Of a stretch of DNA of 64,000 bases, positions 1 through 64,000 are shown one piece after another. The DNA is taken from positions 62,001 to 126,000 of the forward strand of contig JANQNU010000084.1 in the NCBI GenBank assembly GCA_028279405.1. The letters run 5' to 3'. The notes under the pieces were generated by a model that saw nothing but the letters and a program-made list of their open reading frames with translations, searched no databases and was not told the origin of the DNA. Numbering within the stretch: the first letter of the stretch is position 1; every line of letters begins with the position of its first letter. Source of the DNA: Phycisphaerae bacterium. Its GTDB lineage: Bacteria > Planctomycetota > Phycisphaerae > UBA1845 > Fen-1342. Made by a program: the position numbers and the translations under genes.

Positions 1-375
1 CGAAATGCAATGTGGACGTGATCCCGACATGCCTGACCCATCCGTGAGAGTGACATTCGGCGTTCGCGGATCATAGCACGCCAACAACACGCCCCGCAAC
101 GAAAATCCGAACTGGTTTGGTGCCCCAGGGTTCTACCCTGGGGGGACATATCAACTTGCTGCCCAAGACACGTCCGCCACCCTGAAAGGGTGGGGCACCA
201 CACCGGTTGCCCATACAAGAGCGATCCCCAACAAATCAGGGTGGGGCGGGCGTCTCGCCCGCCTGTGCACCTCGCGAGCCAAGGGTGCAAGCTCCCTCCA
301 TGCCACCGATCTGGTAGAATCGTGGCCGAGCGCGAGCCAGCGTCTTCAACACCGACCGGTCACCGGAGAATCGTC
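1..375. repeat. Gene-free left edge with palindromic repeats
   Basis: No coding region is convincing here. The stretch holds three perfect hairpins: 123-131/135-143 (9 bp arms, loop TCT), 177-183/187-193 (7 bp, loop GAA) and 245-252/256-263 (8 bp, GGCGGGCG-TCT-CGCCCGCC). The last belongs to the dispersed repeat family seen at 3.3, 13.0, 26.6, 38.6 and 60.4 kb. A long in-frame extension of the next gene passes through these palindromes and is rejected for that reason. Confidence 0.7.
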
Positions 376-1740
376 ATGTATCTGCGACGCATGCTAGTGG
401 TTTGTCTGTTCGTGAGTGCCGGCGCGACACATCTCAGCGCCAACGACAACTGGCCACAGTGGCGCGGCCCGACGCTCGACAGTCGAACGGATTGCGCCCA
501 GCTTCCGCTGACCTGGACGCGGAACGAGAACATCGTCTGGAAGACTCCCCTACCGGCCTGGTCGGCGGCGACGCCGATCGTGTTTGGCGACCGTGTGTTC
601 GTGGTCTCGCCGACGGCGGGTGACGGTGAGGCTGGCGAGGACGAGGTCGCCCGCACCCTGCGGCAAATGGACCGTCGCGATCCCGGCGGCAACCAGATCA
701 TGTTGCACTGCCTGGCGCGCGACACGGGCAAGGAGCTTTGGAAACGCCCGATCGGCACGGGAAACACGCTCTTCGGCAAGCACAACATGGCGTCGCCGTC
801 GCCGGTAACCAATGGCCGGCAGATCGTCACACTCACCGGCACCGGCATCCTGACCGGCTTTGATTACGAGGGGAAACAGCTCTGGCAACACGACCTCCAG
901 AAGAAGTACGGCGCGTTCGGGCTCGGCTGGGGATATGCATCGTCGCCGCTGCTTCATGATGACAAGGTCATTGTCGAAGTGTTGCACCAGACGCGCGGCA
1001 AGTCGCCGTCGTATCTGGCGGCCTTCGATCCCGCGTCCGGCAAAGTCCTCTGGCGAGCACTGCGCGAGAGCGACGCGCAATGGGAATGTCCCGACGCCTA
1101 CACGACACCGACCGTGCTGAAGTATGACGATCGCGCCGAGATCATCGTCAGTGGCGCAGACTGCGTAACAGCTCACGATCCCAAGACGGGTTACGAAGTC
1201 TGGCGCGCCGCCGGCCTGAATCCGGAGAAGCGAAAAAACTACCGTATCTGCGGCAGCCCGACCGTCGCCGGCGACGTGGTCTTCTGCACCTCACGGCGCA
1301 GGCCCGTCATCGCGGTCCGGGGCGGCGGTAAGGGAGACGTGACATCATCGCACACCCTCTGGACATTCTCCGAGCGCCGCGGCGGACCGGACGTGCCATC
1401 AGCGATCTCCGACGGCAAATACCTCTACATGGTTGACGACCGCGGAATCGCCAGTTGCCTCGACGCAACCAACGGCAAACGCGTATGGGGCCCCGAACGA
1501 ACCGTTTCGGGAACGGTCAGCGCGTCGCCGCTACTAACGGACGGCCGCTGGTATATCACCAACGAATCCGGCGTGACAACAGTGCTCAAGACCGGGCCGC
1601 AGTTCGAAATCCTGGCGACGAACGACCTCGAGGATGTCTACACGATTGCCTCCCTCGCGGCCGCGCGCGACCAACTGTTCATTCGCACCTCGGACGCCGT
1701 CTACTGTATTGCAGACAAAGCCAAGCAGCGCCCTCAATGA
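376..1740 (+). CDS. Secreted PQQ-like beta-propeller repeat protein
   Basis: 454 residues. The ATG at 376 is chosen because it opens directly on a signal peptide (MYLRRMLVVCLFVSAG...A) followed by WPQWRGP, the usual opening of planctomycete PQQ/BamB-like propeller proteins. Repeated blades carry the pattern D..TGKELWK, DPASGKVLWR, DPKTGYEVWR and DATNGKRVWG, so the protein should fold as a beta-propeller of about seven or eight blades outside the cytoplasm. Family knowledge ties such proteins to binding or scaffolding; nothing visible indicates pyrroloquinoline-quinone enzyme activity. It stands alone, with a 239-base gap to the next gene. Role unknown. Confidence 0.85.
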   Translation: MYLRRMLVVCLFVSAGATHLSANDNWPQWRGPTLDSRTDCAQLPLTWTRNENIVWKTPLPAWSAATPIVFGDRVFVVSPTAGDGEAGEDEVARTLRQMDRRDPGGNQIMLHCLARDTGKELWKRPIGTGNTLFGKHNMASPSPVTNGRQIVTLTGTGILTGFDYEGKQLWQHDLQKKYGAFGLGWGYASSPLLHDDKVIVEVLHQTRGKSPSYLAAFDPASGKVLWRALRESDAQWECPDAYTTPTVLKYDDRAEIIVSGADCVTAHDPKTGYEVWRAAGLNPEKRKNYRICGSPTVAGDVVFCTSRRRPVIAVRGGGKGDVTSSHTLWTFSERRGGPDVPSAISDGKYLYMVDDRGIASCLDATNGKRVWGPERTVSGTVSASPLLTDGRWYITNESGVTTVLKTGPQFEILATNDLEDVYTIASLAAARDQLFIRTSDAVYCIADKAKQRPQ

Positions 1741-1979
1741 ACAGCCCGCCGGCAAACGCGAAAACTCGACCGCGCATTCAAGTCGCCGCAGGCTGCGAAC
1801 GTTTTTTGGCGGCAATTGCGAGATATCAGACGTTCCCTGGCGCGATCGCATTGAACACTTCTTCGCGGGGACACTGCGCAGCCTCGTCATCGGAGCTATA
1901 ATTCCCCGCGTTCGACGAAGGCGGTCGTCCCGTTGCGACCGGGTCGTCATCGGTGGACCGCGAAACGGAGAGCGAAATC

Positions 1980-3212
1980 ATGCGAAGGATCGGCTCGGTA
2001 TTCCTCCTGACGTCCCTGGTCGCATTGACCGGGTGCCCCAACCTGGTCGCCCCGACCGACCCCAACCAATCCGTGGTCGACGTCCAGATAACGGCGTCGG
2101 TCTCGCGCGGCCCTGCACCATTATCGGTCCAATTCACGGTCGCGGCCGCTTCCCCGAACGGCGGTCCGTATTCGTACAGCTGGAACTTCGCTGACGGCTC
2201 GACCAGCACGATGCGCAACCTCACCCACGCGTTCATGGAGCCCGGTCTCTATACCGTTCGCTTGTCCGTGACGGACGCGCGCGGCGAGACCGGCCGCGAA
2301 TCGATCGACATCCAGGTCCAGGGGACGGGCGCCACCGCCGAGATCCGCACCGACACCACCGCGGGCCCGGCGCCACTGCTGGTACGCTTCGACGGGACCG
2401 GCAGCTCAGCTCCCGACGACGACATCCGCGACTATTTCTGGGACTTCGGCGACGGAACGACGTCGCGCGACAGCGACCCGATCCATCAATACACGAACGC
2501 CGGCGAGTTTACCGCGACCTTGCGCGTCGTGACTGCCGGCGGGGTCGAGAACTCGACCGCCGTCACGATTACGGTGGGCGCCGGGACGGCGTCGCTCGAT
2601 TTCGGCACGGGGAGTGTCGCCGGCCTGACCATCCCCACCACGGCAACGATCACAACCGGGACGATCGAAGCCTGGATCAAACCCAACGCGACCGGCGGTA
2701 CCTTCTTCAACGCCGGCAACGGCTCCTTGGTCATCGGTGTGAACCCCGAAGCGGGCCTGTTGCGGGTTACGCAGAGTGGGACCGAGAACGATCTCACCAT
2801 CACGGATATTCGCGAAGTCTGGCACCATATCGCGGTCACGTACGACAGCGAGGTCGGGGGCACGGTTTACCTGGACGGCATCTCGATCGGTAGCTTTGCC
2901 GCCGTGGAGGACAGCGAAGGAATGGGCCTCCCGATCAGCGTCGGCACGATCCAACTCGGGCCCGGCTATTCGGGCAAGCTCGCCGAAGTGCGCGTCTGGT
3001 CCTCCCTCCGCACGTCCCAGCAGATCATTGCGAATCTCAGCGGTCGCGCGAATGGCCTGGAAGCGGACCTGATCGGCTACTGGCCCATCAACGAAGGCCG
3101 AGGGCAGGCCCTGAACACACCGGGACGCGGCACGTTCGGCACGCTGGGCAACACCGTCGACACGGAAAGTACCGACCCCGACTGGAGCACCGACGCGCCC
3201 GACATCGACTAA
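1980..3212 (+). CDS. Lipoprotein with two PKD domains and a LamG-like domain
   Basis: 410 residues. The ATG at 1980 gives a lipoprotein signal peptide ending LVALTGC (lipobox LTGC), with GGAG upstream. Two PKD domains follow at about residues 36-112 and 115-203, each with the YSWNFADG or YFWDFGDG core. From about 203 to 395 comes a concanavalin-like LamG/LamGL domain with the signatures EAWIK, WHHIAVTYD, VYLDG and LAEVRVWSSLRT. The likely location is the cell envelope surface, with a role in carbohydrate or protein adhesion inferred from the domains. No enzyme domain is present. An antisense open frame of 414 codons covers it and is a GC-content shadow. Confidence 0.88.
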   Translation: MRRIGSVFLLTSLVALTGCPNLVAPTDPNQSVVDVQITASVSRGPAPLSVQFTVAAASPNGGPYSYSWNFADGSTSTMRNLTHAFMEPGLYTVRLSVTDARGETGRESIDIQVQGTGATAEIRTDTTAGPAPLLVRFDGTGSSAPDDDIRDYFWDFGDGTTSRDSDPIHQYTNAGEFTATLRVVTAGGVENSTAVTITVGAGTASLDFGTGSVAGLTIPTTATITTGTIEAWIKPNATGGTFFNAGNGSLVIGVNPEAGLLRVTQSGTENDLTITDIREVWHHIAVTYDSEVGGTVYLDGISIGSFAAVEDSEGMGLPISVGTIQLGPGYSGKLAEVRVWSSLRTSQQIIANLSGRANGLEADLIGYWPINEGRGQALNTPGRGTFGTLGNTVDTESTDPDWSTDAPDID

Positions 3213-3852
3213 ACCGGCCAGCGCCCGTCCCGGCCCAACCGATGGTTCCCGTCCTCCGGGACGGGAACTCAAGACAAGTCCTTTCGTCCCCCACCCCAAG
3301 ATGGGGTGGGGCACCGAAACGAGCCCGGAGCGCAAGCGACGGGACCCGTTCAACTCGCGTACCCTAAACCCCTCGCCCGCCCCACCCTTGACCTGGAGGT
3401 CGGCGCTACAGTCGGGGCAAACGTTGCGTTTGGGTGTCTGGTTCGTACTGGGGCCTGTGGCGTAGACACAGGCCTCGCAAAAGGAGCTTGCTCCCCCCTC
3501 CCCCTCCCCTCGCTCGCGCTCGGGGCTCGTTGTGTCACGATCCTGGCGAGCCGTTACGGAACCAAGCGACGTCAATGCGAGCCGCGAGCACGAGCGAGCG
3601 GTCAATGGCGGACGAAGCACGTCCCTCACGCGAGAAGATGGGTACCTCATCGCGGCAAAAAAAAGAACCGACGTGCGGCGGGCCAGCTACACGTCGATTC
3701 AGTGTGTGCCGGATCAACACAATCCGGCCCACGGGTTTGGACAATCGTGAGGAGCCGAGCATCGCGGCCCTCGGTCCAGCTGTCGCATGCCGCTGCCCAG
3801 ACTCCCTGTCACAGATAGCATGGCGACTGCGACAGCCGGACCGTTTGCTTGG
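3213..3852. repeat. Intergenic repeat cluster
   Basis: This 640-base gap has no credible gene. It contains a perfect hairpin at about 3244-3268 (GTTCCCGTC-CTCC-GACGGGAAC type), a CCCCACCC...GGGGTGGGG palindrome near 3290-3312, and a GAGCCCGGAGCGCAAGC copy near 3320. About 3427-3537 holds one full unit, in reverse orientation, of the 93-94 bp element found in tandem at 13.1 kb. A GCGAGCCGCGAGC...GCGAGCGGTCAA copy lies near 3575-3608. Confidence 0.75.
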
Positions 3853-4737
3853 CTAGCCGCCGGTGACCAGCGCCACGAAGCAGTTGATGTCGCCGACGGA
3901 GACGGTGTCATCGCCGGAGCAGTCCGCGTTATCGATGTTGCAGTCCGGGAACATGGCTGCGTATGCCGCCGCATCGGTGATCGCGAGGACGAAGCCGTTG
4001 ATGTCGCCGACCGAGACCGCCCCGTCGCAGTTCATGTCGCCCGGGAGCGACTCGCAGCTATCCGGAATTCCATTCTCGTTAACGTCCTTCTCCGAACCGT
4101 CAGCGATCTCGAAGAAGTCGTCGACCCCGTTCTCGTTGCAGTCGGGCATCGCCGCCAAAGCCGAGTAGTTCTTCGGACCATGCAAGGTCGCTCCGGTGGT
4201 GTCGTTGAGCCGGATGTAACCGGTGTCGGCCGCGGTCGAGATCCAGTTATCGAATCCGTTCCAGACCCCCCCGCCGACAGCCTCATCGTTCCGCTCGTCG
4301 GCGATGCCGTCACCGGCGCCGCCGATCGACCACTGGAGGTGGTCCGCGATCGTGTTGCCGTCGAAGAAGACGACCGGCGCGAAGTAGATCTGCAAGCCGA
4401 ACGGTCCGGCGTCGATCGGGCGCATGCTTCCGACGGCGCTGGCGTTGATCCGGCTCGGGTCACCGCCGGGGGCATCGTTGTTCTGATGAATGAACAGCGA
4501 CGCGCCGGCCATCAGCGTGATTCCGTTCAAGCCTGCCGGCGAGGTGTAGAACCGGCTCAACGACTCGTCGTGTGAGCAGAAGCGCCAGCCGTCGAGCGCC
4601 TCGTCCGACGCCCCATAGTTGTGCAATTCGATGATGCGGTTCGTGACGTCGATCGAGCGAATTTGAACGTCTCGCTCCGCGGCCATCGCCGTGCCGCAGG
4701 CCGTCACCAAGACTCCGATCCCCATGATTCGATTCAT
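3853..4737 (-). CDS. Secreted lamin-tail-like protein with dockerin-type C-terminus
   Basis: 294 residues, starting at the ATG whose upstream AGAGGAGAGG is a good ribosome site. A signal peptide (to about residue 20, TAMA-AE) precedes an LTD-like beta domain at about 25-190 (RIIELHNYGAS, LDGWRF, GITLMAGASLFIHQN). A DCNENGVDDFFE/DVNENGIPD calcium-loop pair follows at about 195-225. The C-terminus carries two dockerin-like halves (DMNCDGAVSVGDIN and DCSGDDTVSVGDIN). The protein is presumably exported and bound or sorted through its C-terminal repeats. Two other proteins in the window (14917-16011 and 58727-60307) share this tail. Function is otherwise unknown. Confidence 0.85.
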   Translation of the reverse strand: MNRIMGIGVLVTACGTAMAAERDVQIRSIDVTNRIIELHNYGASDEALDGWRFCSHDESLSRFYTSPAGLNGITLMAGASLFIHQNNDAPGGDPSRINASAVGSMRPIDAGPFGLQIYFAPVVFFDGNTIADHLQWSIGGAGDGIADERNDEAVGGGVWNGFDNWISTAADTGYIRLNDTTGATLHGPKNYSALAAMPDCNENGVDDFFEIADGSEKDVNENGIPDSCESLPGDMNCDGAVSVGDINGFVLAITDAAAYAAMFPDCNIDNADCSGDDTVSVGDINCFVALVTGG

Positions 4738-5342
4738 CCTGACCTCTCCTCTAGACATCCCGTCGAAGCTGCAACCATCCCGGAAGGCCCACTAGCGCAC
4801 CGGGTTCCGATAACACGAGATTTCCCGAAGCCGCAAATCATGGCGGACTCTCGAGATCGAAAGACGAGAATGCACCTGCCGTGCCGCGCGCAGGCGAGGG
4901 CACGAACAATTCGATAAGCCATTGCAAAAAATAAGGTTACGCGAATCCGACCTCGCCACGTGTTCCGGTGACCCGGCGTGCTGGACCACCATTGGTTGCG
5001 GGCCGTGCTCACAAGCTGCGGGGGCGTATCCGCGGACGCAGCGTGTGCTCGCCGCGTGTTGGTCTGCAAAGGTGTCAAGCGGCACGGGTTGCGCGGAGCT
5101 TGGTGAAACCGGGAAGTCTCCCCGGCGTGAATCTGGAAAAAATCTTGGCCGCTGCGCGCCAAACCAAGGCAGGAATGGAGTCTTTATCGCACCTGCCCGA
5201 CAAGACGCGATTTCGATTGCCACGGTTGTGTTAGCCGGCCTCTCAAGTGAGTGCCAAAGGCTACCGAATTAAGCGCAGCGGGCTCTCCAGACCGGAGGGT
5301 CTGGTATGGGTGAAGTTCCGATTCAATTTGAAGGAGTGACGC
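4738..5342. other. Divergent gene-free region
   Basis: This is the 605-base region between two divergent secreted-protein genes, so it must hold promoters for both. I could not pick out a convincing -35/-10 pair on either strand. Short open frames here (for example 4922-5272 plus) have no recognisable protein character. The only clear structure is the hairpin at 5287-5304. Confidence 0.5.
5287..5304 (+). promoter_or_regulatory. Leader hairpin with GGAG loop
   Basis: This is a perfect 7 bp inverted repeat, CCAGACC-GGAG-GGTCTGG, about 39 bases before the ATG of the coiled-coil lipoprotein gene and upstream of its own GAAGGAG ribosome site. It would form a hairpin in the mRNA leader and expose GGAG in a tetraloop. 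A regulatory or stabilising role is inferred only. Confidence 0.45.
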
Positions 5343-8306
5343 ATGCTCAGGTCTCGAACGAATCCACGACCGGAGGACATCCGGTCCATTTTTGGTACGT
5401 GGCGCGCACCGCTCGCGGCGCTGGTCGGCACGGTGACGATCGTCGGTTGCTCGATGAACGCCTCCACGCCCAGTACGACGACGACGTCGAGCCGCGGTCC
5501 GAGCCGCTCTTCGAATCTGGAGCAGTCCAATCGCCAGACGCGTCAGACCCTCAGTTACGTCAAGCGCGAGGCGTTCGAACATGACGTCCCGCACAACTAT
5601 CTGAGCGAAGCCCGCGTCGGCCTGGCCGAGGTCGAGAAGACCCGCGACTCCGCCAACGCAACCGAGATGCACCGCGACGCGTTCGTGAACCAGGAGCGGG
5701 CCCGGATCGATTCGTTGCGCACCAGCGCCGCCTCGCAGGAGCGGATCTCGTACGCCAACGCCGCCCAGCTCAAGAGCGACTTCCAGTCGAAGCACCAGAG
5801 CCTGATCGCCGAGCTCGCCTCGCGTGAGCGCACCGCCAAGGCCAACAACGACGCCGCGATGTCGTCGCGGACGGCGTGGTCCAAGGAACGTCAGGCCAAG
5901 CAGAACGACGTCGTGAGCCAGGCCGAGCACCAGTACAAGCAGGATCAGGCCAGCATCGACCAGCTGATCACCGTCCGCGACACCACCAAGTCCGAGGGAC
6001 AGGCCCAGGTCGACGAGATGCGTGAGAGCCTGCGGGCGACGCGCGCTCGGGCGGCGGCGACGGTCGAGCGTCTGCGGACCGAAGCCCAGACCAGCTACGA
6101 CCAGGCCCAGGCTCGGGTCCGATCGCTCCAGCAGCAGATCACGACCACGCAGCAGCGCGGCGAGTCCGACTCGACCCGCCTGCTCGCCCAAGCGGACTCG
6201 GTCGAGCGCGAAAGCCAGGCGCAGGCCGACGAGATGCTGTCGCGCGCTCAAACCCTCGAATCGCAGGGTTCGGAGAAGGACTACGACCTGTTCGTGACCA
6301 ACGCCAAGAGCGCGCGCCAGGAATCCCAGGCGACGTACGAGCGCCAGATCAGCGAAGCCGAGACGTTCTACAAGAAGTCGCTCGCGGAAATCGAGCGCCT
6401 CCGTGGCGATGCCGCCTCGTCGGCCAGCGGCGCCGAAACCGATTTCGGTCAGCAGCTCGGCGAAGTCGACGCGTGGTACAAGGACGAGTCGGCGATCGTG
6501 CAGCAGATTCGCGCTCAGGCCGACCGCGACGAGCAGATCGCTCGTGGCGAGTTCGTGAAGGCCGAAGCGGAAGCGCGGGCGAACGCCCAGCGTGAGACGT
6601 CGGCCCATCAGGAAGCCCTGGCCGAAGCACAGATGAACCAGATCATCGCCGACGCCGAGGCGGAAGCCGCCCGCATCCGCGAACGGATCGAGACCGAGTA
6701 TGCCCAGAAGGCCCAGAACGGCAACGTCGCGTTCAGCGGCAAGACCGGTTCCCCGCAGGAAATCGACCCGGGCATCCACGATGTTCCGCCGACGCCGGAG
6801 GTCGCCGAGGTCATGCCCCGGATCGAACCGGAGCACGTCGCGGCGTACCGCATCTCGCTGGCCAAGGTGATGCGCGAGCGCACCCGCGCCGACGCCCGTG
6901 AGCGGGCCGTCAAGGCGACCTACGCCGAGCGGATGCAGAAGCTCGACGCCGTCAAGGTTCAGCAGCTCGCGATCGCGACCGAGCAGGGTGTCTCGGCCGA
7001 TTCGCTCGAGAAGTCGGCGGAAGCCGAGTACACCGATCGTCTGGCGAAGGCGGAGGCCAACCTGGCCGTCGCCAAGGCCGACTACAACAAGTCGATCGTC
7101 GATGCCAGCGCCTACCGCAACGAAGCGCTCGCCGAAGCCGCGCAGCTGCGTGCTGACGCCCGTGCGGTCCTCGATACGGGCAAGGCCCAGGCCGTCGCGT
7201 TCCGCAAGGAAGCGGAAGTTTCGCTCGACAACAGTCAGACCGAAGTTGCAGCACTCTCCGCCGAGCTTCGCTCGGTCGAAGAGCAGGGCACCGCGACGCG
7301 TTCGCGCCTGCTGACCGAAGCCGACAGCATCGAGAAGGGTGAGGCGGCGCTCGCGATGCAGTTCGAAGCGCAGATCCAGACCGCGGAGCAGTCGTTCCAG
7401 GCGGAAATCGCCAAGCTCGGTCGTCAGATCGACTCGCACAAGCAAGTCGCGCAAGCGAACTACGACCAGACGCTGGTCCAGGCGGAGATCATGGGTCGCG
7501 AGACGCAGGTCGAGCTGGCCCGGATGCAGGCCAAGGACGAGTTGAACTACGCCCTCGCGATGGCGGAGGTCGAGCGCTCGCGTGAGAGCCTCCACGCCCA
7601 GAAGGTCCGGTCGGAAGCGGAAGTCGATCGTATGATCGCTCGCGCCCGCGCCCAGTACGAGCAGATGGTCGCCAAGGCCCAGGCCGAAGACGCGACGATC
7701 CGCGCGATGGCCAACGCGGCCAGCGCCAAGGCGTCGGCCCAGCGTCAGATCGCGCTCGCGACTGAGGATTCCGTGAAGGCCCGCTTCGACGCGCGCGTTG
7801 CTCAGGTCAACTCGGAGCGGATCCGCGAGTACGCCGACGCGTACCTCGATGACTCGTTCCGTTCGGCCAGTGTCGATCAGTCGCTCGCCAAGGCGACCGC
7901 GGCCCGCGAGCAGACCCGGACGCGTTTGGCGCGCCTCTCGCAGGAGCAGCAGAAGCTCAGCCGAGCCGCAGCCCAGGATTGGGACGAGCGTCTCGCGAAG
8001 ACCCGTGAGCCGAGCATCCAGACTCCGGCCTCGAAGGTCAACAGCAACCGTCGGAGCAGCAGCTTCAATCGCTCGAGCAGCAGCCGGAACAACAGCCGTT
8101 GGAACGGTAACAACCGCTCGAACCGCAGCAGCAACGGCCGCTGGAACAACAGCAACCGTAGCGGCAGCAACGGGCGATTCAACAACGGCAACAACAGCCG
8201 TCGCAGCACCGGTCGCATGAGCAGCAGCTCGAGCGGCCGCTCCAGCCGACCGGGTGCCCCGCGCCCGATGACGCCGGTGAACCCGAACGGCAGCAGCCGG
8301 AACTAA
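5343..8306 (+). CDS. Giant alanine-rich coiled-coil lipoprotein with basic Asn/Arg/Ser tail
   Basis: 987 residues, ATG preceded by GAAGGAGTGACGC. The N-terminus has a basic start and hydrophobic core ending TIVGC, a lipobox, so it is probably a lipoprotein. From about residue 60 to 890 it is almost wholly Ala/Glu/Gln/Arg-rich helix with repeated phrases such as QAQADEM, EAEVDRMIARA and TEADSIE, predicting a very long coiled coil. The last ~90 residues switch to low-complexity Ser/Arg/Asn (SNRRSSSFNRSSSSRNNS and similar), a strongly basic disordered tail. Lysine is written almost only as AAG, which hints at high expression. The gene stands alone, between a hairpin leader and a strong terminator. 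No family name fits; TolA-like or apolipoprotein-like matches would reflect composition only. A large antisense open frame (5184-7595) is its shadow. Confidence 0.85.
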   Translation: MLRSRTNPRPEDIRSIFGTWRAPLAALVGTVTIVGCSMNASTPSTTTTSSRGPSRSSNLEQSNRQTRQTLSYVKREAFEHDVPHNYLSEARVGLAEVEKTRDSANATEMHRDAFVNQERARIDSLRTSAASQERISYANAAQLKSDFQSKHQSLIAELASRERTAKANNDAAMSSRTAWSKERQAKQNDVVSQAEHQYKQDQASIDQLITVRDTTKSEGQAQVDEMRESLRATRARAAATVERLRTEAQTSYDQAQARVRSLQQQITTTQQRGESDSTRLLAQADSVERESQAQADEMLSRAQTLESQGSEKDYDLFVTNAKSARQESQATYERQISEAETFYKKSLAEIERLRGDAASSASGAETDFGQQLGEVDAWYKDESAIVQQIRAQADRDEQIARGEFVKAEAEARANAQRETSAHQEALAEAQMNQIIADAEAEAARIRERIETEYAQKAQNGNVAFSGKTGSPQEIDPGIHDVPPTPEVAEVMPRIEPEHVAAYRISLAKVMRERTRADARERAVKATYAERMQKLDAVKVQQLAIATEQGVSADSLEKSAEAEYTDRLAKAEANLAVAKADYNKSIVDASAYRNEALAEAAQLRADARAVLDTGKAQAVAFRKEAEVSLDNSQTEVAALSAELRSVEEQGTATRSRLLTEADSIEKGEAALAMQFEAQIQTAEQSFQAEIAKLGRQIDSHKQVAQANYDQTLVQAEIMGRETQVELARMQAKDELNYALAMAEVERSRESLHAQKVRSEAEVDRMIARARAQYEQMVAKAQAEDATIRAMANAASAKASAQRQIALATEDSVKARFDARVAQVNSERIREYADAYLDDSFRSASVDQSLAKATAAREQTRTRLARLSQEQQKLSRAAAQDWDERLAKTREPSIQTPASKVNSNRRSSSFNRSSSSRNNSRWNGNNRSNRSSNGRWNNSNRSGSNGRFNNGNNSRRSTGRMSSSSSGRSSRPGAPRPMTPVNPNGSSRN

Positions 8307-8369
8307 ACCCAGCCCGCGATCAGCCTGTGTGGCCTCATCTTCGATGCGGCCGCACAGCCGTCATTCCGA

Positions 8370-8405
8370 GGTCGCTCGCACAACCGTGCGAGTGGCCTTT
8401 TTTTT
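8370..8405 (+). terminator. Rho-independent terminator
   Basis: A 12 bp stem (8370-8381 with 8386-8397, two G-U wobbles), AACC loop, then eight T residues. It lies 64 bases after the coiled-coil lipoprotein stop and faces the convergent RND operon. Confidence 0.9.
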
Positions 8406-8421
8406 GTTTGTCGAGAGAACG

Positions 8422-11400
8422 TCAGCCAGCGTCGCTATCGTGCGACCTGCGCCGATCGCGCGGCCACTGGACGACGACATAGAACACCGGCACGAACAAT
8501 ACGGAGAATACAGTCGCCGCAATCGCCCCGCCGAAGACCGCCGTACCCACGGCTTGTCGGCTGGCAGCGCCCGCGCCGCTGGCAACGACCAGCGGAAACA
8601 CGCCCAGCACAAAAGCGATCGACGTCATCAGAATCGGGCGAAACCGCAGACGCGCCGCCTCGAGCGCCGCCTCGGACCGGCCCCGGCCCTGCTCGCGCAG
8701 CGACTTTGCGAACTCGACGATCAGGATCGCGTTCTTGCTCGCTAGTGCAATCAACAGCACGATCCCGATTTGCGTGTAGATGTTGTTGTCCATCCCCCGC
8801 ATCCACACCGCAGCGATCGTACCCAGCAGTGCCAACGGAATCGCCAGGATCACCGCCACCGGAACCATCCAGCTCTCGTACTGGGCACAGAGCACCAGGT
8901 AGACGAAGATCAGTGCGAGCGCGAAGATTCGCGACGCCTGACCGCCGGCTTCCTTTTCCTGGAACGCCATTCCGGCCCATTCGAAACCCATCGAGTTCGG
9001 AAGCTGTCGTACCAGGGACTCCATCGCCCCGAGCGCCTCACCCGAGCTGTGCCCGGGTGCCGCGGCCCCACTGATCGAAGCGGCCGGGTACGCATTGAAG
9101 CGCGTGATGAACTGCGGCCCCAGCGTCTCGCTCACATCCACCAACGTGCCGAGCGGAATCATCCGCCCGCCGGCATTGCGAACCTCGAGCCGCCTGATAT
9201 CGTCAGCCCGAACCCGGAAGCGCGGCTCGGCCTGCACCTTCACCTGATACGTACGTCCGAACTTGTTGAAGTCATTGACGTAGGCCGACCCCAGACAGGC
9301 CTGCAACGTCTCAAAAACCGACGAAAGCGGGACATCCAGCGTCTTGGCCTTGGTGCGATCCACATCCGCATAGAGTTGCGGAACGTTCGCACGGAAAGTC
9401 GTGTAGACGTTCGCGAGTCCAGGCTGGGCATTCGCCTGAAACATCATCTGCCCCGCCATCTGCTGCAACATCTCCGGACCGACCCCGCCGCGGTCCTGGA
9501 GCTGCATCTGGAACCCGCCCGAGTTACCCAGCCCCATGATCGCCGGCGGCAGGAACGCGAAGATGTTCGCGTCCTGGATGGCGGCGAACTTCTGCCAAAG
9601 CTGGCCGACCAATGCCGGCGCGCTGCGCCGCGGATCGCTCCGCTGCTCCCAGGGCTCCAGCACCACCCAGAACGTGGCCGCGTTGGAAGAAGTCGCACCG
9701 TCCAGCAGTGCAAATCCAGGAACCGCCACGCACTGCGCCACACCCGGCGTCGCCGCGACAATCGCGTTCACTTCCTCGACCACTTCCAGCGTGCGCTGCC
9801 GCGAGGCAGCGTCTGGCAACTGCGCACTCACCACGGCATAGCCCTGGTCCTCAACCGGCAGGAAGCTCGTCGGCAATGATACGAATCCTACGTACGCGAG
9901 GCCCGATAGCGCCACGAAACCCACCATCGTCAACGCCGTTCGGCGAACGAGGCCGGCCACCACACTGTTGTAGATCCCGGCACTCATACCGAAAGCCCAG
10001 TTGAACGCCCGGTAGAACCAGTTGCGCCGTGTCGGCGTACGCCGGAGCACGATCGCACAGAGCGCCGGGCTGAGGGTCAGCGCGTTGATCGAGCTGAAGA
10101 CCGTCGCCGTCGCAATCGTCAGCGCAAACTGCCGATAGAGCTGTCCCGTGACACCTTCCAGGAACGCGGTCGGCACGAACACCGCCAGCAACACCAGCGT
10201 CGTGGCAATGATCGGGCCGGTAACCTCGTCCATCGTCTGAATCGCCGCCTCGCGCGCCGACATGCTCGACGTATCCAGATGGCGCACGGCGTTTTCGACG
10301 ACGACGATCGCATCGTCCACGACGATCCCGATCGCCAACACCAGACCGAACAGCGTCAGCATGTTGATCGAAAAGCCCAACATGCTCATCACCAGAAAAG
10401 TGCCGATCAGCGACACCGGAATCGTCACCGCCGGTATCAGCGTCGCACGCCAATCCTGCAGGAAGACGAGCAGCGTCACAAACACCAGCACGAACGCAAT
10501 GAAGAGCGTATTCACAACGTCTGCGATGGACGCCCGCACAAAGAGGGTCGTGTCGAACGGAATGATGTAATCCAGGCCCTCCGGAAAGACCTCGCTAAGC
10601 TCGGCCATCTTCTCCCGGATCCGGTCCGACACATCCAGCGCGTTGGCCCCCGGCAACTGGTAGATCGCCAGCGCCGCGCACGGCCGACCGTCGAGCTGGC
10701 TCGACGTATCGTAGGCTCGTGAACCGAGCTCGACCCGCGCGATGTCACGCACTCGCGTGATCTGGCCGCCGGGAGCGGTCTTGACGATGATCTGCTCGAA
10801 CTGTTCGACATCCACGAGCCGGCCGAGCGTACTGACGGTGTACTGAAAGTCCTGGCCCGCCGGCGCCGGCGGCTGACCGACCTGCCCCGCCGCAACCTGC
10901 ACGTTCTGCTCACGCAGCGCCGCAACGACGTCGCCTGCCGTGAGTCGACGCGCCTTGAGCCGATCGGGATCGAGCCAGATGCGCATGCTGTAGTCGCCCG
11001 CGCCGAAAACGGACACGTCACCAACGCCGTCGATACGCGCCAGTTCGTCCTTCACGCGCAACGTGGCGTAATTGCTCAGAAACAGGTCGTCGTAGCGCCC
11101 GTCCGGCGCCGTCAGGCAGATGAAGAGCACGATATTGGTCGATTGCTTGCGGGTCGTGACACCCAGCCGCTGCACTTCCTCGGGCAACATCGGCTCGGCA
11201 ATCGCGACGCGGTTCTGCACGAGGACCGCCGCCATATCGAGATCGGTCCCCACCTTGAACGTCACCGTCAATGTGTACGAACCGTCATTGGAACAGGTAC
11301 TCGACAGATAGAGCATGTCATCGACACCGTTGACCTGCTCCTCGATCGGCTGCGCGACGGTGTCCGAGACAACTTGCGCGTTGGCGCCCGGGTAACTCGC

Positions 11401-11541
11401 CGTGACCTGCACCGTCGGCGGTGCGATCTCGGGATACTGCGAGATCGGCAGCGAAAACACCGCAACGCCGCCGGCAATCACCGTCAAAATCGCGACGACT
11501 GCGGCAAACACCGGACGATCAATGAAGAAGCGACTCAACAT
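8422..11541 (-). CDS. RND efflux permease, HAE1/AcrB type
   Basis: 1039 residues, the normal length for AcrB/MexB. It begins MLSRFFIDRPVFAAVVAI with the typical SLPISQYPEIAPP segment. The proton-relay motif GIVVDDAIVVVEN lies near residue 405 and a second membrane block ends with GIVLLIALASKNAILIVEFA. Twelve membrane segments and two large periplasmic loops are expected. This is the inner-membrane pump of a tripartite drug or solute exporter using proton motive force. It follows its adaptor gene by 12 bases on the same strand. No TolC-like outer-membrane channel lies in the window. Substrate cannot be read from sequence. Confidence 0.96.
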   Translation of the reverse strand: MLSRFFIDRPVFAAVVAILTVIAGGVAVFSLPISQYPEIAPPTVQVTASYPGANAQVVSDTVAQPIEEQVNGVDDMLYLSSTCSNDGSYTLTVTFKVGTDLDMAAVLVQNRVAIAEPMLPEEVQRLGVTTRKQSTNIVLFICLTAPDGRYDDLFLSNYATLRVKDELARIDGVGDVSVFGAGDYSMRIWLDPDRLKARRLTAGDVVAALREQNVQVAAGQVGQPPAPAGQDFQYTVSTLGRLVDVEQFEQIIVKTAPGGQITRVRDIARVELGSRAYDTSSQLDGRPCAALAIYQLPGANALDVSDRIREKMAELSEVFPEGLDYIIPFDTTLFVRASIADVVNTLFIAFVLVFVTLLVFLQDWRATLIPAVTIPVSLIGTFLVMSMLGFSINMLTLFGLVLAIGIVVDDAIVVVENAVRHLDTSSMSAREAAIQTMDEVTGPIIATTLVLLAVFVPTAFLEGVTGQLYRQFALTIATATVFSSINALTLSPALCAIVLRRTPTRRNWFYRAFNWAFGMSAGIYNSVVAGLVRRTALTMVGFVALSGLAYVGFVSLPTSFLPVEDQGYAVVSAQLPDAASRQRTLEVVEEVNAIVAATPGVAQCVAVPGFALLDGATSSNAATFWVVLEPWEQRSDPRRSAPALVGQLWQKFAAIQDANIFAFLPPAIMGLGNSGGFQMQLQDRGGVGPEMLQQMAGQMMFQANAQPGLANVYTTFRANVPQLYADVDRTKAKTLDVPLSSVFETLQACLGSAYVNDFNKFGRTYQVKVQAEPRFRVRADDIRRLEVRNAGGRMIPLGTLVDVSETLGPQFITRFNAYPAASISGAAAPGHSSGEALGAMESLVRQLPNSMGFEWAGMAFQEKEAGGQASRIFALALIFVYLVLCAQYESWMVPVAVILAIPLALLGTIAAVWMRGMDNNIYTQIGIVLLIALASKNAILIVEFAKSLREQGRGRSEAALEAARLRFRPILMTSIAFVLGVFPLVVASGAGAASRQAVGTAVFGGAIAATVFSVLFVPVFYVVVQWPRDRRRSHDSDAG

Positions 11542-11553
11542 GCCTGCGCTCCC

Positions 11554-12747
11554 TCAATCCGTCGCTGTCGACGATGCCTGCTCGTCGTCAGTTGACGCAT
11601 CCTTATCCGCTGCGGCACTGCGCATGGTGGTCACCGGCTGTCCCGGACGCGCCCGCTGGACACCCTTGACGACTACCCACGCATCTGCCGGGATCCCCTC
11701 CTCAATCACACGCATTCCGTCCTCCAGCACCCCGATCCGCACGTAGCGCTTCGCCACGACATCATCGTCCGCGACGGTCAAAACGAACCGGCCACCCTGG
11801 TCCGCACTCAACGCGCGGTCCGGAACCAGCAGCGCGTCCGCGCGCACATCGACCGGTGCCCGCAGTCGAACGAACAGTCCGGGCCGCAAGATATAGTCCG
11901 AATTCGGAAACACCCCCCGAATCTGAATCGTGCCGGTATCCGCGTCGACACGGTTCTCGGCCCAATCGACGCGCCCCTCGTGCGGGAATCCCGTCTCGTT
12001 CGACAGTCCCAAAGAGAGCGGCCCCGGTTCTTGCGGCTCGGTCGGTCGTCGCTTCTCCGGGTGCTTCTCGAGATACGCCAGCAAATCCCGCTCGCTGGCG
12101 CTGAAGTACGCGTAAATCGGATCATCCCGAACAATCGTCGTCAGCAGCGTATACTCGCCCGCGCCTACCAGGTTGCCCGCATCGACCAACGTTCGGCTAA
12201 TGCGCCCGGTAATCGGCGCGTGAATCTGCGTATAGCCGAGATTCAGACGCGCCTCGTCGACCGCCGCCTCCGCTCCCTGAACTGCGGACTTCGCCGCGTC
12301 CCATTCAGATTTGGCCTTCACCCACTCGAATTCGGACGCGGTCTTGCTCTGATAGAGGCGCTCGATTCGCTCGTGATCGTGCGCGGCGAGCGCCAACTCC
12401 GCCCGACGGCCGCCGAGTTCCGCCTCGGCGCGGTCTAGCTGCGCCTGGAACGGCTTCGGATCAATGACGAATAGGAGGTCGCCTTTCTCGACCATCGATG
12501 CCGGCTCGAAGTGCACCGCCTCGAGAAATCCCTCCACCCGCGCGCGAACTTCAACCGTTTCAATCGCTTCCGTCGTGCCCGTAAAATCGACATACTCGGT
12601 AATCGTTCGCCGCGTCGGCTGCGCCACCGTTACCGTCGGCGGCGGCGGAGCAGCGGTAGGCGCCGGGCGACGGCAACCAAGCGGTAACCCGATCACTACC
12701 GAGCAACCGATCAAGAGCCCGATCTGCAACGGTCGCGACATGTCCAT
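11554..12747 (-). CDS. RND periplasmic adaptor lipoprotein, AcrA/HlyD type
   Basis: 397 residues. The upstream GGCGAGGAGCGAA favours the first ATG at 12747; a second ATG lies two codons in. The signal peptide ends LPLGC-RR (lipobox), so the adaptor is lipid-anchored. The family order follows: beta-barrel strand TVTVAQPTRRTITEYVDFTG, lipoyl half (VEVRARVEGFLEAVHF), helical hairpin at about 105-165 (QLDRAEAELGGRRAEL...), second lipoyl half (IHAPITGRISRTLVDAGNLV), then beta-barrel and membrane-proximal domains. It links the permease at 8422-11541 to an outer-membrane channel, and the two genes form one operon. Confidence 0.95.
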   Translation of the reverse strand: MDMSRPLQIGLLIGCSVVIGLPLGCRRPAPTAAPPPPTVTVAQPTRRTITEYVDFTGTTEAIETVEVRARVEGFLEAVHFEPASMVEKGDLLFVIDPKPFQAQLDRAEAELGGRRAELALAAHDHERIERLYQSKTASEFEWVKAKSEWDAAKSAVQGAEAAVDEARLNLGYTQIHAPITGRISRTLVDAGNLVGAGEYTLLTTIVRDDPIYAYFSASERDLLAYLEKHPEKRRPTEPQEPGPLSLGLSNETGFPHEGRVDWAENRVDADTGTIQIRGVFPNSDYILRPGLFVRLRAPVDVRADALLVPDRALSADQGGRFVLTVADDDVVAKRYVRIGVLEDGMRVIEEGIPADAWVVVKGVQRARPGQPVTTMRSAAADKDASTDDEQASSTATD

Positions 12748-13083
12748 TTCGCTCCTCGCCGTTCGGCGTTCACGCCATGAAGCTGTTAAATCGCCCGGAT
12801 TCTGACACGCCGTAGCGACAGCCGCAATGCGCGGCGAAGCTCCTCAATACCACGCTACACCGTAATGGAGCGTTGCACCAATCGCTAGTCCGGTCGTGCG
12901 AGCATGGCGCAGGCGGCGCTGACAACCGCGAACATGGTGCCCCATCCCTTCTAGGGATGGGGGACTGACGACAGGCCCTTCCATCCCCCACCCCGAGATG
13001 GGGCGGGGCACCGTGGTCGACGCAGGCGCCACGGAGGGGACCGCTCGCTCGCGCTCGCGGCTCGCACTGGCGCCGCCCGGCCG

Positions 13084-13306
13084 CACAACGAGCCCCGAGC
13101 GCAAGCGAGGGGGGAGCAAGCTCCCTCTACAAGGCCCGTGTCTACGCCCCGGGCCCCAGCACGAACCAGACGCCAAACACAACGAGCCCCGAGCGCAAGC
13201 GAGGGGGGAGCAAGCTCCCTTTGCGAGGCCCGTGTCTACGCCACGGGCCCCGGCACGAACCCGACACCAACACAACGAGGTCCGAGCGCAAGCGAGGGGA
13301 TCTAGG
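13084..13306 (+). repeat. Tandem 93-94 bp repeat, about 2.4 copies
   Basis: Copies start at 13084, 13178 and 13271 with CACAACGAG; the third is partial. Each unit has three blocks: AACGAGCCCCGAGCGCAAGC plus GAGGGG; a GGGAGCAAGCTCCC palindrome; and a GGCCCGTG...CACGGGCC hairpin followed by CACGAACC. One reverse-oriented unit lies at about 3427-3537 and a partial one at about 60573-60640. It looks like a small non-coding repetitive element. Confidence 0.8.
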
Positions 13307-13331
13307 TGCGTGAAGTCGATCAAGCAAGCGC

Positions 13332-13365
13332 AAAAAAGAATCCTCACGGCATTGGCCGCGAGGAT
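13332..13365 (-). terminator. Rho-independent terminator of the PEP-CTERM gene
   Basis: Read on the minus strand: an 11 bp stem (13365-13355 with 13350-13340, one G-U), CAAT loop, then TCTTTTTT. It starts 29 bases past the stop codon of the gene at 13395-14741. Confidence 0.85.
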
Positions 13366-13394
13366 CTCGCTTTCAGTTATTCAAACAAGTTGTC

Positions 13395-14741
13395 TTAGCG
13401 ACGGCGACGCAGCACTGCCAGACCGACGAGCGTCAGCAGGCTCAGCGTCCCCGGCTCGGGAACCTGGATCGAGAAGAATCCCTGTCCGATACGTGTACCG
13501 GTTCCGTCCCGTATGGTCGCGACGATGTAGAGAATCAGATCGTCGCTCAGAAACGCGTCATCATTGCCGAACGTGTCGAAGAACGCGTTATCGTCCAGCA
13601 AGCCGTTGCCGTCGAGGTCGACCGGATCGCCTTGCCGCGCGACGATCTCCGTGCCATTCAACACCAGGACACCGTCGCTGGCCGGATCGGCATCGGTAAC
13701 ACCGCCGATGATGTAGTCCCCGAGCCCGTTGCCGACCTGCAGGAAGAACGTGCCGGCGAACTCGGCATCACTCCACAGTTCGCTACCACCGGTAACGGAG
13801 TCGCCGGTCTTGGCGATCACGTCGCCATTTCGCACAACCCAATCCTGCCCGTCCTCGTTGCTGCCGCGGGCGTACCAGTTGCCGGCAGCGTCCATGAACG
13901 TCCCCGTAGCGCCCGCGATCGTCACGGGCGAAGGCAGTCCGCCGACAGTCGACCCGGCCTGGATCACGACGTTGTTGTTGACCGTGACGACGTCGTCCAC
14001 AGCGCTATCGCCGTTGAGGTCGCCTTGCACCATCCAATTCTGGCCATCGGCGCTGACCCAATAGTCATTGATATCGAATGCCTGGAACGTCTCCGTCGCC
14101 CCGCCGGCCTGACCGGTCGGGATGGTCACGCCCTTCTGGGCCAGGATCGTGCCGCCGAGAACGACCAGCTCATCGTTGCTGGTCGTTATGTTCGCGCCGG
14201 TGACGTTGTCGGCGACGTAGCCGATCCGGCCATCGGCCGTAATGACCGGCGTATCGATCGCGTTGCCGAAGTTGATGCTCGCATCGAACGCCGCACCTTC
14301 CTGCGCCACGGTTCCCAGGGGCGCGGGTCCTTTGACGATGTATTCATCACCGGCCGTCGGCCCGTTTGTGTTGTTGGCGAAGGCGAACGCGCCGGCGTTG
14401 TTGATCGCCACGCGCGTATCGATCAGGCCGGCGTTCTCCCCGGGCGCCCACTCCGTAGCCTGACCCTCCTGCTGGACCAGCACGCCGTTGACGATTAACA
14501 CCTCGTCTTCGCCGCTGCCGAGATCGGCAAACCCGGTCAGCGCCCAGTTTCCGTTGCCGCTTCCGAACACGCGATCGAAGTCCGAAGTACCCGTTCCCGG
14601 ATCCCACGACACGCCGCCGAGCCCCGGTACGAGGCTGTTAGGCTGGCCCGGCACATTGTTGTAAATGGAAGTCCAAAGATTGCCGCCGAACGCCCCGGCC
14701 GTAAACGCTCCCGCGACAACGATCCCGACAACACGCTTCAC
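13395..14741 (-). CDS. PEP-CTERM secreted protein with repeated beta segments
   Basis: 448 residues from a GTG start at 14741, chosen over an upstream ATG because AAGGAGG stands six bases before it and it opens a signal peptide (VKRVVGIVVAGAFTAGAFGG). The mature part has repeated strands of the pattern 'D..V.V.N...V.Q.G' (DEVLIVNGVLVQQEG, DELVVLGGTILAQKG, DDVVTVNNNVVIQAG, DGVLVLNGTEIVARQG), suggesting a solenoid or propeller of about 60-residue units. The C-terminus is VPEPG, a hydrophobic helix and RRRR, the PEP-CTERM sorting signal processed by exosortase in known systems. No exosortase gene is in the window. Function unknown. Confidence 0.88.
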   Translation of the reverse strand: MKRVVGIVVAGAFTAGAFGGNLWTSIYNNVPGQPNSLVPGLGGVSWDPGTGTSDFDRVFGSGNGNWALTGFADLGSGEDEVLIVNGVLVQQEGQATEWAPGENAGLIDTRVAINNAGAFAFANNTNGPTAGDEYIVKGPAPLGTVAQEGAAFDASINFGNAIDTPVITADGRIGYVADNVTGANITTSNDELVVLGGTILAQKGVTIPTGQAGGATETFQAFDINDYWVSADGQNWMVQGDLNGDSAVDDVVTVNNNVVIQAGSTVGGLPSPVTIAGATGTFMDAAGNWYARGSNEDGQDWVVRNGDVIAKTGDSVTGGSELWSDAEFAGTFFLQVGNGLGDYIIGGVTDADPASDGVLVLNGTEIVARQGDPVDLDGNGLLDDNAFFDTFGNDDAFLSDDLILYIVATIRDGTGTRIGQGFFSIQVPEPGTLSLLTLVGLAVLRRRR

Positions 14742-14860
14742 GACGCGCCTCCTTACACTCAGGAATGGCCTACCCATGGGGCCTAATAGCGATACCGCCG
14801 ACACCCGCCCGCTCCCCTACCAGAATTTCAGTTTGGGGAATCAGGAAGGCTGGATCAAGG

Positions 14861-14892
14861 AAAAAAGCGAGATTCTGGGAAAGAATCCCGCT
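14861..14892 (-). terminator. Rho-independent terminator of the dockerin/C15-like gene
   Basis: On the minus strand: an 11 bp stem (14892-14882 with 14876-14866, one G-U), TTCCC loop, then a run of T (plus-strand A at 14861-14865). It sits 25 bases after the stop at 14917. Confidence 0.88.
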
Positions 14893-14916
14893 CTCAAAGC
14901 GATAGGAACCGGTATC

Positions 14917-16011
14917 TCAGGGCCCCGTCAGCGACGCGACGAATCCATTGATGTCGCCGACCGTGACCGCACCGTCGCCGTTGAAATCGCCGTTGATGAT
15001 CGGACAGCCGGGATAGGTCGCCGGGTAGCTGTCGCTGTCCGTCAGCGCCATGATGAACGGGTTGATGTCGCTGACGCTGACGGTTGCGTCGCAATTCATG
15101 TCGCCGGGATGCTGCAGGATCTGCTGCAGGTTGTCGATCACGATCCGCATCGTGAGGTTGGTCGCGTCGACCGCCTGCTCAAGTGACATCGCGTAGCCGA
15201 CGTGAATATGACCGGCGGAAACGCAATACGCCGAGTCGCTTGGGTCGGCGTGCAGATCGCGCCACCAGTTGCCGTGATAGCCGATATAGTTGGAAAGGAA
15301 CCGGCCGTTGTCGAAGGTGGCAATGAAGCCGTTCAGCGCCGGCATCTCCGTGTTGACGGCGTCGATGATCGTCTGCATCGGTTGCGATGAGAACCGATCG
15401 TTCGGCGGCGGCTCCTGATCGCTGGGCAATTCCGGCGTCGGTTTGCGCGGATCCAGGTAGTCATTGCTCCAGAGGTTGGCAGTGTAGTTGCCGTTACCAC
15501 CCTCCATCTCCCAATCGCGGTCGTTGCCCGCCCGACTGAAGGTCACGATCGCGACCGGTTTGAGCGCTTCGACCAGCGGCCACCAGTCACTGGACGTGTC
15601 TTGATAGTCGACTTCGAAGTCCCCTTCGCCGCGACCGTAGTTCGGCCCGCCGTTGGGAAACTCGGGAAAATACGAATAGACGTTGAAGCCGCTGTTCTCC
15701 CAGTTCTCGCCGACCCACTCCGGGTTCTGCAGCGGATTCGCGCTGAAGTGCCGCACCATCTCATTGGAGGGCGGCCAGTATCCGGTCACCAGGATCGTGT
15801 TGGTATAGCTGCCGCCGGCGGCGGTCGGCCGAACGGTCACCGACACCGGCAAAGTTCGATCGACCGGCGCCTCATTGATGGCCCGAAGCACCCGCGGACC
15901 GGTCTCGATCGGCGCCGCGTCGCGCGTATCCTGCGCTACCGCCGATTGACTCAGGACGTGCACCAAACCTGCGAACGTCACCCACAGGGCAGATCCTCGA
16001 AGCGGTCTCAT
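14917..16011 (-). CDS. Secreted protein with pyroglutamyl-peptidase-like domain and dockerin tail
   Basis: 364 residues with a signal peptide (MRPLRGSALW...SAVA-QD). The middle resembles peptidase family C15: TILVTGYWPPS matches the ILVTGF.PF opening, and AGHIHVGYAMSLEQ matches the GFIHVPYLPEQ motif. In C15 enzymes the nucleophile lies in AGT..CN; the nearest equivalent here (IGYHGNWWRDLH) has Gly in place of Cys by my alignment, so it may be inactive or differently built. The C-terminus has two dockerin-like halves (DMNCDATVSVSDIN, DFNGDGAVTVGDIN). It is probably an exported, surface-sorted protein. The C15 assignment is by eye. Confidence 0.75.
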   Translation of the reverse strand: MRPLRGSALWVTFAGLVHVLSQSAVAQDTRDAAPIETGPRVLRAINEAPVDRTLPVSVTVRPTAAGGSYTNTILVTGYWPPSNEMVRHFSANPLQNPEWVGENWENSGFNVYSYFPEFPNGGPNYGRGEGDFEVDYQDTSSDWWPLVEALKPVAIVTFSRAGNDRDWEMEGGNGNYTANLWSNDYLDPRKPTPELPSDQEPPPNDRFSSQPMQTIIDAVNTEMPALNGFIATFDNGRFLSNYIGYHGNWWRDLHADPSDSAYCVSAGHIHVGYAMSLEQAVDATNLTMRIVIDNLQQILQHPGDMNCDATVSVSDINPFIMALTDSDSYPATYPGCPIINGDFNGDGAVTVGDINGFVASLTGP

Positions 16012-16130
16012 GGGGGCTCCTCACTCACCTCGCTCGCCGTCGTGCCAGTCGACGGACCGTGATGCACGCAGTATAACGGTTCGCACGGCCCCGATTCCAA
16101 CCCGTGCCGAGAATCGTGGTTCCGGCCGTC

Positions 16131-16865
16131 ATGCGACCGAATATCGATAATCCGCCCATGCCCGCCACTGCTCGACATCCCATCGTCCTCTGCGAATGGA
16201 CCGCCGTCGCATCACAAGAGATCCACGACACCAGCAAGGTCGGGTGGGCCTGGTCCGACCCGTGCTTCATGCTGAGCGCGTCGGCCCCGACGCCGGAGAC
16301 ATCGGCCACCGCCGCACCAGCGCCGCCCGCGACCCTGATCTCCGTTACAACAAGCGAATGGCCGGTGCCCGAAGCGCGGGGCCGTCGGCGCGCCCAGCCC
16401 CCGGCCGATGTGCTCCAGTGGTTCGCGTTTGCCGTTGCTCACGGCGCGCGGTTCGTCGAGCTGCGCGCCACTGACGACCAGGAACCATCGGCCGCCCTCG
16501 ACGACCGCCTGCTCGATCTGCTATGGGTCGTTCGTCACGCCGCCGAGCAACATGGACTGGTGCTGGTGTTGGACGTGCCCGGCGCCCGCGATCCCGGCAC
16601 GATCGCCGACTTCCTCGACGTCGTGAACTCACCATGCGTCGGCTGGACCGTGCGTCTGGACGACGCGCACGAATCCTTCACCGAGGACTTGCTGGACACT
16701 TTGGACTATCGCGCGCGTGTGATTCGCATCGATCAGCCCGCAACGGAAAAAAAAGGGTTGCCGGAATTTGGTCGACGTGTTTTGATGCCGCATCGGCACG
16801 GCGTCATTGTGCTGGGATCGCCTGCGCTGCTGAACGACACCGACTGGATCCGCGCGAGCCCGTAA
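16131..16865 (+). CDS. Hypothetical protein paired with a methyltransferase; possible TIM-barrel fragment
   Basis: About 244 residues from the ATG at 16131. Other in-frame starts are GTG 16104 and ATG 16158; none has a clear ribosome site. After a variable N-terminus the chain reads WFAFAVAHGARFVELRA, LDDRLLDLLWVVRHAAEQHGLVLVLDVP and PCVGWTVRLDDAHE. These look like alternating strand-helix units reminiscent of xylose-isomerase-like TIM barrels, though no metal ligands are conserved that I can see. It ends 11 bases before the homocysteine methyltransferase-like gene on the same strand, so the two are probably co-transcribed. Function not recognised. Confidence 0.6.
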   Translation: MRPNIDNPPMPATARHPIVLCEWTAVASQEIHDTSKVGWAWSDPCFMLSASAPTPETSATAAPAPPATLISVTTSEWPVPEARGRRRAQPPADVLQWFAFAVAHGARFVELRATDDQEPSAALDDRLLDLLWVVRHAAEQHGLVLVLDVPGARDPGTIADFLDVVNSPCVGWTVRLDDAHESFTEDLLDTLDYRARVIRIDQPATEKKGLPEFGRRVLMPHRHGVIVLGSPALLNDTDWIRASP

Positions 16866-16876
16866 AACGGAGAGGT

Positions 16877-17761
16877 ATGCGCTTCGATCCCGAATCCTAT
16901 CGGCGCAACCCGGCGATCGCTGACGGCGGATGGAGCACCATTCTGGCCGAGCACGGACTGCCGCCCGATTCACCCCTCGCAGAGATGATGAATCTGCATC
17001 ACGAGGTCGCTGTGCGCGGACTGGCGCGAGCGTACGTCGAGGCCGGCGCCGAGATCATTACGACCAATACGTTCTGCGGCAACGCGATCGCGCTCAGTCG
17101 GCGCGGCGTGGAAGCCGACATCCAGGAGTTGAACCGTGCCGGCGCCGCAATCTGCCGCTCGGTCGCGGGGGATACCCTCCCGGTATTGGGATCGCTCGGA
17201 CCAACCGGCGCGATTGTCGCGGTGAACGAGGTGCCCGAGGATCAGATCATGGCGGCCTTTCGCGTTCAGGCGCAGGGTCTGGTCGAAGGCGGCGTCGACG
17301 GCTTCGTGCTCGAAACATTCTCCGAGATCGGCGAGGCCGTGCTCGCAATCCGCGCGATCCGCGAGGAGACAGACCTTCCCGTCGTAGCCAGCTTTTCTTT
17401 CGACTCCGGACCGCAGCGCACGCGCACCATGACCGGTGCCGAAGCCGCTGCCTGCGCCGCGGCGGTCGAGGATGCCGGCGCCGCCCTGATCGGATGCAAT
17501 TGCGGCGCAGGGGTTGCAACCTACCTGCCGATCGTCGTCGCGCTGCGTGCGGCGAGCACCCTGCCCATCTGGGTTCGCCCGAGCGGCGGACTCCCGGACC
17601 TGGTCGACGATCGCGCTACCTACACGACCACCCCCGAGGACTACGTCCGGCACGCCGCCCCGCTGCTCGAAGCAGGTGCGAATATCATCGGCGGTTGCTG
17701 CGGCGTCGGCCCGGCGCACATTCAGCGCCTCGCCGCGCTCGTTCAGCGCCGACGGACCTAG
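16877..17761 (+). CDS. Homocysteine S-methyltransferase family protein
   Basis: 294 residues; ATG at 16877 with GGAGAGG directly upstream. The family signatures are present: IADGGWSTILAE at the start, TNTFCGNAIAL, LGSLGPTGA near residue 100, and the zinc-cysteine sites GCNCGAG (about 210) and GGCCGVGP (about 278). Family members transfer a methyl group from S-methylmethionine, betaine or methylcobalamin donors to homocysteine, via zinc-bound thiolate. The length matches stand-alone MmuM/BHMT-type enzymes or the N-terminal module of MetH, and donor choice cannot be told. It follows an unknown gene by 11 bases. Confidence 0.9.
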   Translation: MRFDPESYRRNPAIADGGWSTILAEHGLPPDSPLAEMMNLHHEVAVRGLARAYVEAGAEIITTNTFCGNAIALSRRGVEADIQELNRAGAAICRSVAGDTLPVLGSLGPTGAIVAVNEVPEDQIMAAFRVQAQGLVEGGVDGFVLETFSEIGEAVLAIRAIREETDLPVVASFSFDSGPQRTRTMTGAEAAACAAAVEDAGAALIGCNCGAGVATYLPIVVALRAASTLPIWVRPSGGLPDLVDDRATYTTTPEDYVRHAAPLLEAGANIIGGCCGVGPAHIQRLAALVQRRRT

Positions 17762-17814
17762 TGTGCTGAGGCGAGAGTTTCGACTCGCCCACAATGAGGG
17801 GATGCAGATTCGGT

Positions 17815-18891
17815 TCATCGGGACTTACCTTCCCCCGTCCGAATCTTATGCGCAGCGTCCTCCATCCGCGTCCGCGTCCAAAGGACGAACGGCTCCTTCA
17901 AGGCCATGCGGTCCAGCAGCGCTGCGACCTCTTCATCGCCAACGGTGCAAACCTGTTTGAGCGCGACCGCGATCCCCATTCGAATCTCCCGCTCTTGCTC
18001 GTGCGACAGGCGTTCCATGAGCAGCGCCCGTGCTCCCGGGCAGCCCTCCCGATCCATCAAGGCGGAGATAATCACATTGCGCACGAGCAGGTCAACATGG
18101 CCGGATCCCAGATGGCGCTCATTCAGGCGACGCAGGTCCTCGATGCCCATCGCGTCGTACCATCGGAACAGCACGTCGTGCACAACCCATTTCGGCGCCT
18201 CCGGCTGCGCATAGTAAGCCGCTCGTGCCTTGGACAGTTCGGTCGGTTCGTTGTCCTGCGGATTCTCACCGGCAGCCCGGGCCCGGTCGAAGCGCATCCG
18301 TCCACGGATCCAGGCGTTGGGCTCGTCATCGACAGCGAGATCGACGATCCGCACGAACTCCGCCGGATCGCTCTCGCCGAGCACCGCGTGGAGCTGTCGC
18401 CACGCTTTCATTCGCTGTTCTTTCGGATAGTCAGCCATCGCGATGTCCAACAGTGCGCCGCGATCCGCTAGCTGCCCTACTTCTTCGACCGTGATCGATA
18501 CCGGCGGTAACAACTCGGCAAGCGTGGCGGCCTCGACAATCGTGCCCGCAACCGCCCCGGTATCGAACCGGCGCACGCTCGGCGTACCGCCTCCGGCGTG
18601 CTCGGCAAAGCTGTCGCTCGACGCGCCGACCGGAAACGCCGCGCGCGTTCGGCTGACGAATGCCCGCGTCCGTTCGATGTCGTCGTCCGTCACCGCAAGC
18701 ACCCGAAAGGTGCGCGACCGCGCGATTCGGTTCAGCCTGCGAACGATGCCCCGGCTCTCCGGCTGATCCGTATCGAGACAGGCAAGCAACACCGGCCGTT
18801 GATCGTGAAGCGGAAGTGCCTTCAGGCCGACCCACTGCTCCGCGCGCACTTCGGCGACTCCGACCGCCACGAGAATCGTCAGAAAGTGCAT
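17815..18891 (-). CDS. Exported thioredoxin-fold-like protein without CxxC
   Basis: 358 residues. A short signal peptide (MHFLTILVAVGVAEVRA) is preceded by GGGGAGC. Residues about 30-125 look like a thioredoxin/TlpA-type fold (RPVLLACLDT, RTFRVLAVTDDD, GGGTPSVRRFD with the cis-Pro loop), but the CxxC redox pair is absent. The remainder is helical, including a HEAT-like stretch near the end (ARALLMERLSHEQEREIRMG). It is likely periplasmic, possibly a binding or folding partner. It converges on the methyltransferase gene with a 53-base gap. Confidence 0.72.
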   Translation of the reverse strand: MHFLTILVAVGVAEVRAEQWVGLKALPLHDQRPVLLACLDTDQPESRGIVRRLNRIARSRTFRVLAVTDDDIERTRAFVSRTRAAFPVGASSDSFAEHAGGGTPSVRRFDTGAVAGTIVEAATLAELLPPVSITVEEVGQLADRGALLDIAMADYPKEQRMKAWRQLHAVLGESDPAEFVRIVDLAVDDEPNAWIRGRMRFDRARAAGENPQDNEPTELSKARAAYYAQPEAPKWVVHDVLFRWYDAMGIEDLRRLNERHLGSGHVDLLVRNVIISALMDREGCPGARALLMERLSHEQEREIRMGIAVALKQVCTVGDEEVAALLDRMALKEPFVLWTRTRMEDAAHKIRTGEGKSR

Positions 18892-19121
18892 ATCAGCTCC
18901 CCATCTGACACCGGTACAGCAAACGTGCGACCATAGCCCGCGCGGTTACGCGCCGCGTCCGGTTATACACATCCAACGCAGACCGGATGCGACGGGTATG
19001 AGAATGGCGCCGATCTGGTCAACCAACGATTCGCGACTCGTCAGACGCACTACCATGAATGCGCCAAGATCGGTGCAGGAATTGGTAAGACGTTGAGTGA
19101 CCGCGAGTCGGGGCGCAGACG

Positions 19122-19826
19122 CTAGGCGGTCTCAGGGATGCGCTTCGGTGCATTCGCGCCGAAGCCGGGGAGGCGCTGATCGCGGAAAAGATCCCAGAAG
19201 TGCCGGAACGCCATCCGTGCAAAGTACCACGGGCCGAAACGGCCGAAGTGCAGCCGAGCGCTGCGCAGCGATTCCAGAAACCGGGTCGGCGAATCGACTG
19301 ACGCGAGCATTTGGTAGCACGGTGCAAGCCGCCCGCGCAAGTGTGCGTCGGCCCCTACATAGACCGGCAGGCGATGCTGCTGCGCAAACGTTGCCGCCCG
19401 CCGATCCTCCCACGGCGCCGGCGACTGCGCGTTGCAGATCTCGACCGCATCGAGCCACGGCAGCAATCCGTACATCGCCTCGCCGAGACAATCATCCGCC
19501 AGCGTGCAGAACGCGTGTGGCGCCAGCACCAGACCACCTTGTGCCCGGATCGCTTGCGCCGTCTCGATCGCCGACATCCCCGGCGGAATCCACTCGTTCA
19601 GAAACAGCCCGATCAGATGGCCGTCGGCGGTGCTCACCTCCTCGCCGACGATGACCGTCAGGTCGTCCGCCGACTCTCGCACCTCGATCGCCCCGGCAAT
19701 CTCATCATGGTCCGTCACCGCGACGCATGAAACACCCTCTCGTCGCGCCGCATCAATCAGATCCTGCGGGCTGACGTTCGAGTCGAACGAGTAGTTCGTA
19801 TGAGCGTGGATCACGCATTTGTGCAT
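19122..19826 (-). CDS. PHP-domain metal-dependent phosphoesterase
   Basis: 234 residues from the ATG at 19826, chosen because the conserved fold starts at once (HKCVIHAHTNYSFDS); an in-frame ATG 24 codons upstream adds unconserved sequence. PHP motifs are present: HAHTNYS (motif I), AVTDHDE (II), EEVSTADGHLIGLF (III), APHAF and GADAHLRG (IV). These ligands bind two or three metals for phosphoester hydrolysis. Relatives act on nucleotides, histidinol phosphate or unknown phosphoesters. Substrate unknown. It lies alone, downstream of the OB-HD exonuclease operon. Confidence 0.88.
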   Translation of the reverse strand: MHKCVIHAHTNYSFDSNVSPQDLIDAARREGVSCVAVTDHDEIAGAIEVRESADDLTVIVGEEVSTADGHLIGLFLNEWIPPGMSAIETAQAIRAQGGLVLAPHAFCTLADDCLGEAMYGLLPWLDAVEICNAQSPAPWEDRRAATFAQQHRLPVYVGADAHLRGRLAPCYQMLASVDSPTRFLESLRSARLHFGRFGPWYFARMAFRHFWDLFRDQRLPGFGANAPKRIPETA

Positions 19827-19970
19827 GGTTCGCGCCTGTTTCCCGTCCTGGTGCCGCGGCCCCGATACCCCACGGTGCCGCGTCGCGGTTTCCTCCATTG
19901 TAGACCCCCACCCGACAAGGTTTGATACATCCGGTAATAAATTACTGGTTTGACCGCCGTGGCCGCGACG

Positions 19971-20999
19971 TCAGGCGTTTTCCGTCGACGGCCCCATAAC
20001 GCCCGGCTTGAAGATCCGCGTCTCCAGCGCCCGCACGTAACTGGTCCAGTCGCTGGCAGCGTCCGGATCGGCATCCACCGCCTCGAACACCATATTGAGC
20101 TTAGCGTCCAGGTTGTCCAGATAATGAACCACGAACGCCTCGGCCGTGGCCGGCAGCCGCGGGCTGCCGAACTCATACTTGCCGTGGTGGGCCAGAATGA
20201 TGTGCTGGAGTCCGAGCGCCAGGTTCTCCGGGAATGGCTGGCCGGTCTCGCGCTCGATCTCCCGAATCTTCTCCTTGACCCAGACGACCGCCATCGCAAT
20301 GTGGCCCACGAGCTGCCCGGCGCTGCTGTAGGAGAAGTTGGTCCGGTATTCGAGTTCCTCCACCTTGCCGCAATCGTGCAGGAACAAGCCGACCAGCACC
20401 AGATCCCGATTCACGCGCGGATAGAGCGGCAAGACACGATCCGCCAGTTCCAGCAGATTCAGCGTGTGCTCCAGCAAACCGCCGAGGTACGCATGATGAT
20501 TGGTGATCGCGGCCGGTGCCGATTGAAAACCACGCACGAACGCCTGATCGTGCATGAATCGGCCGACGAGTTGCAACAGATCGCGGTCCTCGATCGTCCG
20601 CAGGATCTCTTGCAGCCGGTTCCACATCTGCTCGGCGTCACGCCGCGAGGCAGGCAGGAAGTCGCGTGGGTCCACGTCGCGCTCGTCGACCGCTTGCACA
20701 CCGTCAACGATGAACTGTCGATTCCCCTTGTAGTTCTCGACACGCCCTCGGAATCGAGCAAACCCGCCTTCCGGCAACGAATCGAAAAACTGCTGCGACG
20801 ACTTCCAATGCCGCGCCAGCATCTGCCCGGTCGCATCGGCGACCACCGCGTGTACGTATAGCTCGCCGTTGCTGGTCGTTCGCAGATCCTTCTGGGTAAT
20901 CCGAAACACCTGCGATTCGACGCGAAATCCGGCCGCCATTTCGGCGATCGGACACGCAGTGGCCGACGGCTTCGCTGCCGGCCCGTTGCCGCTGGTCAT
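19971..20999 (-). CDS. YhaM-like OB-fold plus HD-domain exoribonuclease
   Basis: 342 residues from the ATG at 20999 (AAAGG seven bases upstream); a GTG at 21014 overlapping the previous stop is the alternative. Residues about 25-110 form an OB-fold (VADATGQMLARHW, FRGRVENYKGNRQFIVDGVQ). An HD phosphohydrolase domain follows with NHHAYLGGLLEHT, LFLHDCGKVEELEY and HIILAHHGKYEFG. This order is that of YhaM/CBF1 3'-to-5' exoribonucleases, which trim RNA or single-stranded DNA in the cytoplasm. It is the last gene of a three-gene operon. Confidence 0.88.
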   Translation of the reverse strand: MTSGNGPAAKPSATACPIAEMAAGFRVESQVFRITQKDLRTTSNGELYVHAVVADATGQMLARHWKSSQQFFDSLPEGGFARFRGRVENYKGNRQFIVDGVQAVDERDVDPRDFLPASRRDAEQMWNRLQEILRTIEDRDLLQLVGRFMHDQAFVRGFQSAPAAITNHHAYLGGLLEHTLNLLELADRVLPLYPRVNRDLVLVGLFLHDCGKVEELEYRTNFSYSSAGQLVGHIAMAVVWVKEKIREIERETGQPFPENLALGLQHIILAHHGKYEFGSPRLPATAEAFVVHYLDNLDAKLNMVFEAVDADPDAASDWTSYVRALETRIFKPGVMGPSTENA

Positions 21000-21010
21000 G
21001 GAGTTGCCTT

Positions 21011-21427
21011 TCACGACGGGCTGGATGATGCCGCCCGTTCTCGAACATATGTATCCGCGGCGGGCGAGATGAAAACCACCCCGTCGCCGAATAGGTCCGC
21101 CCGCATGGAAATCCCGAGCGGCGTCGTATAGTAGGAGTGGACCCGGCCCGCCATCTCACGCAACGCCAGCCGCCATTCACGGCCCTCACGCTCCATCGCG
21201 CGCAACGCTTGGTAGACACCGTCAAACTCGCCGTGATGACGCAACGCGATCTCCGCAATCAGAATCTGCAGCGCGGACTCCCGAACGCGACTCCAATCCG
21301 CTTCGCGGTTCGCGTGAAACACGAGGTAATGCAACTGCTCGATCTCACGCTGCAACCGGTGCAGGAAATCGTGCACGCGGATCGCTTCCGCCAGCTCGTC
21401 ATACTGCTGTCGCGTAATCGTCGCCAT
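21011..21427 (-). CDS. Small hypothetical protein in the YhaM-like operon
   Basis: 138 residues from the ATG at 21427; the reading frame upstream of that lies inside the lipoprotein gene and is discarded. It begins MATITRQQYDELAEAIR and is mostly helical (HDFLHRLQREIEQLHYLVFH...), with Glu/Arg-rich amphipathic stretches and a short beta end (ADLFGDGVVFISPAADTY). No family is recognised. It follows the lipoprotein by 16 bases, and its stop overlaps a GTG that may start the exoribonuclease, so translation of the two is probably coupled. Confidence 0.7.
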   Translation of the reverse strand: MATITRQQYDELAEAIRVHDFLHRLQREIEQLHYLVFHANREADWSRVRESALQILIAEIALRHHGEFDGVYQALRAMEREGREWRLALREMAGRVHSYYTTPLGISMRADLFGDGVVFISPAADTYVRERAASSSPS

Positions 21428-21443
21428 CGAATCGCCACCAACC

Positions 21444-22250
21444 TCAACCGCGCTGCCCGAGCAATACCCCGACCGCTGCCTGGAACTGCTGTAACTCGAA
21501 CTCGCCCGCCTCCAACTTGGCAATCGCGTCGTCCAGGAACGCCTGGAGCTGCTGATGATGTGCGAGCACAGCCACGATCCGCACCTGGTCGATCGGGGTA
21601 CCAAGCTGGATCCGCCAGCCATCACCGTCTTTCCGCAGACTCATCGATTGATCGCTGTCCGGACCGAACAACAACTGTAGCGGGCTCGGCGCGTAGGTGG
21701 CGTTGTTCAGATCCAATACGTCGATCGTCGGATTGTAGGTAAACTTGTTGTAAAAGACGTCTACTGCCTGCGAGGCCAACGGACCGAACTGTTCGCTCAT
21801 CCGCTGTTTGAAAAGATTCATCTTCTCGTTGGTCGGATAGAACGTCTCGTACGTGTCGGCCGTGATCCCCTCGACCTGGCTCGGCTCGATCATCGCGACG
21901 ACCTGCTCGTACTTACCCTCCCGAAGCAGACCGACGATCGTCTCACCGACACCACGAACCGTTTCCTGGATCGCAACGATCGCGGGATCGCTCGGCGTCT
22001 CGCCGCCGCCGCCGTCGGCACTCCGGGCGCTACCGCCACCGCCTGCTCGTGGCAGGTCCTTGACCGGCTCATACGCGACCGGCTGGTAGGTCGTCTGGTC
22101 CTGCAGAATCCGAGCGTCGGCCATCGGCGTCCCCAGCGCCAACGATCCGCCAACGCTTGCCGGTATTGCCGACTCCGGCGGTGTTGCATCGCCACACCCC
22201 CACACCACCGAAACGACAACCAAAAGCGCCCCAACAGTGACCCGCTGCAT
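21444..22250 (-). CDS. Hypothetical lipoprotein
   Basis: 268 residues. The signal peptide ends VVSVVWGC-GD, a lipobox. A Gly/Pro-rich linker (GGGGSARSADGGGGE) leads to a helical domain from about residue 95 (IVGLLREGKYEQVVAMIEP) and a DUF-like alpha/beta region (DVFYNKFTYNPTIDVLDLNN, MSLRKDGDGWRIQLG). The last part has the NTF2/DUF4878 feel of a lipoprotein that binds small molecules, but that is only an impression. It is first gene of a three-gene operon ending in the OB-HD exoribonuclease. Confidence 0.72.
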   Translation of the reverse strand: MQRVTVGALLVVVSVVWGCGDATPPESAIPASVGGSLALGTPMADARILQDQTTYQPVAYEPVKDLPRAGGGGSARSADGGGGETPSDPAIVAIQETVRGVGETIVGLLREGKYEQVVAMIEPSQVEGITADTYETFYPTNEKMNLFKQRMSEQFGPLASQAVDVFYNKFTYNPTIDVLDLNNATYAPSPLQLLFGPDSDQSMSLRKDGDGWRIQLGTPIDQVRIVAVLAHHQQLQAFLDDAIAKLEAGEFELQQFQAAVGVLLGQRG

Positions 22251-22382
22251 CGTTACTCATCCGTTCCGCTGATACGAGAATCCGTCGCGCCCGCCAGGCG
22301 CCGACGCCGACCTAATCCGCCTCTACAACAGGTTACCGTCGATCCCCCGCCAACGCCACGGGAACTCACCGCCCCCGTGCTC

Positions 22383-24866
22383 TTAGGGCTTGTGCGGGCC
22401 AGGCCCGCCTGATACCTGCAACTCGACCCCCGCCAGCGATTCGCTCAGTTCCTGCCATCGCGTCTGCTCGTCGGCCGCATCCGCGAACGGCGACTCCCAC
22501 CGAAGCAGAAGCGGAGCGAGCACTTGTGGTCCATCGACCCGGACGCGCAACGCGCGCCGCGCTGCCCGCCACGCCCCGCGAAAAGCGTCGCGCCCTCGTG
22601 TACTGTCACGGAGACGGTCGAGCGCGGCAATCAACGCTGACACCGTCCGCTTGATGCGCTCGTCAGGGTCGTCGCGCCGCGTCCCTCGGACTTCTCCAAC
22701 CAAGCCCGGTACCAACCGGCACCGAATCCGCTGATCGTCGAGCGGCGCAGCGTGCCAGGTGGACCTGGGAACATCGTCGTAACTCGCGGCGATAGCCGCC
22801 GGGTCCGGCAACCCGAGCACGTACGCGATCGTCCAAGCCTGTGTCGGCGTCAACGATTGCGGAACCTGCACCACCACCCAGCCGTTGCCGTCGTCTCGCG
22901 CGTGATGCGACACCGGCCGCGTCGTCGTCGTCCGGTCGGTCGTCAACTGCGTGTCGCGAACGCCCGGTCTCCGGGATTCTCCCGGCGCCGCAGCCAACCA
23001 TTCAGCACAATACTGTCGACACGCCGACTCGACCGAAGCGGGGGTCACATTGCCACAAACCGCCATCGCAACACCGGCAGCACCATTCACCGGCCCTGCC
23101 GCGGGGCCGTCGGCAGCTGCGGTTTCTTCCGCGCCACCCAGCCATTCCACCAACGCGGCACGGTCGGGGTGCCGCGCAAGGCGCGTCGCGACCTCCATCA
23201 ACTCGGGCAACTGCGCCGACGCTCCCGACACCAGCAACACCGTCGGCGAGTGCAGCGCACACACCAGTCCGTTGTAGCGCGCCACATCGCGCAGCGCAGC
23301 GATCGTGACGTCGGTTTCCCCGATCGGAGCGGCACCCGCCCGGCGATCAGCGAATTGCGGCAGAACAACCGCGACACTCGTCCAATCCGAAGCGAGTTTC
23401 GCCACGCGGATTCGCGCCGCCTCAACCGTGATCGTCTCGATCGTCGGCGACCGCGGCTCGTTCCAGTTGACGACGCTCCCCTCCGAAGCCGCGCCGCTCC
23501 CGGCCGAATCCGCTTCGCGCAGGTTGTTCCGCGTCATCGCCGCACCATTCGTCGGCGCTTTCCTCGGCACCGATCGACGGTGGACACGGACGGCAATGTT
23601 CTCGGCCAAGTCGTTGGCAGCCGCTTGCAAATCGTGCACGGTCACGCGCGCATAGCGCTCCAACTCAAACGTCGAGAGCATCAGGTCACGCCCGACCATC
23701 TCGTGAAGCGCAAGGCGCTTGGCGTGCTCCCCGAAGGCGCTCGTCCGAGCGCGCAATCGGGCAATGACCGCAGTCCGTGCGCCGTTCAAGGCGATCGGCG
23801 ACACTCCAGTCCGCGCTACGTCGCGCAACGACGCCACCAGCAGCGACTCAAGCGGCTCGAGCGTCGCCTCAGCCCGCCGAGGCCGATCCGCCGAAAGGAT
23901 CGTCAATCCCGCATGCTTCCAGGACTCGCGACACCAGTTCGGAGCCGAGTAGCCCGAACGCCGCAGCACGTCACGCAATCGACCGTCCACAGGATTGCAA
24001 AGGACCTCCAGCAACGTATCGAGCACCGCGTTGTCGAAGTCCCCCCAACGTGGCGTCACCCACACCAGATCGACGCCCGCACGTAACGCGTCAACGACGA
24101 CGAGCGTTCCCTTCGGCTCCGGTAGCTCCGAAACGGCACGGCGCGGCGGCTCCGCCCATGCCACATCGCGAAACCGCTCCTTCGCCTTCAGCAACGCGTC
24201 CGCGACCGGTAGGTTTCCGACGACAACCAGGCGCGCATTGCCAGGCACGGACCATGTAGCCAGAAACGCCGAGAGCGCTAAAGGCAACACGTTGGCTGCC
24301 TTCACAACCGACGGCTTCAACATTCTGGCGTAAGGATGTCCACGAAAAGCGGATTCGAGCACCGCGGCACGCCAGCGATCGTCGCGAGACGGTCCCGATC
24401 GAAGGCTCCCCGAGACGGCCTCATACCACTGAAGGCCCACGGTCTCTACCCGCCACGCAAGCACCGACGGACCCGCTTTCGGATCCGTAGTTCGTGGCGC
24501 GGCCGTAGCCAGGAAGGCCCGCGCAGCGTCAAGCGCAACATCGAGCGCGTCAGCCGTGGTCGTAATCGTCAGGAAGCACGCGTCGGGCAGCACGCCTGCC
24601 TCTATCCGGGCTCCGGCCGCGCTCAATTCCCGCAGCGCCGGACCCGCCGCCGACATCCGCACCGCATGCGCCACGCGGCTCGTCACCGCACCGTCAGCCA
24701 GCCCGGCGTTGAACCAGAGCTGGACGCTTACCAGCGGGAACGTCGCGTCCTCGACCGCCACGATCTCGAGACCGTTGTCGAGCCGATCGAAGCGGATCGG
24801 TTCCGTCCGTTCGACCTGCGCCGATAACGCAACCGAAAGCCACAGCCCAAGCGTGAGATGCGTCAT
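22383..24866 (-). CDS. Exported M16 peptidase homolog lacking the zinc motif
   Basis: 827 residues with a signal peptide (MTHLTLGLWLSVALSAQV). The N-terminal half follows the M16 pattern: RLDNGLEIVAVEDATFPLVSVQLWFNAG, a proline-glycine loop SVPGNARLVVVGNLPV, and second-domain features typical of pitrilysin-fold halves. Two halves are joined in one chain. Where active enzymes have HxxEH, this one reads VAHAVRMSAAG: only the first His remains, and the Glu and second His are missing. It should therefore be inactive, like the non-catalytic partner of a PqqL/YmxG pair or a processing-peptidase core subunit. No active M16 partner lies nearby. Confidence 0.82.
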   Translation of the reverse strand: MTHLTLGLWLSVALSAQVERTEPIRFDRLDNGLEIVAVEDATFPLVSVQLWFNAGLADGAVTSRVAHAVRMSAAGPALRELSAAGARIEAGVLPDACFLTITTTADALDVALDAARAFLATAAPRTTDPKAGPSVLAWRVETVGLQWYEAVSGSLRSGPSRDDRWRAAVLESAFRGHPYARMLKPSVVKAANVLPLALSAFLATWSVPGNARLVVVGNLPVADALLKAKERFRDVAWAEPPRRAVSELPEPKGTLVVVDALRAGVDLVWVTPRWGDFDNAVLDTLLEVLCNPVDGRLRDVLRRSGYSAPNWCRESWKHAGLTILSADRPRRAEATLEPLESLLVASLRDVARTGVSPIALNGARTAVIARLRARTSAFGEHAKRLALHEMVGRDLMLSTFELERYARVTVHDLQAAANDLAENIAVRVHRRSVPRKAPTNGAAMTRNNLREADSAGSGAASEGSVVNWNEPRSPTIETITVEAARIRVAKLASDWTSVAVVLPQFADRRAGAAPIGETDVTIAALRDVARYNGLVCALHSPTVLLVSGASAQLPELMEVATRLARHPDRAALVEWLGGAEETAAADGPAAGPVNGAAGVAMAVCGNVTPASVESACRQYCAEWLAAAPGESRRPGVRDTQLTTDRTTTTRPVSHHARDDGNGWVVVQVPQSLTPTQAWTIAYVLGLPDPAAIAASYDDVPRSTWHAAPLDDQRIRCRLVPGLVGEVRGTRRDDPDERIKRTVSALIAALDRLRDSTRGRDAFRGAWRAARRALRVRVDGPQVLAPLLLRWESPFADAADEQTRWQELSESLAGVELQVSGGPGPHKP

Positions 24867-24957
24867 GACGACGAGTATAGGGCAAGTGACGATGCGGCGT
24901 TCGACGGTCGCAGAAGATTCCCCTTGGACCGTTGCCGCGCTGCCGAACCGTCGCGTC

Positions 24958-25368
24958 TTACCCGCCGCCCGAAGGCGTCCTCACCTGCGCCGCAAGCGAC
25001 GTCTTGCAATACGGGCACTCGTACGCACCGCTTCGGATCTCAGGTGTCCGTGGAATGTAGCGCTTGCACGAAAAACAGCGCAAACTCGTTCCCCAGGCGG
25101 CTGGCTGCTGACACTGTGGACAGATGAACGCACCGGTCTCTTCGTCGCCCGCGAGCACATTTGCTTCTTGCGATGTCATCCGGGTCTCTTGATCGCAAGC
25201 GGTACAGACGATGACGACGCGGTTGTTGTCAGTGGTGGTCGGACCGAAGCCGCTTCTGATGCGCCAGCCGAGCCAGCCAACCGCAATAACCACCACAACG
25301 ATCGCGCCGCCGGTCTTGATCGCTTGCTTCCAACCGCCGCCAGCGGATTCCGGTTCGGGAGTCAGCAT
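24958..25368 (-). CDS. Single-TM zinc-ribbon protein
   Basis: 136 residues. A short N-terminus is followed by one membrane helix (about 18-37, TGGAIVVVVIAVGWLGW) and then a cytoplasmic or external domain with four CxxC pairs (CTAC, CPQC, CFSC, CPYC). This is the spacing of two zinc ribbons. The pairs suggest structural zinc and protein or nucleic-acid contact. GAGCGAGGCGGC precedes the start. Function unknown. Confidence 0.78.
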   Translation of the reverse strand: MLTPEPESAGGGWKQAIKTGGAIVVVVIAVGWLGWRIRSGFGPTTTDNNRVVIVCTACDQETRMTSQEANVLAGDEETGAFICPQCQQPAAWGTSLRCFSCKRYIPRTPEIRSGAYECPYCKTSLAAQVRTPSGGG

Positions 25369-25462
25369 GCCGCCTCGCTCTCATCAGCAGGTAGGCCCGA
25401 ACATGGCCGGGCGCAGATTCGAGTGCCGCCCGGCGGGTGACCTCGACGAGACGATCGTCACC

Positions 25463-26401
25463 CTAGCGCCGCAAGTGCGGCGTGAAATCTCGCGACCACA
25501 TTCGCATCCAGATTCCGCGTGTCTCCGCGGAAAGGCCCGGGGCATCCGCGAGCATCAGGCCGTCCGGCTCGAAGAACGGAGACGCCTGGCTCCGGTCGAG
25601 CCCTTCGGGATCAACCCAGTGCTTCCACGTCGCGAACCACGCCACGTGTCCGTCGAAGAACATCGTGTTCATACCGAGGGTGTTGTGCGCTGGATGTATT
25701 CCGCCCGGGCTCTCGAAGGGGAAATCCCATTGCGTATTGACGATGGAGTTGTCAATCTCCTGGTCGTACACGCCGTCGCGATTGCTCTCACCGAACGCGA
25801 TGAACTGCGACGGGTCGCGTACCTGCACCTCCGTCAGACCGCTGTACTCTTCCTGATCGCCAAACGGCGACCAGTTCAGGGTCGGGTCGAGTTGAATCAG
25901 GCCGGTCCAGGCATCGTTCGCTCCAAACGGCTCGCCCGCTCCCCACGCATTCGCGCCGTAGCTGAGGTAAGCAAACCGCCGATCGATCGACGCCTGCTGC
26001 GCGACCAGGGTCGCCGACCAGTCGACATGCTCCTTGCGGTTGTTCGGACAGTCGAGCACCCCGGCGTCGGAGTTTCCTCCCAGGACGTCGGCCCCGTTGA
26101 TGTAGAGCCGCACGGGCCGGCCGCCGCCGTCACGCGCTACCGCCCAGAACGCGCGCTGCTTACCCATCTGAATGGGCCAATAGTGACCGTTGACATAGCG
26201 CCCGGAATCCGCCATGTAGATCAACGCCCCCTGCCCGATCGACCGCAGATTGGTTGAACACTTGACGCGTCGCGCCTGTTCGCGCGCAGCGGCCAACGAC
26301 GGAAGCAGGATCGCGATCAGCAACGCAATGATGGCAACGACCACGAGCAGTTCGATCAGCGTGAACGCCGAGCGGGGACGGGACGACAGACGGCTACGCA
26401 T
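25463..26401 (-). CDS. Type II/IV pseudopilin, DUF1559-like
   Basis: 312 residues, with AGGAGGTGG upstream of ATG 26401. The prepilin leader and N-methylation motif is clear: [25 protein letters not shown], with the peptidase cut before Phe and the Glu at position 5. The helix continues [24 protein letters not shown] and the C-terminal domain ends with the planctomycete H-X9-DG-like motif [11 protein letters not shown]. Such proteins are abundant in planctomycetes and are processed by PilD and assembled by a type II-like machine. No secretion genes are adjacent. Confidence 0.93.
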
Positions 26402-27040
26402 TGGCCACCTCCTGAACTGTACCAGATCCGCGCGCCCGGCCGGCCGGAGAGGTGAAAACTACGCCGTTGAACGCGCTTTTGATGCCCTCGACTTCCCCAT
26501 TTTACCAATACACCTAACGCACGCTAGCCTTTTTTCGGAAAATCGTCACGGAGAGGTCGACGTCAATGCGAGCCGCGAGCGCAAGCGAGCGGTCAACAGC
26601 GAGCCGAGACGACCGCCCCACCCCCATTGTTTCTCGGGGATCGGGGACGTGGTGCCCCACACTCTAGGGTGAGGGACGTGCTCGCGCACCAAGCCAGGAG
26701 TGTCCCCCAGGGTAGAAGCCTGGGACGCTACCGCGCTAGCGCGCTAGCGACGGGCCCAGGCCATCTCACGCTCCTTGATCCCCTCGCTCGCGCTCGGGCC
26801 TCGTTGTGTTCGATCCTTGCGGGCTGTTACGGAGCCAAGCGACGTCGATGCGAGCCGCGAGCGCAAGCGAGCGGTCAACGGCGGGCGAGACGCCCGCCCC
26901 ACCCAGTTGTTTCTTGATCCCCTCGCTCGCGCTCGGGGCTCGTTTGGTGCCCGCCACCAATCCCACAGGGGCTCACGGATTGACACCGGCCGCGCTCCGC
27001 CGATAGTAACAGGCGGTTACAGCATGAACCCAAGGCCCCG
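26402..27040. repeat. Intergenic repeat cluster
   Basis: No gene is visible. There are two copies of the unit GACGTC(A/G)ATGCGAGCCGCGAG...GCGGTCAAC (about 26562-26597 and 26836-26882). The second runs straight into the perfect hairpin GGCGGGCG-AGA-CGCCCGCC at 26880-26898. Two reverse copies of GATCCCCTCGCTCGCGCTCG lie near 26778 and 26916. Further GTGCCCCAC...GGGTGAGGG and CCCAGGGT...GCCTGGGA palindromes lie at about 26650-26735. Confidence 0.75.
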
Positions 27041-30000
27041 ATGGCGCGACGTCGGGACGCTCAGGCGACGATGTCAAAGGATCCGTTCGACAGCCAACTG
27101 ACCACTGTCCGGCAGGTCGAGATTCCGAAGGAACTCGATTCCGCCGCCCGGGAGCGGTTCATTCAGACGATTCGTGATGCCGTCGCGATGCAAGCGCGGC
27201 TCGCGTCCGGGTGTAGCGCGATCCTGCCGATGGCCGAGGACGTCGAGCTGGCCGGAAAATCGCTGCTGATCGAGCATTCGCCGGCGACGCCGATCCGGTT
27301 CGAGCAGGTGTTGAACGCCGAGACACGTCTGACGATCGAGGATCTCTGGTCGATCACGCACGTGGGCCTGCGGGCGCTTGAGGCGGCCGCGACGATCCCG
27401 ACCGTTCATACGGGGCTGCACACCGGCTCGTTGTTTCGTGACCGCACCGGACGCGTCTGCATCTCCGACTTCGGTATCGCGTCCGCATTCGAGGCGCATT
27501 GTGGCGTCGAGACGCGGCGGTTCGTGCATTGTGAGACGGTGGCCCGCGAGATCAAAGGCGGACGATTTCGTTCCGGGGTCTGGCGACTGCTCACCGACGA
27601 GTCGCGGCAGGAGAATGGCTGGGTCGCGACCAACTTCCCGCCGGAGCTGCTCGACGATGCGACGCGTTTCAACGTCAAGGCCGACCAGTTCGCACTCGGC
27701 GCCATGCTCTATGTACTTGCAGCCGGCGTACACCCTTTCGGCGTCGAATTCGATGACCCGACGGTGACCTTCTTTCTGACGTTCGAACCCTACGCGCTGA
27801 ACGAGGAACGGCGCGACTGGGAAGAAACGTTCGAGCGACACGACAGCGGCACGGCAACGTCGCACGATCGCTCGATCGTTGCCTGGGGCGAGCTGGTCTT
27901 TCGACTCCTGAGCACCGAACCCGGCGAACGGTTCACCAAGATCAGCGAGGCGCTCGAGGAGGCCCGGCTCTTCGTTCCCGAGACCTGGCAGGAGGCTGAT
28001 GCGGCCCTGGCCGAGGCCGCCGATCAGCTTGACCAAGGGGACATCGGCGCCTTCCTCGAGACCACCAAGCCCTGGATCGAGAATGCGGGCCTCCCTGCGT
28101 TGTGGCGCCGCGGGCTCAAATCGACAGTCAGCGATCTGTCCGAGCGACGGGAAGCAATCGAGACCCGCGCTCGTCGGGAACGGATGTTGGCCGATGCACA
28201 GGCGGCGCTGGCCGCAGGCGAAACAGCCCAAGCACGCACCTTTGCAGAGCAGCTCCTAGCCGAAGAACAGGCGGACGACGATCAGGTCTCGGCGGCACGC
28301 GCCCTGATACAGGAGTGCGATGCTCACAAGTCGCTGCTGGAGGCCGGCGCCGCGGCCCTGGCCGAGTCCTACCTGAGCAACGCACGCACCGCGCTCGACG
28401 CCGGCAACGAGACCGAGGCCGAGGAAAGCCTGGCGGCGTTGCTTGCTGAGCCCGACCTATCCCCCGCTATGCGCACCCAAGCGGAGACGCTTGCGTCCGA
28501 AATCGAACAGCGCAAGGAAGCGCGGCAGCGTGCGCTGGCTCGGTTGTCCAGTGCGCGGGCGGCGTTACAGACCGGCGACCTCGACCAGGCCGCGGAGTTA
28601 CTCTCGTCGCTGGAGCACGAAGAGCTCACGTCGGAAATGCAGGAGCAGGTCGCCACTGTCGCGCAGTCCCTCACATCCACGCGCGAGGCGCACGATCGAT
28701 ACGACGCGGCCCTGGCTCGTGCTCGAGATGCGTGGGCCGAAGCGGATGAGCAGACGCTCGAGCGGGCGCTCAAGGAAGTGCCCGAGGAAGGAGTCCCGTC
28801 GAAGCTGCGTGTCGAGCGCGCCGCGATCGCCGAGAAGGCCGGCGCGCTGAAAGAGGCGTTGATGGCTGTTCGTCGTGCGGAGCGTGCGCTGGGCAGCGGC
28901 AACGCGAGTGAAGCGGCCGATCACCTCGGCGGTCTATCGACCGACGCGTTACCGCCCGCCGTCGTCGAGCAGCGCACCCTGCTGAGCGAGCAGATCGAGG
29001 CTGCGCTCGCCGAAGTTCGCAAGCAGGCGGTCGAGAACGCGATCCGCACAATCGAGCAGGCAACGACGGCGCTCGTCGAGGGTGATCTCGGACGTTGCCG
29101 AACCCTCTGCGAGAGTGTGCTCGCGGTAGCGGACGAGATCACGGGGGAGCCGCAGACCGAGGCGCGTGCCATTCTCGATCGGTGTGAGGCCGCCCGTGGT
29201 GAGCGCGAGCGGCTGTTGCGTGCAACGGCTGCCCTCGACGACGATCGCTTGGACAGCGCGGCAGAGGAACTCGACAAGATCGTCCCCGACGCGATGGTCG
29301 CGAACGATCGCGAGAAACATGCAGCGCTGCTTGCGCGAATCGACGCTGCCCGCGCCGAGCGCAGCGCGCGTGAAGCCGCCGAAATCACAGCCCGGCTGGA
29401 AGCCGCTGAACAAGCGATCGAGTCCGGAGAGTTCGACGAAGCGGAACGGAACGCGACGACGGTTGCGTCAGCTGCCTCCGCACCGGAGGAGCAACGACAA
29501 CGCGCCGCGGCGTTGCAAAAACGAATTGATGACGAGCGTCCGATTGCCGAGACGTTAGCGGCCGCCGAGGCAGCGCTCGGCGAGGATGTCAGCCTGGCTG
29601 CACGTTTGCTGGAGAAAGGCGGGACCTGGCAGGATCGGAAGGTTCGCGCCTTGCCGGAATCGCTCCCGGTTTGGGCGCGCAGCACTGCGGAGGCCGTGCG
29701 CGACGCGATCCAATCGCGGGAAACTGAGCTGCGCAATCAGAACGTCGCGAAGGCGCGCAGCGCATTGGAAGCGGCCCGACAGGCGTTGGATTCCGAGCAG
29801 GTCGCCGACACGAAGGAGCACCTTGCTGTCGCCGACGACGGCGTGCGCTACGATGACGCGCTGCAGACCGAGCACGCTTCCATCAGTGAAGCGGTCGCGC
29901 GACTGGAGAAATGGCTTCCCAAGCTGGAGCAATGGGAGCGCCGCGTCGAGCGCGAGCCGTTGGCTGTGGTACAGGAGATCGAGGCCGATCCGACCGACGA

Positions 30001-31615
30001 GGCTCCTCCGGAATCGGTACGAAAGCGCCGGGAGGCGCTCGCGAAGCGGTGTCGGGCGCAGATTGACGCCGGTCGACAGGAGCTCAGCGCGGCACTGCGG
30101 ACGCTTGAAGAAGAACTGGAGCAGTCCGGGCGTCGAACAAAGCGGTTCGCCGCTCGGGTCGGCGCCATCGAGCAGAACGCGCTCGCTGCCGACGAGCATC
30201 GCACGTCCGCGCAGGCATTGCGCGACCGGTTCGACAGCTTGCCGCCACTACCGACATCGAAGTTGCCGCTGGCGGTTGCAGCCGTCGTTGGCGTTGTCGC
30301 GATCGGCGGCGGTGTCTGGTTTCTGATCCCCGGCGGTGGAAACGACCCGACACCGCCGGAGCCGAATGGCAACGAATCGGTCTTCGTGGACGCGAATGCG
30401 AACGAAAACGAAACAGAATTCGTCGTCGGGAACGACAACTCGGACACCTCGGTCGCGCGTGGAAACGAAAGCGTCGAAAACACGAACGCCGACCTGGCAA
30501 CCAATGATGGGAACGCCAACGAAGCGGTCGTTGTGGACGGATCGAACGAAAATACGGACGAACCGATTGTCGTCTTTGACTTCGAGCAGGTGCTGCGTGA
30601 AACGCCGCCGCCGATCGCTGTGAATGCGTTGCCCGACCTTGCGGGACTGCTGACGGACGAGTCTCCGGGATTGGGATCGGTTGTCTCGGAGCTGTTGTCG
30701 CGGGTGAGCGACGAGCGCGTGACCTCGTTCACTGACGACTGGAAGTCGATGGATGACGACACGGCGCGGGCCGTTCGAACGGCGACGTATCGCGTCGCGG
30801 ATTTGGCGCTCGAGGGCCGCGTATTGGCGGAATATGATGAAGGCGCGTCGGCGTGGCGCGAGGATGTGCAGTTCGAACTGACCTCGGACGCATGGTCGGC
30901 CCTAGCGACGTGGATCGCGACGCGCGGGCGTGAATCGGCCGAGGAACAGAGCAACATTGGCGAACTGGCGGCAGCGCGGCGTCTTTGGAGCACCGCTGTC
31001 GACGAGATCGAGGGGTTGGCCCAGCGCGGGCGCGCGTCAACGGACACGCTGACGGAGCCGGATCTTCCCCGGGCATGGGAGCCACCGGCCGGCGTAGCGG
31101 TTGTCGCTCAGGACGAACGAACGGGTTATCCCGCGCGGCTTCGGCTGCCGAGCGGTCGTACCCTGACGCTGGTCGCAGTGCCCCCTACGGACGCTGCGTG
31201 GGCCGTATTGCCCGAGACGGCACGCGGATGGTCGGTGTTCTATATCGATGATGCTGAGTGGCCGGAACCGGTCGAGACGATGGACCAGGCGCGCACGGTC
31301 CTCAGCGGGATCGGACTGGTCGTGCCGGCGCTTCGAGAGTGGCAGCTCGGCGTGCTCGTTCAGGGTGATGCGCTTCAGGGCGCGGTCGGCGGCGCGTTCG
31401 AGTGGTGCATCCGCGACGGCCAGGCCGGTTGGGTCACCGGCGGATGTAGCAAGATTCCGAACGCCGAAGGGGTACTGCTGCCGCCCGCACCGGCGCCGTC
31501 GGCCGACGCTGCCGACTGGGTCCAGTGGCTTGCGAGCCCGCTGGTCACCCAGGAACGCGACTTCGGCGACGGACTGGCAACCGTGCGCGGCGTGCTGCGC
31601 GTGCATCCCTCGTAA
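27041..31615 (+). CDS. Pseudokinase / helical-repeat / FGE-sulfatase-like membrane protein
   Basis: 1524 residues from ATG 27041 (AAGG upstream; ATG 27071 is possible). Residues about 90-290 follow a Ser/Thr-kinase C-lobe: VHTGLHTGSLF in place of the HRD loop (Asp replaced by Gly, about 121), SDFGIAS (DFG, about 140), and a QFALGAMLYVLAAGVHPF helix. No Gly-rich loop or VAIK lysine is visible, so this is a pseudokinase. About 310-1070 is a row of helix-hairpin repeats (ALAAGETAQARTFAEQLL, AIESGEFDEAERNA). A membrane helix follows at about 1073-1096, an Asn/Glu-rich linker to 1185, and a C-terminal FGE-like domain (VFYIDDAEWP, VPALREWQ, GGAFEWCIRD, TGGC). It lies 22 bases before rsmE. Confidence 0.85.
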   Translation: MARRRDAQATMSKDPFDSQLTTVRQVEIPKELDSAARERFIQTIRDAVAMQARLASGCSAILPMAEDVELAGKSLLIEHSPATPIRFEQVLNAETRLTIEDLWSITHVGLRALEAAATIPTVHTGLHTGSLFRDRTGRVCISDFGIASAFEAHCGVETRRFVHCETVAREIKGGRFRSGVWRLLTDESRQENGWVATNFPPELLDDATRFNVKADQFALGAMLYVLAAGVHPFGVEFDDPTVTFFLTFEPYALNEERRDWEETFERHDSGTATSHDRSIVAWGELVFRLLSTEPGERFTKISEALEEARLFVPETWQEADAALAEAADQLDQGDIGAFLETTKPWIENAGLPALWRRGLKSTVSDLSERREAIETRARRERMLADAQAALAAGETAQARTFAEQLLAEEQADDDQVSAARALIQECDAHKSLLEAGAAALAESYLSNARTALDAGNETEAEESLAALLAEPDLSPAMRTQAETLASEIEQRKEARQRALARLSSARAALQTGDLDQAAELLSSLEHEELTSEMQEQVATVAQSLTSTREAHDRYDAALARARDAWAEADEQTLERALKEVPEEGVPSKLRVERAAIAEKAGALKEALMAVRRAERALGSGNASEAADHLGGLSTDALPPAVVEQRTLLSEQIEAALAEVRKQAVENAIRTIEQATTALVEGDLGRCRTLCESVLAVADEITGEPQTEARAILDRCEAARGERERLLRATAALDDDRLDSAAEELDKIVPDAMVANDREKHAALLARIDAARAERSAREAAEITARLEAAEQAIESGEFDEAERNATTVASAASAPEEQRQRAAALQKRIDDERPIAETLAAAEAALGEDVSLAARLLEKGGTWQDRKVRALPESLPVWARSTAEAVRDAIQSRETELRNQNVAKARSALEAARQALDSEQVADTKEHLAVADDGVRYDDALQTEHASISEAVARLEKWLPKLEQWERRVEREPLAVVQEIEADPTDEAPPESVRKRREALAKRCRAQIDAGRQELSAALRTLEEELEQSGRRTKRFAARVGAIEQNALAADEHRTSAQALRDRFDSLPPLPTSKLPLAVAAVVGVVAIGGGVWFLIPGGGNDPTPPEPNGNESVFVDANANENETEFVVGNDNSDTSVARGNESVENTNADLATNDGNANEAVVVDGSNENTDEPIVVFDFEQVLRETPPPIAVNALPDLAGLLTDESPGLGSVVSELLSRVSDERVTSFTDDWKSMDDDTARAVRTATYRVADLALEGRVLAEYDEGASAWREDVQFELTSDAWSALATWIATRGRESAEEQSNIGELAAARRLWSTAVDEIEGLAQRGRASTDTLTEPDLPRAWEPPAGVAVVAQDERTGYPARLRLPSGRTLTLVAVPPTDAAWAVLPETARGWSVFYIDDAEWPEPVETMDQARTVLSGIGLVVPALREWQLGVLVQGDALQGAVGGAFEWCIRDGQAGWVTGGCSKIPNAEGVLLPPAPAPSADAADWVQWLASPLVTQERDFGDGLATVRGVLRVHPS

Positions 31616-31637
31616 AAACCCGGAGATGCCAGCACCC

Positions 31638-32429
31638 ATGAGTTCCCAGCGTGAGAGACACCCCATCGACGCCGACGGTCGTTTGATAGGTCCATGGTTC
31701 TTCGCCGAGTCGCTGAAGCCCGGTTCTCTGGTGCTCTCGGAACAGGAATCGCAGCACGCCGTCGGCAGTCGTCGACTCCACCCCAATGACCCGCTGACAC
31801 TCTTTGACGGTCGGGGCGGACTCGCACAAGCCTGCATCGTCGGCGCTGACAAGCGTGCACGCAAGATCGAAGTCCGCGTGGAAACGATCGTACGCCACGA
31901 TCCGCCGGCGCCGACGCTCACGTTGGTGACGGCCGCGCCCAAGGGCCCGCGGCAATCCACGTTGGTTGAAAAATGTACCGAACTGGGCGCAGATCGGATC
32001 GTCTTTGCGACGTTCGAGCGATCGATCGCACAGATTAGCGAGACAGCGCGGTCCAAGCTCGCACGGACGGCGATCGAAGCTTGCAAACAGTCCCGTAGAC
32101 CGTTCGTGCCGACAGTCGAAACGACCAATTCGATCGACGAAGCCCTCGCCGCGCGTTCGGCAAGCGGCAGGGATCGGCGGTACATCGCAGACCCGCAATC
32201 GGATGCCCCTTCACTTGCTGCAGCGCTGTGCGAGCCGTCGGACGCGGACGTTTGCGTGCTGGTGGGCCCGGAAGGTGGATTCAGTGAGGATGAGCGTGCG
32301 CGGATCACGGCTCTCGGCGTCCGTTGCGTGCAACTCGGCCCGCACATCCTGCGGATCGAGACGGCGGCAATCGCGGTGACGGCGATCTGGGCGGCGCAGC
32401 GGCCGCGAGCAGACGGGATCGCGACATGA
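31638..32429 (+). CDS. rsmE: 16S rRNA (uracil1498-N3)-methyltransferase RsmE
   Basis: 263 residues from ATG 31638; an in-frame ATG at 31626 overlaps the only GGAG. The N-terminal PUA-like domain ([22 protein letters not shown]) is followed by the SPOUT domain with [31 protein letters not shown] and [15 protein letters not shown]. These are the SAM-knot motifs of RsmE. It methylates U1498 in the 30S decoding region. Its stop overlaps the start of the next gene (ATGA), so the two are translationally coupled. Confidence 0.95.
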
Positions 32430-32983
32430 GCCGGGGCGACTCGACCAATCCACAGCGCCGCACGCCAGCGCCCGCGCAGCTCCGCGATCGCCTGGGCTGG
32501 AGCGACGAGAAGCTGCTCGAAGAGTGTGACATTCATACATACCGCGCGTCCGGGCCCGGTGGGCAAAAGCGCAACAAGACATCATCCGCTGTTCGCCTGC
32601 GGCATCGCGCAACCGGGCTGACCACGATCGGCGAAGAGAGCCGCTCGCAGCACGTGAACAAGTCGAGGGCGTTGCGCCGCCTGCGCGAGGCGATCGCGAT
32701 TCACGTGCGATTGCCGACAACGACACCGGTTTCCTGGCCGCCGGGGGTGCAGATGCACCAGGGACGATTGACGGTCAGCGAACGCAATCCGGAGTATTGC
32801 ACGGTGCTCGCGATGGTGCTCGACATGCTCGAAGCGGAGGATGGACGCGTCGCGCAAGCGGCCGCCAAATTGCAGGTTTCGACATCGAGTCTGACCCGCT
32901 TTCTGCGAACGAACAAGCTCGTTTGGGCCGAGGCCAACCGCATACGGGAAACGATGGGTTTGCCGCCGCTCCGTGCCGACTGA
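32426..32983 (+). CDS. GGQ peptide-release-factor-like protein with C-terminal helical extension
   Basis: 185 residues; ATG overlaps the rsmE stop. The RF-1 domain has [19 protein letters not shown], the GGQ loop that hydrolyses peptidyl-tRNA esters in the ribosome. Domains for codon recognition are absent, as in ArfB/PrfH-type rescue factors. Unlike ArfB, whose tail is basic and unstructured, this one ends in about 60 residues with a helix-turn-helix look ([23 protein letters not shown]). Likely a ribosome-rescue factor; the exact subgroup is not certain. Coupling to rsmE supports a ribosomal role. Confidence 0.85.
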
Positions 32984-33092
32984 GCGAACAGAACGGCTTT
33001 GTTCAGATTCTGGAAAGGCGGTTGGCCGGGTCGGTGGAGCGTCTTACAATACGCGGGTCAGGGACGAACGCCGTGCAGAAGGAGCCCGATGA

Positions 33093-33956
33093 ATGTCGAT
33101 GCGGAGAGGACGACCGACCCTTTACGAGGTCGTGAATCGAAACAAGCGTGAGAGCGGTTGGCGACGTCGCCGAACGACACCCGCAAACCCTACGCCCTCC
33201 CCGAATCCGGGCTACGCAACGACGCGGTCCAAGCCGACCCCGGCGCCGGCGCCCACTCCGTCCCCGGCGCCCGCACCACCCGCGCCGGCCACGCGCCCCA
33301 GCGCGACCGAAACGCCGCTGAAGAACGGCCCGGCCGGTGACCAGCGCATGCGGTTCACGAATGGTGAACTGCAGCTGCGTCTCGGCATCGTCGGCATCAC
33401 CGCCGTCGCGATCGTCCTCGTGTCGCTTCTGGCGGTCATGTTCCAGGTCGGGTCGCGCGCAGCGAACCAACCCGAGGCACGTCCGGCGGACGACGGACTC
33501 CCCTTCGGCAACGACGATACCGCCACCGGACCGTCGGAGGTCGCGGTCCCAAGCAACGGCGCCCGCACACCTATCGAGCTGCCACAAACGGCCGCCAAGA
33601 GCGAGCCGCATCCGCGCCAAGCGCCGGCCGAACTGCCGCGGTGGGAGTTCGAGAAAGGCCATACCTATGTCGTCATCCAGCACTTCCCGAAGTCGAAGCG
33701 CCGGGCGGCGGAAGCTGTGCAGGCGTTCCTGAAACAGAACAATGTGGACTGTATCATCAAGCGCGGATCGGACGTGCGGGTCATCTCGCGCGAAGGGTAC
33801 GACCTCAAGACCGCCAGCCGGCCGGTCATCGCCGAGCATCGCCGCGCACTGGATCGGCTCAAGCAGAAGGTCAAGGAGGTCGGGCACAAGTACGTCCAGG
33901 AGTTCAAGGGCGGCTATGCGCTCGATCAATGCTACTTGAGTATCGTTCGACCGTAG
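33093..33956 (+). CDS. Single-TM protein with Pro/Ala linker and SPOR-like C-terminal domain
   Basis: 287 residues, with GAAGGAG eight bases before the ATG. The N-terminus is basic (MSMRRGRPTLYEVVNRN) and followed by a Pro/Ala/Thr-rich linker (about 30-80). A membrane helix at about 97-119 (LGIVGITAVAIVLVSLLAVMF) and a second disordered part lead to a C-terminal alpha/beta domain from about 187 (HTYVVIQHFPKSKRRAAEAVQAFL, VDCIIKRGSDVRVISREGY). That domain resembles SPOR, which binds denuded peptidoglycan, but I cannot confirm it. The neighbours are cell-wall genes (dapB, murD). Confidence 0.72.
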   Translation: MSMRRGRPTLYEVVNRNKRESGWRRRRTTPANPTPSPNPGYATTRSKPTPAPAPTPSPAPAPPAPATRPSATETPLKNGPAGDQRMRFTNGELQLRLGIVGITAVAIVLVSLLAVMFQVGSRAANQPEARPADDGLPFGNDDTATGPSEVAVPSNGARTPIELPQTAAKSEPHPRQAPAELPRWEFEKGHTYVVIQHFPKSKRRAAEAVQAFLKQNNVDCIIKRGSDVRVISREGYDLKTASRPVIAEHRRALDRLKQKVKEVGHKYVQEFKGGYALDQCYLSIVRP

Positions 33957-33995
33957 CCGCAATCGCCTGTCCTGCGAACCGGAAGGAATGATGTA

Positions 33996-34304
33996 TTGAG
34001 TCGCGTGGAGCAACTCCGCAAACTCGCCGCGGCGTCACCGGCGGACCCGCTGGCGCACTACGGCTTAGGGTTGGAGTATATCCAACTCGAACACTGGGAT
34101 GATGCGGTCGCGGCATTCGACGCGGCGATCGCGATCGACGCCGACTATTCGGCAGCTTACTACCACCTCGCCCGCGCTTTCATCGCACAGGGCAACCCGC
34201 AGGAAGCGGGCACGGCCCTGACGCGCGGCGTCGCAGTTGCGACCGCGCAAGGCGACATGAAAACGGTCGGAGAGATGCAGGAGTTGAAAGCGAGCCTGGC
34301 ATGA
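33996..34304 (+). CDS. Small TPR protein
   Basis: 102 residues from a TTG start with GGAAGGA eight bases upstream; the next in-frame starts are GTG 34005 and later. It holds about two tetratricopeptide repeats (PLAHYGLGLEYIQLEHWDDAVAAFDAAIAID, YSAAYYHLARAFIAQGNPQEA), for protein-protein contact. Its stop overlaps the dapB start (ATGA), so it is made together with DapB. Partner unknown. Confidence 0.82.
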   Translation: MSRVEQLRKLAAASPADPLAHYGLGLEYIQLEHWDDAVAAFDAAIAIDADYSAAYYHLARAFIAQGNPQEAGTALTRGVAVATAQGDMKTVGEMQELKASLA

Positions 34305-35113
34305 GCACGCGCGTCAGCATTGCCGGTTGTTGCGGCCGAATGGGACGCGCGCTGGTTCGACTGGTCCTGGGCGACGATGCATTGCAATTGACCGGCGCTT
34401 TTACCATCCCCGACGACCCGCTGCTTGGAAATGATGCGGGACTGGTCGCCGGCGTCGGTGAATCCGGGATCGCGGTTTCGACGCTTGACCACGTTGGCGA
34501 TTGCGATGTCGTGATTGACTTTACCCTGCCGGAAAGCAGCCAGACAATCGCAGCGTGGTGTGCAACACGCGGCGCGGCACATGTCTGTGGCACCACGGGG
34601 CTAACCGACGACGACTTTTCGGCGCTCGACCGCGCAGCGACCGCTGTGCCGGTGCTGTGGGCGCCGAACATGAGTGTCGGCGTCAATCTGCTGCTGCTGC
34701 TCGTCGAGCAGACGGCCCGGCGTCTCGGACCGGACTGGGACGTCGAGATTACGGAGTCGCACCATCGTCACAAGATCGACGCTCCGAGCGGAACAGCCAA
34801 AGCGCTGCTGTCTGCGGTCTGTTCCGGCCGAGAAGTAGCGCCACTCGACGTTGCGATCTACGGCCGCGAAGGAAACACCGGTTCGCGAAAACGCGGATCG
34901 ATCGGGGTTCACGCCCTGCGGCTCGGCGAAATCGTCGGCGAACACGACGTGCACTTCGGCTCGGCAGAGGAGACGCTGATCCTCTCGCACAAGGCGCGCA
35001 ATCGCGACACGTTCGCTGCCGGCGCGTTGCGTGTCGCCAAGTGGATCCACGGCAAGCCCGCTGGCCGTTACGCGATGCACGACGTGCTCGGCACCATCGT
35101 GCAGCAGGCATAA
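34301..35113 (+). CDS. dapB: 4-hydroxy-tetrahydrodipicolinate reductase DapB
   Basis: 270 residues, the usual length. The Rossmann motif is SIAGCCGRMGRAL and the substrate loop is ITESHHRHKIDAPSGTAKAL with the catalytic His/Lys. The reaction is NAD(P)H-dependent reduction of hydroxy-tetrahydrodipicolinate in the diaminopimelate/lysine pathway, supplying meso-DAP for peptidoglycan. It is coupled upstream to the TPR gene and followed by murD 21 bases on. This matches the DNPR-type MurE encoded at 45581-47077. Confidence 0.96.
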   Translation: MSTRVSIAGCCGRMGRALVRLVLGDDALQLTGAFTIPDDPLLGNDAGLVAGVGESGIAVSTLDHVGDCDVVIDFTLPESSQTIAAWCATRGAAHVCGTTGLTDDDFSALDRAATAVPVLWAPNMSVGVNLLLLLVEQTARRLGPDWDVEITESHHRHKIDAPSGTAKALLSAVCSGREVAPLDVAIYGREGNTGSRKRGSIGVHALRLGEIVGEHDVHFGSAEETLILSHKARNRDTFAAGALRVAKWIHGKPAGRYAMHDVLGTIVQQA

Positions 35114-35134
35114 CGGACGCACGGAGGCGTTCGC

Positions 35135-36568
35135 GTGACATCGAATGAAGGCGAACCGTCGCACCGCTCAACGAATCACCCGCACGTTCTCAAGGACCGG
35201 AATGTCACCGTCATGGGTCTCGGCCGCTTTGGCGGGGGCATCGGTGCGGCGCGTTGGCTCGCCGAGCAGGGTGCGCACGTCACGGTGACCGACACAGCGT
35301 CGGCGGACCAGCTGAGCGAATCCGTCGCGCAACTGGCGGACTTGCCGATCAGACACGTCCTCGGGGGCCATGACGAGCGTGACTTTCGGGACGCGGACCT
35401 GGTGGTCGTCAGCCCCGCCGTGCCCGATCGCGCCCCATTGCTCGCGACCGCACGCGCCAACGACGTCCCTGTCACCACCGAGATCAACCTGTTCCTCGAA
35501 CGCTGCCCGTGCCGCGTCGTCGGGATCACCGGCTCCGTGGGCAAGAGCACGATCACCGCGATGACCGGACAGATCCTGAAGACGGCACTCGGCGAAGATG
35601 GGGTCTGGGTCGGCGGTAACATTGGGGCGTCGCTACTCGGCGACCTTCCCCGGATGGCGTCAGACCACGTCGTCGTTCTCGAACTGTCCAGTTTTCAGCT
35701 CGCGCGCACGCCCGCGATCCGCTGGAGCCCGACGATCGCGGTCATCACGAACGTTACACCCAACCACCTTGACTGGCACGGTGGCTTCGCCGACTACCTG
35801 GCTTCCAAGCTGAACATCGTTCGTTACCAGGACCCGCAGCGGGACACGATCATCATGGAGGACGTTCCGACGCTGCGCACCAACTTCGACCTGCTTTTCG
35901 GCGATCTCGCGGGCATCTGGCGTTACGACCTCGATTCGCGCGACGAGCCGCAGGCGGTCATGCAAACGACGTCCGCGGTCGATTGCGACAACCGACAACT
36001 ATCGTGGCCCGAACTGAGATTGTCCGTGCCGGGTGCACACAACCGTCGCAATGCGGCAGCGGCCCTGACGGTAGCGCATGCACTCGGCATTGACGGCCCC
36101 CGCGCGACCGAGCCGCTTGCGACGTTCCGGGCGCTTCCGGATCGACTGGAGTTCGTCGCCGAGCACGCGAACGTTGCGTATTACAACGATTCAAAGTCCA
36201 GCACGCCGGAGTCGGCAATCACGGCCATGCGCGCCATCGAGCGGCCACTGCTGATCATTCTCGGCGGCTACGACAAGCAGGTGGATCTGAGCGCCGCCGT
36301 CCAATTTGCAGCGACGCGCGCCAAGCACGTCGCCTGCATCGGCGAGACCGGACCGCGGATTCAAGCGGCGGTCGAAGCAGCCGGCGGGACTGCGACCCTG
36401 GACAAGGATATGGGTAGCGCCGTGAACAGTTGCGCCCGGCGCGCCGTGGCCGGCGACGCCGTCCTGCTCTCGCCGGCGTGCGCATCCTGGGACCAGTTCG
36501 CGGACTATCGTGCCCGAGGCCGCTGCTTTCGGGACCTCGTCCATCAGCTCGCGGGCAAAGCACAATGA
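35135..36568 (+). CDS. murD: UDP-N-acetylmuramoylalanine--D-glutamate ligase MurD
   Basis: 477 residues, GTG start with GGAGG upstream. The N-terminal Rossmann-like domain (VTVMGLGRFGGGIGAARWLAE), the ATP loop VGITGSVGKSTITAM (GSVGKST rather than the common GTNGKTT) and the C-terminal NDSKSSTPESAITAM motif are typical of MurD. It adds D-glutamate to UDP-MurNAc-L-Ala. It lies outside the main dcw cluster of this window, between dapB and mutY, and overlaps mutY by four bases. Confidence 0.95.
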   Translation: MTSNEGEPSHRSTNHPHVLKDRNVTVMGLGRFGGGIGAARWLAEQGAHVTVTDTASADQLSESVAQLADLPIRHVLGGHDERDFRDADLVVVSPAVPDRAPLLATARANDVPVTTEINLFLERCPCRVVGITGSVGKSTITAMTGQILKTALGEDGVWVGGNIGASLLGDLPRMASDHVVVLELSSFQLARTPAIRWSPTIAVITNVTPNHLDWHGGFADYLASKLNIVRYQDPQRDTIIMEDVPTLRTNFDLLFGDLAGIWRYDLDSRDEPQAVMQTTSAVDCDNRQLSWPELRLSVPGAHNRRNAAAALTVAHALGIDGPRATEPLATFRALPDRLEFVAEHANVAYYNDSKSSTPESAITAMRAIERPLLIILGGYDKQVDLSAAVQFAATRAKHVACIGETGPRIQAAVEAAGGTATLDKDMGSAVNSCARRAVAGDAVLLSPACASWDQFADYRARGRCFRDLVHQLAGKAQ

Positions 36569-37698
36569 GAGCGCCGACCAGCAGTCGAGCGCGTCCGACG
36601 GCCGAGTCAGATACAGCTCTCCCGCCGAGGACCGTCAGACGGATTCGAGAGCGCCTCCTGGGCTGGTATCGCACCAGCCGGCGCGATCTGCCGTGGCGAC
36701 GAACGCGCGACCCATACCGCATCTGGCTTTCCGAAATCATGCTGCAGCAAACGCGTGTAGAGACCGTGATTCCTTACTACCAGCGGTTTCTGGCGGCTTT
36801 TCCGACGATGGAAGACCTGGCGCGCGCCGACGAGCAGCAGGTATACAAGGCTTGGGAGGGACTCGGCTATTACAGCCGGGCGCGGAATCTGCATCGCTGT
36901 GCGCGTCAGGTCGTCGCCGCGCACGCGGGCGCGATGCCGCGCGATGTCGCTGAACTCGAAGCGCTGCCGGGAATCGGACGCTACACCGCGGGCGCGGTTG
37001 CGAGCATCGCGTTCGATGTGCCGGCTCCGATCGTCGACGGAAACGTGAAGCGCGTGCTGGCGCGACTGGTAGGCATTGATGCGCCCGTCAACGACCCACG
37101 ACACGCCGAACGGTTCTGGTCTCTCGCAAAGGCGCTGCTCGACCGTGCTCAACCCGGTGACTTCAACCAGGGCTTGATGGAACTGGGCGCGACGGTTTGT
37201 ACGCCGCGGACGCCGGGATGCGCCCAGTGCCCGTTACAGACCGACTGTTTCGCGGCACGAAACGACCGACAACAGGACCTGCCGCGCAAGAACGCGAAGA
37301 AGGCGTCGCCGACGATCCATGCCGCCGCCGCGGTCATCGTGCGAAACAGCAAAGTGCTGGTCGTGCGTCGACCGGCTCACGGATTGCTCGCGGGGCTCTG
37401 GGAACTGCCGACTGTCGCGTCGACGAGCGCGCACGACGCGCAGTCGACGCTCCGTGACCGATTCCCGGCCGATTACGGCCTGACCATCGAACCGACCGAC
37501 TCGATCGGGACGATCAAACACGTCTTCACGCATCGAACGTTGTACCTGCACGTTCACGCTTGCGAGAAAATCGCCGGGCGGGTCAAAGCGGAGCAACACG
37601 CCGACCATCGCTGGGCGGGGCCGCGCGTGCTGCAGGCGTTGGCATTTTCGCGACTGGGCCGCAAATCGCTGGACTTGCTCGCACGCGCGCCGGAGTGA
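36565..37698 (+). CDS. mutY: Adenine DNA glycosylase MutY
   Basis: 377 residues; the ATG overlaps the murD stop (ATGA). The catalytic helix LSEIMLQQTRVETVIPYY carries the active Glu, the helix-hairpin-helix is ALPGIGRYTAGAVASIAF, and DGNVKRVLARL carries the catalytic Asp. The [4Fe-4S] cluster has the C-x6-C-x2-C-x5-C spacing (CTPRTPGCAQCPLQTDC). A NUDIX-like domain at the C-terminus (AAAVIVRNSKVLVVRRPAHGLLAG) recognises 8-oxoguanine opposite adenine. It is the last gene of the rsmE-to-mutY run. Confidence 0.96.
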   Translation: MRAPTSSRARPTAESDTALPPRTVRRIRERLLGWYRTSRRDLPWRRTRDPYRIWLSEIMLQQTRVETVIPYYQRFLAAFPTMEDLARADEQQVYKAWEGLGYYSRARNLHRCARQVVAAHAGAMPRDVAELEALPGIGRYTAGAVASIAFDVPAPIVDGNVKRVLARLVGIDAPVNDPRHAERFWSLAKALLDRAQPGDFNQGLMELGATVCTPRTPGCAQCPLQTDCFAARNDRQQDLPRKNAKKASPTIHAAAAVIVRNSKVLVVRRPAHGLLAGLWELPTVASTSAHDAQSTLRDRFPADYGLTIEPTDSIGTIKHVFTHRTLYLHVHACEKIAGRVKAEQHADHRWAGPRVLQALAFSRLGRKSLDLLARAPE

Positions 37699-37752
37699 CG
37701 ACCGCGACGGCACTCGCTCACGACGTCGCAGCGCCAGCCGGCTACGCGCCCG

Positions 37753-38403
37753 TCATCCTCTGCGTCGGCTGGCGGCAAGCAGTGCCCCCAGCGCCAACAG
37801 CCCCAGGCTGCCGGGTTCGGGTACGGCGATGAACCGCATGATCGGTTGATCCGTGGTTCCGAGGCCGTCCGGGCTGAGTTGCAGGTCGAACGAATCGCCG
37901 ACGCTTTGCGAGGAGTAGCTCGAGCCGGCACCGAGGTTCTCGGCCGGGTCACCGAGCGGGTCCGCAACCCAATTCACGCCGGCGCCGCTGTTGCCGGTAA
38001 AGGCCTGGGCCCAACCGACCATCCCGACGAAGTACTCGGTACCGCCGGTAAGCTGGATCGGCGCGTCGAACGAGCCGCCGAGCCATGGTCCTTCGACGAA
38101 ATCGGTTCCGTTCCACGTGAACGAATCGATCAACGTGCCGCCGGCCGCGGGCCGGTCGGTGTAGATGCCGGTCGTGAACGTGAAGTCGTTGTTGATGTTC
38201 ACCGCCGTTGCGAGCTGGGTCTGGATCCCCGTCAGCTCGACATCCGCACCAGGCGTCCAGTACCAGCCGATCGAATCCAGCGCCCAGAAGAAGTTGCCCG
38301 GGCTCTGGTCCTCGTTGAGCGATTGGATGACCTGGCCGGCGGGACTGCCGACAGTGCAAAACAGCATCAGAACCGCTGCCACCACAAAGCTACGCGTGCG
38401 CAT
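37753..38403 (-). CDS. Small PEP-CTERM secreted protein
   Basis: 216 residues, with GAAGGGGAT before the ATG. A signal peptide (MRTRSFVVAAVLMLFCTVGSPAG) precedes a beta-rich domain of the choice-of-anchor/DUF4082 kind (WYWTPGADVELTGIQTQLA, DFTFTTGIYTDRP, LTGGTEYFVGMVGW). The end is VPEPGSLGLLALGALLAA-SRRR, the PEP-CTERM sorting signal. It is probably exported and anchored or released after exosortase cutting. It converges on mutY with a 54-base gap. Confidence 0.9.
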   Translation of the reverse strand: MRTRSFVVAAVLMLFCTVGSPAGQVIQSLNEDQSPGNFFWALDSIGWYWTPGADVELTGIQTQLATAVNINNDFTFTTGIYTDRPAAGGTLIDSFTWNGTDFVEGPWLGGSFDAPIQLTGGTEYFVGMVGWAQAFTGNSGAGVNWVADPLGDPAENLGAGSSYSSQSVGDSFDLQLSPDGLGTTDQPIMRFIAVPEPGSLGLLALGALLAASRRRG

Positions 38404-38892
38404 TAACTATCCCCTTCCATCAAAACTACGGCTCGAAACCGGGAACGGGCCCTCCGGTGGCGTGCCCCAGGAACTGCTTTATAAAGATAAACGAAGCGCG
38501 CCCCGGATTTCAAGGCCAAACGACCGGTTTCGGGGAGCAAGCTTCCACCCGAAGGTCCGGCGTTACCGCCTGGAGAGCCGGGCGCGAAAGCGCCCCACCC
38601 TTTCAGGATGTGGGACGCACCTTGATCCCCTCGCTCGCGCTCGGGGCTCGTGGCGTTACGTGCCTGGCGGGCCGGTACGGAGCCAAACGACGTCAATGCG
38701 AGCCGCGAGCGCCAGCGAGCGGTCAATGACGGGAGACGCCCGCCCCGCCCCGACGGAGTGGGTTTGCGGCGCACGCTCATAGTGGGATACAGTAGTCGGA
38801 CCGGTTGACGGACGCCGGTGAACGCGTGACGGGCCCTTTGGGGCGGTCGGCGCGCGACCGAGGGATGTCCGATGCTGTCAGGGGAGGCTCCG
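38404..38892. repeat. Intergenic repeat cluster and array promoter region
   Basis: No gene is visible. It carries a CCCCACCC-TTTC-AGGATGTGGG palindrome near 38597, a GATCCCCTCGCTCGCGCTCG copy near 38624, and a GACGTCAATGCGAGCCGCGAG...GCGGTCAA unit near 38688-38728 running into GACGCCCGCCCC. The last ~130 bases must hold the promoter of the four-gene array; no clear boxes were found. Confidence 0.7.
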
Positions 38893-39432
38893 ATGAGGGT
38901 CGTCACACTACGTTGCGCCAATTGCGGCGCTCCACTCTCGGTCAGGCACAAGGTGCGCTTCGTCAGGTGCAACTTCTGCGATTCGCAGCTCGAGATCCAT
39001 CGTGAGGATAGCGCCACATACAGCACCGCCACTCAGGAAGTCCGTGAGGCTCGAGTTGCAAAGCTGCAGAAATCCGTCGAACGACTTCAACTCGGCAACC
39101 AACTGGAGCAGCTCGATCGCGAATGGCTGATGCGGCAGGAAGAATTCCTGACTAGCGGAAAACGTGGCGAAAAGTGCCGCGCGTCCATGACAGGCGGGGT
39201 GATCAGCATTGTCCTCGGTGTCTCCGGCGCCGGGGTCGGCCTTATCGCGCTGCTCGGCGGTGTTGGTATGTGCTTGTGTATTTCACTGCCGGTCAGCATC
39301 GTGTTGATCGCAAACGGCATTCATATGTTGGCCACGGCCGATCGGTACCAGCAAGCATTGGCGGAGTACAAAGGTCGGCGATCCGACCTGCTGGCGCTGG
39401 TACGCGTGCTCGACCAAGCGCGTCCAGAATGA
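38893..39432 (+). CDS. Zinc-ribbon/two-TM paralog, copy 1 (type A)
   Basis: 179 residues; GGGGAGG before ATG 38893. The N-terminus is a zinc ribbon (RCANCGAPLSVRHKVRFVRC then CDSQ), giving CxxC...CxxC. A charged helix with the phrase KSVERLQLGNQLEQLDREW follows, then two membrane helices at about 96-145 (ISIVLGVSGAGVGLIALLGG, LCISLPVSIVLIANGI). A short tail (DRYQQALAEYKGRRSDLL) ends the chain. Its closest relative is copy 3 at 40006. The family is not one I recognise; the zinc ribbon resembles planctomycete small membrane proteins of unknown role. Confidence 0.82.
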   Translation: MRVVTLRCANCGAPLSVRHKVRFVRCNFCDSQLEIHREDSATYSTATQEVREARVAKLQKSVERLQLGNQLEQLDREWLMRQEEFLTSGKRGEKCRASMTGGVISIVLGVSGAGVGLIALLGGVGMCLCISLPVSIVLIANGIHMLATADRYQQALAEYKGRRSDLLALVRVLDQARPE

Positions 39433-39445
39433 GGAGCTGTTGGGG

Positions 39446-40009
39446 ATGAAAGTCGTCACGCTACGTTGCGCCAATTGTGGGGCTCCGCTCTCGGTCAAGC
39501 ACAGGGTGCGCTTCGTCACGTGCAACTTCTGCGATTCGCAGCTCGAGATCCATCGCGAGAATAGCGCCACGTACAGCGCCGCCACTGAAAAGGTGCCTGA
39601 AGCTCGAACGGTGAAGCTCGAGAAGTCCGTCGAACGGCTGCAACTCACGAACGAGCTCGAACGGCTCGATCAGGCGTGGATGATTAGTCAGGAGCTGTAC
39701 ATGGTCTCCGGGAAGGACGGGTCGCGATCGGTCCCAAGCTACTTCGACGGCTTGCTCATGATGTTCGTCGCGTGTGGCGTTATCGTTGCTGCCGTTGCCA
39801 TCGGACGTAACGCCCCCTTCTTTAGACCGATCATGTATGGCTGGGGATTCGGGGCAGTAATCTTCATCATCAAGGCAATTCACACACTCGTGCTGGCAAA
39901 CCGATACAGTGCCGCGCACGCTGATTATGAGCAGCAACGGTACGACATTCTCGCTCGCCTTGGATCCACCCGACAATCCAACTCCCGTGACTCAGGAGCG
40001 AGGGGATGA
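39446..40009 (+). CDS. Zinc-ribbon/two-TM paralog, copy 2 (type B)
   Basis: 187 residues; GAGGAG nine bases before ATG 39446. The first ~80 residues are almost the same as copy 1 (RCANCGAPLSVKHRVRFVTC, CDSQLEIHRE, KSVERLQLTNELERLDQAW). After that the chain differs: SQELYMVSGKDGSRS, then two membrane helices (MMFVACGVIVAAVAIG, MYGWGFGAVIFIIKAIHTLVL) and NRYSAAHADYEQQRYDILARL. The membrane part matches copy 4, not copy 1. Its stop overlaps the start of copy 3 (ATGA). Confidence 0.82.
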   Translation: MKVVTLRCANCGAPLSVKHRVRFVTCNFCDSQLEIHRENSATYSAATEKVPEARTVKLEKSVERLQLTNELERLDQAWMISQELYMVSGKDGSRSVPSYFDGLLMMFVACGVIVAAVAIGRNAPFFRPIMYGWGFGAVIFIIKAIHTLVLANRYSAAHADYEQQRYDILARLGSTRQSNSRDSGARG

Positions 40010-40542
40010 AAGTCGTCAGTCTATGTTGCGCCAACTGCGGAGCGCCACTGTCGATCAAGCACAAGGTGCGCTACGTAACGTGCAATTTCTGTGACTCGCG
40101 GCTCGAAGTACACCGCGAGAAAGACACCACCTACAGCACCATCGTCGAAGCGATCAACGAGCGCACCAAACGGCTCGAGCAATCCGTCGAACGACTCCAA
40201 CTCAGCAATCAACTGGACCGCCTCGACCGCGAGTGGATGATGCGACAGGACGAATTCATGGTCACCGACAAGCACGGCCACAAGCACCGCGCTTCTACGA
40301 CTGGTGGAGCGATATCCCTCGCCTTGGGTATTGCTGGGTGCGGCTTTGGCTTCATCGCACTTCTCGGTGGTATGGCGCCCTGCCTTTGTTTCGCGCTGCC
40401 GTTCAGCATCGCCCTGATCGCGAACGGTATCCAGTTGTCAACGAAAGCTGATCGCTATCAACAAGCGTTGGCGGCGTACAAGCGTCGGCGATCCGACCTG
40501 CTGGCGCGGATACGCGTACTCGAGCAATCACGTCCACAATGA
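40006..40542 (+). CDS. Zinc-ribbon/two-TM paralog, copy 3 (type A)
   Basis: 178 residues; coupled to copy 2 by a four-base overlap, with AGGAG upstream. The zinc ribbon is CANCGAPLSIKHKVRYVTC / CDSRLEVHRE. The DREWMMRQDEF segment, the membrane pair (ISLALGIAGCGFGFIALLGG, LCFALPFSIALIANGI) and the DRYQQALAAYKRRRSDLL tail all match copy 1, so copies 1 and 3 form type A. Probably an inner-membrane protein; role unknown. Confidence 0.82.
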   Translation: MKVVSLCCANCGAPLSIKHKVRYVTCNFCDSRLEVHREKDTTYSTIVEAINERTKRLEQSVERLQLSNQLDRLDREWMMRQDEFMVTDKHGHKHRASTTGGAISLALGIAGCGFGFIALLGGMAPCLCFALPFSIALIANGIQLSTKADRYQQALAAYKRRRSDLLARIRVLEQSRPQ

Positions 40543-40555
40543 GGAGTTCGTGGGG

Positions 40556-41089
40556 ATGAAAGTCGTCACGCTACGTTGCGCCAATTGTGGTGCTCCACTC
40601 TCGGTAAAGCACAGGGCCCGCTTCGTCGCGTGCAACTTCTGCGATTCGCAGCTCGAGATCCACCGCGAGAAGAGCGCAACCTACAGCACAACGACGGACA
40701 ACACGCATAAGGCACGAACACGGAAGCTGGAAAAGTCGATCGAACGGCTACAATTCACCAACGAACTCGAGCGGCTCGATCAGGCGTGGTTGATGGAACA
40801 AGATCAGTACATGAAAACCGGTGACGACGGGGAACGGTCAGTGGCGAGCCACGGTAGCGCTCTCGGGACGCTGGTCACCGGAGTCGGTCTGGTCGTTTTC
40901 ACACTCCATTCTCTCGCGTACCGATTCCCCGCACCTGTCACGATAATCGCAGGACTCGTTAGCCTTGCCGTCTTCGCCAGCGCCCTGCATGAGATGCACA
41001 AGGCCGACCGCTACAAGCAAGCGAGACATGACTACGAGCGGCGTCGGTACGATTTGCTCGCCCGGATGAACCGGCCCAAAGGGGGCTGA
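40556..41089 (+). CDS. Zinc-ribbon/two-TM paralog, copy 4 (type B)
   Basis: 177 residues; GAGGAG before ATG 40556. The spacer between copies 3 and 4 (AATGAGGAG...TGGGGATGAAAGTCG) is nearly the same as between copies 1 and 2. That repeats the same junction and supports duplication of a two-gene block. The zinc ribbon (CANCGAPLSVKHRARFVAC, CDSQLEIHRE) is followed by RLDQAWLMEQDQYMKTGDDGE, two membrane helices (LGTLVTGVGLVVFTLHSL, VTIIAGLVSLAVFASAL) and DRYKQARHDYERRRYDLLARM. The middle is closest to copy 2. Confidence 0.82.
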   Translation: MKVVTLRCANCGAPLSVKHRARFVACNFCDSQLEIHREKSATYSTTTDNTHKARTRKLEKSIERLQFTNELERLDQAWLMEQDQYMKTGDDGERSVASHGSALGTLVTGVGLVVFTLHSLAYRFPAPVTIIAGLVSLAVFASALHEMHKADRYKQARHDYERRRYDLLARMNRPKGG

Positions 41090-41243
41090 CCAGCAGCTGC
41101 CCCGGGTCGCAGCACCAGGCGGCGCGGATAGCCGCTCCGCAACACTCCCGGCCGCTTCTCGCAAAATTCCCAACCGTCTGCGAATCCGCGGGTCTATGAT
41201 TGCAAGCATGGACTGAGAGACTCGGACAGTTGAGGTAATTCTC

Positions 41244-41576
41244 ATGAGCGTACGTAATTGGTTGTTAGTCGGGGCACTGGGAGCGGCCGGCTTTGTAAGT
41301 CTGCCGGCCGCAGAAGCAGGTGGGTTCTACTTCCGGGCAGGTTACGGCGGCGGCGGCGCCTGCGGGCCGCGCGGCTTCTACGGTGGCCCGGTCTGCCGCG
41401 ACTTCGGCTTCCGGTCCTACAACGGCTTCGCGCCGCGGTACTATCGCGACTGCGGCCCGCGCTACTACGCTCCACGCCGTGTTTATCGCGGTTATCGGTA
41501 CTACGGAGGTCCGCGCGGCTATTACGGTCGCGGTTACTACGGACGCGGATCCTTCCGTTACGGCTACCGCTACTAG
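41244..41576 (+). CDS. Small secreted Gly/Tyr/Arg-rich protein
   Basis: 110 residues; GAGGTAATTCTC before ATG. A clean signal peptide (NWLLVGALGAAGFVSLPAAEA-GG) is followed by a low-complexity mature part of Gly, Tyr, Arg and Phe (GYYGRGYYGRGSFRYGYRY at the end, RYYGGPRGYYG inside). Three Cys are present (ACGP, VCRD, DCGP). Such composition suits a structural or adhesive surface protein. Base composition alone could also produce this pattern, but the signal peptide and ribosome site argue that it is a real gene. Confidence 0.75.
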   Translation: MSVRNWLLVGALGAAGFVSLPAAEAGGFYFRAGYGGGGACGPRGFYGGPVCRDFGFRSYNGFAPRYYRDCGPRYYAPRRVYRGYRYYGGPRGYYGRGYYGRGSFRYGYRY

Positions 41577-41590
41577 ACCGAGTCGGATTC

Positions 41591-41615
41591 GGTGCGCCTT
41601 GTTCGAAGGCGCACC
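41591..41615. terminator. Perfect 10 bp hairpin between convergent genes
   Basis: GGTGCGCCTT-GTTCG-AAGGCGCACC, 14 bases after the stop of the Gly/Tyr-rich gene and 73 bases before the ftsW stop. There is no T run on either strand, so it may stop transcription weakly in both directions or only protect 3' ends. Confidence 0.5.
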
Positions 41616-41687
41616 CACGCCGCGCCGGCCAGTTTGATTGTGTTTCGCATTCCCCCCCAACAGCACACTTTCGACCGCGCGCACGAT

Positions 41688-42941
41688 CTAGATCGCTTCT
41701 TGCCGCTCCACACCGCCCTCGGACGCGCGCTTGGCTGCGCGAACCTTCTCGAAATGGAGTTGTGCCTGGCCCCCGACGGACGCGAGCACGCCAGCGGCGA
41801 TCCCGAGGAAGAGCACGCCGGACCCGCCGGCGGACACGAACGGCAGCGAGATGCCCTTGGTCGGCACGCTGTTGGTCACGACGGCGATGTTGAACGCCGC
41901 CTGCAGGCAGATCATCGCTGTCAAACCGCACGCCAACACGCGGCCAAAACGATCGGGCGCGTTTATCGCGATCCACCAGCCGCGCAACAGGAGCAGGAGG
42001 AACACACCTGCGACCGTCAGCCCGCCGACAATCCCCAATTCCTCGCAAATGATCGCGAGAATGAAGTCGTTGTTGTCCTGTGGAAGGTAGCCGTACTTCT
42101 GCACACCGGCCCCAAGTCCACGACCCCACCAGCCCCCGGACCCGATCGCGACCAGCGATTGGTAGATCTGATAGGTGCTGTCGGAATCGGGGCTGGGCTG
42201 CTCGTACAGAAAGGCATACACCCGCCCCAATCGATGGCTCTTGAGGACCAGCAGCAGCGCCGCCGCACCCGCCCCCAGGATCAGGATGCCGGTCAGATGC
42301 AGCAGCCGTGCGCCGCCGAGCAGCAGGATCACCAGCGTACAGACTCCCATCAGCGCAGCTGTGCCGTAATCCTCGATGCCGGTCAAGCCGATCAGTGTCC
42401 CGGACGCGACCAGCGCCCAAAGCAGTCCGTCCCGCAACGAACGAAGATCGTAGGCAGCGGAAGTGACGTATGCCGCGAGCCAGATCACCAGCACCACCTT
42501 GGCCAATTCGCCCGGCTGGAGCCCGATGGCAGCATTGCCGCTGGAGAACACGATCCAGCGCGTGGCGCCGAGCCGATTGCTCCCGATCCCGGGCACAAGC
42601 ACGAGCAGCAAGAGCGCCGCTGCCAGCACCCATAGCCACGCGATCGCTCTACGACCAAACGACGTGTCCGCGCTAAGCAATCGGTAGTCGAACCGCGCCG
42701 CGACGATCATTCCGACGAAGCCGATCGCGGCGAATGCGCCCTGGCGCAACGGCGTCTGCCACCAGGTGCGAAGATCGAACGGCGCGCCCTGCACGGTGAC
42801 CGACGCGCTATACACCATGACAACGCCAACCGTCAGCAGCAGGCCGACCAGGAAGAGCACGACCCCGTCCACTGCCGCCGGCGGAACATGCGGACCCGTT
42901 TCGTCAAACGCACGAATACCGGAGTTGCTCAAGGTCGTCAT
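41688..42941 (-). CDS. ftsW: SEDS peptidoglycan glycosyltransferase FtsW
   Basis: 417 residues with about ten membrane helices. SEDS-family signatures are MVYSASV near residue 45, QPGELAKVVLVIWLAAY, the SHRLGRVYAFL...YQIYQSLVAIGSGGWWGRGLG loop and PTKGISLPFVSAGGSG near the end. It polymerises lipid II into glycan strands with the class B PBP encoded at 47095-48930. It follows mraY by six bases and is the last gene of the cluster. No murG, murC, ftsQ, ftsA or ftsZ follows it; the next gene is on the other strand. Confidence 0.95.
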   Translation of the reverse strand: MTTLSNSGIRAFDETGPHVPPAAVDGVVLFLVGLLLTVGVVMVYSASVTVQGAPFDLRTWWQTPLRQGAFAAIGFVGMIVAARFDYRLLSADTSFGRRAIAWLWVLAAALLLLVLVPGIGSNRLGATRWIVFSSGNAAIGLQPGELAKVVLVIWLAAYVTSAAYDLRSLRDGLLWALVASGTLIGLTGIEDYGTAALMGVCTLVILLLGGARLLHLTGILILGAGAAALLLVLKSHRLGRVYAFLYEQPSPDSDSTYQIYQSLVAIGSGGWWGRGLGAGVQKYGYLPQDNNDFILAIICEELGIVGGLTVAGVFLLLLLRGWWIAINAPDRFGRVLACGLTAMICLQAAFNIAVVTNSVPTKGISLPFVSAGGSGVLFLGIAAGVLASVGGQAQLHFEKVRAAKRASEGGVERQEAI

Positions 42942-42947
42942 CTGGGC

Positions 42948-44147
42948 TCATCTCATTTTGATCGTCGCGAGCGCGAAGGCCGCGAACAGCGCGGCCACCA
43001 ACCAAAAGCGCATTACCACCTGCGTCTCGGAGAGTCCGCCGAGGTGGAAATGGTGGTGAATCGGTGCGCAGCGGAAGAAGCGCTTACCGCCGGTCGTCTT
43101 GAAGTAGAAGATCTGGAGCAGCACGGAGCAGGCCTCGACGACGAAAATTCCGCCAACCAGGAACAACATCAGTTCCAGTCGCGTGACGATCGCCACGTAA
43201 CCGATGATGCCGCCGAGCGGGAGTGAACCCGTGTCCCCCATGAAGACCTGCGCGGGATACGCGTTGTACCACAGGAATCCGAGACAGGCGCCGACGATGG
43301 CGCCGCAGACCACAGCCAGCTCCTCCGAACCCTTGATGTAATAGAGCAGCAGGCGCGCAGACCACTCCGCATTGCCAACGACCGTCGTAAGCACCATGAA
43401 CGCGAGCGCCGTCAGCACGATGCACCCGCTCGCGAGCCCATCCATGCCATCCGTCAGGTTCACGGCATTCGAGGTAAAAGCGATCACCAGCACCGTGATC
43501 AGCACGAACACCGGCGTCGCCAGTTTGACACCATAGAACGGCCCGTACTCGCGCTCACCGATCTCCACCGTCGGTCCGATTGGGGCCCCCTTGTAAAACG
43601 GAATACTCAACGCGTTGTGGTACGGGCTGTGTCGCTCCTCTGCGTTCTGGAACCGGCTCTGGTATGACGTTGCATCACCTGCCCGCAGGATGAACACGGC
43701 CAGCAACGCGCCGAGCGCAACCTGAAAGATCAGTTTCTCCCAGAGCCGCAGGCCATCGCGCGTGCCGCTCCGCCGCCCGGCCGTCAGCTTCAGCCAGTCG
43801 TCGACACCACCCAGAATCGTCAGCCATACCAGGCAAAACAGCCCCATCCGCACATAGAAACTGGATAAATCGCCGAGCAGGATCACGCAAAGAAAAACCG
43901 CAAAGGCGATCAGAATCCCACCCATCGTCGGCGTGTTGGCCTTCCCCTGGGTCAACCGGTTGAGCGACTCATGGTCGAACTCCGGCCGATCGCCGATCTT
44001 CATCCGAATCAACGTCCGAATCGTCCGCGGGCCGAGCAGCCACACCACGAGAAAGCCCAAGAGAATCGCAAGCGTAGCGCGGAAGAGCGGGCTGGAGTAA
44101 GCGTACGGTTGTCCGGCGGTGAGCCACTTGAAAAACAGATAGAGCAT
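42948..44147 (-). CDS. mraY: Phospho-N-acetylmuramoyl-pentapeptide-transferase MraY
   Basis: 399 residues, with about ten membrane helices. Catalytic and substrate motifs are NAVNLTDGMDGLASG, the VFMGDTGSLPLGG loop and the HHH motif in CAPIHHHFHLGG. The enzyme joins the UDP-MurNAc-pentapeptide to undecaprenyl phosphate, making lipid I. A loop of about 40 residues between helices (YQSRFQNAEERHSPYHNALS) is longer than in E. coli MraY. It begins five bases after murF. Confidence 0.96.
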   Translation of the reverse strand: MLYLFFKWLTAGQPYAYSSPLFRATLAILLGFLVVWLLGPRTIRTLIRMKIGDRPEFDHESLNRLTQGKANTPTMGGILIAFAVFLCVILLGDLSSFYVRMGLFCLVWLTILGGVDDWLKLTAGRRSGTRDGLRLWEKLIFQVALGALLAVFILRAGDATSYQSRFQNAEERHSPYHNALSIPFYKGAPIGPTVEIGEREYGPFYGVKLATPVFVLITVLVIAFTSNAVNLTDGMDGLASGCIVLTALAFMVLTTVVGNAEWSARLLLYYIKGSEELAVVCGAIVGACLGFLWYNAYPAQVFMGDTGSLPLGGIIGYVAIVTRLELMLFLVGGIFVVEACSVLLQIFYFKTTGGKRFFRCAPIHHHFHLGGLSETQVVMRFWLVAALFAAFALATIKMR

Positions 44148-44152
44148 TCGTG

Positions 44153-45562
44153 TCAGCCGGTAGAAGGAGAAGCCGTGCGCTCGCGCAGCGGCTCGATCAG
44201 CCGCTCCAATCCAATCGTGCGCGAGGCCTTCAAGAGCACCACATCCCCGTCACGCACCTCATCGAGCAACTGCGCCCGACAATCATCGATCGTCGGGCAA
44301 ACCGTCAGATGCGCCGTGAACAACTCGCTGCCGGTCAAGGTTTCGTGCATGTGGTCGGCGGCCCGGCCGACGAGAAAGACCCGATCGTAACCCGCGTCCG
44401 CCAGCCGCAGCGCGACCTTGCGATGCAAAGCCGGACTCTGCGCACCGAGTTCGCGCATCTCGCCGAAGACGACGAACCGCCGACCCGCACACGGCAAGGT
44501 CAGCAGCGCGTCCAACGCCGCAATCGCACTATGCGGGTTCGCGTTGTATGCGTCATTCAGAACCGTCACCCCCCCCACCTGAACGACCTCGTTGCGCATC
44601 GGCGGCGTCGTAAACTTCTCCAGCCGCACGACGATCTCCTCGTGACGCAGGCCAAGCCGTAAGGCAACGGCAATCGCACCGGCCGCATTCACCGCGTTAT
44701 GCGCCCCAGGCATCGGCAACCGATAGTCGAAACGACTGTTGAGCGTGAAGTGCAACCACGGCTCATCGTAGCGCGCGTACGTGATTCGCAGCGCCGCGTC
44801 GCGACTGCGCCCGAATGTCGTCACCGACAGTCCGGAACGCGGAAGATGATGGTCGATAATCGTCTGATCGATGTTGACCGCCGCGAAGCCACCAGGCGGC
44901 AGGGCATGCAAAATGGCACACTCCTCCCGCGCGACACCGTCGAGCGAGCCGAGCCCCTCCAGATGCTCTTCCGCGATACACGTCACGACCGCCAGCTCAG
45001 GTTCGACGATGGCCCCAAGCTCCGCCACCTCGCCAGGCTGATTGGTGCCGATCTCCACAACCAGATACTCGTCGGAGAGGTCCGCGGACAACAGCGTAAT
45101 GGGCACGCCGATCGCGTTGTTGTAGCTGCCCGGAGACGCACACCCCTGCATCCGACCCGACAGAATGTGGTCGATCATCGCCTTGGTCGTCGTCTTGCCG
45201 TTGCTCCCCACGACGGCAATCACCTGCGCCGCCAGTTGCCTTCGATGAAACCGTGCCAATCGCGCTAGTGCCACCAGCGGCTCGTCGACGACAATCAGCG
45301 GTCGGTCGAGATTTGTCGTCGGTCCACGAGTGGCGGACGTGATGCCGTCCGCCGAAACGACCGCGGCGACGGCGCCCCGCTGCAGGGCTTCATCGACGAA
45401 CTGGTGACCGTCGAAATGTTCGCCGCGCAGCGCGAAGAACAGTTCACCGGTCCGGACCGTTCGGGAATCAGTCGATATCCCGACCACGCTGACCGGACGA
45501 ATCGCCGCCGGCAGATATCCGTCGATCGCCTCGACAATCTCCGTCAATACGAGCTTGATCAC
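44153..45562 (-). CDS. murF: UDP-MurNAc-tripeptide--D-Ala-D-Ala ligase MurF
   Basis: 469 residues. The N-terminal UDP-binding domain carries GISTDSRTVRTGELFFALRGE, the ATP loop is VVGSNGKTTTKAMI, and the C-terminal domain has VLNDAYNANPHSAIAALDAL. These are the MurF signatures. It adds D-Ala-D-Ala to the muropeptide precursor in the cytoplasm. It starts 18 bases after murE and five bases before mraY. Confidence 0.96.
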   Translation of the reverse strand: MIKLVLTEIVEAIDGYLPAAIRPVSVVGISTDSRTVRTGELFFALRGEHFDGHQFVDEALQRGAVAAVVSADGITSATRGPTTNLDRPLIVVDEPLVALARLARFHRRQLAAQVIAVVGSNGKTTTKAMIDHILSGRMQGCASPGSYNNAIGVPITLLSADLSDEYLVVEIGTNQPGEVAELGAIVEPELAVVTCIAEEHLEGLGSLDGVAREECAILHALPPGGFAAVNIDQTIIDHHLPRSGLSVTTFGRSRDAALRITYARYDEPWLHFTLNSRFDYRLPMPGAHNAVNAAGAIAVALRLGLRHEEIVVRLEKFTTPPMRNEVVQVGGVTVLNDAYNANPHSAIAALDALLTLPCAGRRFVVFGEMRELGAQSPALHRKVALRLADAGYDRVFLVGRAADHMHETLTGSELFTAHLTVCPTIDDCRAQLLDEVRDGDVVLLKASRTIGLERLIEPLRERTASPSTG

Positions 45563-45580
45563 CGCGTTCCGTCTCTCGGC

Positions 45581-47077
45581 TTACCGGGCCGTTACCAAAT
45601 CCCGCGCGGCCTGCCGCGCAACCTCCACGTCGTCAAAGTGTACCCGACGTTCGCCCACGATTTGATAGTCCTCGTGCCCTTTTCCGGCGATCAGCAGGAC
45701 GTCGCCCGGCCGCATGCCGCCGACACCGACCCGGATCGCCTGCGCCCGGTCGGGTTCGACCAGGAAGTGCCGGCCGGCCTCACGGTCAAAACCCTTCAGG
45801 ATGTCGTCAATGATCGCTTCCGGCGGCTCGCCACGCGGATTGTCGCTGGTCACGATCACCGCGTCCGCCCATTTCCCCGCCACCGCCGCCATCCGCGCCC
45901 GCTTGGTCCGATCGCGATCACCTCCGCAACCGAAAACGACAATCAACCGCTTCGATGCGAGCGGGCGCAGTACGCTCAACACGTTCGTAAGCGCATCATC
46001 CGTGTGCGCGTAGTCGACGAACACCGGTCCCGGCGTCTCCGCGTCCACCCGTTGCAGCCGCCCGGGAACGCTGTGCACCGATTGTAGCCCGCGCTCGATG
46101 AGATCCAACGAAACGCCCATTCCGTGCGCCAATGCGGCCGCTGTCAGCGCGTTGTATACATTGTGTCGTCCCAACAACGGCGTCTCGATCCGCCGCTCGA
46201 CCCCGTCGATCCGCAGCCGATACTGCGTACCGCGGATCGTATCGCGTACGACGCGCCCGCAGACCTCGGTCTTGTGCTGCAAGCTGACGCGAATGATCCG
46301 CGCCCGGCAATCGCGAATCATCCGCACGTGCCGCTCGTCATCGGCATTGACCACTGCAACCGCCTGCTCATCCAAGCCGGCGAACAGTCGCGCCTTCGCA
46401 TCGGCATACGAGTCAATCGTCGCGTGATAGTCCAGGTGATCACCGCTGAGATTCGTGAACGCGGCCGCCGAAAAACGCAGTCCATCCGTTCGGGCCTGAT
46501 CGAGCGCGTGGCTCGAAACTTCGAGAACGGCGGCGTCAGCTCCCGAACGGCGCGCCTGCCCCAGCAACGCTGCCAATGTCGCCGCCCCCGGCGTCGTCAT
46601 TTCCGAGTCGACCCGGCGCGACAACAGGTCGTATTGCAACGTCCCCAGCAACGCCGTCCGACGATTCGCCGCCGTCAGAATCGCGCGCGCCAGAAACGCG
46701 GTCGTACTCTTGCCATTCGTCCCCGTGATCCCCACGAGGCCGAAGCCGCGGGCGCCGACGGGATCCACCTCATGAAACCGCGCAGCGGCAATCGCCAGCG
46801 CGCGGCGTGAGTCGTCCACCACGACCTGTGGTACCGGGCAGCGCTCAACCGGCTGCTCGCAAAGCACTGCCGCTGCGCCGCGCTCCGTCGCACCCGAAAT
46901 GAACGCATGACCGTCGACCGTCGCCCCGCGAACTGCGACGAACAGAAACCCGTCCCCCGCCAACCGAGAGTCGTCCGTAACTCCCTGAACCGTCACTCCG
47001 GCGATCGGCTTCAGCGCCTCCGCGGCAACCACGTCCTTCAGCAACTCACCCAGCGTCTTTGCCATTGGGGTATCCAT
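45581..47077 (-). CDS. murE: UDP-MurNAc-L-Ala-D-Glu--meso-DAP ligase MurE
   Basis: 498 residues. The start is either ATG 47077 or ATG 47065, since GAGGA touches the first. Motifs are GVTDDSRLAGDGFLFVAVRG, GLVGITGTNGKSTTAFLAR and VIVTSDNPRGEPP. The DNPR motif marks enzymes that add meso-diaminopimelate rather than lysine. This agrees with dapB in the window and predicts DAP-type peptidoglycan. It follows ftsI by 17 bases. Confidence 0.96.
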   Translation of the reverse strand: MDTPMAKTLGELLKDVVAAEALKPIAGVTVQGVTDDSRLAGDGFLFVAVRGATVDGHAFISGATERGAAAVLCEQPVERCPVPQVVVDDSRRALAIAAARFHEVDPVGARGFGLVGITGTNGKSTTAFLARAILTAANRRTALLGTLQYDLLSRRVDSEMTTPGAATLAALLGQARRSGADAAVLEVSSHALDQARTDGLRFSAAAFTNLSGDHLDYHATIDSYADAKARLFAGLDEQAVAVVNADDERHVRMIRDCRARIIRVSLQHKTEVCGRVVRDTIRGTQYRLRIDGVERRIETPLLGRHNVYNALTAAALAHGMGVSLDLIERGLQSVHSVPGRLQRVDAETPGPVFVDYAHTDDALTNVLSVLRPLASKRLIVVFGCGGDRDRTKRARMAAVAGKWADAVIVTSDNPRGEPPEAIIDDILKGFDREAGRHFLVEPDRAQAIRVGVGGMRPGDVLLIAGKGHEDYQIVGERRVHFDDVEVARQAARDLVTAR

Positions 47078-47094
47078 TCCTCAGCGCCGTGTCT

Positions 47095-48930
47095 TCAGCC
47101 TCGAATCCGGGGTCGACCGGGCAACGCCGGGGGCTCGGCCGGCTCCGCCGGCACCTGTAGATAATCCAGAACATCCGCGATGATCGCCCCCACGGCAGGT
47201 CCCGAAACCGTGCCGCCGTAATGGCTGGGCCCCTTGGGGCGGAACAACGAGACCAGCACGACCACGCGCGGCTCGCGCAAAGGGGCGCCACCCAGGAACG
47301 ATCCCATGTAGGCCTTCGCAGAGTATCCCTTCTTGCCATCGACTCCGGCAACCTGTGCCGTGCCCGTCTTGCCGAACACCTGATAGTCCGGAATTGCAGC
47401 CTCGTCGCCAGTCCCGGTGCGGACAGTCTCCGCCAGCGCTCGTAACCGTACGGCACGTGCCGCGTCCGGCGACATGACCCGTCGCACGACCACGGGGTTC
47501 GAACGGTCCTCGACGACGTCCCCGTCCGGCGAAAGCACCCCGCGCACAATCCGCGGTCGATAGAGCACGCCACCGTTGCAGAATGCACTGAACGCCGACA
47601 CCAGTTGAATCGGCGTTACCAGCAGTTCCTGTCCGATGGGAACCGACTGCGTCGAATAGGAGGTCCACTTGCGAAAGGCATGCACAAGGCCATCGTGCTC
47701 AACCGGCAACTCGATCCCGGTTCGATGCCCGAACCCGAAGCGCGTCACGTACTCATAGAGCCGCTCGTTGCCACACATCGCGCCGATTAGCCCCATCCCA
47801 ATGTTGCTCGATTCGCTGATGATACCGTACACCGGCAGGCTGACGTGCGTATGCGTATCCTTGATCGGCCGCCGACCGAACATCCGAACCGGTCCGTTGA
47901 TGCGAAGCACCTCGTTGAGCCGAACCAACTGCTCGTCGAACGCCGGCCCGACGATAAAAGGCTTGAAGATACTGCCCGGCTCATACGCGTTCGCAACCGC
48001 CTGATTGCGCCGGCGCTCCAACGCCGCCGACACCTGCGCCCGCGTCCCGGGAGGAATCGGCGCCGACGGATCGAACGTCGGATACGAGGCCATCGCCAAC
48101 ACCTCGCCGGAATGCGGATCCATCACAACCGCCGTTCCCCAGTCCGCCTTGTGCGTCGTCACCGCCGACTCGAGGTGCTGTTCGGTCTTGGCCTGAATGA
48201 ACGTATCGAGGGTCAGAACGACCGAATTCCCGTTGCGCGCCGGCTCGTACGCCGACTCGTCACTGTGCACGCGCCGTCGAAAGACATCGACCGTCACCGT
48301 CCGCTTGCCGGGATGACCGCGCAACACCTTGTCAAACGTCAGCTCGATCCCGTCCTTGCCGGCATCACGTGCGCCAACATAGCCGACAACGTTTGCCGCC
48401 CGCGCGCCCAGCGGGTACTCCCGGCGCGTCTCTTTCTGGATGTTGAAGCAGTGCAGGCCGCGCGCCTTGCGAACGGCGGCAAAATCGCGCTCCTCCGCTT
48501 CCGTAATCTCACGCTTGACCCATACGAATCGGCGTTTGGCATTCTCGGAGATCAGCCGCTCCAGCGCCCCCGGCGCCAGGCCGAGCACGGGCGCTATGCT
48601 GGTCGACGCGTACCGCGGGTCCGGACAGATCGCCGGATCGACAAACACCGACGAAATCCGCTTCGAACCCGCCAACAACCGACCACGCGCGTCATAAATG
48701 CTGCCGCGCTGCGCGGGGATCGCGATCGTCGCTGTCTGCTGTCGCGCAGCCCGTTCCCGCAACCCCTCACCATCCCGATACTCAACCAGCACCAGCCGCG
48801 TGGCACCAGCCAGCAGCGCCGCCCCCGTCAGCAGGAAAACGAGCGGCAAACCGACGCGCAACCGCCAGTCCCCCGCAGCACGCGGGTCCGATGAACCGGA
48901 ACGCACTCGTTGAACTCGGTCGCGCTTCAT
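47095..48930 (-). CDS. ftsI: Class B penicillin-binding protein FtsI
   Basis: 611 residues; its ATG overlaps the ftsL-like stop (ATGA). One membrane helix at about 25-48 (VGLPLVFLLTGAALLAGATRL) is followed by the pedestal domain (RGSIYDARGRLLA). The transpeptidase motifs are EPGSIFKPF (SxxK, about 321), SESSNIGMG (SxN, about 374) and FGKTGTAQ (KTG, about 520). It cross-links peptidoglycan at the division site together with FtsW. No PASTA domain is seen. Confidence 0.95.
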   Translation of the reverse strand: MKRDRVQRVRSGSSDPRAAGDWRLRVGLPLVFLLTGAALLAGATRLVLVEYRDGEGLRERAARQQTATIAIPAQRGSIYDARGRLLAGSKRISSVFVDPAICPDPRYASTSIAPVLGLAPGALERLISENAKRRFVWVKREITEAEERDFAAVRKARGLHCFNIQKETRREYPLGARAANVVGYVGARDAGKDGIELTFDKVLRGHPGKRTVTVDVFRRRVHSDESAYEPARNGNSVVLTLDTFIQAKTEQHLESAVTTHKADWGTAVVMDPHSGEVLAMASYPTFDPSAPIPPGTRAQVSAALERRRNQAVANAYEPGSIFKPFIVGPAFDEQLVRLNEVLRINGPVRMFGRRPIKDTHTHVSLPVYGIISESSNIGMGLIGAMCGNERLYEYVTRFGFGHRTGIELPVEHDGLVHAFRKWTSYSTQSVPIGQELLVTPIQLVSAFSAFCNGGVLYRPRIVRGVLSPDGDVVEDRSNPVVVRRVMSPDAARAVRLRALAETVRTGTGDEAAIPDYQVFGKTGTAQVAGVDGKKGYSAKAYMGSFLGGAPLREPRVVVLVSLFRPKGPSHYGGTVSGPAVGAIIADVLDYLQVPAEPAEPPALPGRPRIRG

Positions 48931-49208
48931 CGTCTGCTCTCGGAATTGCCGGCAGCCTCGCCGGTCGCCTCACTCCCAATGACCTTTTGGAGCCGATAGG
49001 CGCCGACTTCCTGACGAATGCGCTCCGGAATGCGCCAGCGCGCCCGCTGAATTTGCGCCTCGTCAATCGCCTCGCGCAGCTCGCCTGCCTCGCGGTCGAA
49101 CTGCGAAACGGCGTAGTAATGTCGCGCCGCCTCCGTTCGCAGAATCACGGCGCACAGGCCCACCACCAGCGCCCCGACGAGAACCAGAATCGTTCGGGTC
49201 AGCGTCAT
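48927..49208 (-). CDS. FtsL-like small division membrane protein
   Basis: 93 residues from ATG 49208 (GGAG eight bases upstream); a GTG three codons earlier is possible. The shape is the FtsL one: a very short N-terminus, one membrane helix at about residues 4-24 (LTRTILVLVGALVVGLCAVIL), then a short helix rich in Glu/Arg (FDREAGELREAIDEAQIQRARWRIPERIRQ). Sequence identity to FtsL is too weak to see; the position right before ftsI supports the call. Confidence 0.75.
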   Translation of the reverse strand: MTLTRTILVLVGALVVGLCAVILRTEAARHYYAVSQFDREAGELREAIDEAQIQRARWRIPERIRQEVGAYRLQKVIGSEATGEAAGNSESRR

Positions 49209-49429
49209 GCGCTCCACTCCATTGGATCGCTACCGTCCGCCGCTCGGAACCAAATAGCGCCCGACAAATCGAGGCACGATCGCGGCAGGCAACCGGAGTC
49301 CGGTGCTTCCGAACCCGCACCCCGCCACGACCGCATCGTCGCCCGCGATTGCCACGGCGCCACGGGTGGCCGGAGGGAAACGACTGTTTCCTCCAGGATG
49401 ATCGCCCCGCACGTGGGATCTGTCGAGCC

Positions 49430-50086
49430 CTATCGCAACGACAGCGTAGCTGGCAAACGCAGCTTCATACCGGGCTGAATGACGTCCGGGTTCGGAATGT
49501 TGTTCTCCGCGACGATCGCATAGATCGCCCGCGGGTCACCGTAGTTCAGGGTCGCAATCCGCGACAACGTATCACCCTGTCGAACAATGTACTCGGAAGT
49601 CTGCCCCATATCCGCGTCGTTATCCATCGTCAGCCCGACGTCGTTCGATTCCGGCGCTGCCGACGCCAGGACATCATCGTTGCCAGCCTCGACCGCGTTG
49701 GCCGAAGCGGCGCCGGATACCGTCGCCATCTGATACTCATCACGAATGGCACCGGTCACCTGCGGCGCGGACACGTCGGACGCAAGTGCCGCGACCTCCT
49801 GCGGAGCCGCTGACACGACATAGTCGGCGGGGCTCTCCGGAACGCGCTCCAGCGGCCCGGCTGTGGCGAACTGCGGCTGACGCTCCGGACTCGCCGGCGC
49901 AAACCGGACCGGACCGCGACTCGGCTTTGGACGATACGCCGACAGCAGTTTGCCAGCCTCATCCGAGTCCGCGACCCAAACCGATGACGCGTCCTGGCTG
50001 GGAACAGACACGAGGCTCACGACGTACACGGTCCCCGCGATGTAACCGGTACAGATCAACATGGAAAGCTTGACCGTCAGCGCCAT
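49430..50086 (-). CDS. LysM-domain protein inside the dcw cluster
   Basis: 218 residues from ATG 50086, with GGGAGGA upstream. One N-terminal membrane or signal helix (LTVKLSMLICTGYIAGTVYVVSLV) leads to a disordered Ala/Pro/Ser-rich stretch. A LysM domain follows at about 165-215 (YIVRQGDTLSRIATLNYGDP, NIPNPDVIQPGMKLRLP). LysM binds N-acetylglucosamine in peptidoglycan. It begins two bases past the rsmH stop, so the two are coupled. The usual cluster has ftsL here; this LysM gene is an insertion into that order, or has taken an FtsL-adjacent task. Confidence 0.88.
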   Translation of the reverse strand: MALTVKLSMLICTGYIAGTVYVVSLVSVPSQDASSVWVADSDEAGKLLSAYRPKPSRGPVRFAPASPERQPQFATAGPLERVPESPADYVVSAAPQEVAALASDVSAPQVTGAIRDEYQMATVSGAASANAVEAGNDDVLASAAPESNDVGLTMDNDADMGQTSEYIVRQGDTLSRIATLNYGDPRAIYAIVAENNIPNPDVIQPGMKLRLPATLSLR

Positions 50087-50088
50087 CC

Positions 50089-51015
50089 TCAATCCTCCCT
50101 GATTGACGATTCATCCAACCGTATCGCGACACGCAGCTTCGCACTGCGGCTGCGTGGATTCCGACCCCGCTCGCGCCCCTCTGCAATCAAGGGCCGCTTC
50201 GTAACCTCCTGCAGGACGCGCTCCTTCTTCGCCTGACGCAAGAAGCGCTTCACAATCCCATCCTCGAGACTGTGAAAGCTGATCACCGCCAGCCGTCCAC
50301 CCGGCGAAAGATGATCAGCGGCCCGCTCCAGAAACCGCACGAGGTTGTCCAACTCACGGTTCACCGCAATGCGCAGCGCCTGGAACACGCGCGTCGCCGG
50401 GTGCAACTTGCCGCTCGCCGCCGCTGCCGGGCCCAGGGCGGACACCACCGCACGAGCCAACGCACCCGTCGTCGTGATCCGCGCGTTGTGCCGAACCTGA
50501 CAAATGCGCTTGGCGATCTTCCGACTCGCCGGCTCCTGAGCATACTCATAGAAAAGGTCGGCCAGCTCACGCTCGTTGAGCCGGTTGACCAGCTCCATCG
50601 CCGCCTGCCCCTCGTCCGGATTGAACCGCATGTCCAATGGGCCTTCCCGATCGAACGAGAAGCCGCGCACCGGATCCGCCAACTGCGCCGAGTTCACGCC
50701 AAGGTCGAGCAACATCGCTTCCACTCGCTGCCGCCCAGACCGCACCAGTACCTCGGTGAACTCGGCGTAATTGGCCTGCTCCAGCACGACCGCATCACCA
50801 AACGTCGCCAACCGGACCCGCGCTTCCGCCAGGATGGAACCGTCCCAGTCGAGTCCGATGTACCGCCCACCCGGCAAGATCCGCGGAACGAGTGCTGCCG
50901 CGTGACCGCCGAGACCAACCGTCGCGTCCAACACCCAATCGCCGGCTTCAAGTGCCAATTGCTCGAGCACTGTCTCGAGTAGCACCGGCTCGTGTTCGTA
51001 CTCAGATGGGACCAC
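50089..51015 (-). CDS. rsmH: 16S rRNA (cytosine1402-N4)-methyltransferase RsmH
   Basis: 308 residues, normal length. Motifs: YEHEPVLLETVLEQL, the SAM site LDATVGLGGHAAAL, MLLDLGVNSAQLAD, and ISFHSLEDGIVKRFLRQ. It methylates C1402 in the 30S P-site. It is second in the mraZ cluster, but separated from mraZ by a 304-base gap with several hairpins. Confidence 0.96.
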   Translation of the reverse strand: MVPSEYEHEPVLLETVLEQLALEAGDWVLDATVGLGGHAAALVPRILPGGRYIGLDWDGSILAEARVRLATFGDAVVLEQANYAEFTEVLVRSGRQRVEAMLLDLGVNSAQLADPVRGFSFDREGPLDMRFNPDEGQAAMELVNRLNERELADLFYEYAQEPASRKIAKRICQVRHNARITTTGALARAVVSALGPAAAASGKLHPATRVFQALRIAVNRELDNLVRFLERAADHLSPGGRLAVISFHSLEDGIVKRFLRQAKKERVLQEVTKRPLIAEGRERGRNPRSRSAKLRVAIRLDESSIRED

Positions 51016-51319
51016 ATCGACAAACCGCGAAATTGTGACGACAAAAAAGACTGGACATGCCGACCGCTAGCCGGTACAAGATCGACCCACCATCAAGGTG
51101 GAAAGGCGAGGCCGCCCACAAACCCTCCTTGGCTTGTGGACGGCCGGTTTTGGACGGAGTTCCGAAACCTCCTGTTTCGGCGCCCGGCCCCTCGGCGTTA
51201 AGGACGCGGGCGATTCCTCCGTGTAACTGTGGGGGTGCAAATGCGGCCCTCATTAATCCGCAGTTGCATTCCCACATCCTCGCTGCGAACCAACCCAAAT
51301 ATCGTTTCAACCACGGCTA
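51016..51319 (-). promoter_or_regulatory. Hairpin-rich mraZ-rsmH spacer
   Basis: No gene is visible in these 304 bases; the one open frame (51002-51310) runs through the stems and overlaps rsmH. Read along the transcript it shows: a CGCCCG...CGGGCG stem (about 51213-51181); CCGAAAC-AGGAG-GTTTCGG (51180-51162, perfect); and an 11-of-12 bp stem GGCCGTCCACAA / TTGTGGGCGGCC (51145-51110) whose 12-base loop holds AAGGAGG. A small CCACC-TTGAT-GGTGG stem lies near 51100-51086. Two loops thus show GGAGG-like bases. A leader RNA that controls rsmH or the whole cluster is a reasonable guess. Confidence 0.5.
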
Positions 51320-51820
51320 TCATTCTGCCTTCCCCCCGTTGCGCTGTGCCGCGGCCTTCTCCTTCAACTGATTGATCTCGTCGCTCGCCGCCGACCGCAT
51401 CTGCGGATACTGCGGCCACTTCGAATCCATGAACGCTTCGTAGTCCGACCGGTTCCAGATCTCCAGCCGATCGCCGACGCCAATGACCGACACTTCGCGG
51501 CCGATCGCCGCCCGCGTCAACAACTTGTCGGGCATCGTCAAGCGACCCTGCGAGTCCGGATCGAGCAACGCGCTGTTCGACAACTCGAACTGCCGCCACT
51601 CGTAGGCTTCCTCGCTCAATACATCCCCGTCCGGATCGTCCTCGTGCGACTTCTCGAACCACAGCCGGGGAACCAGCGACAGCGTCCCAGGACGCCGACC
51701 CGGCGCCACATACATCGAATGCCCACCGTCCCGATCGCTCAACCCACGCCTCACCGCGAACGGCACCGCCAAGCGGTTCTTGCCGTCGATGTTCAGCTCG
51801 TAGGTTCCGACCAGCGGCAT
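51320..51820 (-). CDS. mraZ: Transcriptional regulator MraZ
   Basis: 166 residues; AGAAGGA lies nine bases upstream of the ATG. The two SpoVT/AbrB-like halves are visible: GTYELNIDGKNRLAVPFAVR and SNSALLDPDSQGRLTMPDKLL...IGVGDRLEIWNRSDYEAF. MraZ forms rings that bind repeats upstream of its own gene and represses the cluster in E. coli. It opens the cluster and has its own promoter at 51879-51907. Confidence 0.95.
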   Translation of the reverse strand: MPLVGTYELNIDGKNRLAVPFAVRRGLSDRDGGHSMYVAPGRRPGTLSLVPRLWFEKSHEDDPDGDVLSEEAYEWRQFELSNSALLDPDSQGRLTMPDKLLTRAAIGREVSVIGVGDRLEIWNRSDYEAFMDSKWPQYPQMRSAASDEINQLKEKAAAQRNGGKAE

Positions 51821-51878
51821 TCACTAGATCCTTCTCCCTATCTGACCTGCGGCCCCACTGGGCCTCACTTGGTAGGGA

Positions 51879-51907
51879 ACTATAGGGAATGATCGCCACC
51901 AACGCAA
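51879..51907 (-). promoter_or_regulatory. Candidate sigma-70 promoter of mraZ
   Basis: On the minus strand TTGCGT (51907-51902) and TATAGT (51884-51879) stand 17 bases apart, close to the housekeeping consensus. Transcription would start near 51872, about 50 bases before the mraZ ATG. Two TAGGG sequences ten bases apart (plus strand, 51873 and 51883) overlap the -10 box; a ten-base period is what MraZ operators show in other bacteria, but the sequence and strand differ. Confidence 0.55.
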
Positions 51908-52046
51908 CACGAAAATAAGCCTTTTGCCTGTGAAAGCGGAAAATTTATAGGGAGTTCGTAATTGCGCGACAGCGCGCCAAACCTACCCATCTCAACAGCT
52001 GGGGGTCGCGACGACGCGCCACTACTATTGAATGTATTTGAGTGTA

Positions 52047-52997
52047 CTAGTCGGATCGACGGGCAGCGTTCGCCGCGACGATCCGCGCGTTCCGCTGCCA
52101 CATCGCGCGCGTCGCTCGGCGAGCGGCCGAATCGCGGGTCAGTCGCCGATAGTCGCCGCTGCGCAGGTTCACGAGCTGGTCCAACGGCACTCGGCCCGGG
52201 GTAACGTCCGCCGACAGGTCGGGATCCGATCCCAACGGTGCCCGTCGATTATGCGGACAGACCTCCTGGCAGATGTCGCAACCAAAGACCCAGTCGCCCA
52301 TGGCTTCATGAAGTGCTTCCGGGATGTCATCTCGGCGTTCGATCGTCAGGTAGGAGATGCAGCGCGAGGCGTCCAACTCGTACGGCGCCGGGAAAGCGTC
52401 CGTGGGACACGCGTCGAGACACCGCGTACACGTCCCGCAATGGTCGCTGAACGGCGGGTCCGGCTCCAGCTCCAAGGTCGTAAACAGCTCTCCCAAAAAG
52501 AGATACGAGCCGAGCTGCGGATGCATCAGCAAAGTGTTCTTGCCGATCCAGCCCAGCCCGGCGCGTGCCGCCAACTCACGCTCCAAAATCGGTCCGGTAT
52601 CGACAAACGCCCGGCTTTCGAACGGTTCCTTCAGGGTGTCGCGTAACCGATCGGCGAGCTGTTCCAGACGTTTGCGGAGCACCACATGGTAGTCTCGGCC
52701 GCGCGCGTACCGTGCAACCCTCCCGTGGGATCCGGCATCAGAGGTCGTGGGCTCCTGACGCTGGTAGCTCATGGCGACGCAGATGATCGATCGCAGTCCG
52801 GGGAACAGCTTGGTCGGCGATTCGCGCATTGGGACGTTTCGCTTCAGATAGCCCATTGTCCCCGCGTGGCCGCGATCGAGCCAAGCCCTATAATATGCGG
52901 ATCGGGTGAGCGGGCCGGGGTGCGTAATCCCTACGCGGTCGAAACCGAGCGCGAAAGCGATCGTGCGAAGTCGATTGGCTCTTTCGGCTGGGGTCAT
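52047..52997 (-). CDS. queG: Epoxyqueuosine reductase QueG
   Basis: 316 residues from ATG 52997, preferred over a TTG 17 codons upstream. It begins FALGFDRVGITHPGPL and has RESPTKLFPGLRSIICVAMSY. Two [4Fe-4S] motifs follow: CGTCTRCLDACPTDAF and CDICQEVCPHNRR. With cobalamin the enzyme reduces epoxyqueuosine to queuosine in tRNA anticodons. No other queuosine gene is nearby. It is divergent from the small gene at 53063. Confidence 0.94.
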   Translation of the reverse strand: MTPAERANRLRTIAFALGFDRVGITHPGPLTRSAYYRAWLDRGHAGTMGYLKRNVPMRESPTKLFPGLRSIICVAMSYQRQEPTTSDAGSHGRVARYARGRDYHVVLRKRLEQLADRLRDTLKEPFESRAFVDTGPILERELAARAGLGWIGKNTLLMHPQLGSYLFLGELFTTLELEPDPPFSDHCGTCTRCLDACPTDAFPAPYELDASRCISYLTIERRDDIPEALHEAMGDWVFGCDICQEVCPHNRRAPLGSDPDLSADVTPGRVPLDQLVNLRSGDYRRLTRDSAARRATRAMWQRNARIVAANAARRSD

Positions 52998-53062
52998 TCC
53001 GGTCGATGATACCCGGGTCCCCCCGGACGTCTCTACCGGCGCCGGCAACGCGAGGAGCGTAA

Positions 53063-53464
53063 ATGCTGTTCAATCATGATTGGTTCCACGGCGACGGCCT
53101 CCGACGACAGGCCGAGGAAGCCAAGCGTCGCTGCGCCTCGCGCAAGTTCCCGGACAATAAGGCCGGCAAGAACGGGAAGGCCTCCGCGGAGTTCAAGGAG
53201 TACTTGAACGAGCTTGAAACGCGGACCATCCTCTACCTCAAGGACGGCCTCAGCTACGAGATGCGCGAACTCGCGGACATCGGCACCAACAGTGCCCTGT
53301 CCTTCGAGTGCGTCCCGGTCGACGAAAACTATCAGGTCGGCGCCTACGTGATCATCGTCCCCTTTGAGGACATCGCACGCGTCGAGGTGTACGCCGTACA
53401 CCCGGACGAAAAGCCGACCGAAACGCTGCGCATTCCGGGATTCCGGAGCAGCGGCGAAACGTAA
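53063..53464 (+). CDS. Hypothetical protein, 133 residues
   Basis: GAGGAG six bases before the ATG supports the start. The first half is charged and helical (LRRQAEEAKRRCASRKF, FKEYLNELETRTILYLKDG). The second half is beta-rich (SALSFECVPVDENYQVGAYVIIVPFEDIARVEVYAVHP). No signal peptide or membrane helix is present, so it is probably cytoplasmic. No family recognised. It is divergent from queG with 65 bases between the starts. Confidence 0.7.
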   Translation: MLFNHDWFHGDGLRRQAEEAKRRCASRKFPDNKAGKNGKASAEFKEYLNELETRTILYLKDGLSYEMRELADIGTNSALSFECVPVDENYQVGAYVIIVPFEDIARVEVYAVHPDEKPTETLRIPGFRSSGET

Positions 53465-53499
53465 TGGTGATGCCGCCCTGCGGCTGTCGCTTAAGAATT

Positions 53500-53512
53500 G
53501 AGAGAGAGAGAG
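53500..53512 (+). repeat. GA dinucleotide tract
   Basis: A run of alternating G and A (13 bases) just upstream of the lipoprotein hydrolase gene. It lies in the leader, too far from the ATG to act as its ribosome site (AAAAGGGG six bases before ATG serves that). Length could vary by slippage. Confidence 0.6.
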
Positions 53513-53540
53513 CGAGGAGCTTCCAGAAAAAGGGGCACGC

Positions 53541-54329
53541 ATGCTTCGTATGGGATATCTGACTGCGCTGATCGTGCTGTCGGCGTTTGCTAACGTCGGT
53601 TGCACGACACCCTTTACGGAGAAGGCCGCGAACGGCATCGTCTTTTATTGCCCCGGCGCCGGCAACTTCGACATGGGCGATCGCGGTCTGCGGAAGGGCC
53701 TCGGACGGGCTGGTTTCGACGGCCAGGTAGCCACCGTGATCTGGACCGTCAGCTTCAACCCGGCGATCGACCAGGCGGTCAAAATCAACGCCCGGCTCGG
53801 CGGCAATCGGCTCTCCAAGCGCATCAAAGAGTACATCGACACCTACCCCAACAAGCCGGTCAGCGTGGTCGGGCTCTCCGCCGGTTCAGGCGTCGCGGTC
53901 TGGGCGCTCGAGGACCTGCCGGCAGGATATCGTGTCGACAACGTCGTGCTGCTCGCGTCGAGCCTCTACCACCGCTACGACCTGCGCAAAGCGTCTACGC
54001 ATGTCGCTGGAAAGATCTACAACTACCATTCGTCCTATGATGCGATTCTCGCGGGCCCGATGAAGGTGTTCGGCACGATCGATGGCATTCCGGCCGTCGA
54101 CGCCGGCGGCGCTGTCGGCTTCCATCCGCCGCGGGGCGTGGACAACCTGGTCAACATCCCGTACCGCAAGTCGTACAGCACCTACGGCAACTACGGCGGG
54201 CACACCGACGGCACCAACCCGAACTTCATCGAGAAGGTCGTGTCGCGGAACCTGCTGCCGATCGAGCAAGATCGCTCAATTGCTGCCATTGCGCGACCGA
54301 GATTACGCCGGCCCGATCAGCCGCGCTGA
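53541..54329 (+). CDS. Lipoprotein with alpha/beta-hydrolase fold
   Basis: 262 residues. The signal peptide ends SAFANVGC-TT, a lipobox. The core has an alpha/beta-hydrolase look: IVFYCPGAGNFD near the oxyanion strand, the nucleophile elbow VGLSAGSGVAVWAL (Ser about 115), VDNVVLLASSLYHRYDLR, and YGGHTDGTNPNF, where a His could complete the triad. It may be an envelope lipase or esterase; substrate unknown. Its last 104 bases overlap the 3' end of rsmA on the other strand. Confidence 0.8.
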   Translation: MLRMGYLTALIVLSAFANVGCTTPFTEKAANGIVFYCPGAGNFDMGDRGLRKGLGRAGFDGQVATVIWTVSFNPAIDQAVKINARLGGNRLSKRIKEYIDTYPNKPVSVVGLSAGSGVAVWALEDLPAGYRVDNVVLLASSLYHRYDLRKASTHVAGKIYNYHSSYDAILAGPMKVFGTIDGIPAVDAGGAVGFHPPRGVDNLVNIPYRKSYSTYGNYGGHTDGTNPNFIEKVVSRNLLPIEQDRSIAAIARPRLRRPDQPR

Positions 54330-55122
54330 CGCCGACACGCTCGAAATCCTCGACACGTAACGGCGTCGGCCATTTCGCCGCCTGCTTGGCCACCTTCTTC
54401 CGTGGATGAAGGAACCCGTTGCGAACGAAGGTACGAAAGAACGCCGGATCGCGCACCGGCAACGTGGTCCGCGGCCGACAACAAGCATGCACCAGGACCG
54501 AGTGCACCTGCGGCTGCGGCCAGAACGCCTCCGGCGGGAGGTCCCCGACAAGCTCGATCTCCGCTAGCGTCTGCGCTACAACCGAAAGGGCTCCGTATTC
54601 AGCATCGCCGGGGCCCGCGACGAGTCGGCGGCCAACCTCCTTTTGAATCGTGCACGTCAACGTCGCGAAAGCCGGCTCTAACAGCAACAGCTCCGAGATC
54701 AACGGCGTCGCAATGCTGTAGGGCAGATTCGCCACCAGCCGATACACGCCGCCAGACTCCGGCACCGTCGATTGCAGCTTTTCGATGAGCTCGTCGTTCA
54801 GCGCGTTCTTTCGCCGAAGCGCGTCGCCGCGCAGCAGCGAGAACCGCGGATTTCCCGCGAGCCGCTGAGCCAGCAACTCCTGTAATCCACGGTCAATCTC
54901 ACTCGCCAGCACCCGTGCACCGGTCTCGAGCAGCAACTCCGTCAGCGATCCGGTCCCCGGCCCAACCTCGAGCAGCACGTCGGTCGAGGCCGCTCCCGAG
55001 ACGGACACGACCTTCCGCATCAGATTCAGATCGATCAGGAAGTTCTGCCCGAAACGGTGTTGCGGCGCCAGCCCGCGATCTGCCAACAACGCGCGGATTT
55101 CGGATTTTGTCTGTCCGGCCAT
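54226..55122 (-). CDS. rsmA: 16S rRNA dimethyladenosine transferase RsmA (KsgA)
   Basis: 298 residues from ATG 55122. An open frame extends 35 codons upstream, but it begins inside a copy of the dispersed repeat (55194-55220) and is discarded. Motifs are QHRFGQNFLIDLNLM, LLEVGPGTGSLTELLL and LVANLPYSIATPLISEL, with the C-terminal GFLHPRKKVAKQ. It dimethylates A1518 and A1519 of 16S rRNA. It overlaps the lipoprotein gene tail to tail by 104 bases, so one of the two ends is unusually long or the overlap is true. Confidence 0.94.
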   Translation of the reverse strand: MAGQTKSEIRALLADRGLAPQHRFGQNFLIDLNLMRKVVSVSGAASTDVLLEVGPGTGSLTELLLETGARVLASEIDRGLQELLAQRLAGNPRFSLLRGDALRRKNALNDELIEKLQSTVPESGGVYRLVANLPYSIATPLISELLLLEPAFATLTCTIQKEVGRRLVAGPGDAEYGALSVVAQTLAEIELVGDLPPEAFWPQPQVHSVLVHACCRPRTTLPVRDPAFFRTFVRNGFLHPRKKVAKQAAKWPTPLRVEDFERVGVSAADRAGVISVAQWQQLSDLARSAAGSATRPSR

Positions 55123-55193
55123 TACTCCATCGTCCAGGAATCGGGCCACGCTGACAAGCGAGCGACAAGCGCGCATTGGCGCCTGGTCTCCTG

Positions 55194-55220
55194 GAACGAG
55201 CCCCGAGCGCAAGCGAGCGG
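55194..55220 (+). repeat. Single copy of the dispersed GAGCCCCGAGCGCAAGC repeat
   Basis: One copy of the dispersed unit (ACGAGCCCCGAGCGCAAGCG followed by AGCGG) between rsmA and the endonuclease V gene. It marks the boundary where the rsmA frame stops being protein-like. Confidence 0.75.
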
Positions 55221-55223
55221 TTG

Positions 55224-55919
55224 TCATTTCTTGCGTTCGCGCGTCACGAGTTGGTGCGCCAAGCGGGTCGGCTCGGGCAATCGGTAGCAGATCGCTGCCT
55301 GCAACGTCAGACGAACGGCGCTGTCCGTGTCGCTAAGGTGTCCTTGGCTGACGAACAGCGGTTTGACGCCGGCGCGGGTTCGGACCACCTTCCCGACCGT
55401 CTCGCCGGCGTTGATGAGCCGTGTCGCGCAACCGCGCGACGGCGCCGGCTCGCGATAGGTCCCACACAGACGCGACTTGGCGCACCCGATTGTCGGCACC
55501 TGCAACCAGAGTCCGAGATGACAGGCGAGTCCGAACCGCCGAGGATGCGCCAGACCCTGCGCATCGCACAGCACCGCATCGATCGGCGTCTGGATCGCGC
55601 GAAACGCGGCCAATACCCCCGGCAGCTCGCGAAAGCTGAGCAACCCGGGAACGTAGGGAAACGTACATGGGGTCCGAGCGACGTGCCGCTCAATCACGGC
55701 GCGCGTCCGCAGATCCCATACGACAACCCCCGCGATCACCCGCGATCCGTCGGGTGAGAACGCCGCGTCCACGCCCGCGAGCACGCGCACGCCGCGTCGG
55801 ATCGAAACGGTCTCGACCCGCCCCGCCAACTCGCGCTGCAGCGCCATCGCCGGCCGCGCCGTGCGGGGCCATTGATGGAGCGATACGATCTTCACCCGCT
55901 GACGGTCCGCGACGCGCAT
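55224..55919 (-). CDS. nfi: Endonuclease V
   Basis: 231 residues from ATG 55919. Family motifs in order: AGVDAAF (first catalytic Asp), PYVPGLLSFRELPGVLAAF (catalytic Glu), CDAQGLAHPRRFGLACHLG (second Asp; bacterial enzymes usually have DGHG or DGQG here), VPTIGCAKSRLCG and YRLPEPTRLAHQLV. It nicks DNA near deaminated bases such as inosine. The start overlaps the end of the threonine aldolase gene by 28 bases. Confidence 0.93.
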   Translation of the reverse strand: MRVADRQRVKIVSLHQWPRTARPAMALQRELAGRVETVSIRRGVRVLAGVDAAFSPDGSRVIAGVVVWDLRTRAVIERHVARTPCTFPYVPGLLSFRELPGVLAAFRAIQTPIDAVLCDAQGLAHPRRFGLACHLGLWLQVPTIGCAKSRLCGTYREPAPSRGCATRLINAGETVGKVVRTRAGVKPLFVSQGHLSDTDSAVRLTLQAAICYRLPEPTRLAHQLVTRERKK

Positions 55920-56944
55920 TGGTCGCGAACGATCTCGACGGCACGTTCGACCGCCGCCCGGTTCACATCGAGATGGGTGACGGCCCGCAGCGTGGTCGGG
56001 CCGGTCGCCAGCGTACGAACGCCTGCCGCTTCGAGTCTCTGGCCGAACTCGGCCGCGGACCCGTGGCGCTCGTCAACTTCGAAGATGACGATGTTCGTCG
56101 GCACGTTCTTCGGATCGAGCTTGATTCCGGGGATCTCCGCGATGCCCTCCGCGAACGTTCGCGCATTGCGGTGGTCTTCAATCAGCCGTTCGTAGTGGTG
56201 CTCGACGGCATGGATCGCCGCGGCTGCGAGAATGCCAGCCTGTCGCATGGCGCCGCCGAACATCTTGCGGAAGCGGTGCGCCCGTGTAACGAACTCCCGC
56301 GTGCCGGCGACGATCGACCCGACCGGTGCGCCCAGGCCCTTGGAAAAGCACATCGAGACGGAATCCGCGTAGCGCGCATAATCCGCCGGCTTCTTGCCGG
56401 TCGCAATGCATGCGTTCCACAGCCGGGCGCCGTCGATGTGAACGTGCAAACCGTTCTGGTCGGCGACGGTCCGGATGTCCGCAATCGTCTCCAGCGGCCA
56501 AACGGTTCCGCCGCCGCGGTTGTTCGTATTCTCCACGACAACCATCCGCGAAAACGGGAAGTGCGACGCCCGGGGCCGCAGCGCCGCCTCCACATCGCGG
56601 GCGGTGAACACACCGTGCCGCCCGTCGACGAAGCGCATGCTACAACCGGCGACCGCAAACGGCGCGGCGGTTTCGTAGTGATAGCAGTGCGTGGTGGCGT
56701 CGGCAATAATCTCGTCGCCGGGTTCGGTCGCGCTGCGAATCGCGCACAGATTGGCCATCGAGCCCGACGGGACGAAGAGCGCCGCCTCCTTCCCGGTCAA
56801 GGCCGCCATCCGCTCCTGCAATCGATGGACCGTCGGATCGTCACCCAGCACATCGTCGCCCACCTCGGCATCCGAGAGGATCGCGCGCATCTCCGGCGTC
56901 GGCCGGGTAATCGTGTCACTACGCAAGTCAACGATACTGTCCAA
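55892..56944 (-). CDS. ltaE: Low-specificity threonine aldolase
   Basis: 350 residues from a TTG start at 56944 with GGAGG seven bases upstream; a GTG 12 codons earlier has none. Motifs: IVDLRSDTITRPTPEMR, GDDVLGDDPTV, FVPSGSMANLCAI, HIDGARLWNA and the PLP lysine in MCFSKGLGAPVGS. The enzyme splits threonine or allo-threonine to glycine and acetaldehyde using PLP. It overlaps the end of the upstream gene by 17 bases, so translation is coupled. Confidence 0.94.
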   Translation of the reverse strand: MDSIVDLRSDTITRPTPEMRAILSDAEVGDDVLGDDPTVHRLQERMAALTGKEAALFVPSGSMANLCAIRSATEPGDEIIADATTHCYHYETAAPFAVAGCSMRFVDGRHGVFTARDVEAALRPRASHFPFSRMVVVENTNNRGGGTVWPLETIADIRTVADQNGLHVHIDGARLWNACIATGKKPADYARYADSVSMCFSKGLGAPVGSIVAGTREFVTRAHRFRKMFGGAMRQAGILAAAAIHAVEHHYERLIEDHRNARTFAEGIAEIPGIKLDPKNVPTNIVIFEVDERHGSAAEFGQRLEAAGVRTLATGPTTLRAVTHLDVNRAAVERAVEIVRDQCASRTVSG

Positions 56945-57884
56945 CAGTCGACCTCCATTTCTGCGCAACCATGCGGACACCTTCCGTCACGCGATCAATC
57001 TCCTTCGTGACATTCTGCTCGCGGGTCTTCTCCCACCAGCCCTTCGCCTTCGGCTTGCCAAGCCGGCAAATCTTGACCGTTGCGTCGTACGCGAGATAGG
57101 AACGCGGACCCTCGCGCTTCGAAATGACCGGGAGAAACACCTGCTCGGCGATCTCCGGGGACAAGCCCTTCAGCGCCATCTTCGCCAGCTTGTCCTCCTG
57201 CTCGGCACGATCCAACAGGAACTCAGCCGACTTCGGCGTCGAAACCTGGGCCAGCGCCGCATAGAGCAGCTTGGTCATTCGCTTGTTGTCTTCATACCGC
57301 TCCGCCAGCGTAATCAGGTCGGCGTCCGCATCGGTGATCGTGAAGCGCTCCACGAGCTGAACGGCATTGCCGATTTCGTTGTCCTTGGCCTCTTCGTTCT
57401 CGAACAGCGGCTTGACGTGGCCCTTGAACAGCTTCGTCCGGTGCTTCCGGAACGCCGACGTCAACTTCAGCAACAACGAATCCGGATTGGCCAGCAAGGC
57501 CTGATCGACGATTTCGAGTGGCCGATTCAACTGCGGCCTCTCGAACCCACCCGGCGGGACGATCACCATGTACATCCCGTAGTTCGTTGGAACACCCCAG
57601 GCCCGCAGGAGTCCGACGGTCTGCGTGGTCCGCGCGAGTCGTAGCGGAATGAATCGCTGTCGAACCATCCCGATCACCGCCGGGTTGCGGAGCGTACGTT
57701 GCTGCGCACGATCGATGTTTGAATCACGGCTCTCCGCGTCACCCGGAACGTAGACCGCCACCGGCAACAACGATCGCTGAGCGTTCGCCGCCGCACGTTT
57801 GGGCTGGTTCATCCACTGAATCTGCGCCGACGCCGACGCCGTCGCGGCCAACACGATCAGCGCTGCAAAGGACTTCGAATACAT
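56928..57884 (-). CDS. Exported thioredoxin-fold-like protein
   Basis: 318 residues from ATG 57884 (GAAGGAGG ten bases upstream). The signal peptide is MYSKSFAALIVLAATASASA-QI. Residues about 40-115 have a thioredoxin-like run (RSLLPVAVYVPGD, RQRFIPLRLART, WGVPTNYGMYMVIVPPG with the cis-Pro loop), but no CxxC. The rest is a helical repeat domain (ITLAERYEDNKRMTKLLYAAL, LAKMALKGLSPEIAEQVFL). This parallels the protein at 17815-18891: thioredoxin-like fold without redox Cys plus helical repeats. It is coupled to threonine aldolase by overlap. Confidence 0.75.
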   Translation of the reverse strand: MYSKSFAALIVLAATASASAQIQWMNQPKRAAANAQRSLLPVAVYVPGDAESRDSNIDRAQQRTLRNPAVIGMVRQRFIPLRLARTTQTVGLLRAWGVPTNYGMYMVIVPPGGFERPQLNRPLEIVDQALLANPDSLLLKLTSAFRKHRTKLFKGHVKPLFENEEAKDNEIGNAVQLVERFTITDADADLITLAERYEDNKRMTKLLYAALAQVSTPKSAEFLLDRAEQEDKLAKMALKGLSPEIAEQVFLPVISKREGPRSYLAYDATVKICRLGKPKAKGWWEKTREQNVTKEIDRVTEGVRMVAQKWRSTVGQYR

Positions 57885-58149
57885 CACGGTAAAACCTCCT
57901 TCAACAGGGGTCACTCCATACCGACGCGCCCCCGGGCACGAACAAATGATCGTACCCCAAGTCCCACCACGGGGCCACGATAATCAGCCTTCGCCCTCTC
58001 GCGTCCGAACGACTCGACTGGAGTCGCCCCCTCCTATCTGGTGGTCCGACCTACACACACTGACCAGATATTGGGTGCGTTCCTCGCCTCCCGGCCCCCA
58101 ATTCAGCGCTCACGCGAACGCGCCTCCGATGCAAGACACCCAGTCGGGG

Positions 58150-58641
58150 TCACTCGCGCGCGTTCTCGGCCGCCGTCGGCGACCAGGCCAGGTGCGTGAC
58201 CTGCCACCCGTGGCCGCCGCCGACCAAGATCGCGAGGAACTTGTCTGCGACCGGCAGCGGCGTGCCTCCGACCCGCGGTCGCAACTCGCCGCGGACCAGG
58301 CCACGCACATAGGCGAGTCCGCCGTCACGCCTCGACTCCGCGATCTCGACCGTGAACTGCGGCTGATAGTCCCTGAACAACGCCCGGTAGCGCACGGCAA
58401 TCGCATCGCGGCCGGTCACCGGCGCGCCCATCGGCGGCAGCCAGACCACGTCCTTCGCATACAAGCTCAGCACCCGTTCCAAATCGCAGGCGTTGTCCGC
58501 CGCGATCAGATCGCGCACCGCACTCTCAGGCGCCCGACACGCGAGCCCCCCCGAGAGGAGGAGCAACGCCGACAGCACTACGCGAACAACCCGGCTAACG
58601 CGGCCCGACGCGGCACCGCAAATCGTCCAAAGTTGTGACAT
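58150..58641 (-). CDS. SnoaL/NTF2-like lipoprotein
   Basis: 163 residues from ATG 58641, which opens a signal peptide ending LLLLSGGLAC-RA (lipobox); upstream in-frame codons are not protein-like. The domain is the SgcJ/EcaC-DUF4440 kind of NTF2 fold (AVRDLIAADNACDLERVLSLYAKDVVWLPPMGAPVTGRDAI, YRALFRDYQPQFTVEI, GWQVTHLAWSP). These cone-shaped domains bind or turn over small molecules; substrate unknown. It is divergent from the dockerin protein at 58727. Confidence 0.85.
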   Translation of the reverse strand: MSQLWTICGAASGRVSRVVRVVLSALLLLSGGLACRAPESAVRDLIAADNACDLERVLSLYAKDVVWLPPMGAPVTGRDAIAVRYRALFRDYQPQFTVEIAESRRDGGLAYVRGLVRGELRPRVGGTPLPVADKFLAILVGGGHGWQVTHLAWSPTAAENARE

Positions 58642-58726
58642 CTTCACAATATTAGCGGCATTCGCGATTGAGTGAACCCTTTCGGTTTGCGACAATGGCC
58701 GCGGGTGTACTCGAATAGGAGCGAGC

Positions 58727-60307
58727 ATGGTCAGTCGAATCCGCCTCACAGCAGTCGTCGTCGTTCACCTGGTCGCGGTGGTTGCGGCCCGGGCCTCCTG
58801 GCCTGACAACCCAGGAGTCAACCTCGCGATTGGTGATCGGTCCGGCGAGCAAACGCAACCGAAGATTGCCGTCCGGCCGGACGGCGGGGCCTATGTGAGT
58901 TGGTTCGACAATTCGGGGGGTGGCTATGATGTCTACCTGCAACGACTGGACAGCGACGGAAACGAGCTATGGCCACACAACGGCGTGCTCGTAGCCGACC
59001 GCGGATTCAGCTCCACGCAGGATTACGGATTGGACCTCGACGCCGACGGCAGCGCGCTGCTCGCGTTCCGCGACGATCGATCGGGCAGTACGCAGATCAC
59101 GGTCGCCAAGATCGCCCCCGACGGTTCCGCGGCCTGGGGTCCAAGCGGAATACAGATCACGCGCGGCACCGATTTCGTTGCGGCCCCCAAGGTCGCCGGT
59201 ACGACTGACGGGCACGTCGTTGTCGCCTGGACGAACAACAGCGACGTTGCGCTGCTGAAACTCGACCCCACCGGTCAACCTGTCTGGGCCCGCGTGACAA
59301 TTGCCGCCATCGGCGGTGACGGCACGTCCGCCAGCGATCTCGTCGCGGCGGATGCGGGCGGCGTCATTGTTTCGATGGTACGCGGCTTCCTTTCGCCGAA
59401 GCACTTGCACGCCCAGAAACTCGATACCGACGGCAACACACTATGGGGCGTCGTTCCGCCAGCAGTCTTCGACGGCGGCGCACTCCAAACCGGCAACTTC
59501 CCACAGTTCGTCCCCGACGGTAGCGGCGGCGGCGCCTTTGCCTGGTACAGCGTGGGCCCGCTGCAATGCCACGGTCAACGCGTACGAAGCGACGGCAGCG
59601 AAGCCTTTCCGCACAATGGGACGGCGGTTGCAACCGGTCCCGAGCCCCGGACCGCACCCGACGTTTCCTTCAATCCGGCCACCAGCGAGACGTACGTCTT
59701 CTGGCGCGAAGAGCGCGGCGGCCCTTCTCCCGAATTCGGCGTATACGGCCAGAAGTTCGACGCGAACGGCGTCCGCCAATGGGGTGACACGGGCGTCGAA
59801 ATCGCGCCGCTAACAACCACCGAGCTTACGCAGACCCGACAGGTGGCATGGTCCGACGGCGCCCTCGTCGCCTGGGTGTCGACACTCGCGTTCGGCAACC
59901 AAACCATCCACGCTGCCCGGGTCGACGCAAGCGGCGCTCTCGTTTGGAAGAACGCCACCGATATCTCCAACGTCACGTCGAGCAAGTCGCGCCTCGCGCT
60001 CGCCCACACCTCGAACGACAATGCGATTATGGTCTGGGCCGACGGGCGCAACGATGCGAACGACATCTACGGGCAGAACGTCAACAACGACGGAACGCTC
60101 GGCCCGGCGCAACTCATCGGCGACATGAACTGCGACGGCCAGGTCAGCGTCGGCGATATCAACCCGTTCGTGCTCGCACTTACCGACCCGGTCGCATACG
60201 CGAACCAGTTCCCGGATTGTGAGCTGCTCAACGGCGATTGCTCCGACGACGAGCAAGTAACCGTTGGCGACATCAACTGCTTCGTCGCGCTCGTCACGGG
60301 CGGTTAG
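58727..60307 (+). CDS. Secreted beta-propeller-like protein with dockerin tail
   Basis: 526 residues; AGGAGCGAGC precedes the ATG. A signal peptide (LTAVVVVHLVAVVAARA) leads to repeated blade-like units of ~60 residues with the phrases AVRPDGGAYVSWFDN, LQRLDSDGNELW, KIAPDGSAAW, LKLDPTGQPVW and KFDANGVRQW. The C-terminus is a two-half dockerin-like domain (DMNCDGQVSVGDIN, DCSDDEQVTVGDIN). It is probably a surface-associated propeller of unknown ligand. The tail is nearly that of the protein at 3853-4737. Confidence 0.87.
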   Translation: MVSRIRLTAVVVVHLVAVVAARASWPDNPGVNLAIGDRSGEQTQPKIAVRPDGGAYVSWFDNSGGGYDVYLQRLDSDGNELWPHNGVLVADRGFSSTQDYGLDLDADGSALLAFRDDRSGSTQITVAKIAPDGSAAWGPSGIQITRGTDFVAAPKVAGTTDGHVVVAWTNNSDVALLKLDPTGQPVWARVTIAAIGGDGTSASDLVAADAGGVIVSMVRGFLSPKHLHAQKLDTDGNTLWGVVPPAVFDGGALQTGNFPQFVPDGSGGGAFAWYSVGPLQCHGQRVRSDGSEAFPHNGTAVATGPEPRTAPDVSFNPATSETYVFWREERGGPSPEFGVYGQKFDANGVRQWGDTGVEIAPLTTTELTQTRQVAWSDGALVAWVSTLAFGNQTIHAARVDASGALVWKNATDISNVTSSKSRLALAHTSNDNAIMVWADGRNDANDIYGQNVNNDGTLGPAQLIGDMNCDGQVSVGDINPFVLALTDPVAYANQFPDCELLNGDCSDDEQVTVGDINCFVALVTGG

Positions 60308-60625
60308 CTCGCAGGACCACGCGCCGAAATGGGCGTCCGTGCCCTCGCTCGCGGGTGGCCGCGCCGGACCGAGACGTCCGGCGATACTGGGTGGGGCGGG
60401 CGTCTTGTTCGCCGTTGACCGCTCGCTCGCGCTCGGGGCTCGCATTTGACGCCACCCGGCCCCGCGCACAACGAGCCCGGAGCGCAAGCCACGGGTACCT
60501 GCAGCGCTCCGGTTGTCGATACCCCCATCCGGCAAATCCTCGCGCGATCATGGACGCTCCCTGATCCCCTCGCTCGCGCTCGGGGCTCGTTGTGTTTCGT
60601 ATCTGGTTCGCGCTGGGGACTGTGA
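60308..60625. repeat. Intergenic repeat cluster
   Basis: No gene is visible. The region carries GGTGGGGCGGGCGTC near 60392, GACCGCTCGCTCGCGCTCG near 60418, CACAACGAGCCCGGAGCGC near 60469, and a reverse copy GATCCCCTCGCTCGCGCTCG near 60562. The last is followed by GTTGTGTTTCGTATCTGGTTCG, the partial end of the 93-94 bp element. Confidence 0.72.
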
Positions 60626-61024
60626 CTATCGCACAGACACGTCGACCGGCTGCGATGTACCGCACTCCGGGCAGCGGTTACCCGGAAGCGATCGAAGGTC
60701 GTACCCACAGCCGACGCACAGGCCGCGCTCCAACACCAATCGCTTCAACAGTGATCGCTGCAGCCACATGTCCAGCAGCCAGCCGAGCCCAATATGAGGC
60801 ACGACGACGACCACCAATACGACGCGTACGAGTACGCGTAACGGTCCGCTGAAGAGACCGAGCGCCAAGAATGTGATGCCGAAGTAGGAAAGCAGGACGA
60901 GCCCAACGGCCAGCAACGCCTTCGATGGTTGCCGGTCCTGCTCGTACGCCTTCAATAATGCGGGCACTGCGCTATCCCGATCGAGGTTGGGCCAGCGTCG
61001 GATCAGGAGCCACTTGCGCGTCAA
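60626..61024 (-). CDS. Two-TM protein with C-terminal zinc ribbon
   Basis: 132 residues from a TTG start with GAGGG about nine bases upstream. Two membrane helices (about 38-62, LLAVGLVLLSYFGITFLALGL, and 64-86, VLVRVVLVVVVVPHIGLGWLL) are followed by the planctomycete-type ribbon CVGCGYDLRSLPGNRCPECG. Such CGYDL...CPECG ribbons are common in this phylum and unassigned. It is downstream of the retropepsin gene on the same strand by 60 bases. Confidence 0.78.
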   Translation of the reverse strand: MTRKWLLIRRWPNLDRDSAVPALLKAYEQDRQPSKALLAVGLVLLSYFGITFLALGLFSGPLRVLVRVVLVVVVVPHIGLGWLLDMWLQRSLLKRLVLERGLCVGCGYDLRSLPGNRCPECGTSQPVDVSVR

Positions 61025-61084
61025 TGCGCTGCCCTCACCTCGTTGTCGAGATCATCCGGCGCAGGGGCTTCGCCGCGTTCCCGG

Positions 61085-62527
61085 CTACTTCAGCCACTGG
61101 ACCCACATCTTGGCCCGCGGATAATCGATGGTGAAAGTTTGCATGTCACGGAAGAAAGGCATGCCGATCAGGATATCGTTCTGGATGCCGAGCATCGGGC
61201 TGAGCATCTTGTCGAGCACGTCCAGCCCGAGGCCGCTGATCTTGCGGTAGGTTTTGTCGGCAAAACGAACATCGGTTCCGGGTGCCAGCGCAAGCCCGGC
61301 GTTTTCGCCAGTACCCACGCCCATCGCCATCACGTTGTACACCTGAATCGAGTACTCCGGAAACAGCGCGCGCAATCGCGAAGGCGTTAACGCCACCGCG
61401 TCGGCGCCCGAATCCAGTAGACCCGCCGCTGGCTTGCCCTCGATCTCTACCAGCGTGATCAGCTTTGCATCGCCCACCAACCACACGGGGGCCGCAACTC
61501 CGACCGCCTGCGACTCGCCGCTCTCGGTGACGATCAGTTTCGCGTTCGCGAAATCCATGGTCATCCGGGCACCCATGAACACGCCCGTGCCCAGAATCCC
61601 GTCCGCCTGGTGCAACAGCGCCGCGCTGGCATCGAACACGCGCGTCATCACGCGCCGACACCTGATCCCGCCGATCGTCAATTCATCGACGAGCGATTGC
61701 TCCGAGTCATCGACACCGCCGACGCCACGGATCTTCGCCGAGGCGTGCACCGGGAGCCCGACCTCCCGCGCTACTTTCCGGTCCACCGACAACATCACGC
61801 TCCCACCCGTGTCGGCGATCATGCGATAAGGCCCCTTGCCGTTGATGAACACATCAACGTACGGCAAGTTGAGCATTCGGTGCGGCGGCATCGCCGCCTC
61901 GCCGTAGCGCGTCACCTGATTGATCGGCTCCGGACCGATCGCGTCCAGGAACTCGGCCACACCACCGAGGTTTTCCTCGAAGTACACTTCCGGAAACCCG
62001 TTGCGTGGATCAGACCGATCGAGGGTTTGACGAATCAGATCCGCCACCCCCTTCAGCTCGTTTCGCGCCAGCTTGGCGCCGACCACCAAGGCCAGATCTT
62101 CGGCCTGCACAGTGTCCAGCGCCTCCAGCCGCTCGACCAACGGCGCCAGTGTATCGCCGCGCCCCTCCGCGAGCGCCATGCCGATCAGCATCGACAATCC
62201 CACGCGATCGCGCGTATCTGCTGGAATCCGCTCTACGACGCGCTGCGCGTCCCGAATGCGACCCGCTCTCCAATAGGCGCGCGCGACCAGTCCACGTAGC
62301 TTCGCGTTCCCCGCATGGCGTTTCTCAGCCTGTTCCGCGAGATCGACCGCAGCCCGCCAATCGTCCGCTTTCCAGGCCGCCTCGAACGCGTCGGCGTATT
62401 GCCGGACCGTCTGCCCGCCTTTGGCCTCACGCACGGCGCTATCCGCTTTTCGCTTCCATTGCGCAAGGTGTGCGTCCGGACTCTGCGTCAAGAGCACCAG
62501 CGCCAATGCGACCATCTGCGACATCAT
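61085..62527 (-). CDS. Exported two-lobed aspartic protease (retropepsin-like)
   Basis: 480 residues; AAAGGACG before ATGATG. A short signal peptide (MVALALVLLTQSPDA) and a helical TPR-like part (about 20-190: AFEAAWKADDWRAAVDLAEQA, LRGLVARAYWRAGRIRDA) precede two retropepsin-type lobes. The first has MIADTGGSVML (about 235) and GILGTGVFMGA; the second has GLLDSGADAVAL (about 372) and ILIGMPFFRD. Both catalytic Asp are present (DTG and DSG), so one chain could make the active pair that viral enzymes form by dimerising. Likely periplasmic. Confidence 0.87.
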   Translation of the reverse strand: MMSQMVALALVLLTQSPDAHLAQWKRKADSAVREAKGGQTVRQYADAFEAAWKADDWRAAVDLAEQAEKRHAGNAKLRGLVARAYWRAGRIRDAQRVVERIPADTRDRVGLSMLIGMALAEGRGDTLAPLVERLEALDTVQAEDLALVVGAKLARNELKGVADLIRQTLDRSDPRNGFPEVYFEENLGGVAEFLDAIGPEPINQVTRYGEAAMPPHRMLNLPYVDVFINGKGPYRMIADTGGSVMLSVDRKVAREVGLPVHASAKIRGVGGVDDSEQSLVDELTIGGIRCRRVMTRVFDASAALLHQADGILGTGVFMGARMTMDFANAKLIVTESGESQAVGVAAPVWLVGDAKLITLVEIEGKPAAGLLDSGADAVALTPSRLRALFPEYSIQVYNVMAMGVGTGENAGLALAPGTDVRFADKTYRKISGLGLDVLDKMLSPMLGIQNDILIGMPFFRDMQTFTIDYPRAKMWVQWLK

Positions 62528-62610
62528 CGTCCTTTCGTTCCGATACTCGCTCGGTACGAGATATAGTTGCCCAATCGGAGCGAATCAATCCGAGACACCC
62601 CCACCGACAA

Positions 62611-63561
62611 TTATCGACGACCAGAACCGCCTTGGTCTGCATCGCGCGGCCCGCGACTGCGCGCCTTGCGCATTCCCCGCAACTCCGCTTCCTCGGATGA
62701 CGAGAAATGCCGCAGATTCTCGACACTGATGCGCGGAATCCAGGCCGACCCGGGAAGATGATAAATCGTCTTGCGAACGCTCGCGAAAACCACTCGGTCC
62801 GTGTCCGTCGCAGGTCCCACATGCTGCCGGAGGAACGACACCGTCGCCGGGATCGCCGCACTCACTTGCCCGAACATTCGCGTCCCGTGGTAACGCCCCG
62901 GCTCGATCCGCGCCTCCGCACCAGAACCGATTGCCGCCAGACGCTCCGGTGCCTCACGCTCGTGAGCGGTCGCGACGAGCAACAGCCGACGTCCGGTAAC
63001 TTGCCGCATATCCTGCTCCGAGTTGAGTCCGAGGTAATTCAGGCCCGGGCTCAGGCAAACGACGGCGTCAACGCTGCGGTCGTAGCCCGCGTACTGGATC
63101 GCGATGCTACAGCCGACGCTGGCTCCGACCAGTCCGAACCGCGCCCGGTCGACGTTCGGCTGCCGCGCGAGCCAGTCGTACGCGGCACGGACGTCCTCCT
63201 GCATCTCGCGGAAGATGGCCGGATCGCGCTCCTGCACCCGCTTGGTGCTGGCAGTAGTCGCGCTCTCACCATGCCCGCGAAGGTCGATCGCCAGTGTCGC
63301 AAAGCCCGCTTCGTGAAGCGGGCCGATCAGTGGCTCCCACGCGGTTCGATCGCTGCGGTACATGTGAAGCAGGATGACCATCGGTGCGGGCGGTGCGGGC
63401 GTTTGCGATTTCGGAGCGTAGTAGTCTGCAAATATGCGGTGCCCGTCGCGCGCCTGAAAAGAGACGGCCTGCTTGCTCGGCATCCGGTCGGAAGCGGCCG
63501 CGGTCTGGGCCTGTAAGGTGATTGCCAGGGCGAGGCATAGGCCCCATTTTGCGTATTTCAC
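62611..63561 (-). CDS. Exported alpha/beta hydrolase
   Basis: 316 residues from a GTG start with GGAGGG upstream. Signal peptide YAKWGLCLALAITLQAQTAAA-SD. The fold is that of dienelactone-hydrolase/serine-esterase relatives: APMVILLHMYRSDRTAWEPL, LAIDLRGHGESA, and the nucleophile elbow GLVGASVGCSIAIQYA (Ser about 147). The C-terminus has extra residues (RVVFASVRKTIYHLPGS...ENLRHFSS...) past the hydrolase. Substrate unknown. It diverges from the ECF sigma factor gene. Confidence 0.88.
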   Translation of the reverse strand: MKYAKWGLCLALAITLQAQTAAASDRMPSKQAVSFQARDGHRIFADYYAPKSQTPAPPAPMVILLHMYRSDRTAWEPLIGPLHEAGFATLAIDLRGHGESATTASTKRVQERDPAIFREMQEDVRAAYDWLARQPNVDRARFGLVGASVGCSIAIQYAGYDRSVDAVVCLSPGLNYLGLNSEQDMRQVTGRRLLLVATAHEREAPERLAAIGSGAEARIEPGRYHGTRMFGQVSAAIPATVSFLRQHVGPATDTDRVVFASVRKTIYHLPGSAWIPRISVENLRHFSSSEEAELRGMRKARSRGPRDADQGGSGRR

Positions 63562-63630
63562 AATGAAACCCTCCGGCTGACATGTGGTGAAGTCGGGATG
63601 AAAACTTTATCGGCGTCTGTTATTGTAAGG

Positions 63631-63672
63631 GGCGGTCTGACATCCGCCAGATTTCACGTCAGGATCAGACCG
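63631..63672 (+). promoter_or_regulatory. Two competing inverted repeats upstream of the ECF sigma gene
   Basis: CGGTCTGA (63633-63640) pairs perfectly with TCAGACCG (63665-63672). GGCGG (63631-63635) pairs with CCGCC (63644-63648). They share bases and cannot form at once. The location is the leader, or operator zone, about 100 bases before the sigma factor start. Function is inferred. Confidence 0.45.
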
Positions 63673-63769
63673 GGATTCTGCGAGACGGGAATGGAATTGG
63701 CATTTCGGCGGTTAATCCAGGTACAGAGCGGCTTTACCGCTCGATCGCCGAGAAAATCGGTGATGTCGC

Positions 63770-64000
63770 GTGGATGATCGGTCCTTTGAAGAAGTGGCCT
63801 TGCCGCACCTCGACGCGGTTTACCGTTTCGCGCGACGACTGTGTCGGGACGAGCACGAGGCGGAAGACATTGTTCAGGAGACGTTCCTCAAGGCACATAA
63901 AGCCTTTGGCAGTTTCGAGTTACGGGACTACGGCATCAAGCCGTGGTTGCTCAAGATTCTGCACAACACGTTCCTGAACCATCGCAGCAGGGAGAAGCGG
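63770..64000 (+). CDS. ECF RNA polymerase sigma factor, 5' part (runs off the window)
   Basis: 77 residues are visible from a GTG start; an in-frame TGA lies nine bases upstream, so this is the first possible start. The sequence shows sigma-2 region motifs: LPHLDAVYRFARRLCRDEHEAEDIVQETFLKAHKAF is region 2.1-2.2 (the EDIVQETFL core is diagnostic), and PWLLKILHNTFLNHRSREKR is region 2.3-2.4. Region 4 lies outside. The frame is different from the short open frame at 63774, which is a shadow. It is a regulator of unknown signal; an anti-sigma gene would be expected downstream. Confidence 0.88.
   Translation, partial: MDDRSFEEVALPHLDAVYRFARRLCRDEHEAEDIVQETFLKAHKAFGSFELRDYGIKPWLLKILHNTFLNHRSREKR

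What the first reader, a model, noticed from the sequence alone, without database searches (positions are those of the whole stretch)
38893..41089. Four tandem zinc-ribbon/two-TM paralogs in A-B-A-B order
All four share an almost identical N-terminal zinc ribbon and helix, but the membrane and C-terminal parts fall into two types. Copies 1 and 3 share RQEEF/RQDEF, FIALLGG-like helices and a QQALA.YK.RRSDLLA tail; copies 2 and 4 share LDQAW, a different membrane pair and a DYE.RRYD.LAR tail. The spacer between 1-2 and 3-4 is nearly identical, and 2-3 overlap by ATGA. This fits duplication of an A-B pair, and suggests that A and B proteins work together, perhaps as a membrane complex with a zinc head. 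I know of no described family with this layout.
Basis: partly seen in the sequence, partly recalled or inferred. Interest (0 to 1): 0.82.

Follow-up and report, generated by a model that had tools for sequence, protein, structure and literature searches.

The report
Tandem zinc-ribbon membrane hairpin paralogs
Four side-by-side bacterial genes encode small membrane proteins with the same zinc-binding head but two kinds of membrane anchor; they belong to an uncharacterised, patchily distributed family that has repeatedly duplicated in tandem, probably to make mixed-subunit membrane complexes.

Summary
Window 38893-41089 carries four intact, same-strand paralogs: a CxxC...CxxC ribbon, a long helix, two membrane helices and a C-terminal helix. 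Trees of the membrane half group copies 1+3 and 2+4, and all four together, so A-B-A-B by duplication of an A-B pair is supported. Copy 1's ribbon is closer to copy 2's than to its sister copy 3's, so the heads were probably partly homogenised by gene conversion. The proteins belong to a family that no Pfam or NCBIfam cut-off claims, found in 27 of 392 genomes of the host phylum, 44 of 170 of one family within it and 10 of 236 of a Verrucomicrobia class, mostly as single genes without conserved neighbours. Tandem arrays recur in at least nine other genomes, often a canonical copy with a divergent or ribbon-less one, but by separate duplications, not as orthologs of this A and B. AlphaFold models of A and B are confident and alike: a LysW-like ribbon on a stalk above a two-helix hairpin. 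Best explanation: cytoplasm-facing ribbon heads on hetero-oligomeric membrane hairpins, assembly inferred and not shown. SLATT/DUF4231 and dynamin-like homology was tested and not found.

The parts
38893..39432 (+). Copy 1 (type A): zinc ribbon, stalk helix, two TM helices, C-terminal helix; 179 aa
   Evidence: ORF; family HMM match; C-half sister of copy 3; ribbon closest to copy 2
39446..40009 (+). Copy 2 (type B): same layout, derived membrane half; 187 aa
   Evidence: ORF with RBS-like GGAG upstream; groups with copy 4
40006..40542 (+). Copy 3 (type A), ATGA overlap with copy 2; 178 aa
   Evidence: ORF; AlphaFold model mean pLDDT 94.6
40556..41089 (+). Copy 4 (type B); 177 aa
   Evidence: ORF; AlphaFold model mean pLDDT 93.0, same secondary-structure order as copy 3
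39430..39445 (+). Stop codon and spacer 1-2 with GGAG
   Evidence: Near-identical to the 3-4 spacer
40540..40555 (+). Stop codon and spacer 3-4 with GGAG
   Evidence: With the preceding codon, 15 of 19 bases identical to the 1-2 spacer

Best explanation
A four-gene operon of a family of membrane-anchored zinc-ribbon proteins seen in the host phylum (probably Planctomycetota) and in Verrucomicrobia. Each subunit has a LysW/RPB12-like ribbon head (C8, C11, C26, C29), a stalk helix (about 47-84), a two-helix membrane hairpin (about 98-148) and a C-terminal helix running on from TM2. The head probably faces the cytoplasm. Type A keeps the family consensus and type B has a derived membrane half. 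The most likely working mode is hetero-oligomerisation: A and B hairpins and stalks assemble in the inner membrane and present several near-equivalent ribbon heads to one cytoplasmic partner, protein or nucleic acid. Shown: sequence, paralogy, order, common predicted fold, recurrence of tandem sets. Inferred: topology, zinc binding, co-assembly, the shared partner.
For: Same predicted fold for A and B with high confidence. Four cysteines conserved in 90-100% of 31 members. Ribbon matches LysW structures at probability 0.98-1.00. Membrane halves diverge while heads stay alike; the copy 1 ribbon shares 25 sites with copy 2 only against 4 with copy 3 only, p=1e-4. Tandem canonical+divergent sets recur: G092, G446, G474, G510, G512, G600, G634, G639; G572 is a closer pair and G860 a tandem pair not examined further. 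In G474 and G510 (same genus) members a, b and c of the array each group with their counterpart in the membrane half, so distinct paralogs are maintained. Some partners lack the ribbon but keep the hairpin, as expected if the membrane part can act as an assembly subunit. Tight spacing and the ATGA overlap suggest translational coupling.
Against: No direct test of A-B contact. Most relatives are single copies, so heteromers are not needed for the basic function. No conserved neighbours give a pathway. Fast divergence of paralogs also fits separate roles or relaxed constraint. Positive-inside evidence is modest for copy 2.
Confidence: 0.42

Rival explanations
1. The four copies are independent paralogs: each homo-oligomerises, shares the same cytoplasmic partner through the head, and recruits it to different membrane sites or membrane partners through its own hairpin.
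For: The family normally occurs as a single gene. Fast, paralog-specific membrane halves. Conserved head.
Against: Maintained adjacency, short spacers and recurrent pairing with ribbon-less partners favour joint action.
Confidence: 0.3
2. Neutral or dosage expansion: tandem duplication with ribbon gene conversion and drifting membrane halves, without a new function.
For: Patchy distribution, no other member in the genome or in the sampled genomes of its family. The contrast of ribbon and C-half divergence resembles that of orthologs between species.
Against: All four frames are intact with dN/dS below 1. Orthologous a/b/c arrays persist in G474 and G510.
Confidence: 0.15
3. A membrane-shaping or junction protein that works like eukaryotic lunapark: hairpin plus stalk and zinc-dependent dimerisation.
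For: Shared parts list: two-TM hairpin, coiled coil, and a zinc motif region used for dimerisation in lunapark (PMC6739345). PVC bacteria are known for internal membranes (own knowledge).
Against: Domain order is reversed and no lunapark family match appeared in the Pfam scans. An analogy only.
Confidence: 0.06
4. A two-TM conflict effector (SLATT-like) or a relative of dynamin-like LeoBC.
For: DUF4231 best E 3.8e-4 in 2 of 31 members. LeoBC profile matched on stalk+hairpin in 13 of 31, best 6e-8.
Against: hhalign with a DUF4231 protein gives probability 1%. hhalign with 11 dynamin-like proteins scores no better than the reversed control. No defence genes recognised nearby.
Confidence: 0.04

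Closest known systems
LysW/ArgW carrier proteins and RPB12-type zinc ribbons
   Same: Ribbon fold: LysW 3vpb_E at Foldseek probability 1.00, rmsd 1.3 over 47 columns; weak sequence match to residues 6-41
   Different: No carrier C-terminus with terminal glutamate motif; here followed by a stalk and two TM helices
Lunapark (eukaryotic ER)
   Same: Two-TM hairpin, coiled coil and zinc motif in one membrane protein (PMC6739345)
   Different: Order reversed; no sequence match; analogy only
SLATT/DUF4231 two-TM effector domains
   Same: Two TM helices followed by a long helix
   Different: No profile-profile support; no associated conflict genes recognised
LeoBC / dynamin-like proteins
   Same: Helix, TM hairpin, helix tip
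   Different: No GTPase; similarity equals the reversed control

Membership tests
The ribbon-hairpin family described here | Four ribbon cysteines | tested here: met
   C8/C11/C26/C29 present in all four copies
The ribbon-hairpin family described here | LDxxW motif, two TM helices, Y-x(3)-R-R-x(2)-L-like tail | tested here: met
   Alignment of 31 members, the W and one tail R invariant; models
LysW | Ribbon fold | tested here: met
   Foldseek 3vpb_E and 5eio_C
LysW | Small soluble carrier with C-terminal acceptor glutamate motif | tested here: not met
   Membrane proteins with different C-termini
Lunapark | Lunapark zinc-ribbon Pfam model | tested here: not met
   Not among Pfam matches at E up to 10 for the window copies nor among the 25 families listed for 31 members
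Lunapark | TM hairpin N-terminal to coiled coil and zinc motif | tested here: not met
   Here the zinc ribbon is N-terminal
SLATT/DUF4231 | Sequence profile match | tested here: not met
   Below the 24.7-bit cut-off in copy 4; hhalign probability 1% against one member
Dynamin-like LeoBC | GTPase domain | tested here: not met
   Absent; proteins of 177-187 aa
Dynamin-like LeoBC | Homologous stalk/paddle | tested here: not met
   hhalign forward no better than reversed control
A-B heteromer | Physical association of A and B | not testable with these tools
   Only single-chain prediction was available

The most novel reading that the evidence does not exclude
A class of modular bacterial membrane complexes in which interchangeable, conversion-homogenised zinc-ribbon heads are displayed by hetero-oligomers of diversified two-helix membrane hairpins, with repeated evolution of head-less partner subunits.
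Probability: 0.2. Interest if true: 0.6.

Novelty: new variant of a known kind. Interest (0 to 1): 0.4.

Why it matters
It points to an unnamed, patchily distributed membrane protein family in bacteria known for unusual cell architecture. It also gives a natural experiment: tandem paralogs whose heads stay alike while membrane halves diverge. Recurrent tandem pairing and ribbon-less partners make the heteromer idea directly testable with two-gene constructs.

Tried and rejected
Pfam, NCBIfam, PHROGs and PADLOC scans: only short ribbon or helix matches below cut-offs. DUF4231/SLATT: profile comparison negative. Dynamin-like LeoBC: 13 of 31 members matched the stalk/hairpin, but the reversed control scored as well. 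Conserved neighbourhood: none beyond close relatives and the Verrucomicrobia context. Protein-level ribbon/membrane disparity as proof of gene conversion: rejected, since orthologs between species show it too; only the site-pattern conflict supports conversion, and the AU test on the ribbon tree does not exclude 1+3 (p=0.25). Promoter/terminator scan uninformative. No relatives found in viral contigs or plasmids at the sensitivity used. Paper searches for a description of the family gave nothing.

Full report
Observation. The four reading frames are real and intact, on the + strand, at 38893-39432, 39446-40009, 40006-40542 and 40556-41089. Copies 2 and 3 overlap by ATGA; copies 1-2 and 3-4 are separated by 13 bases after the stop codon, and these spacers, stop and preceding codon included, match at 15 of 19 positions. 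A search of the whole genome finds no further member at a convincing score.

Paralog pattern. On an alignment of 33 and then 61 relatives, the half from the LDxxW motif to the C-terminus groups copies 1+3 (100/99; 99/95) and 2+4 (91/68; 100/96), and all four form one clade (97/90; 98/92). Forcing 1+2 or 3+4 together costs 24 and 21 log-likelihood units, although the AU test on so few columns does not formally reject them (p=0.18, 0.13). Synonymous divergence of the C half is similar for 1-3 (1.01) and 2-4 (1.23) and higher or saturated between types (1.86-3.04), as expected if an A-B pair duplicated once. The B type evolved faster at the protein level (dN 0.72 against 0.23).

Heads. Ribbons of copies 1, 2 and 4 are 85-89% identical; copy 3 is 70-72% identical to the others. 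At the DNA level copy 1's ribbon agrees with copy 2 and not copy 3 at 25 sites and the reverse at 4 (p=1e-4; third positions 12 against 2, p=0.013), against the membrane-half tree. A scan for runs of shared sites flags pairs 1-2 and 2-4 in the ribbon-coil part (p=0.0002 each), and pair 1-3 at the C-terminal end (p=0.0024). I read this as gene conversion or ribbon transfer between copies. It is suggestive: the ribbon tree does not reject 1+3 (AU p=0.25), and a strong ribbon/membrane contrast in protein identity also occurs between orthologs of different genomes and, in same-codon counts, between orthologs of G474 and G510.

Family. An alignment search found relatives in 27 of 392 genomes of the same phylum, 44 of 170 of one family in it, few genomes of the same order, and three Verrucomicrobia, later 10 of 236 genomes of that class. 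Weak hits at the tail of these lists may be ribbon-only or hairpin-only. Most relatives are single genes. Neighbourhoods are not shared except among close relatives.

Tandem arrays elsewhere. G092 has three copies, G474 three, G510 three plus a separate pair, and G446, G512, G572, G600, G634 and G639 two each; G860 has two. The partner is often divergent, and in G446, G474, G510 and G512 one copy lacks the ribbon; G646 has ribbon-less units following each other, some in one frame. Divergent partners from different genomes do not form one clade, so the A-B pair of this window is not an ancient conserved pair; tandem pairing evolved repeatedly. In G474 and G510 the a, b and c members are orthologous, so arrays can be maintained.

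Structure. AlphaFold2 models of copy 3 (A) and copy 4 (B) have mean pLDDT 94.6 and 93.0 and the same order of elements: ribbon strands, stalk helix from about 47 to 84, short strand pair 85-96, TM helix from about 98 to 120, and one continuous helix from about 124 to 174 containing TM2 and the tail. pTM is 0.70, so the arrangement of the parts is less sure. Foldseek finds only the ribbon (LysW 3vpb and 5eio, probability 1.00 and 0.98); nothing solved matches the whole.

Mechanism. Most likely the head is cytoplasmic, displayed by a two-helix membrane hairpin, and A and B assemble together. The first part rests on sequence and models, the second on tandem maintenance, likely translational coupling and recurring head-less partners. 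The head's partner is unknown; ribbons of this fold commonly bind proteins or nucleic acids (own knowledge).

Known families. No Pfam or NCBIfam cut-off is met by the window copies, and only weak ribbon or helix matches occur among the 31 members. SLATT/DUF4231 and dynamin-like LeoBC were tested by profile comparison and not supported. Lunapark shares the parts list but not order or sequence.

Verdict. A real, under-described family with an unusually large local array.

Noticed in passing
L077:6621-7016, L101:1478-2311, L072:5588-5923, L102:2841-3455: Tandem partners that keep the stalk and membrane hairpin but have lost the zinc ribbon; in G446 the start MKLIPLN is kept and the ribbon is missing.
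   Followed up: partly
L107:505-3746: Frames in which several ribbon-less two-TM units follow each other in tandem, some within one frame.
   Followed up: no
L017:6001-6534, L018:6001-6534, L019:6001-6531: In Verrucomicrobia the relative sits just downstream of an rsmB-like gene; in L017 and L018 a nuoF-like gene follows on the opposite strand.
   Followed up: partly
window 41244-41576: Short + strand frame with a signal-like start and a Gly/Tyr/Arg-rich body, just after the array and before convergent ftsW/mraY/murF-like genes.
   Followed up: no
window 37753-38403: Exported protein with a C-terminal PEP-CTERM-like sorting signal on the - strand upstream of the array.
   Followed up: no
window 39268-39281 and 40379-40391 (approximate): Type A copies carry a Cys-Leu-Cys near the turn between the two membrane helices; type B copies do not.
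   Followed up: no
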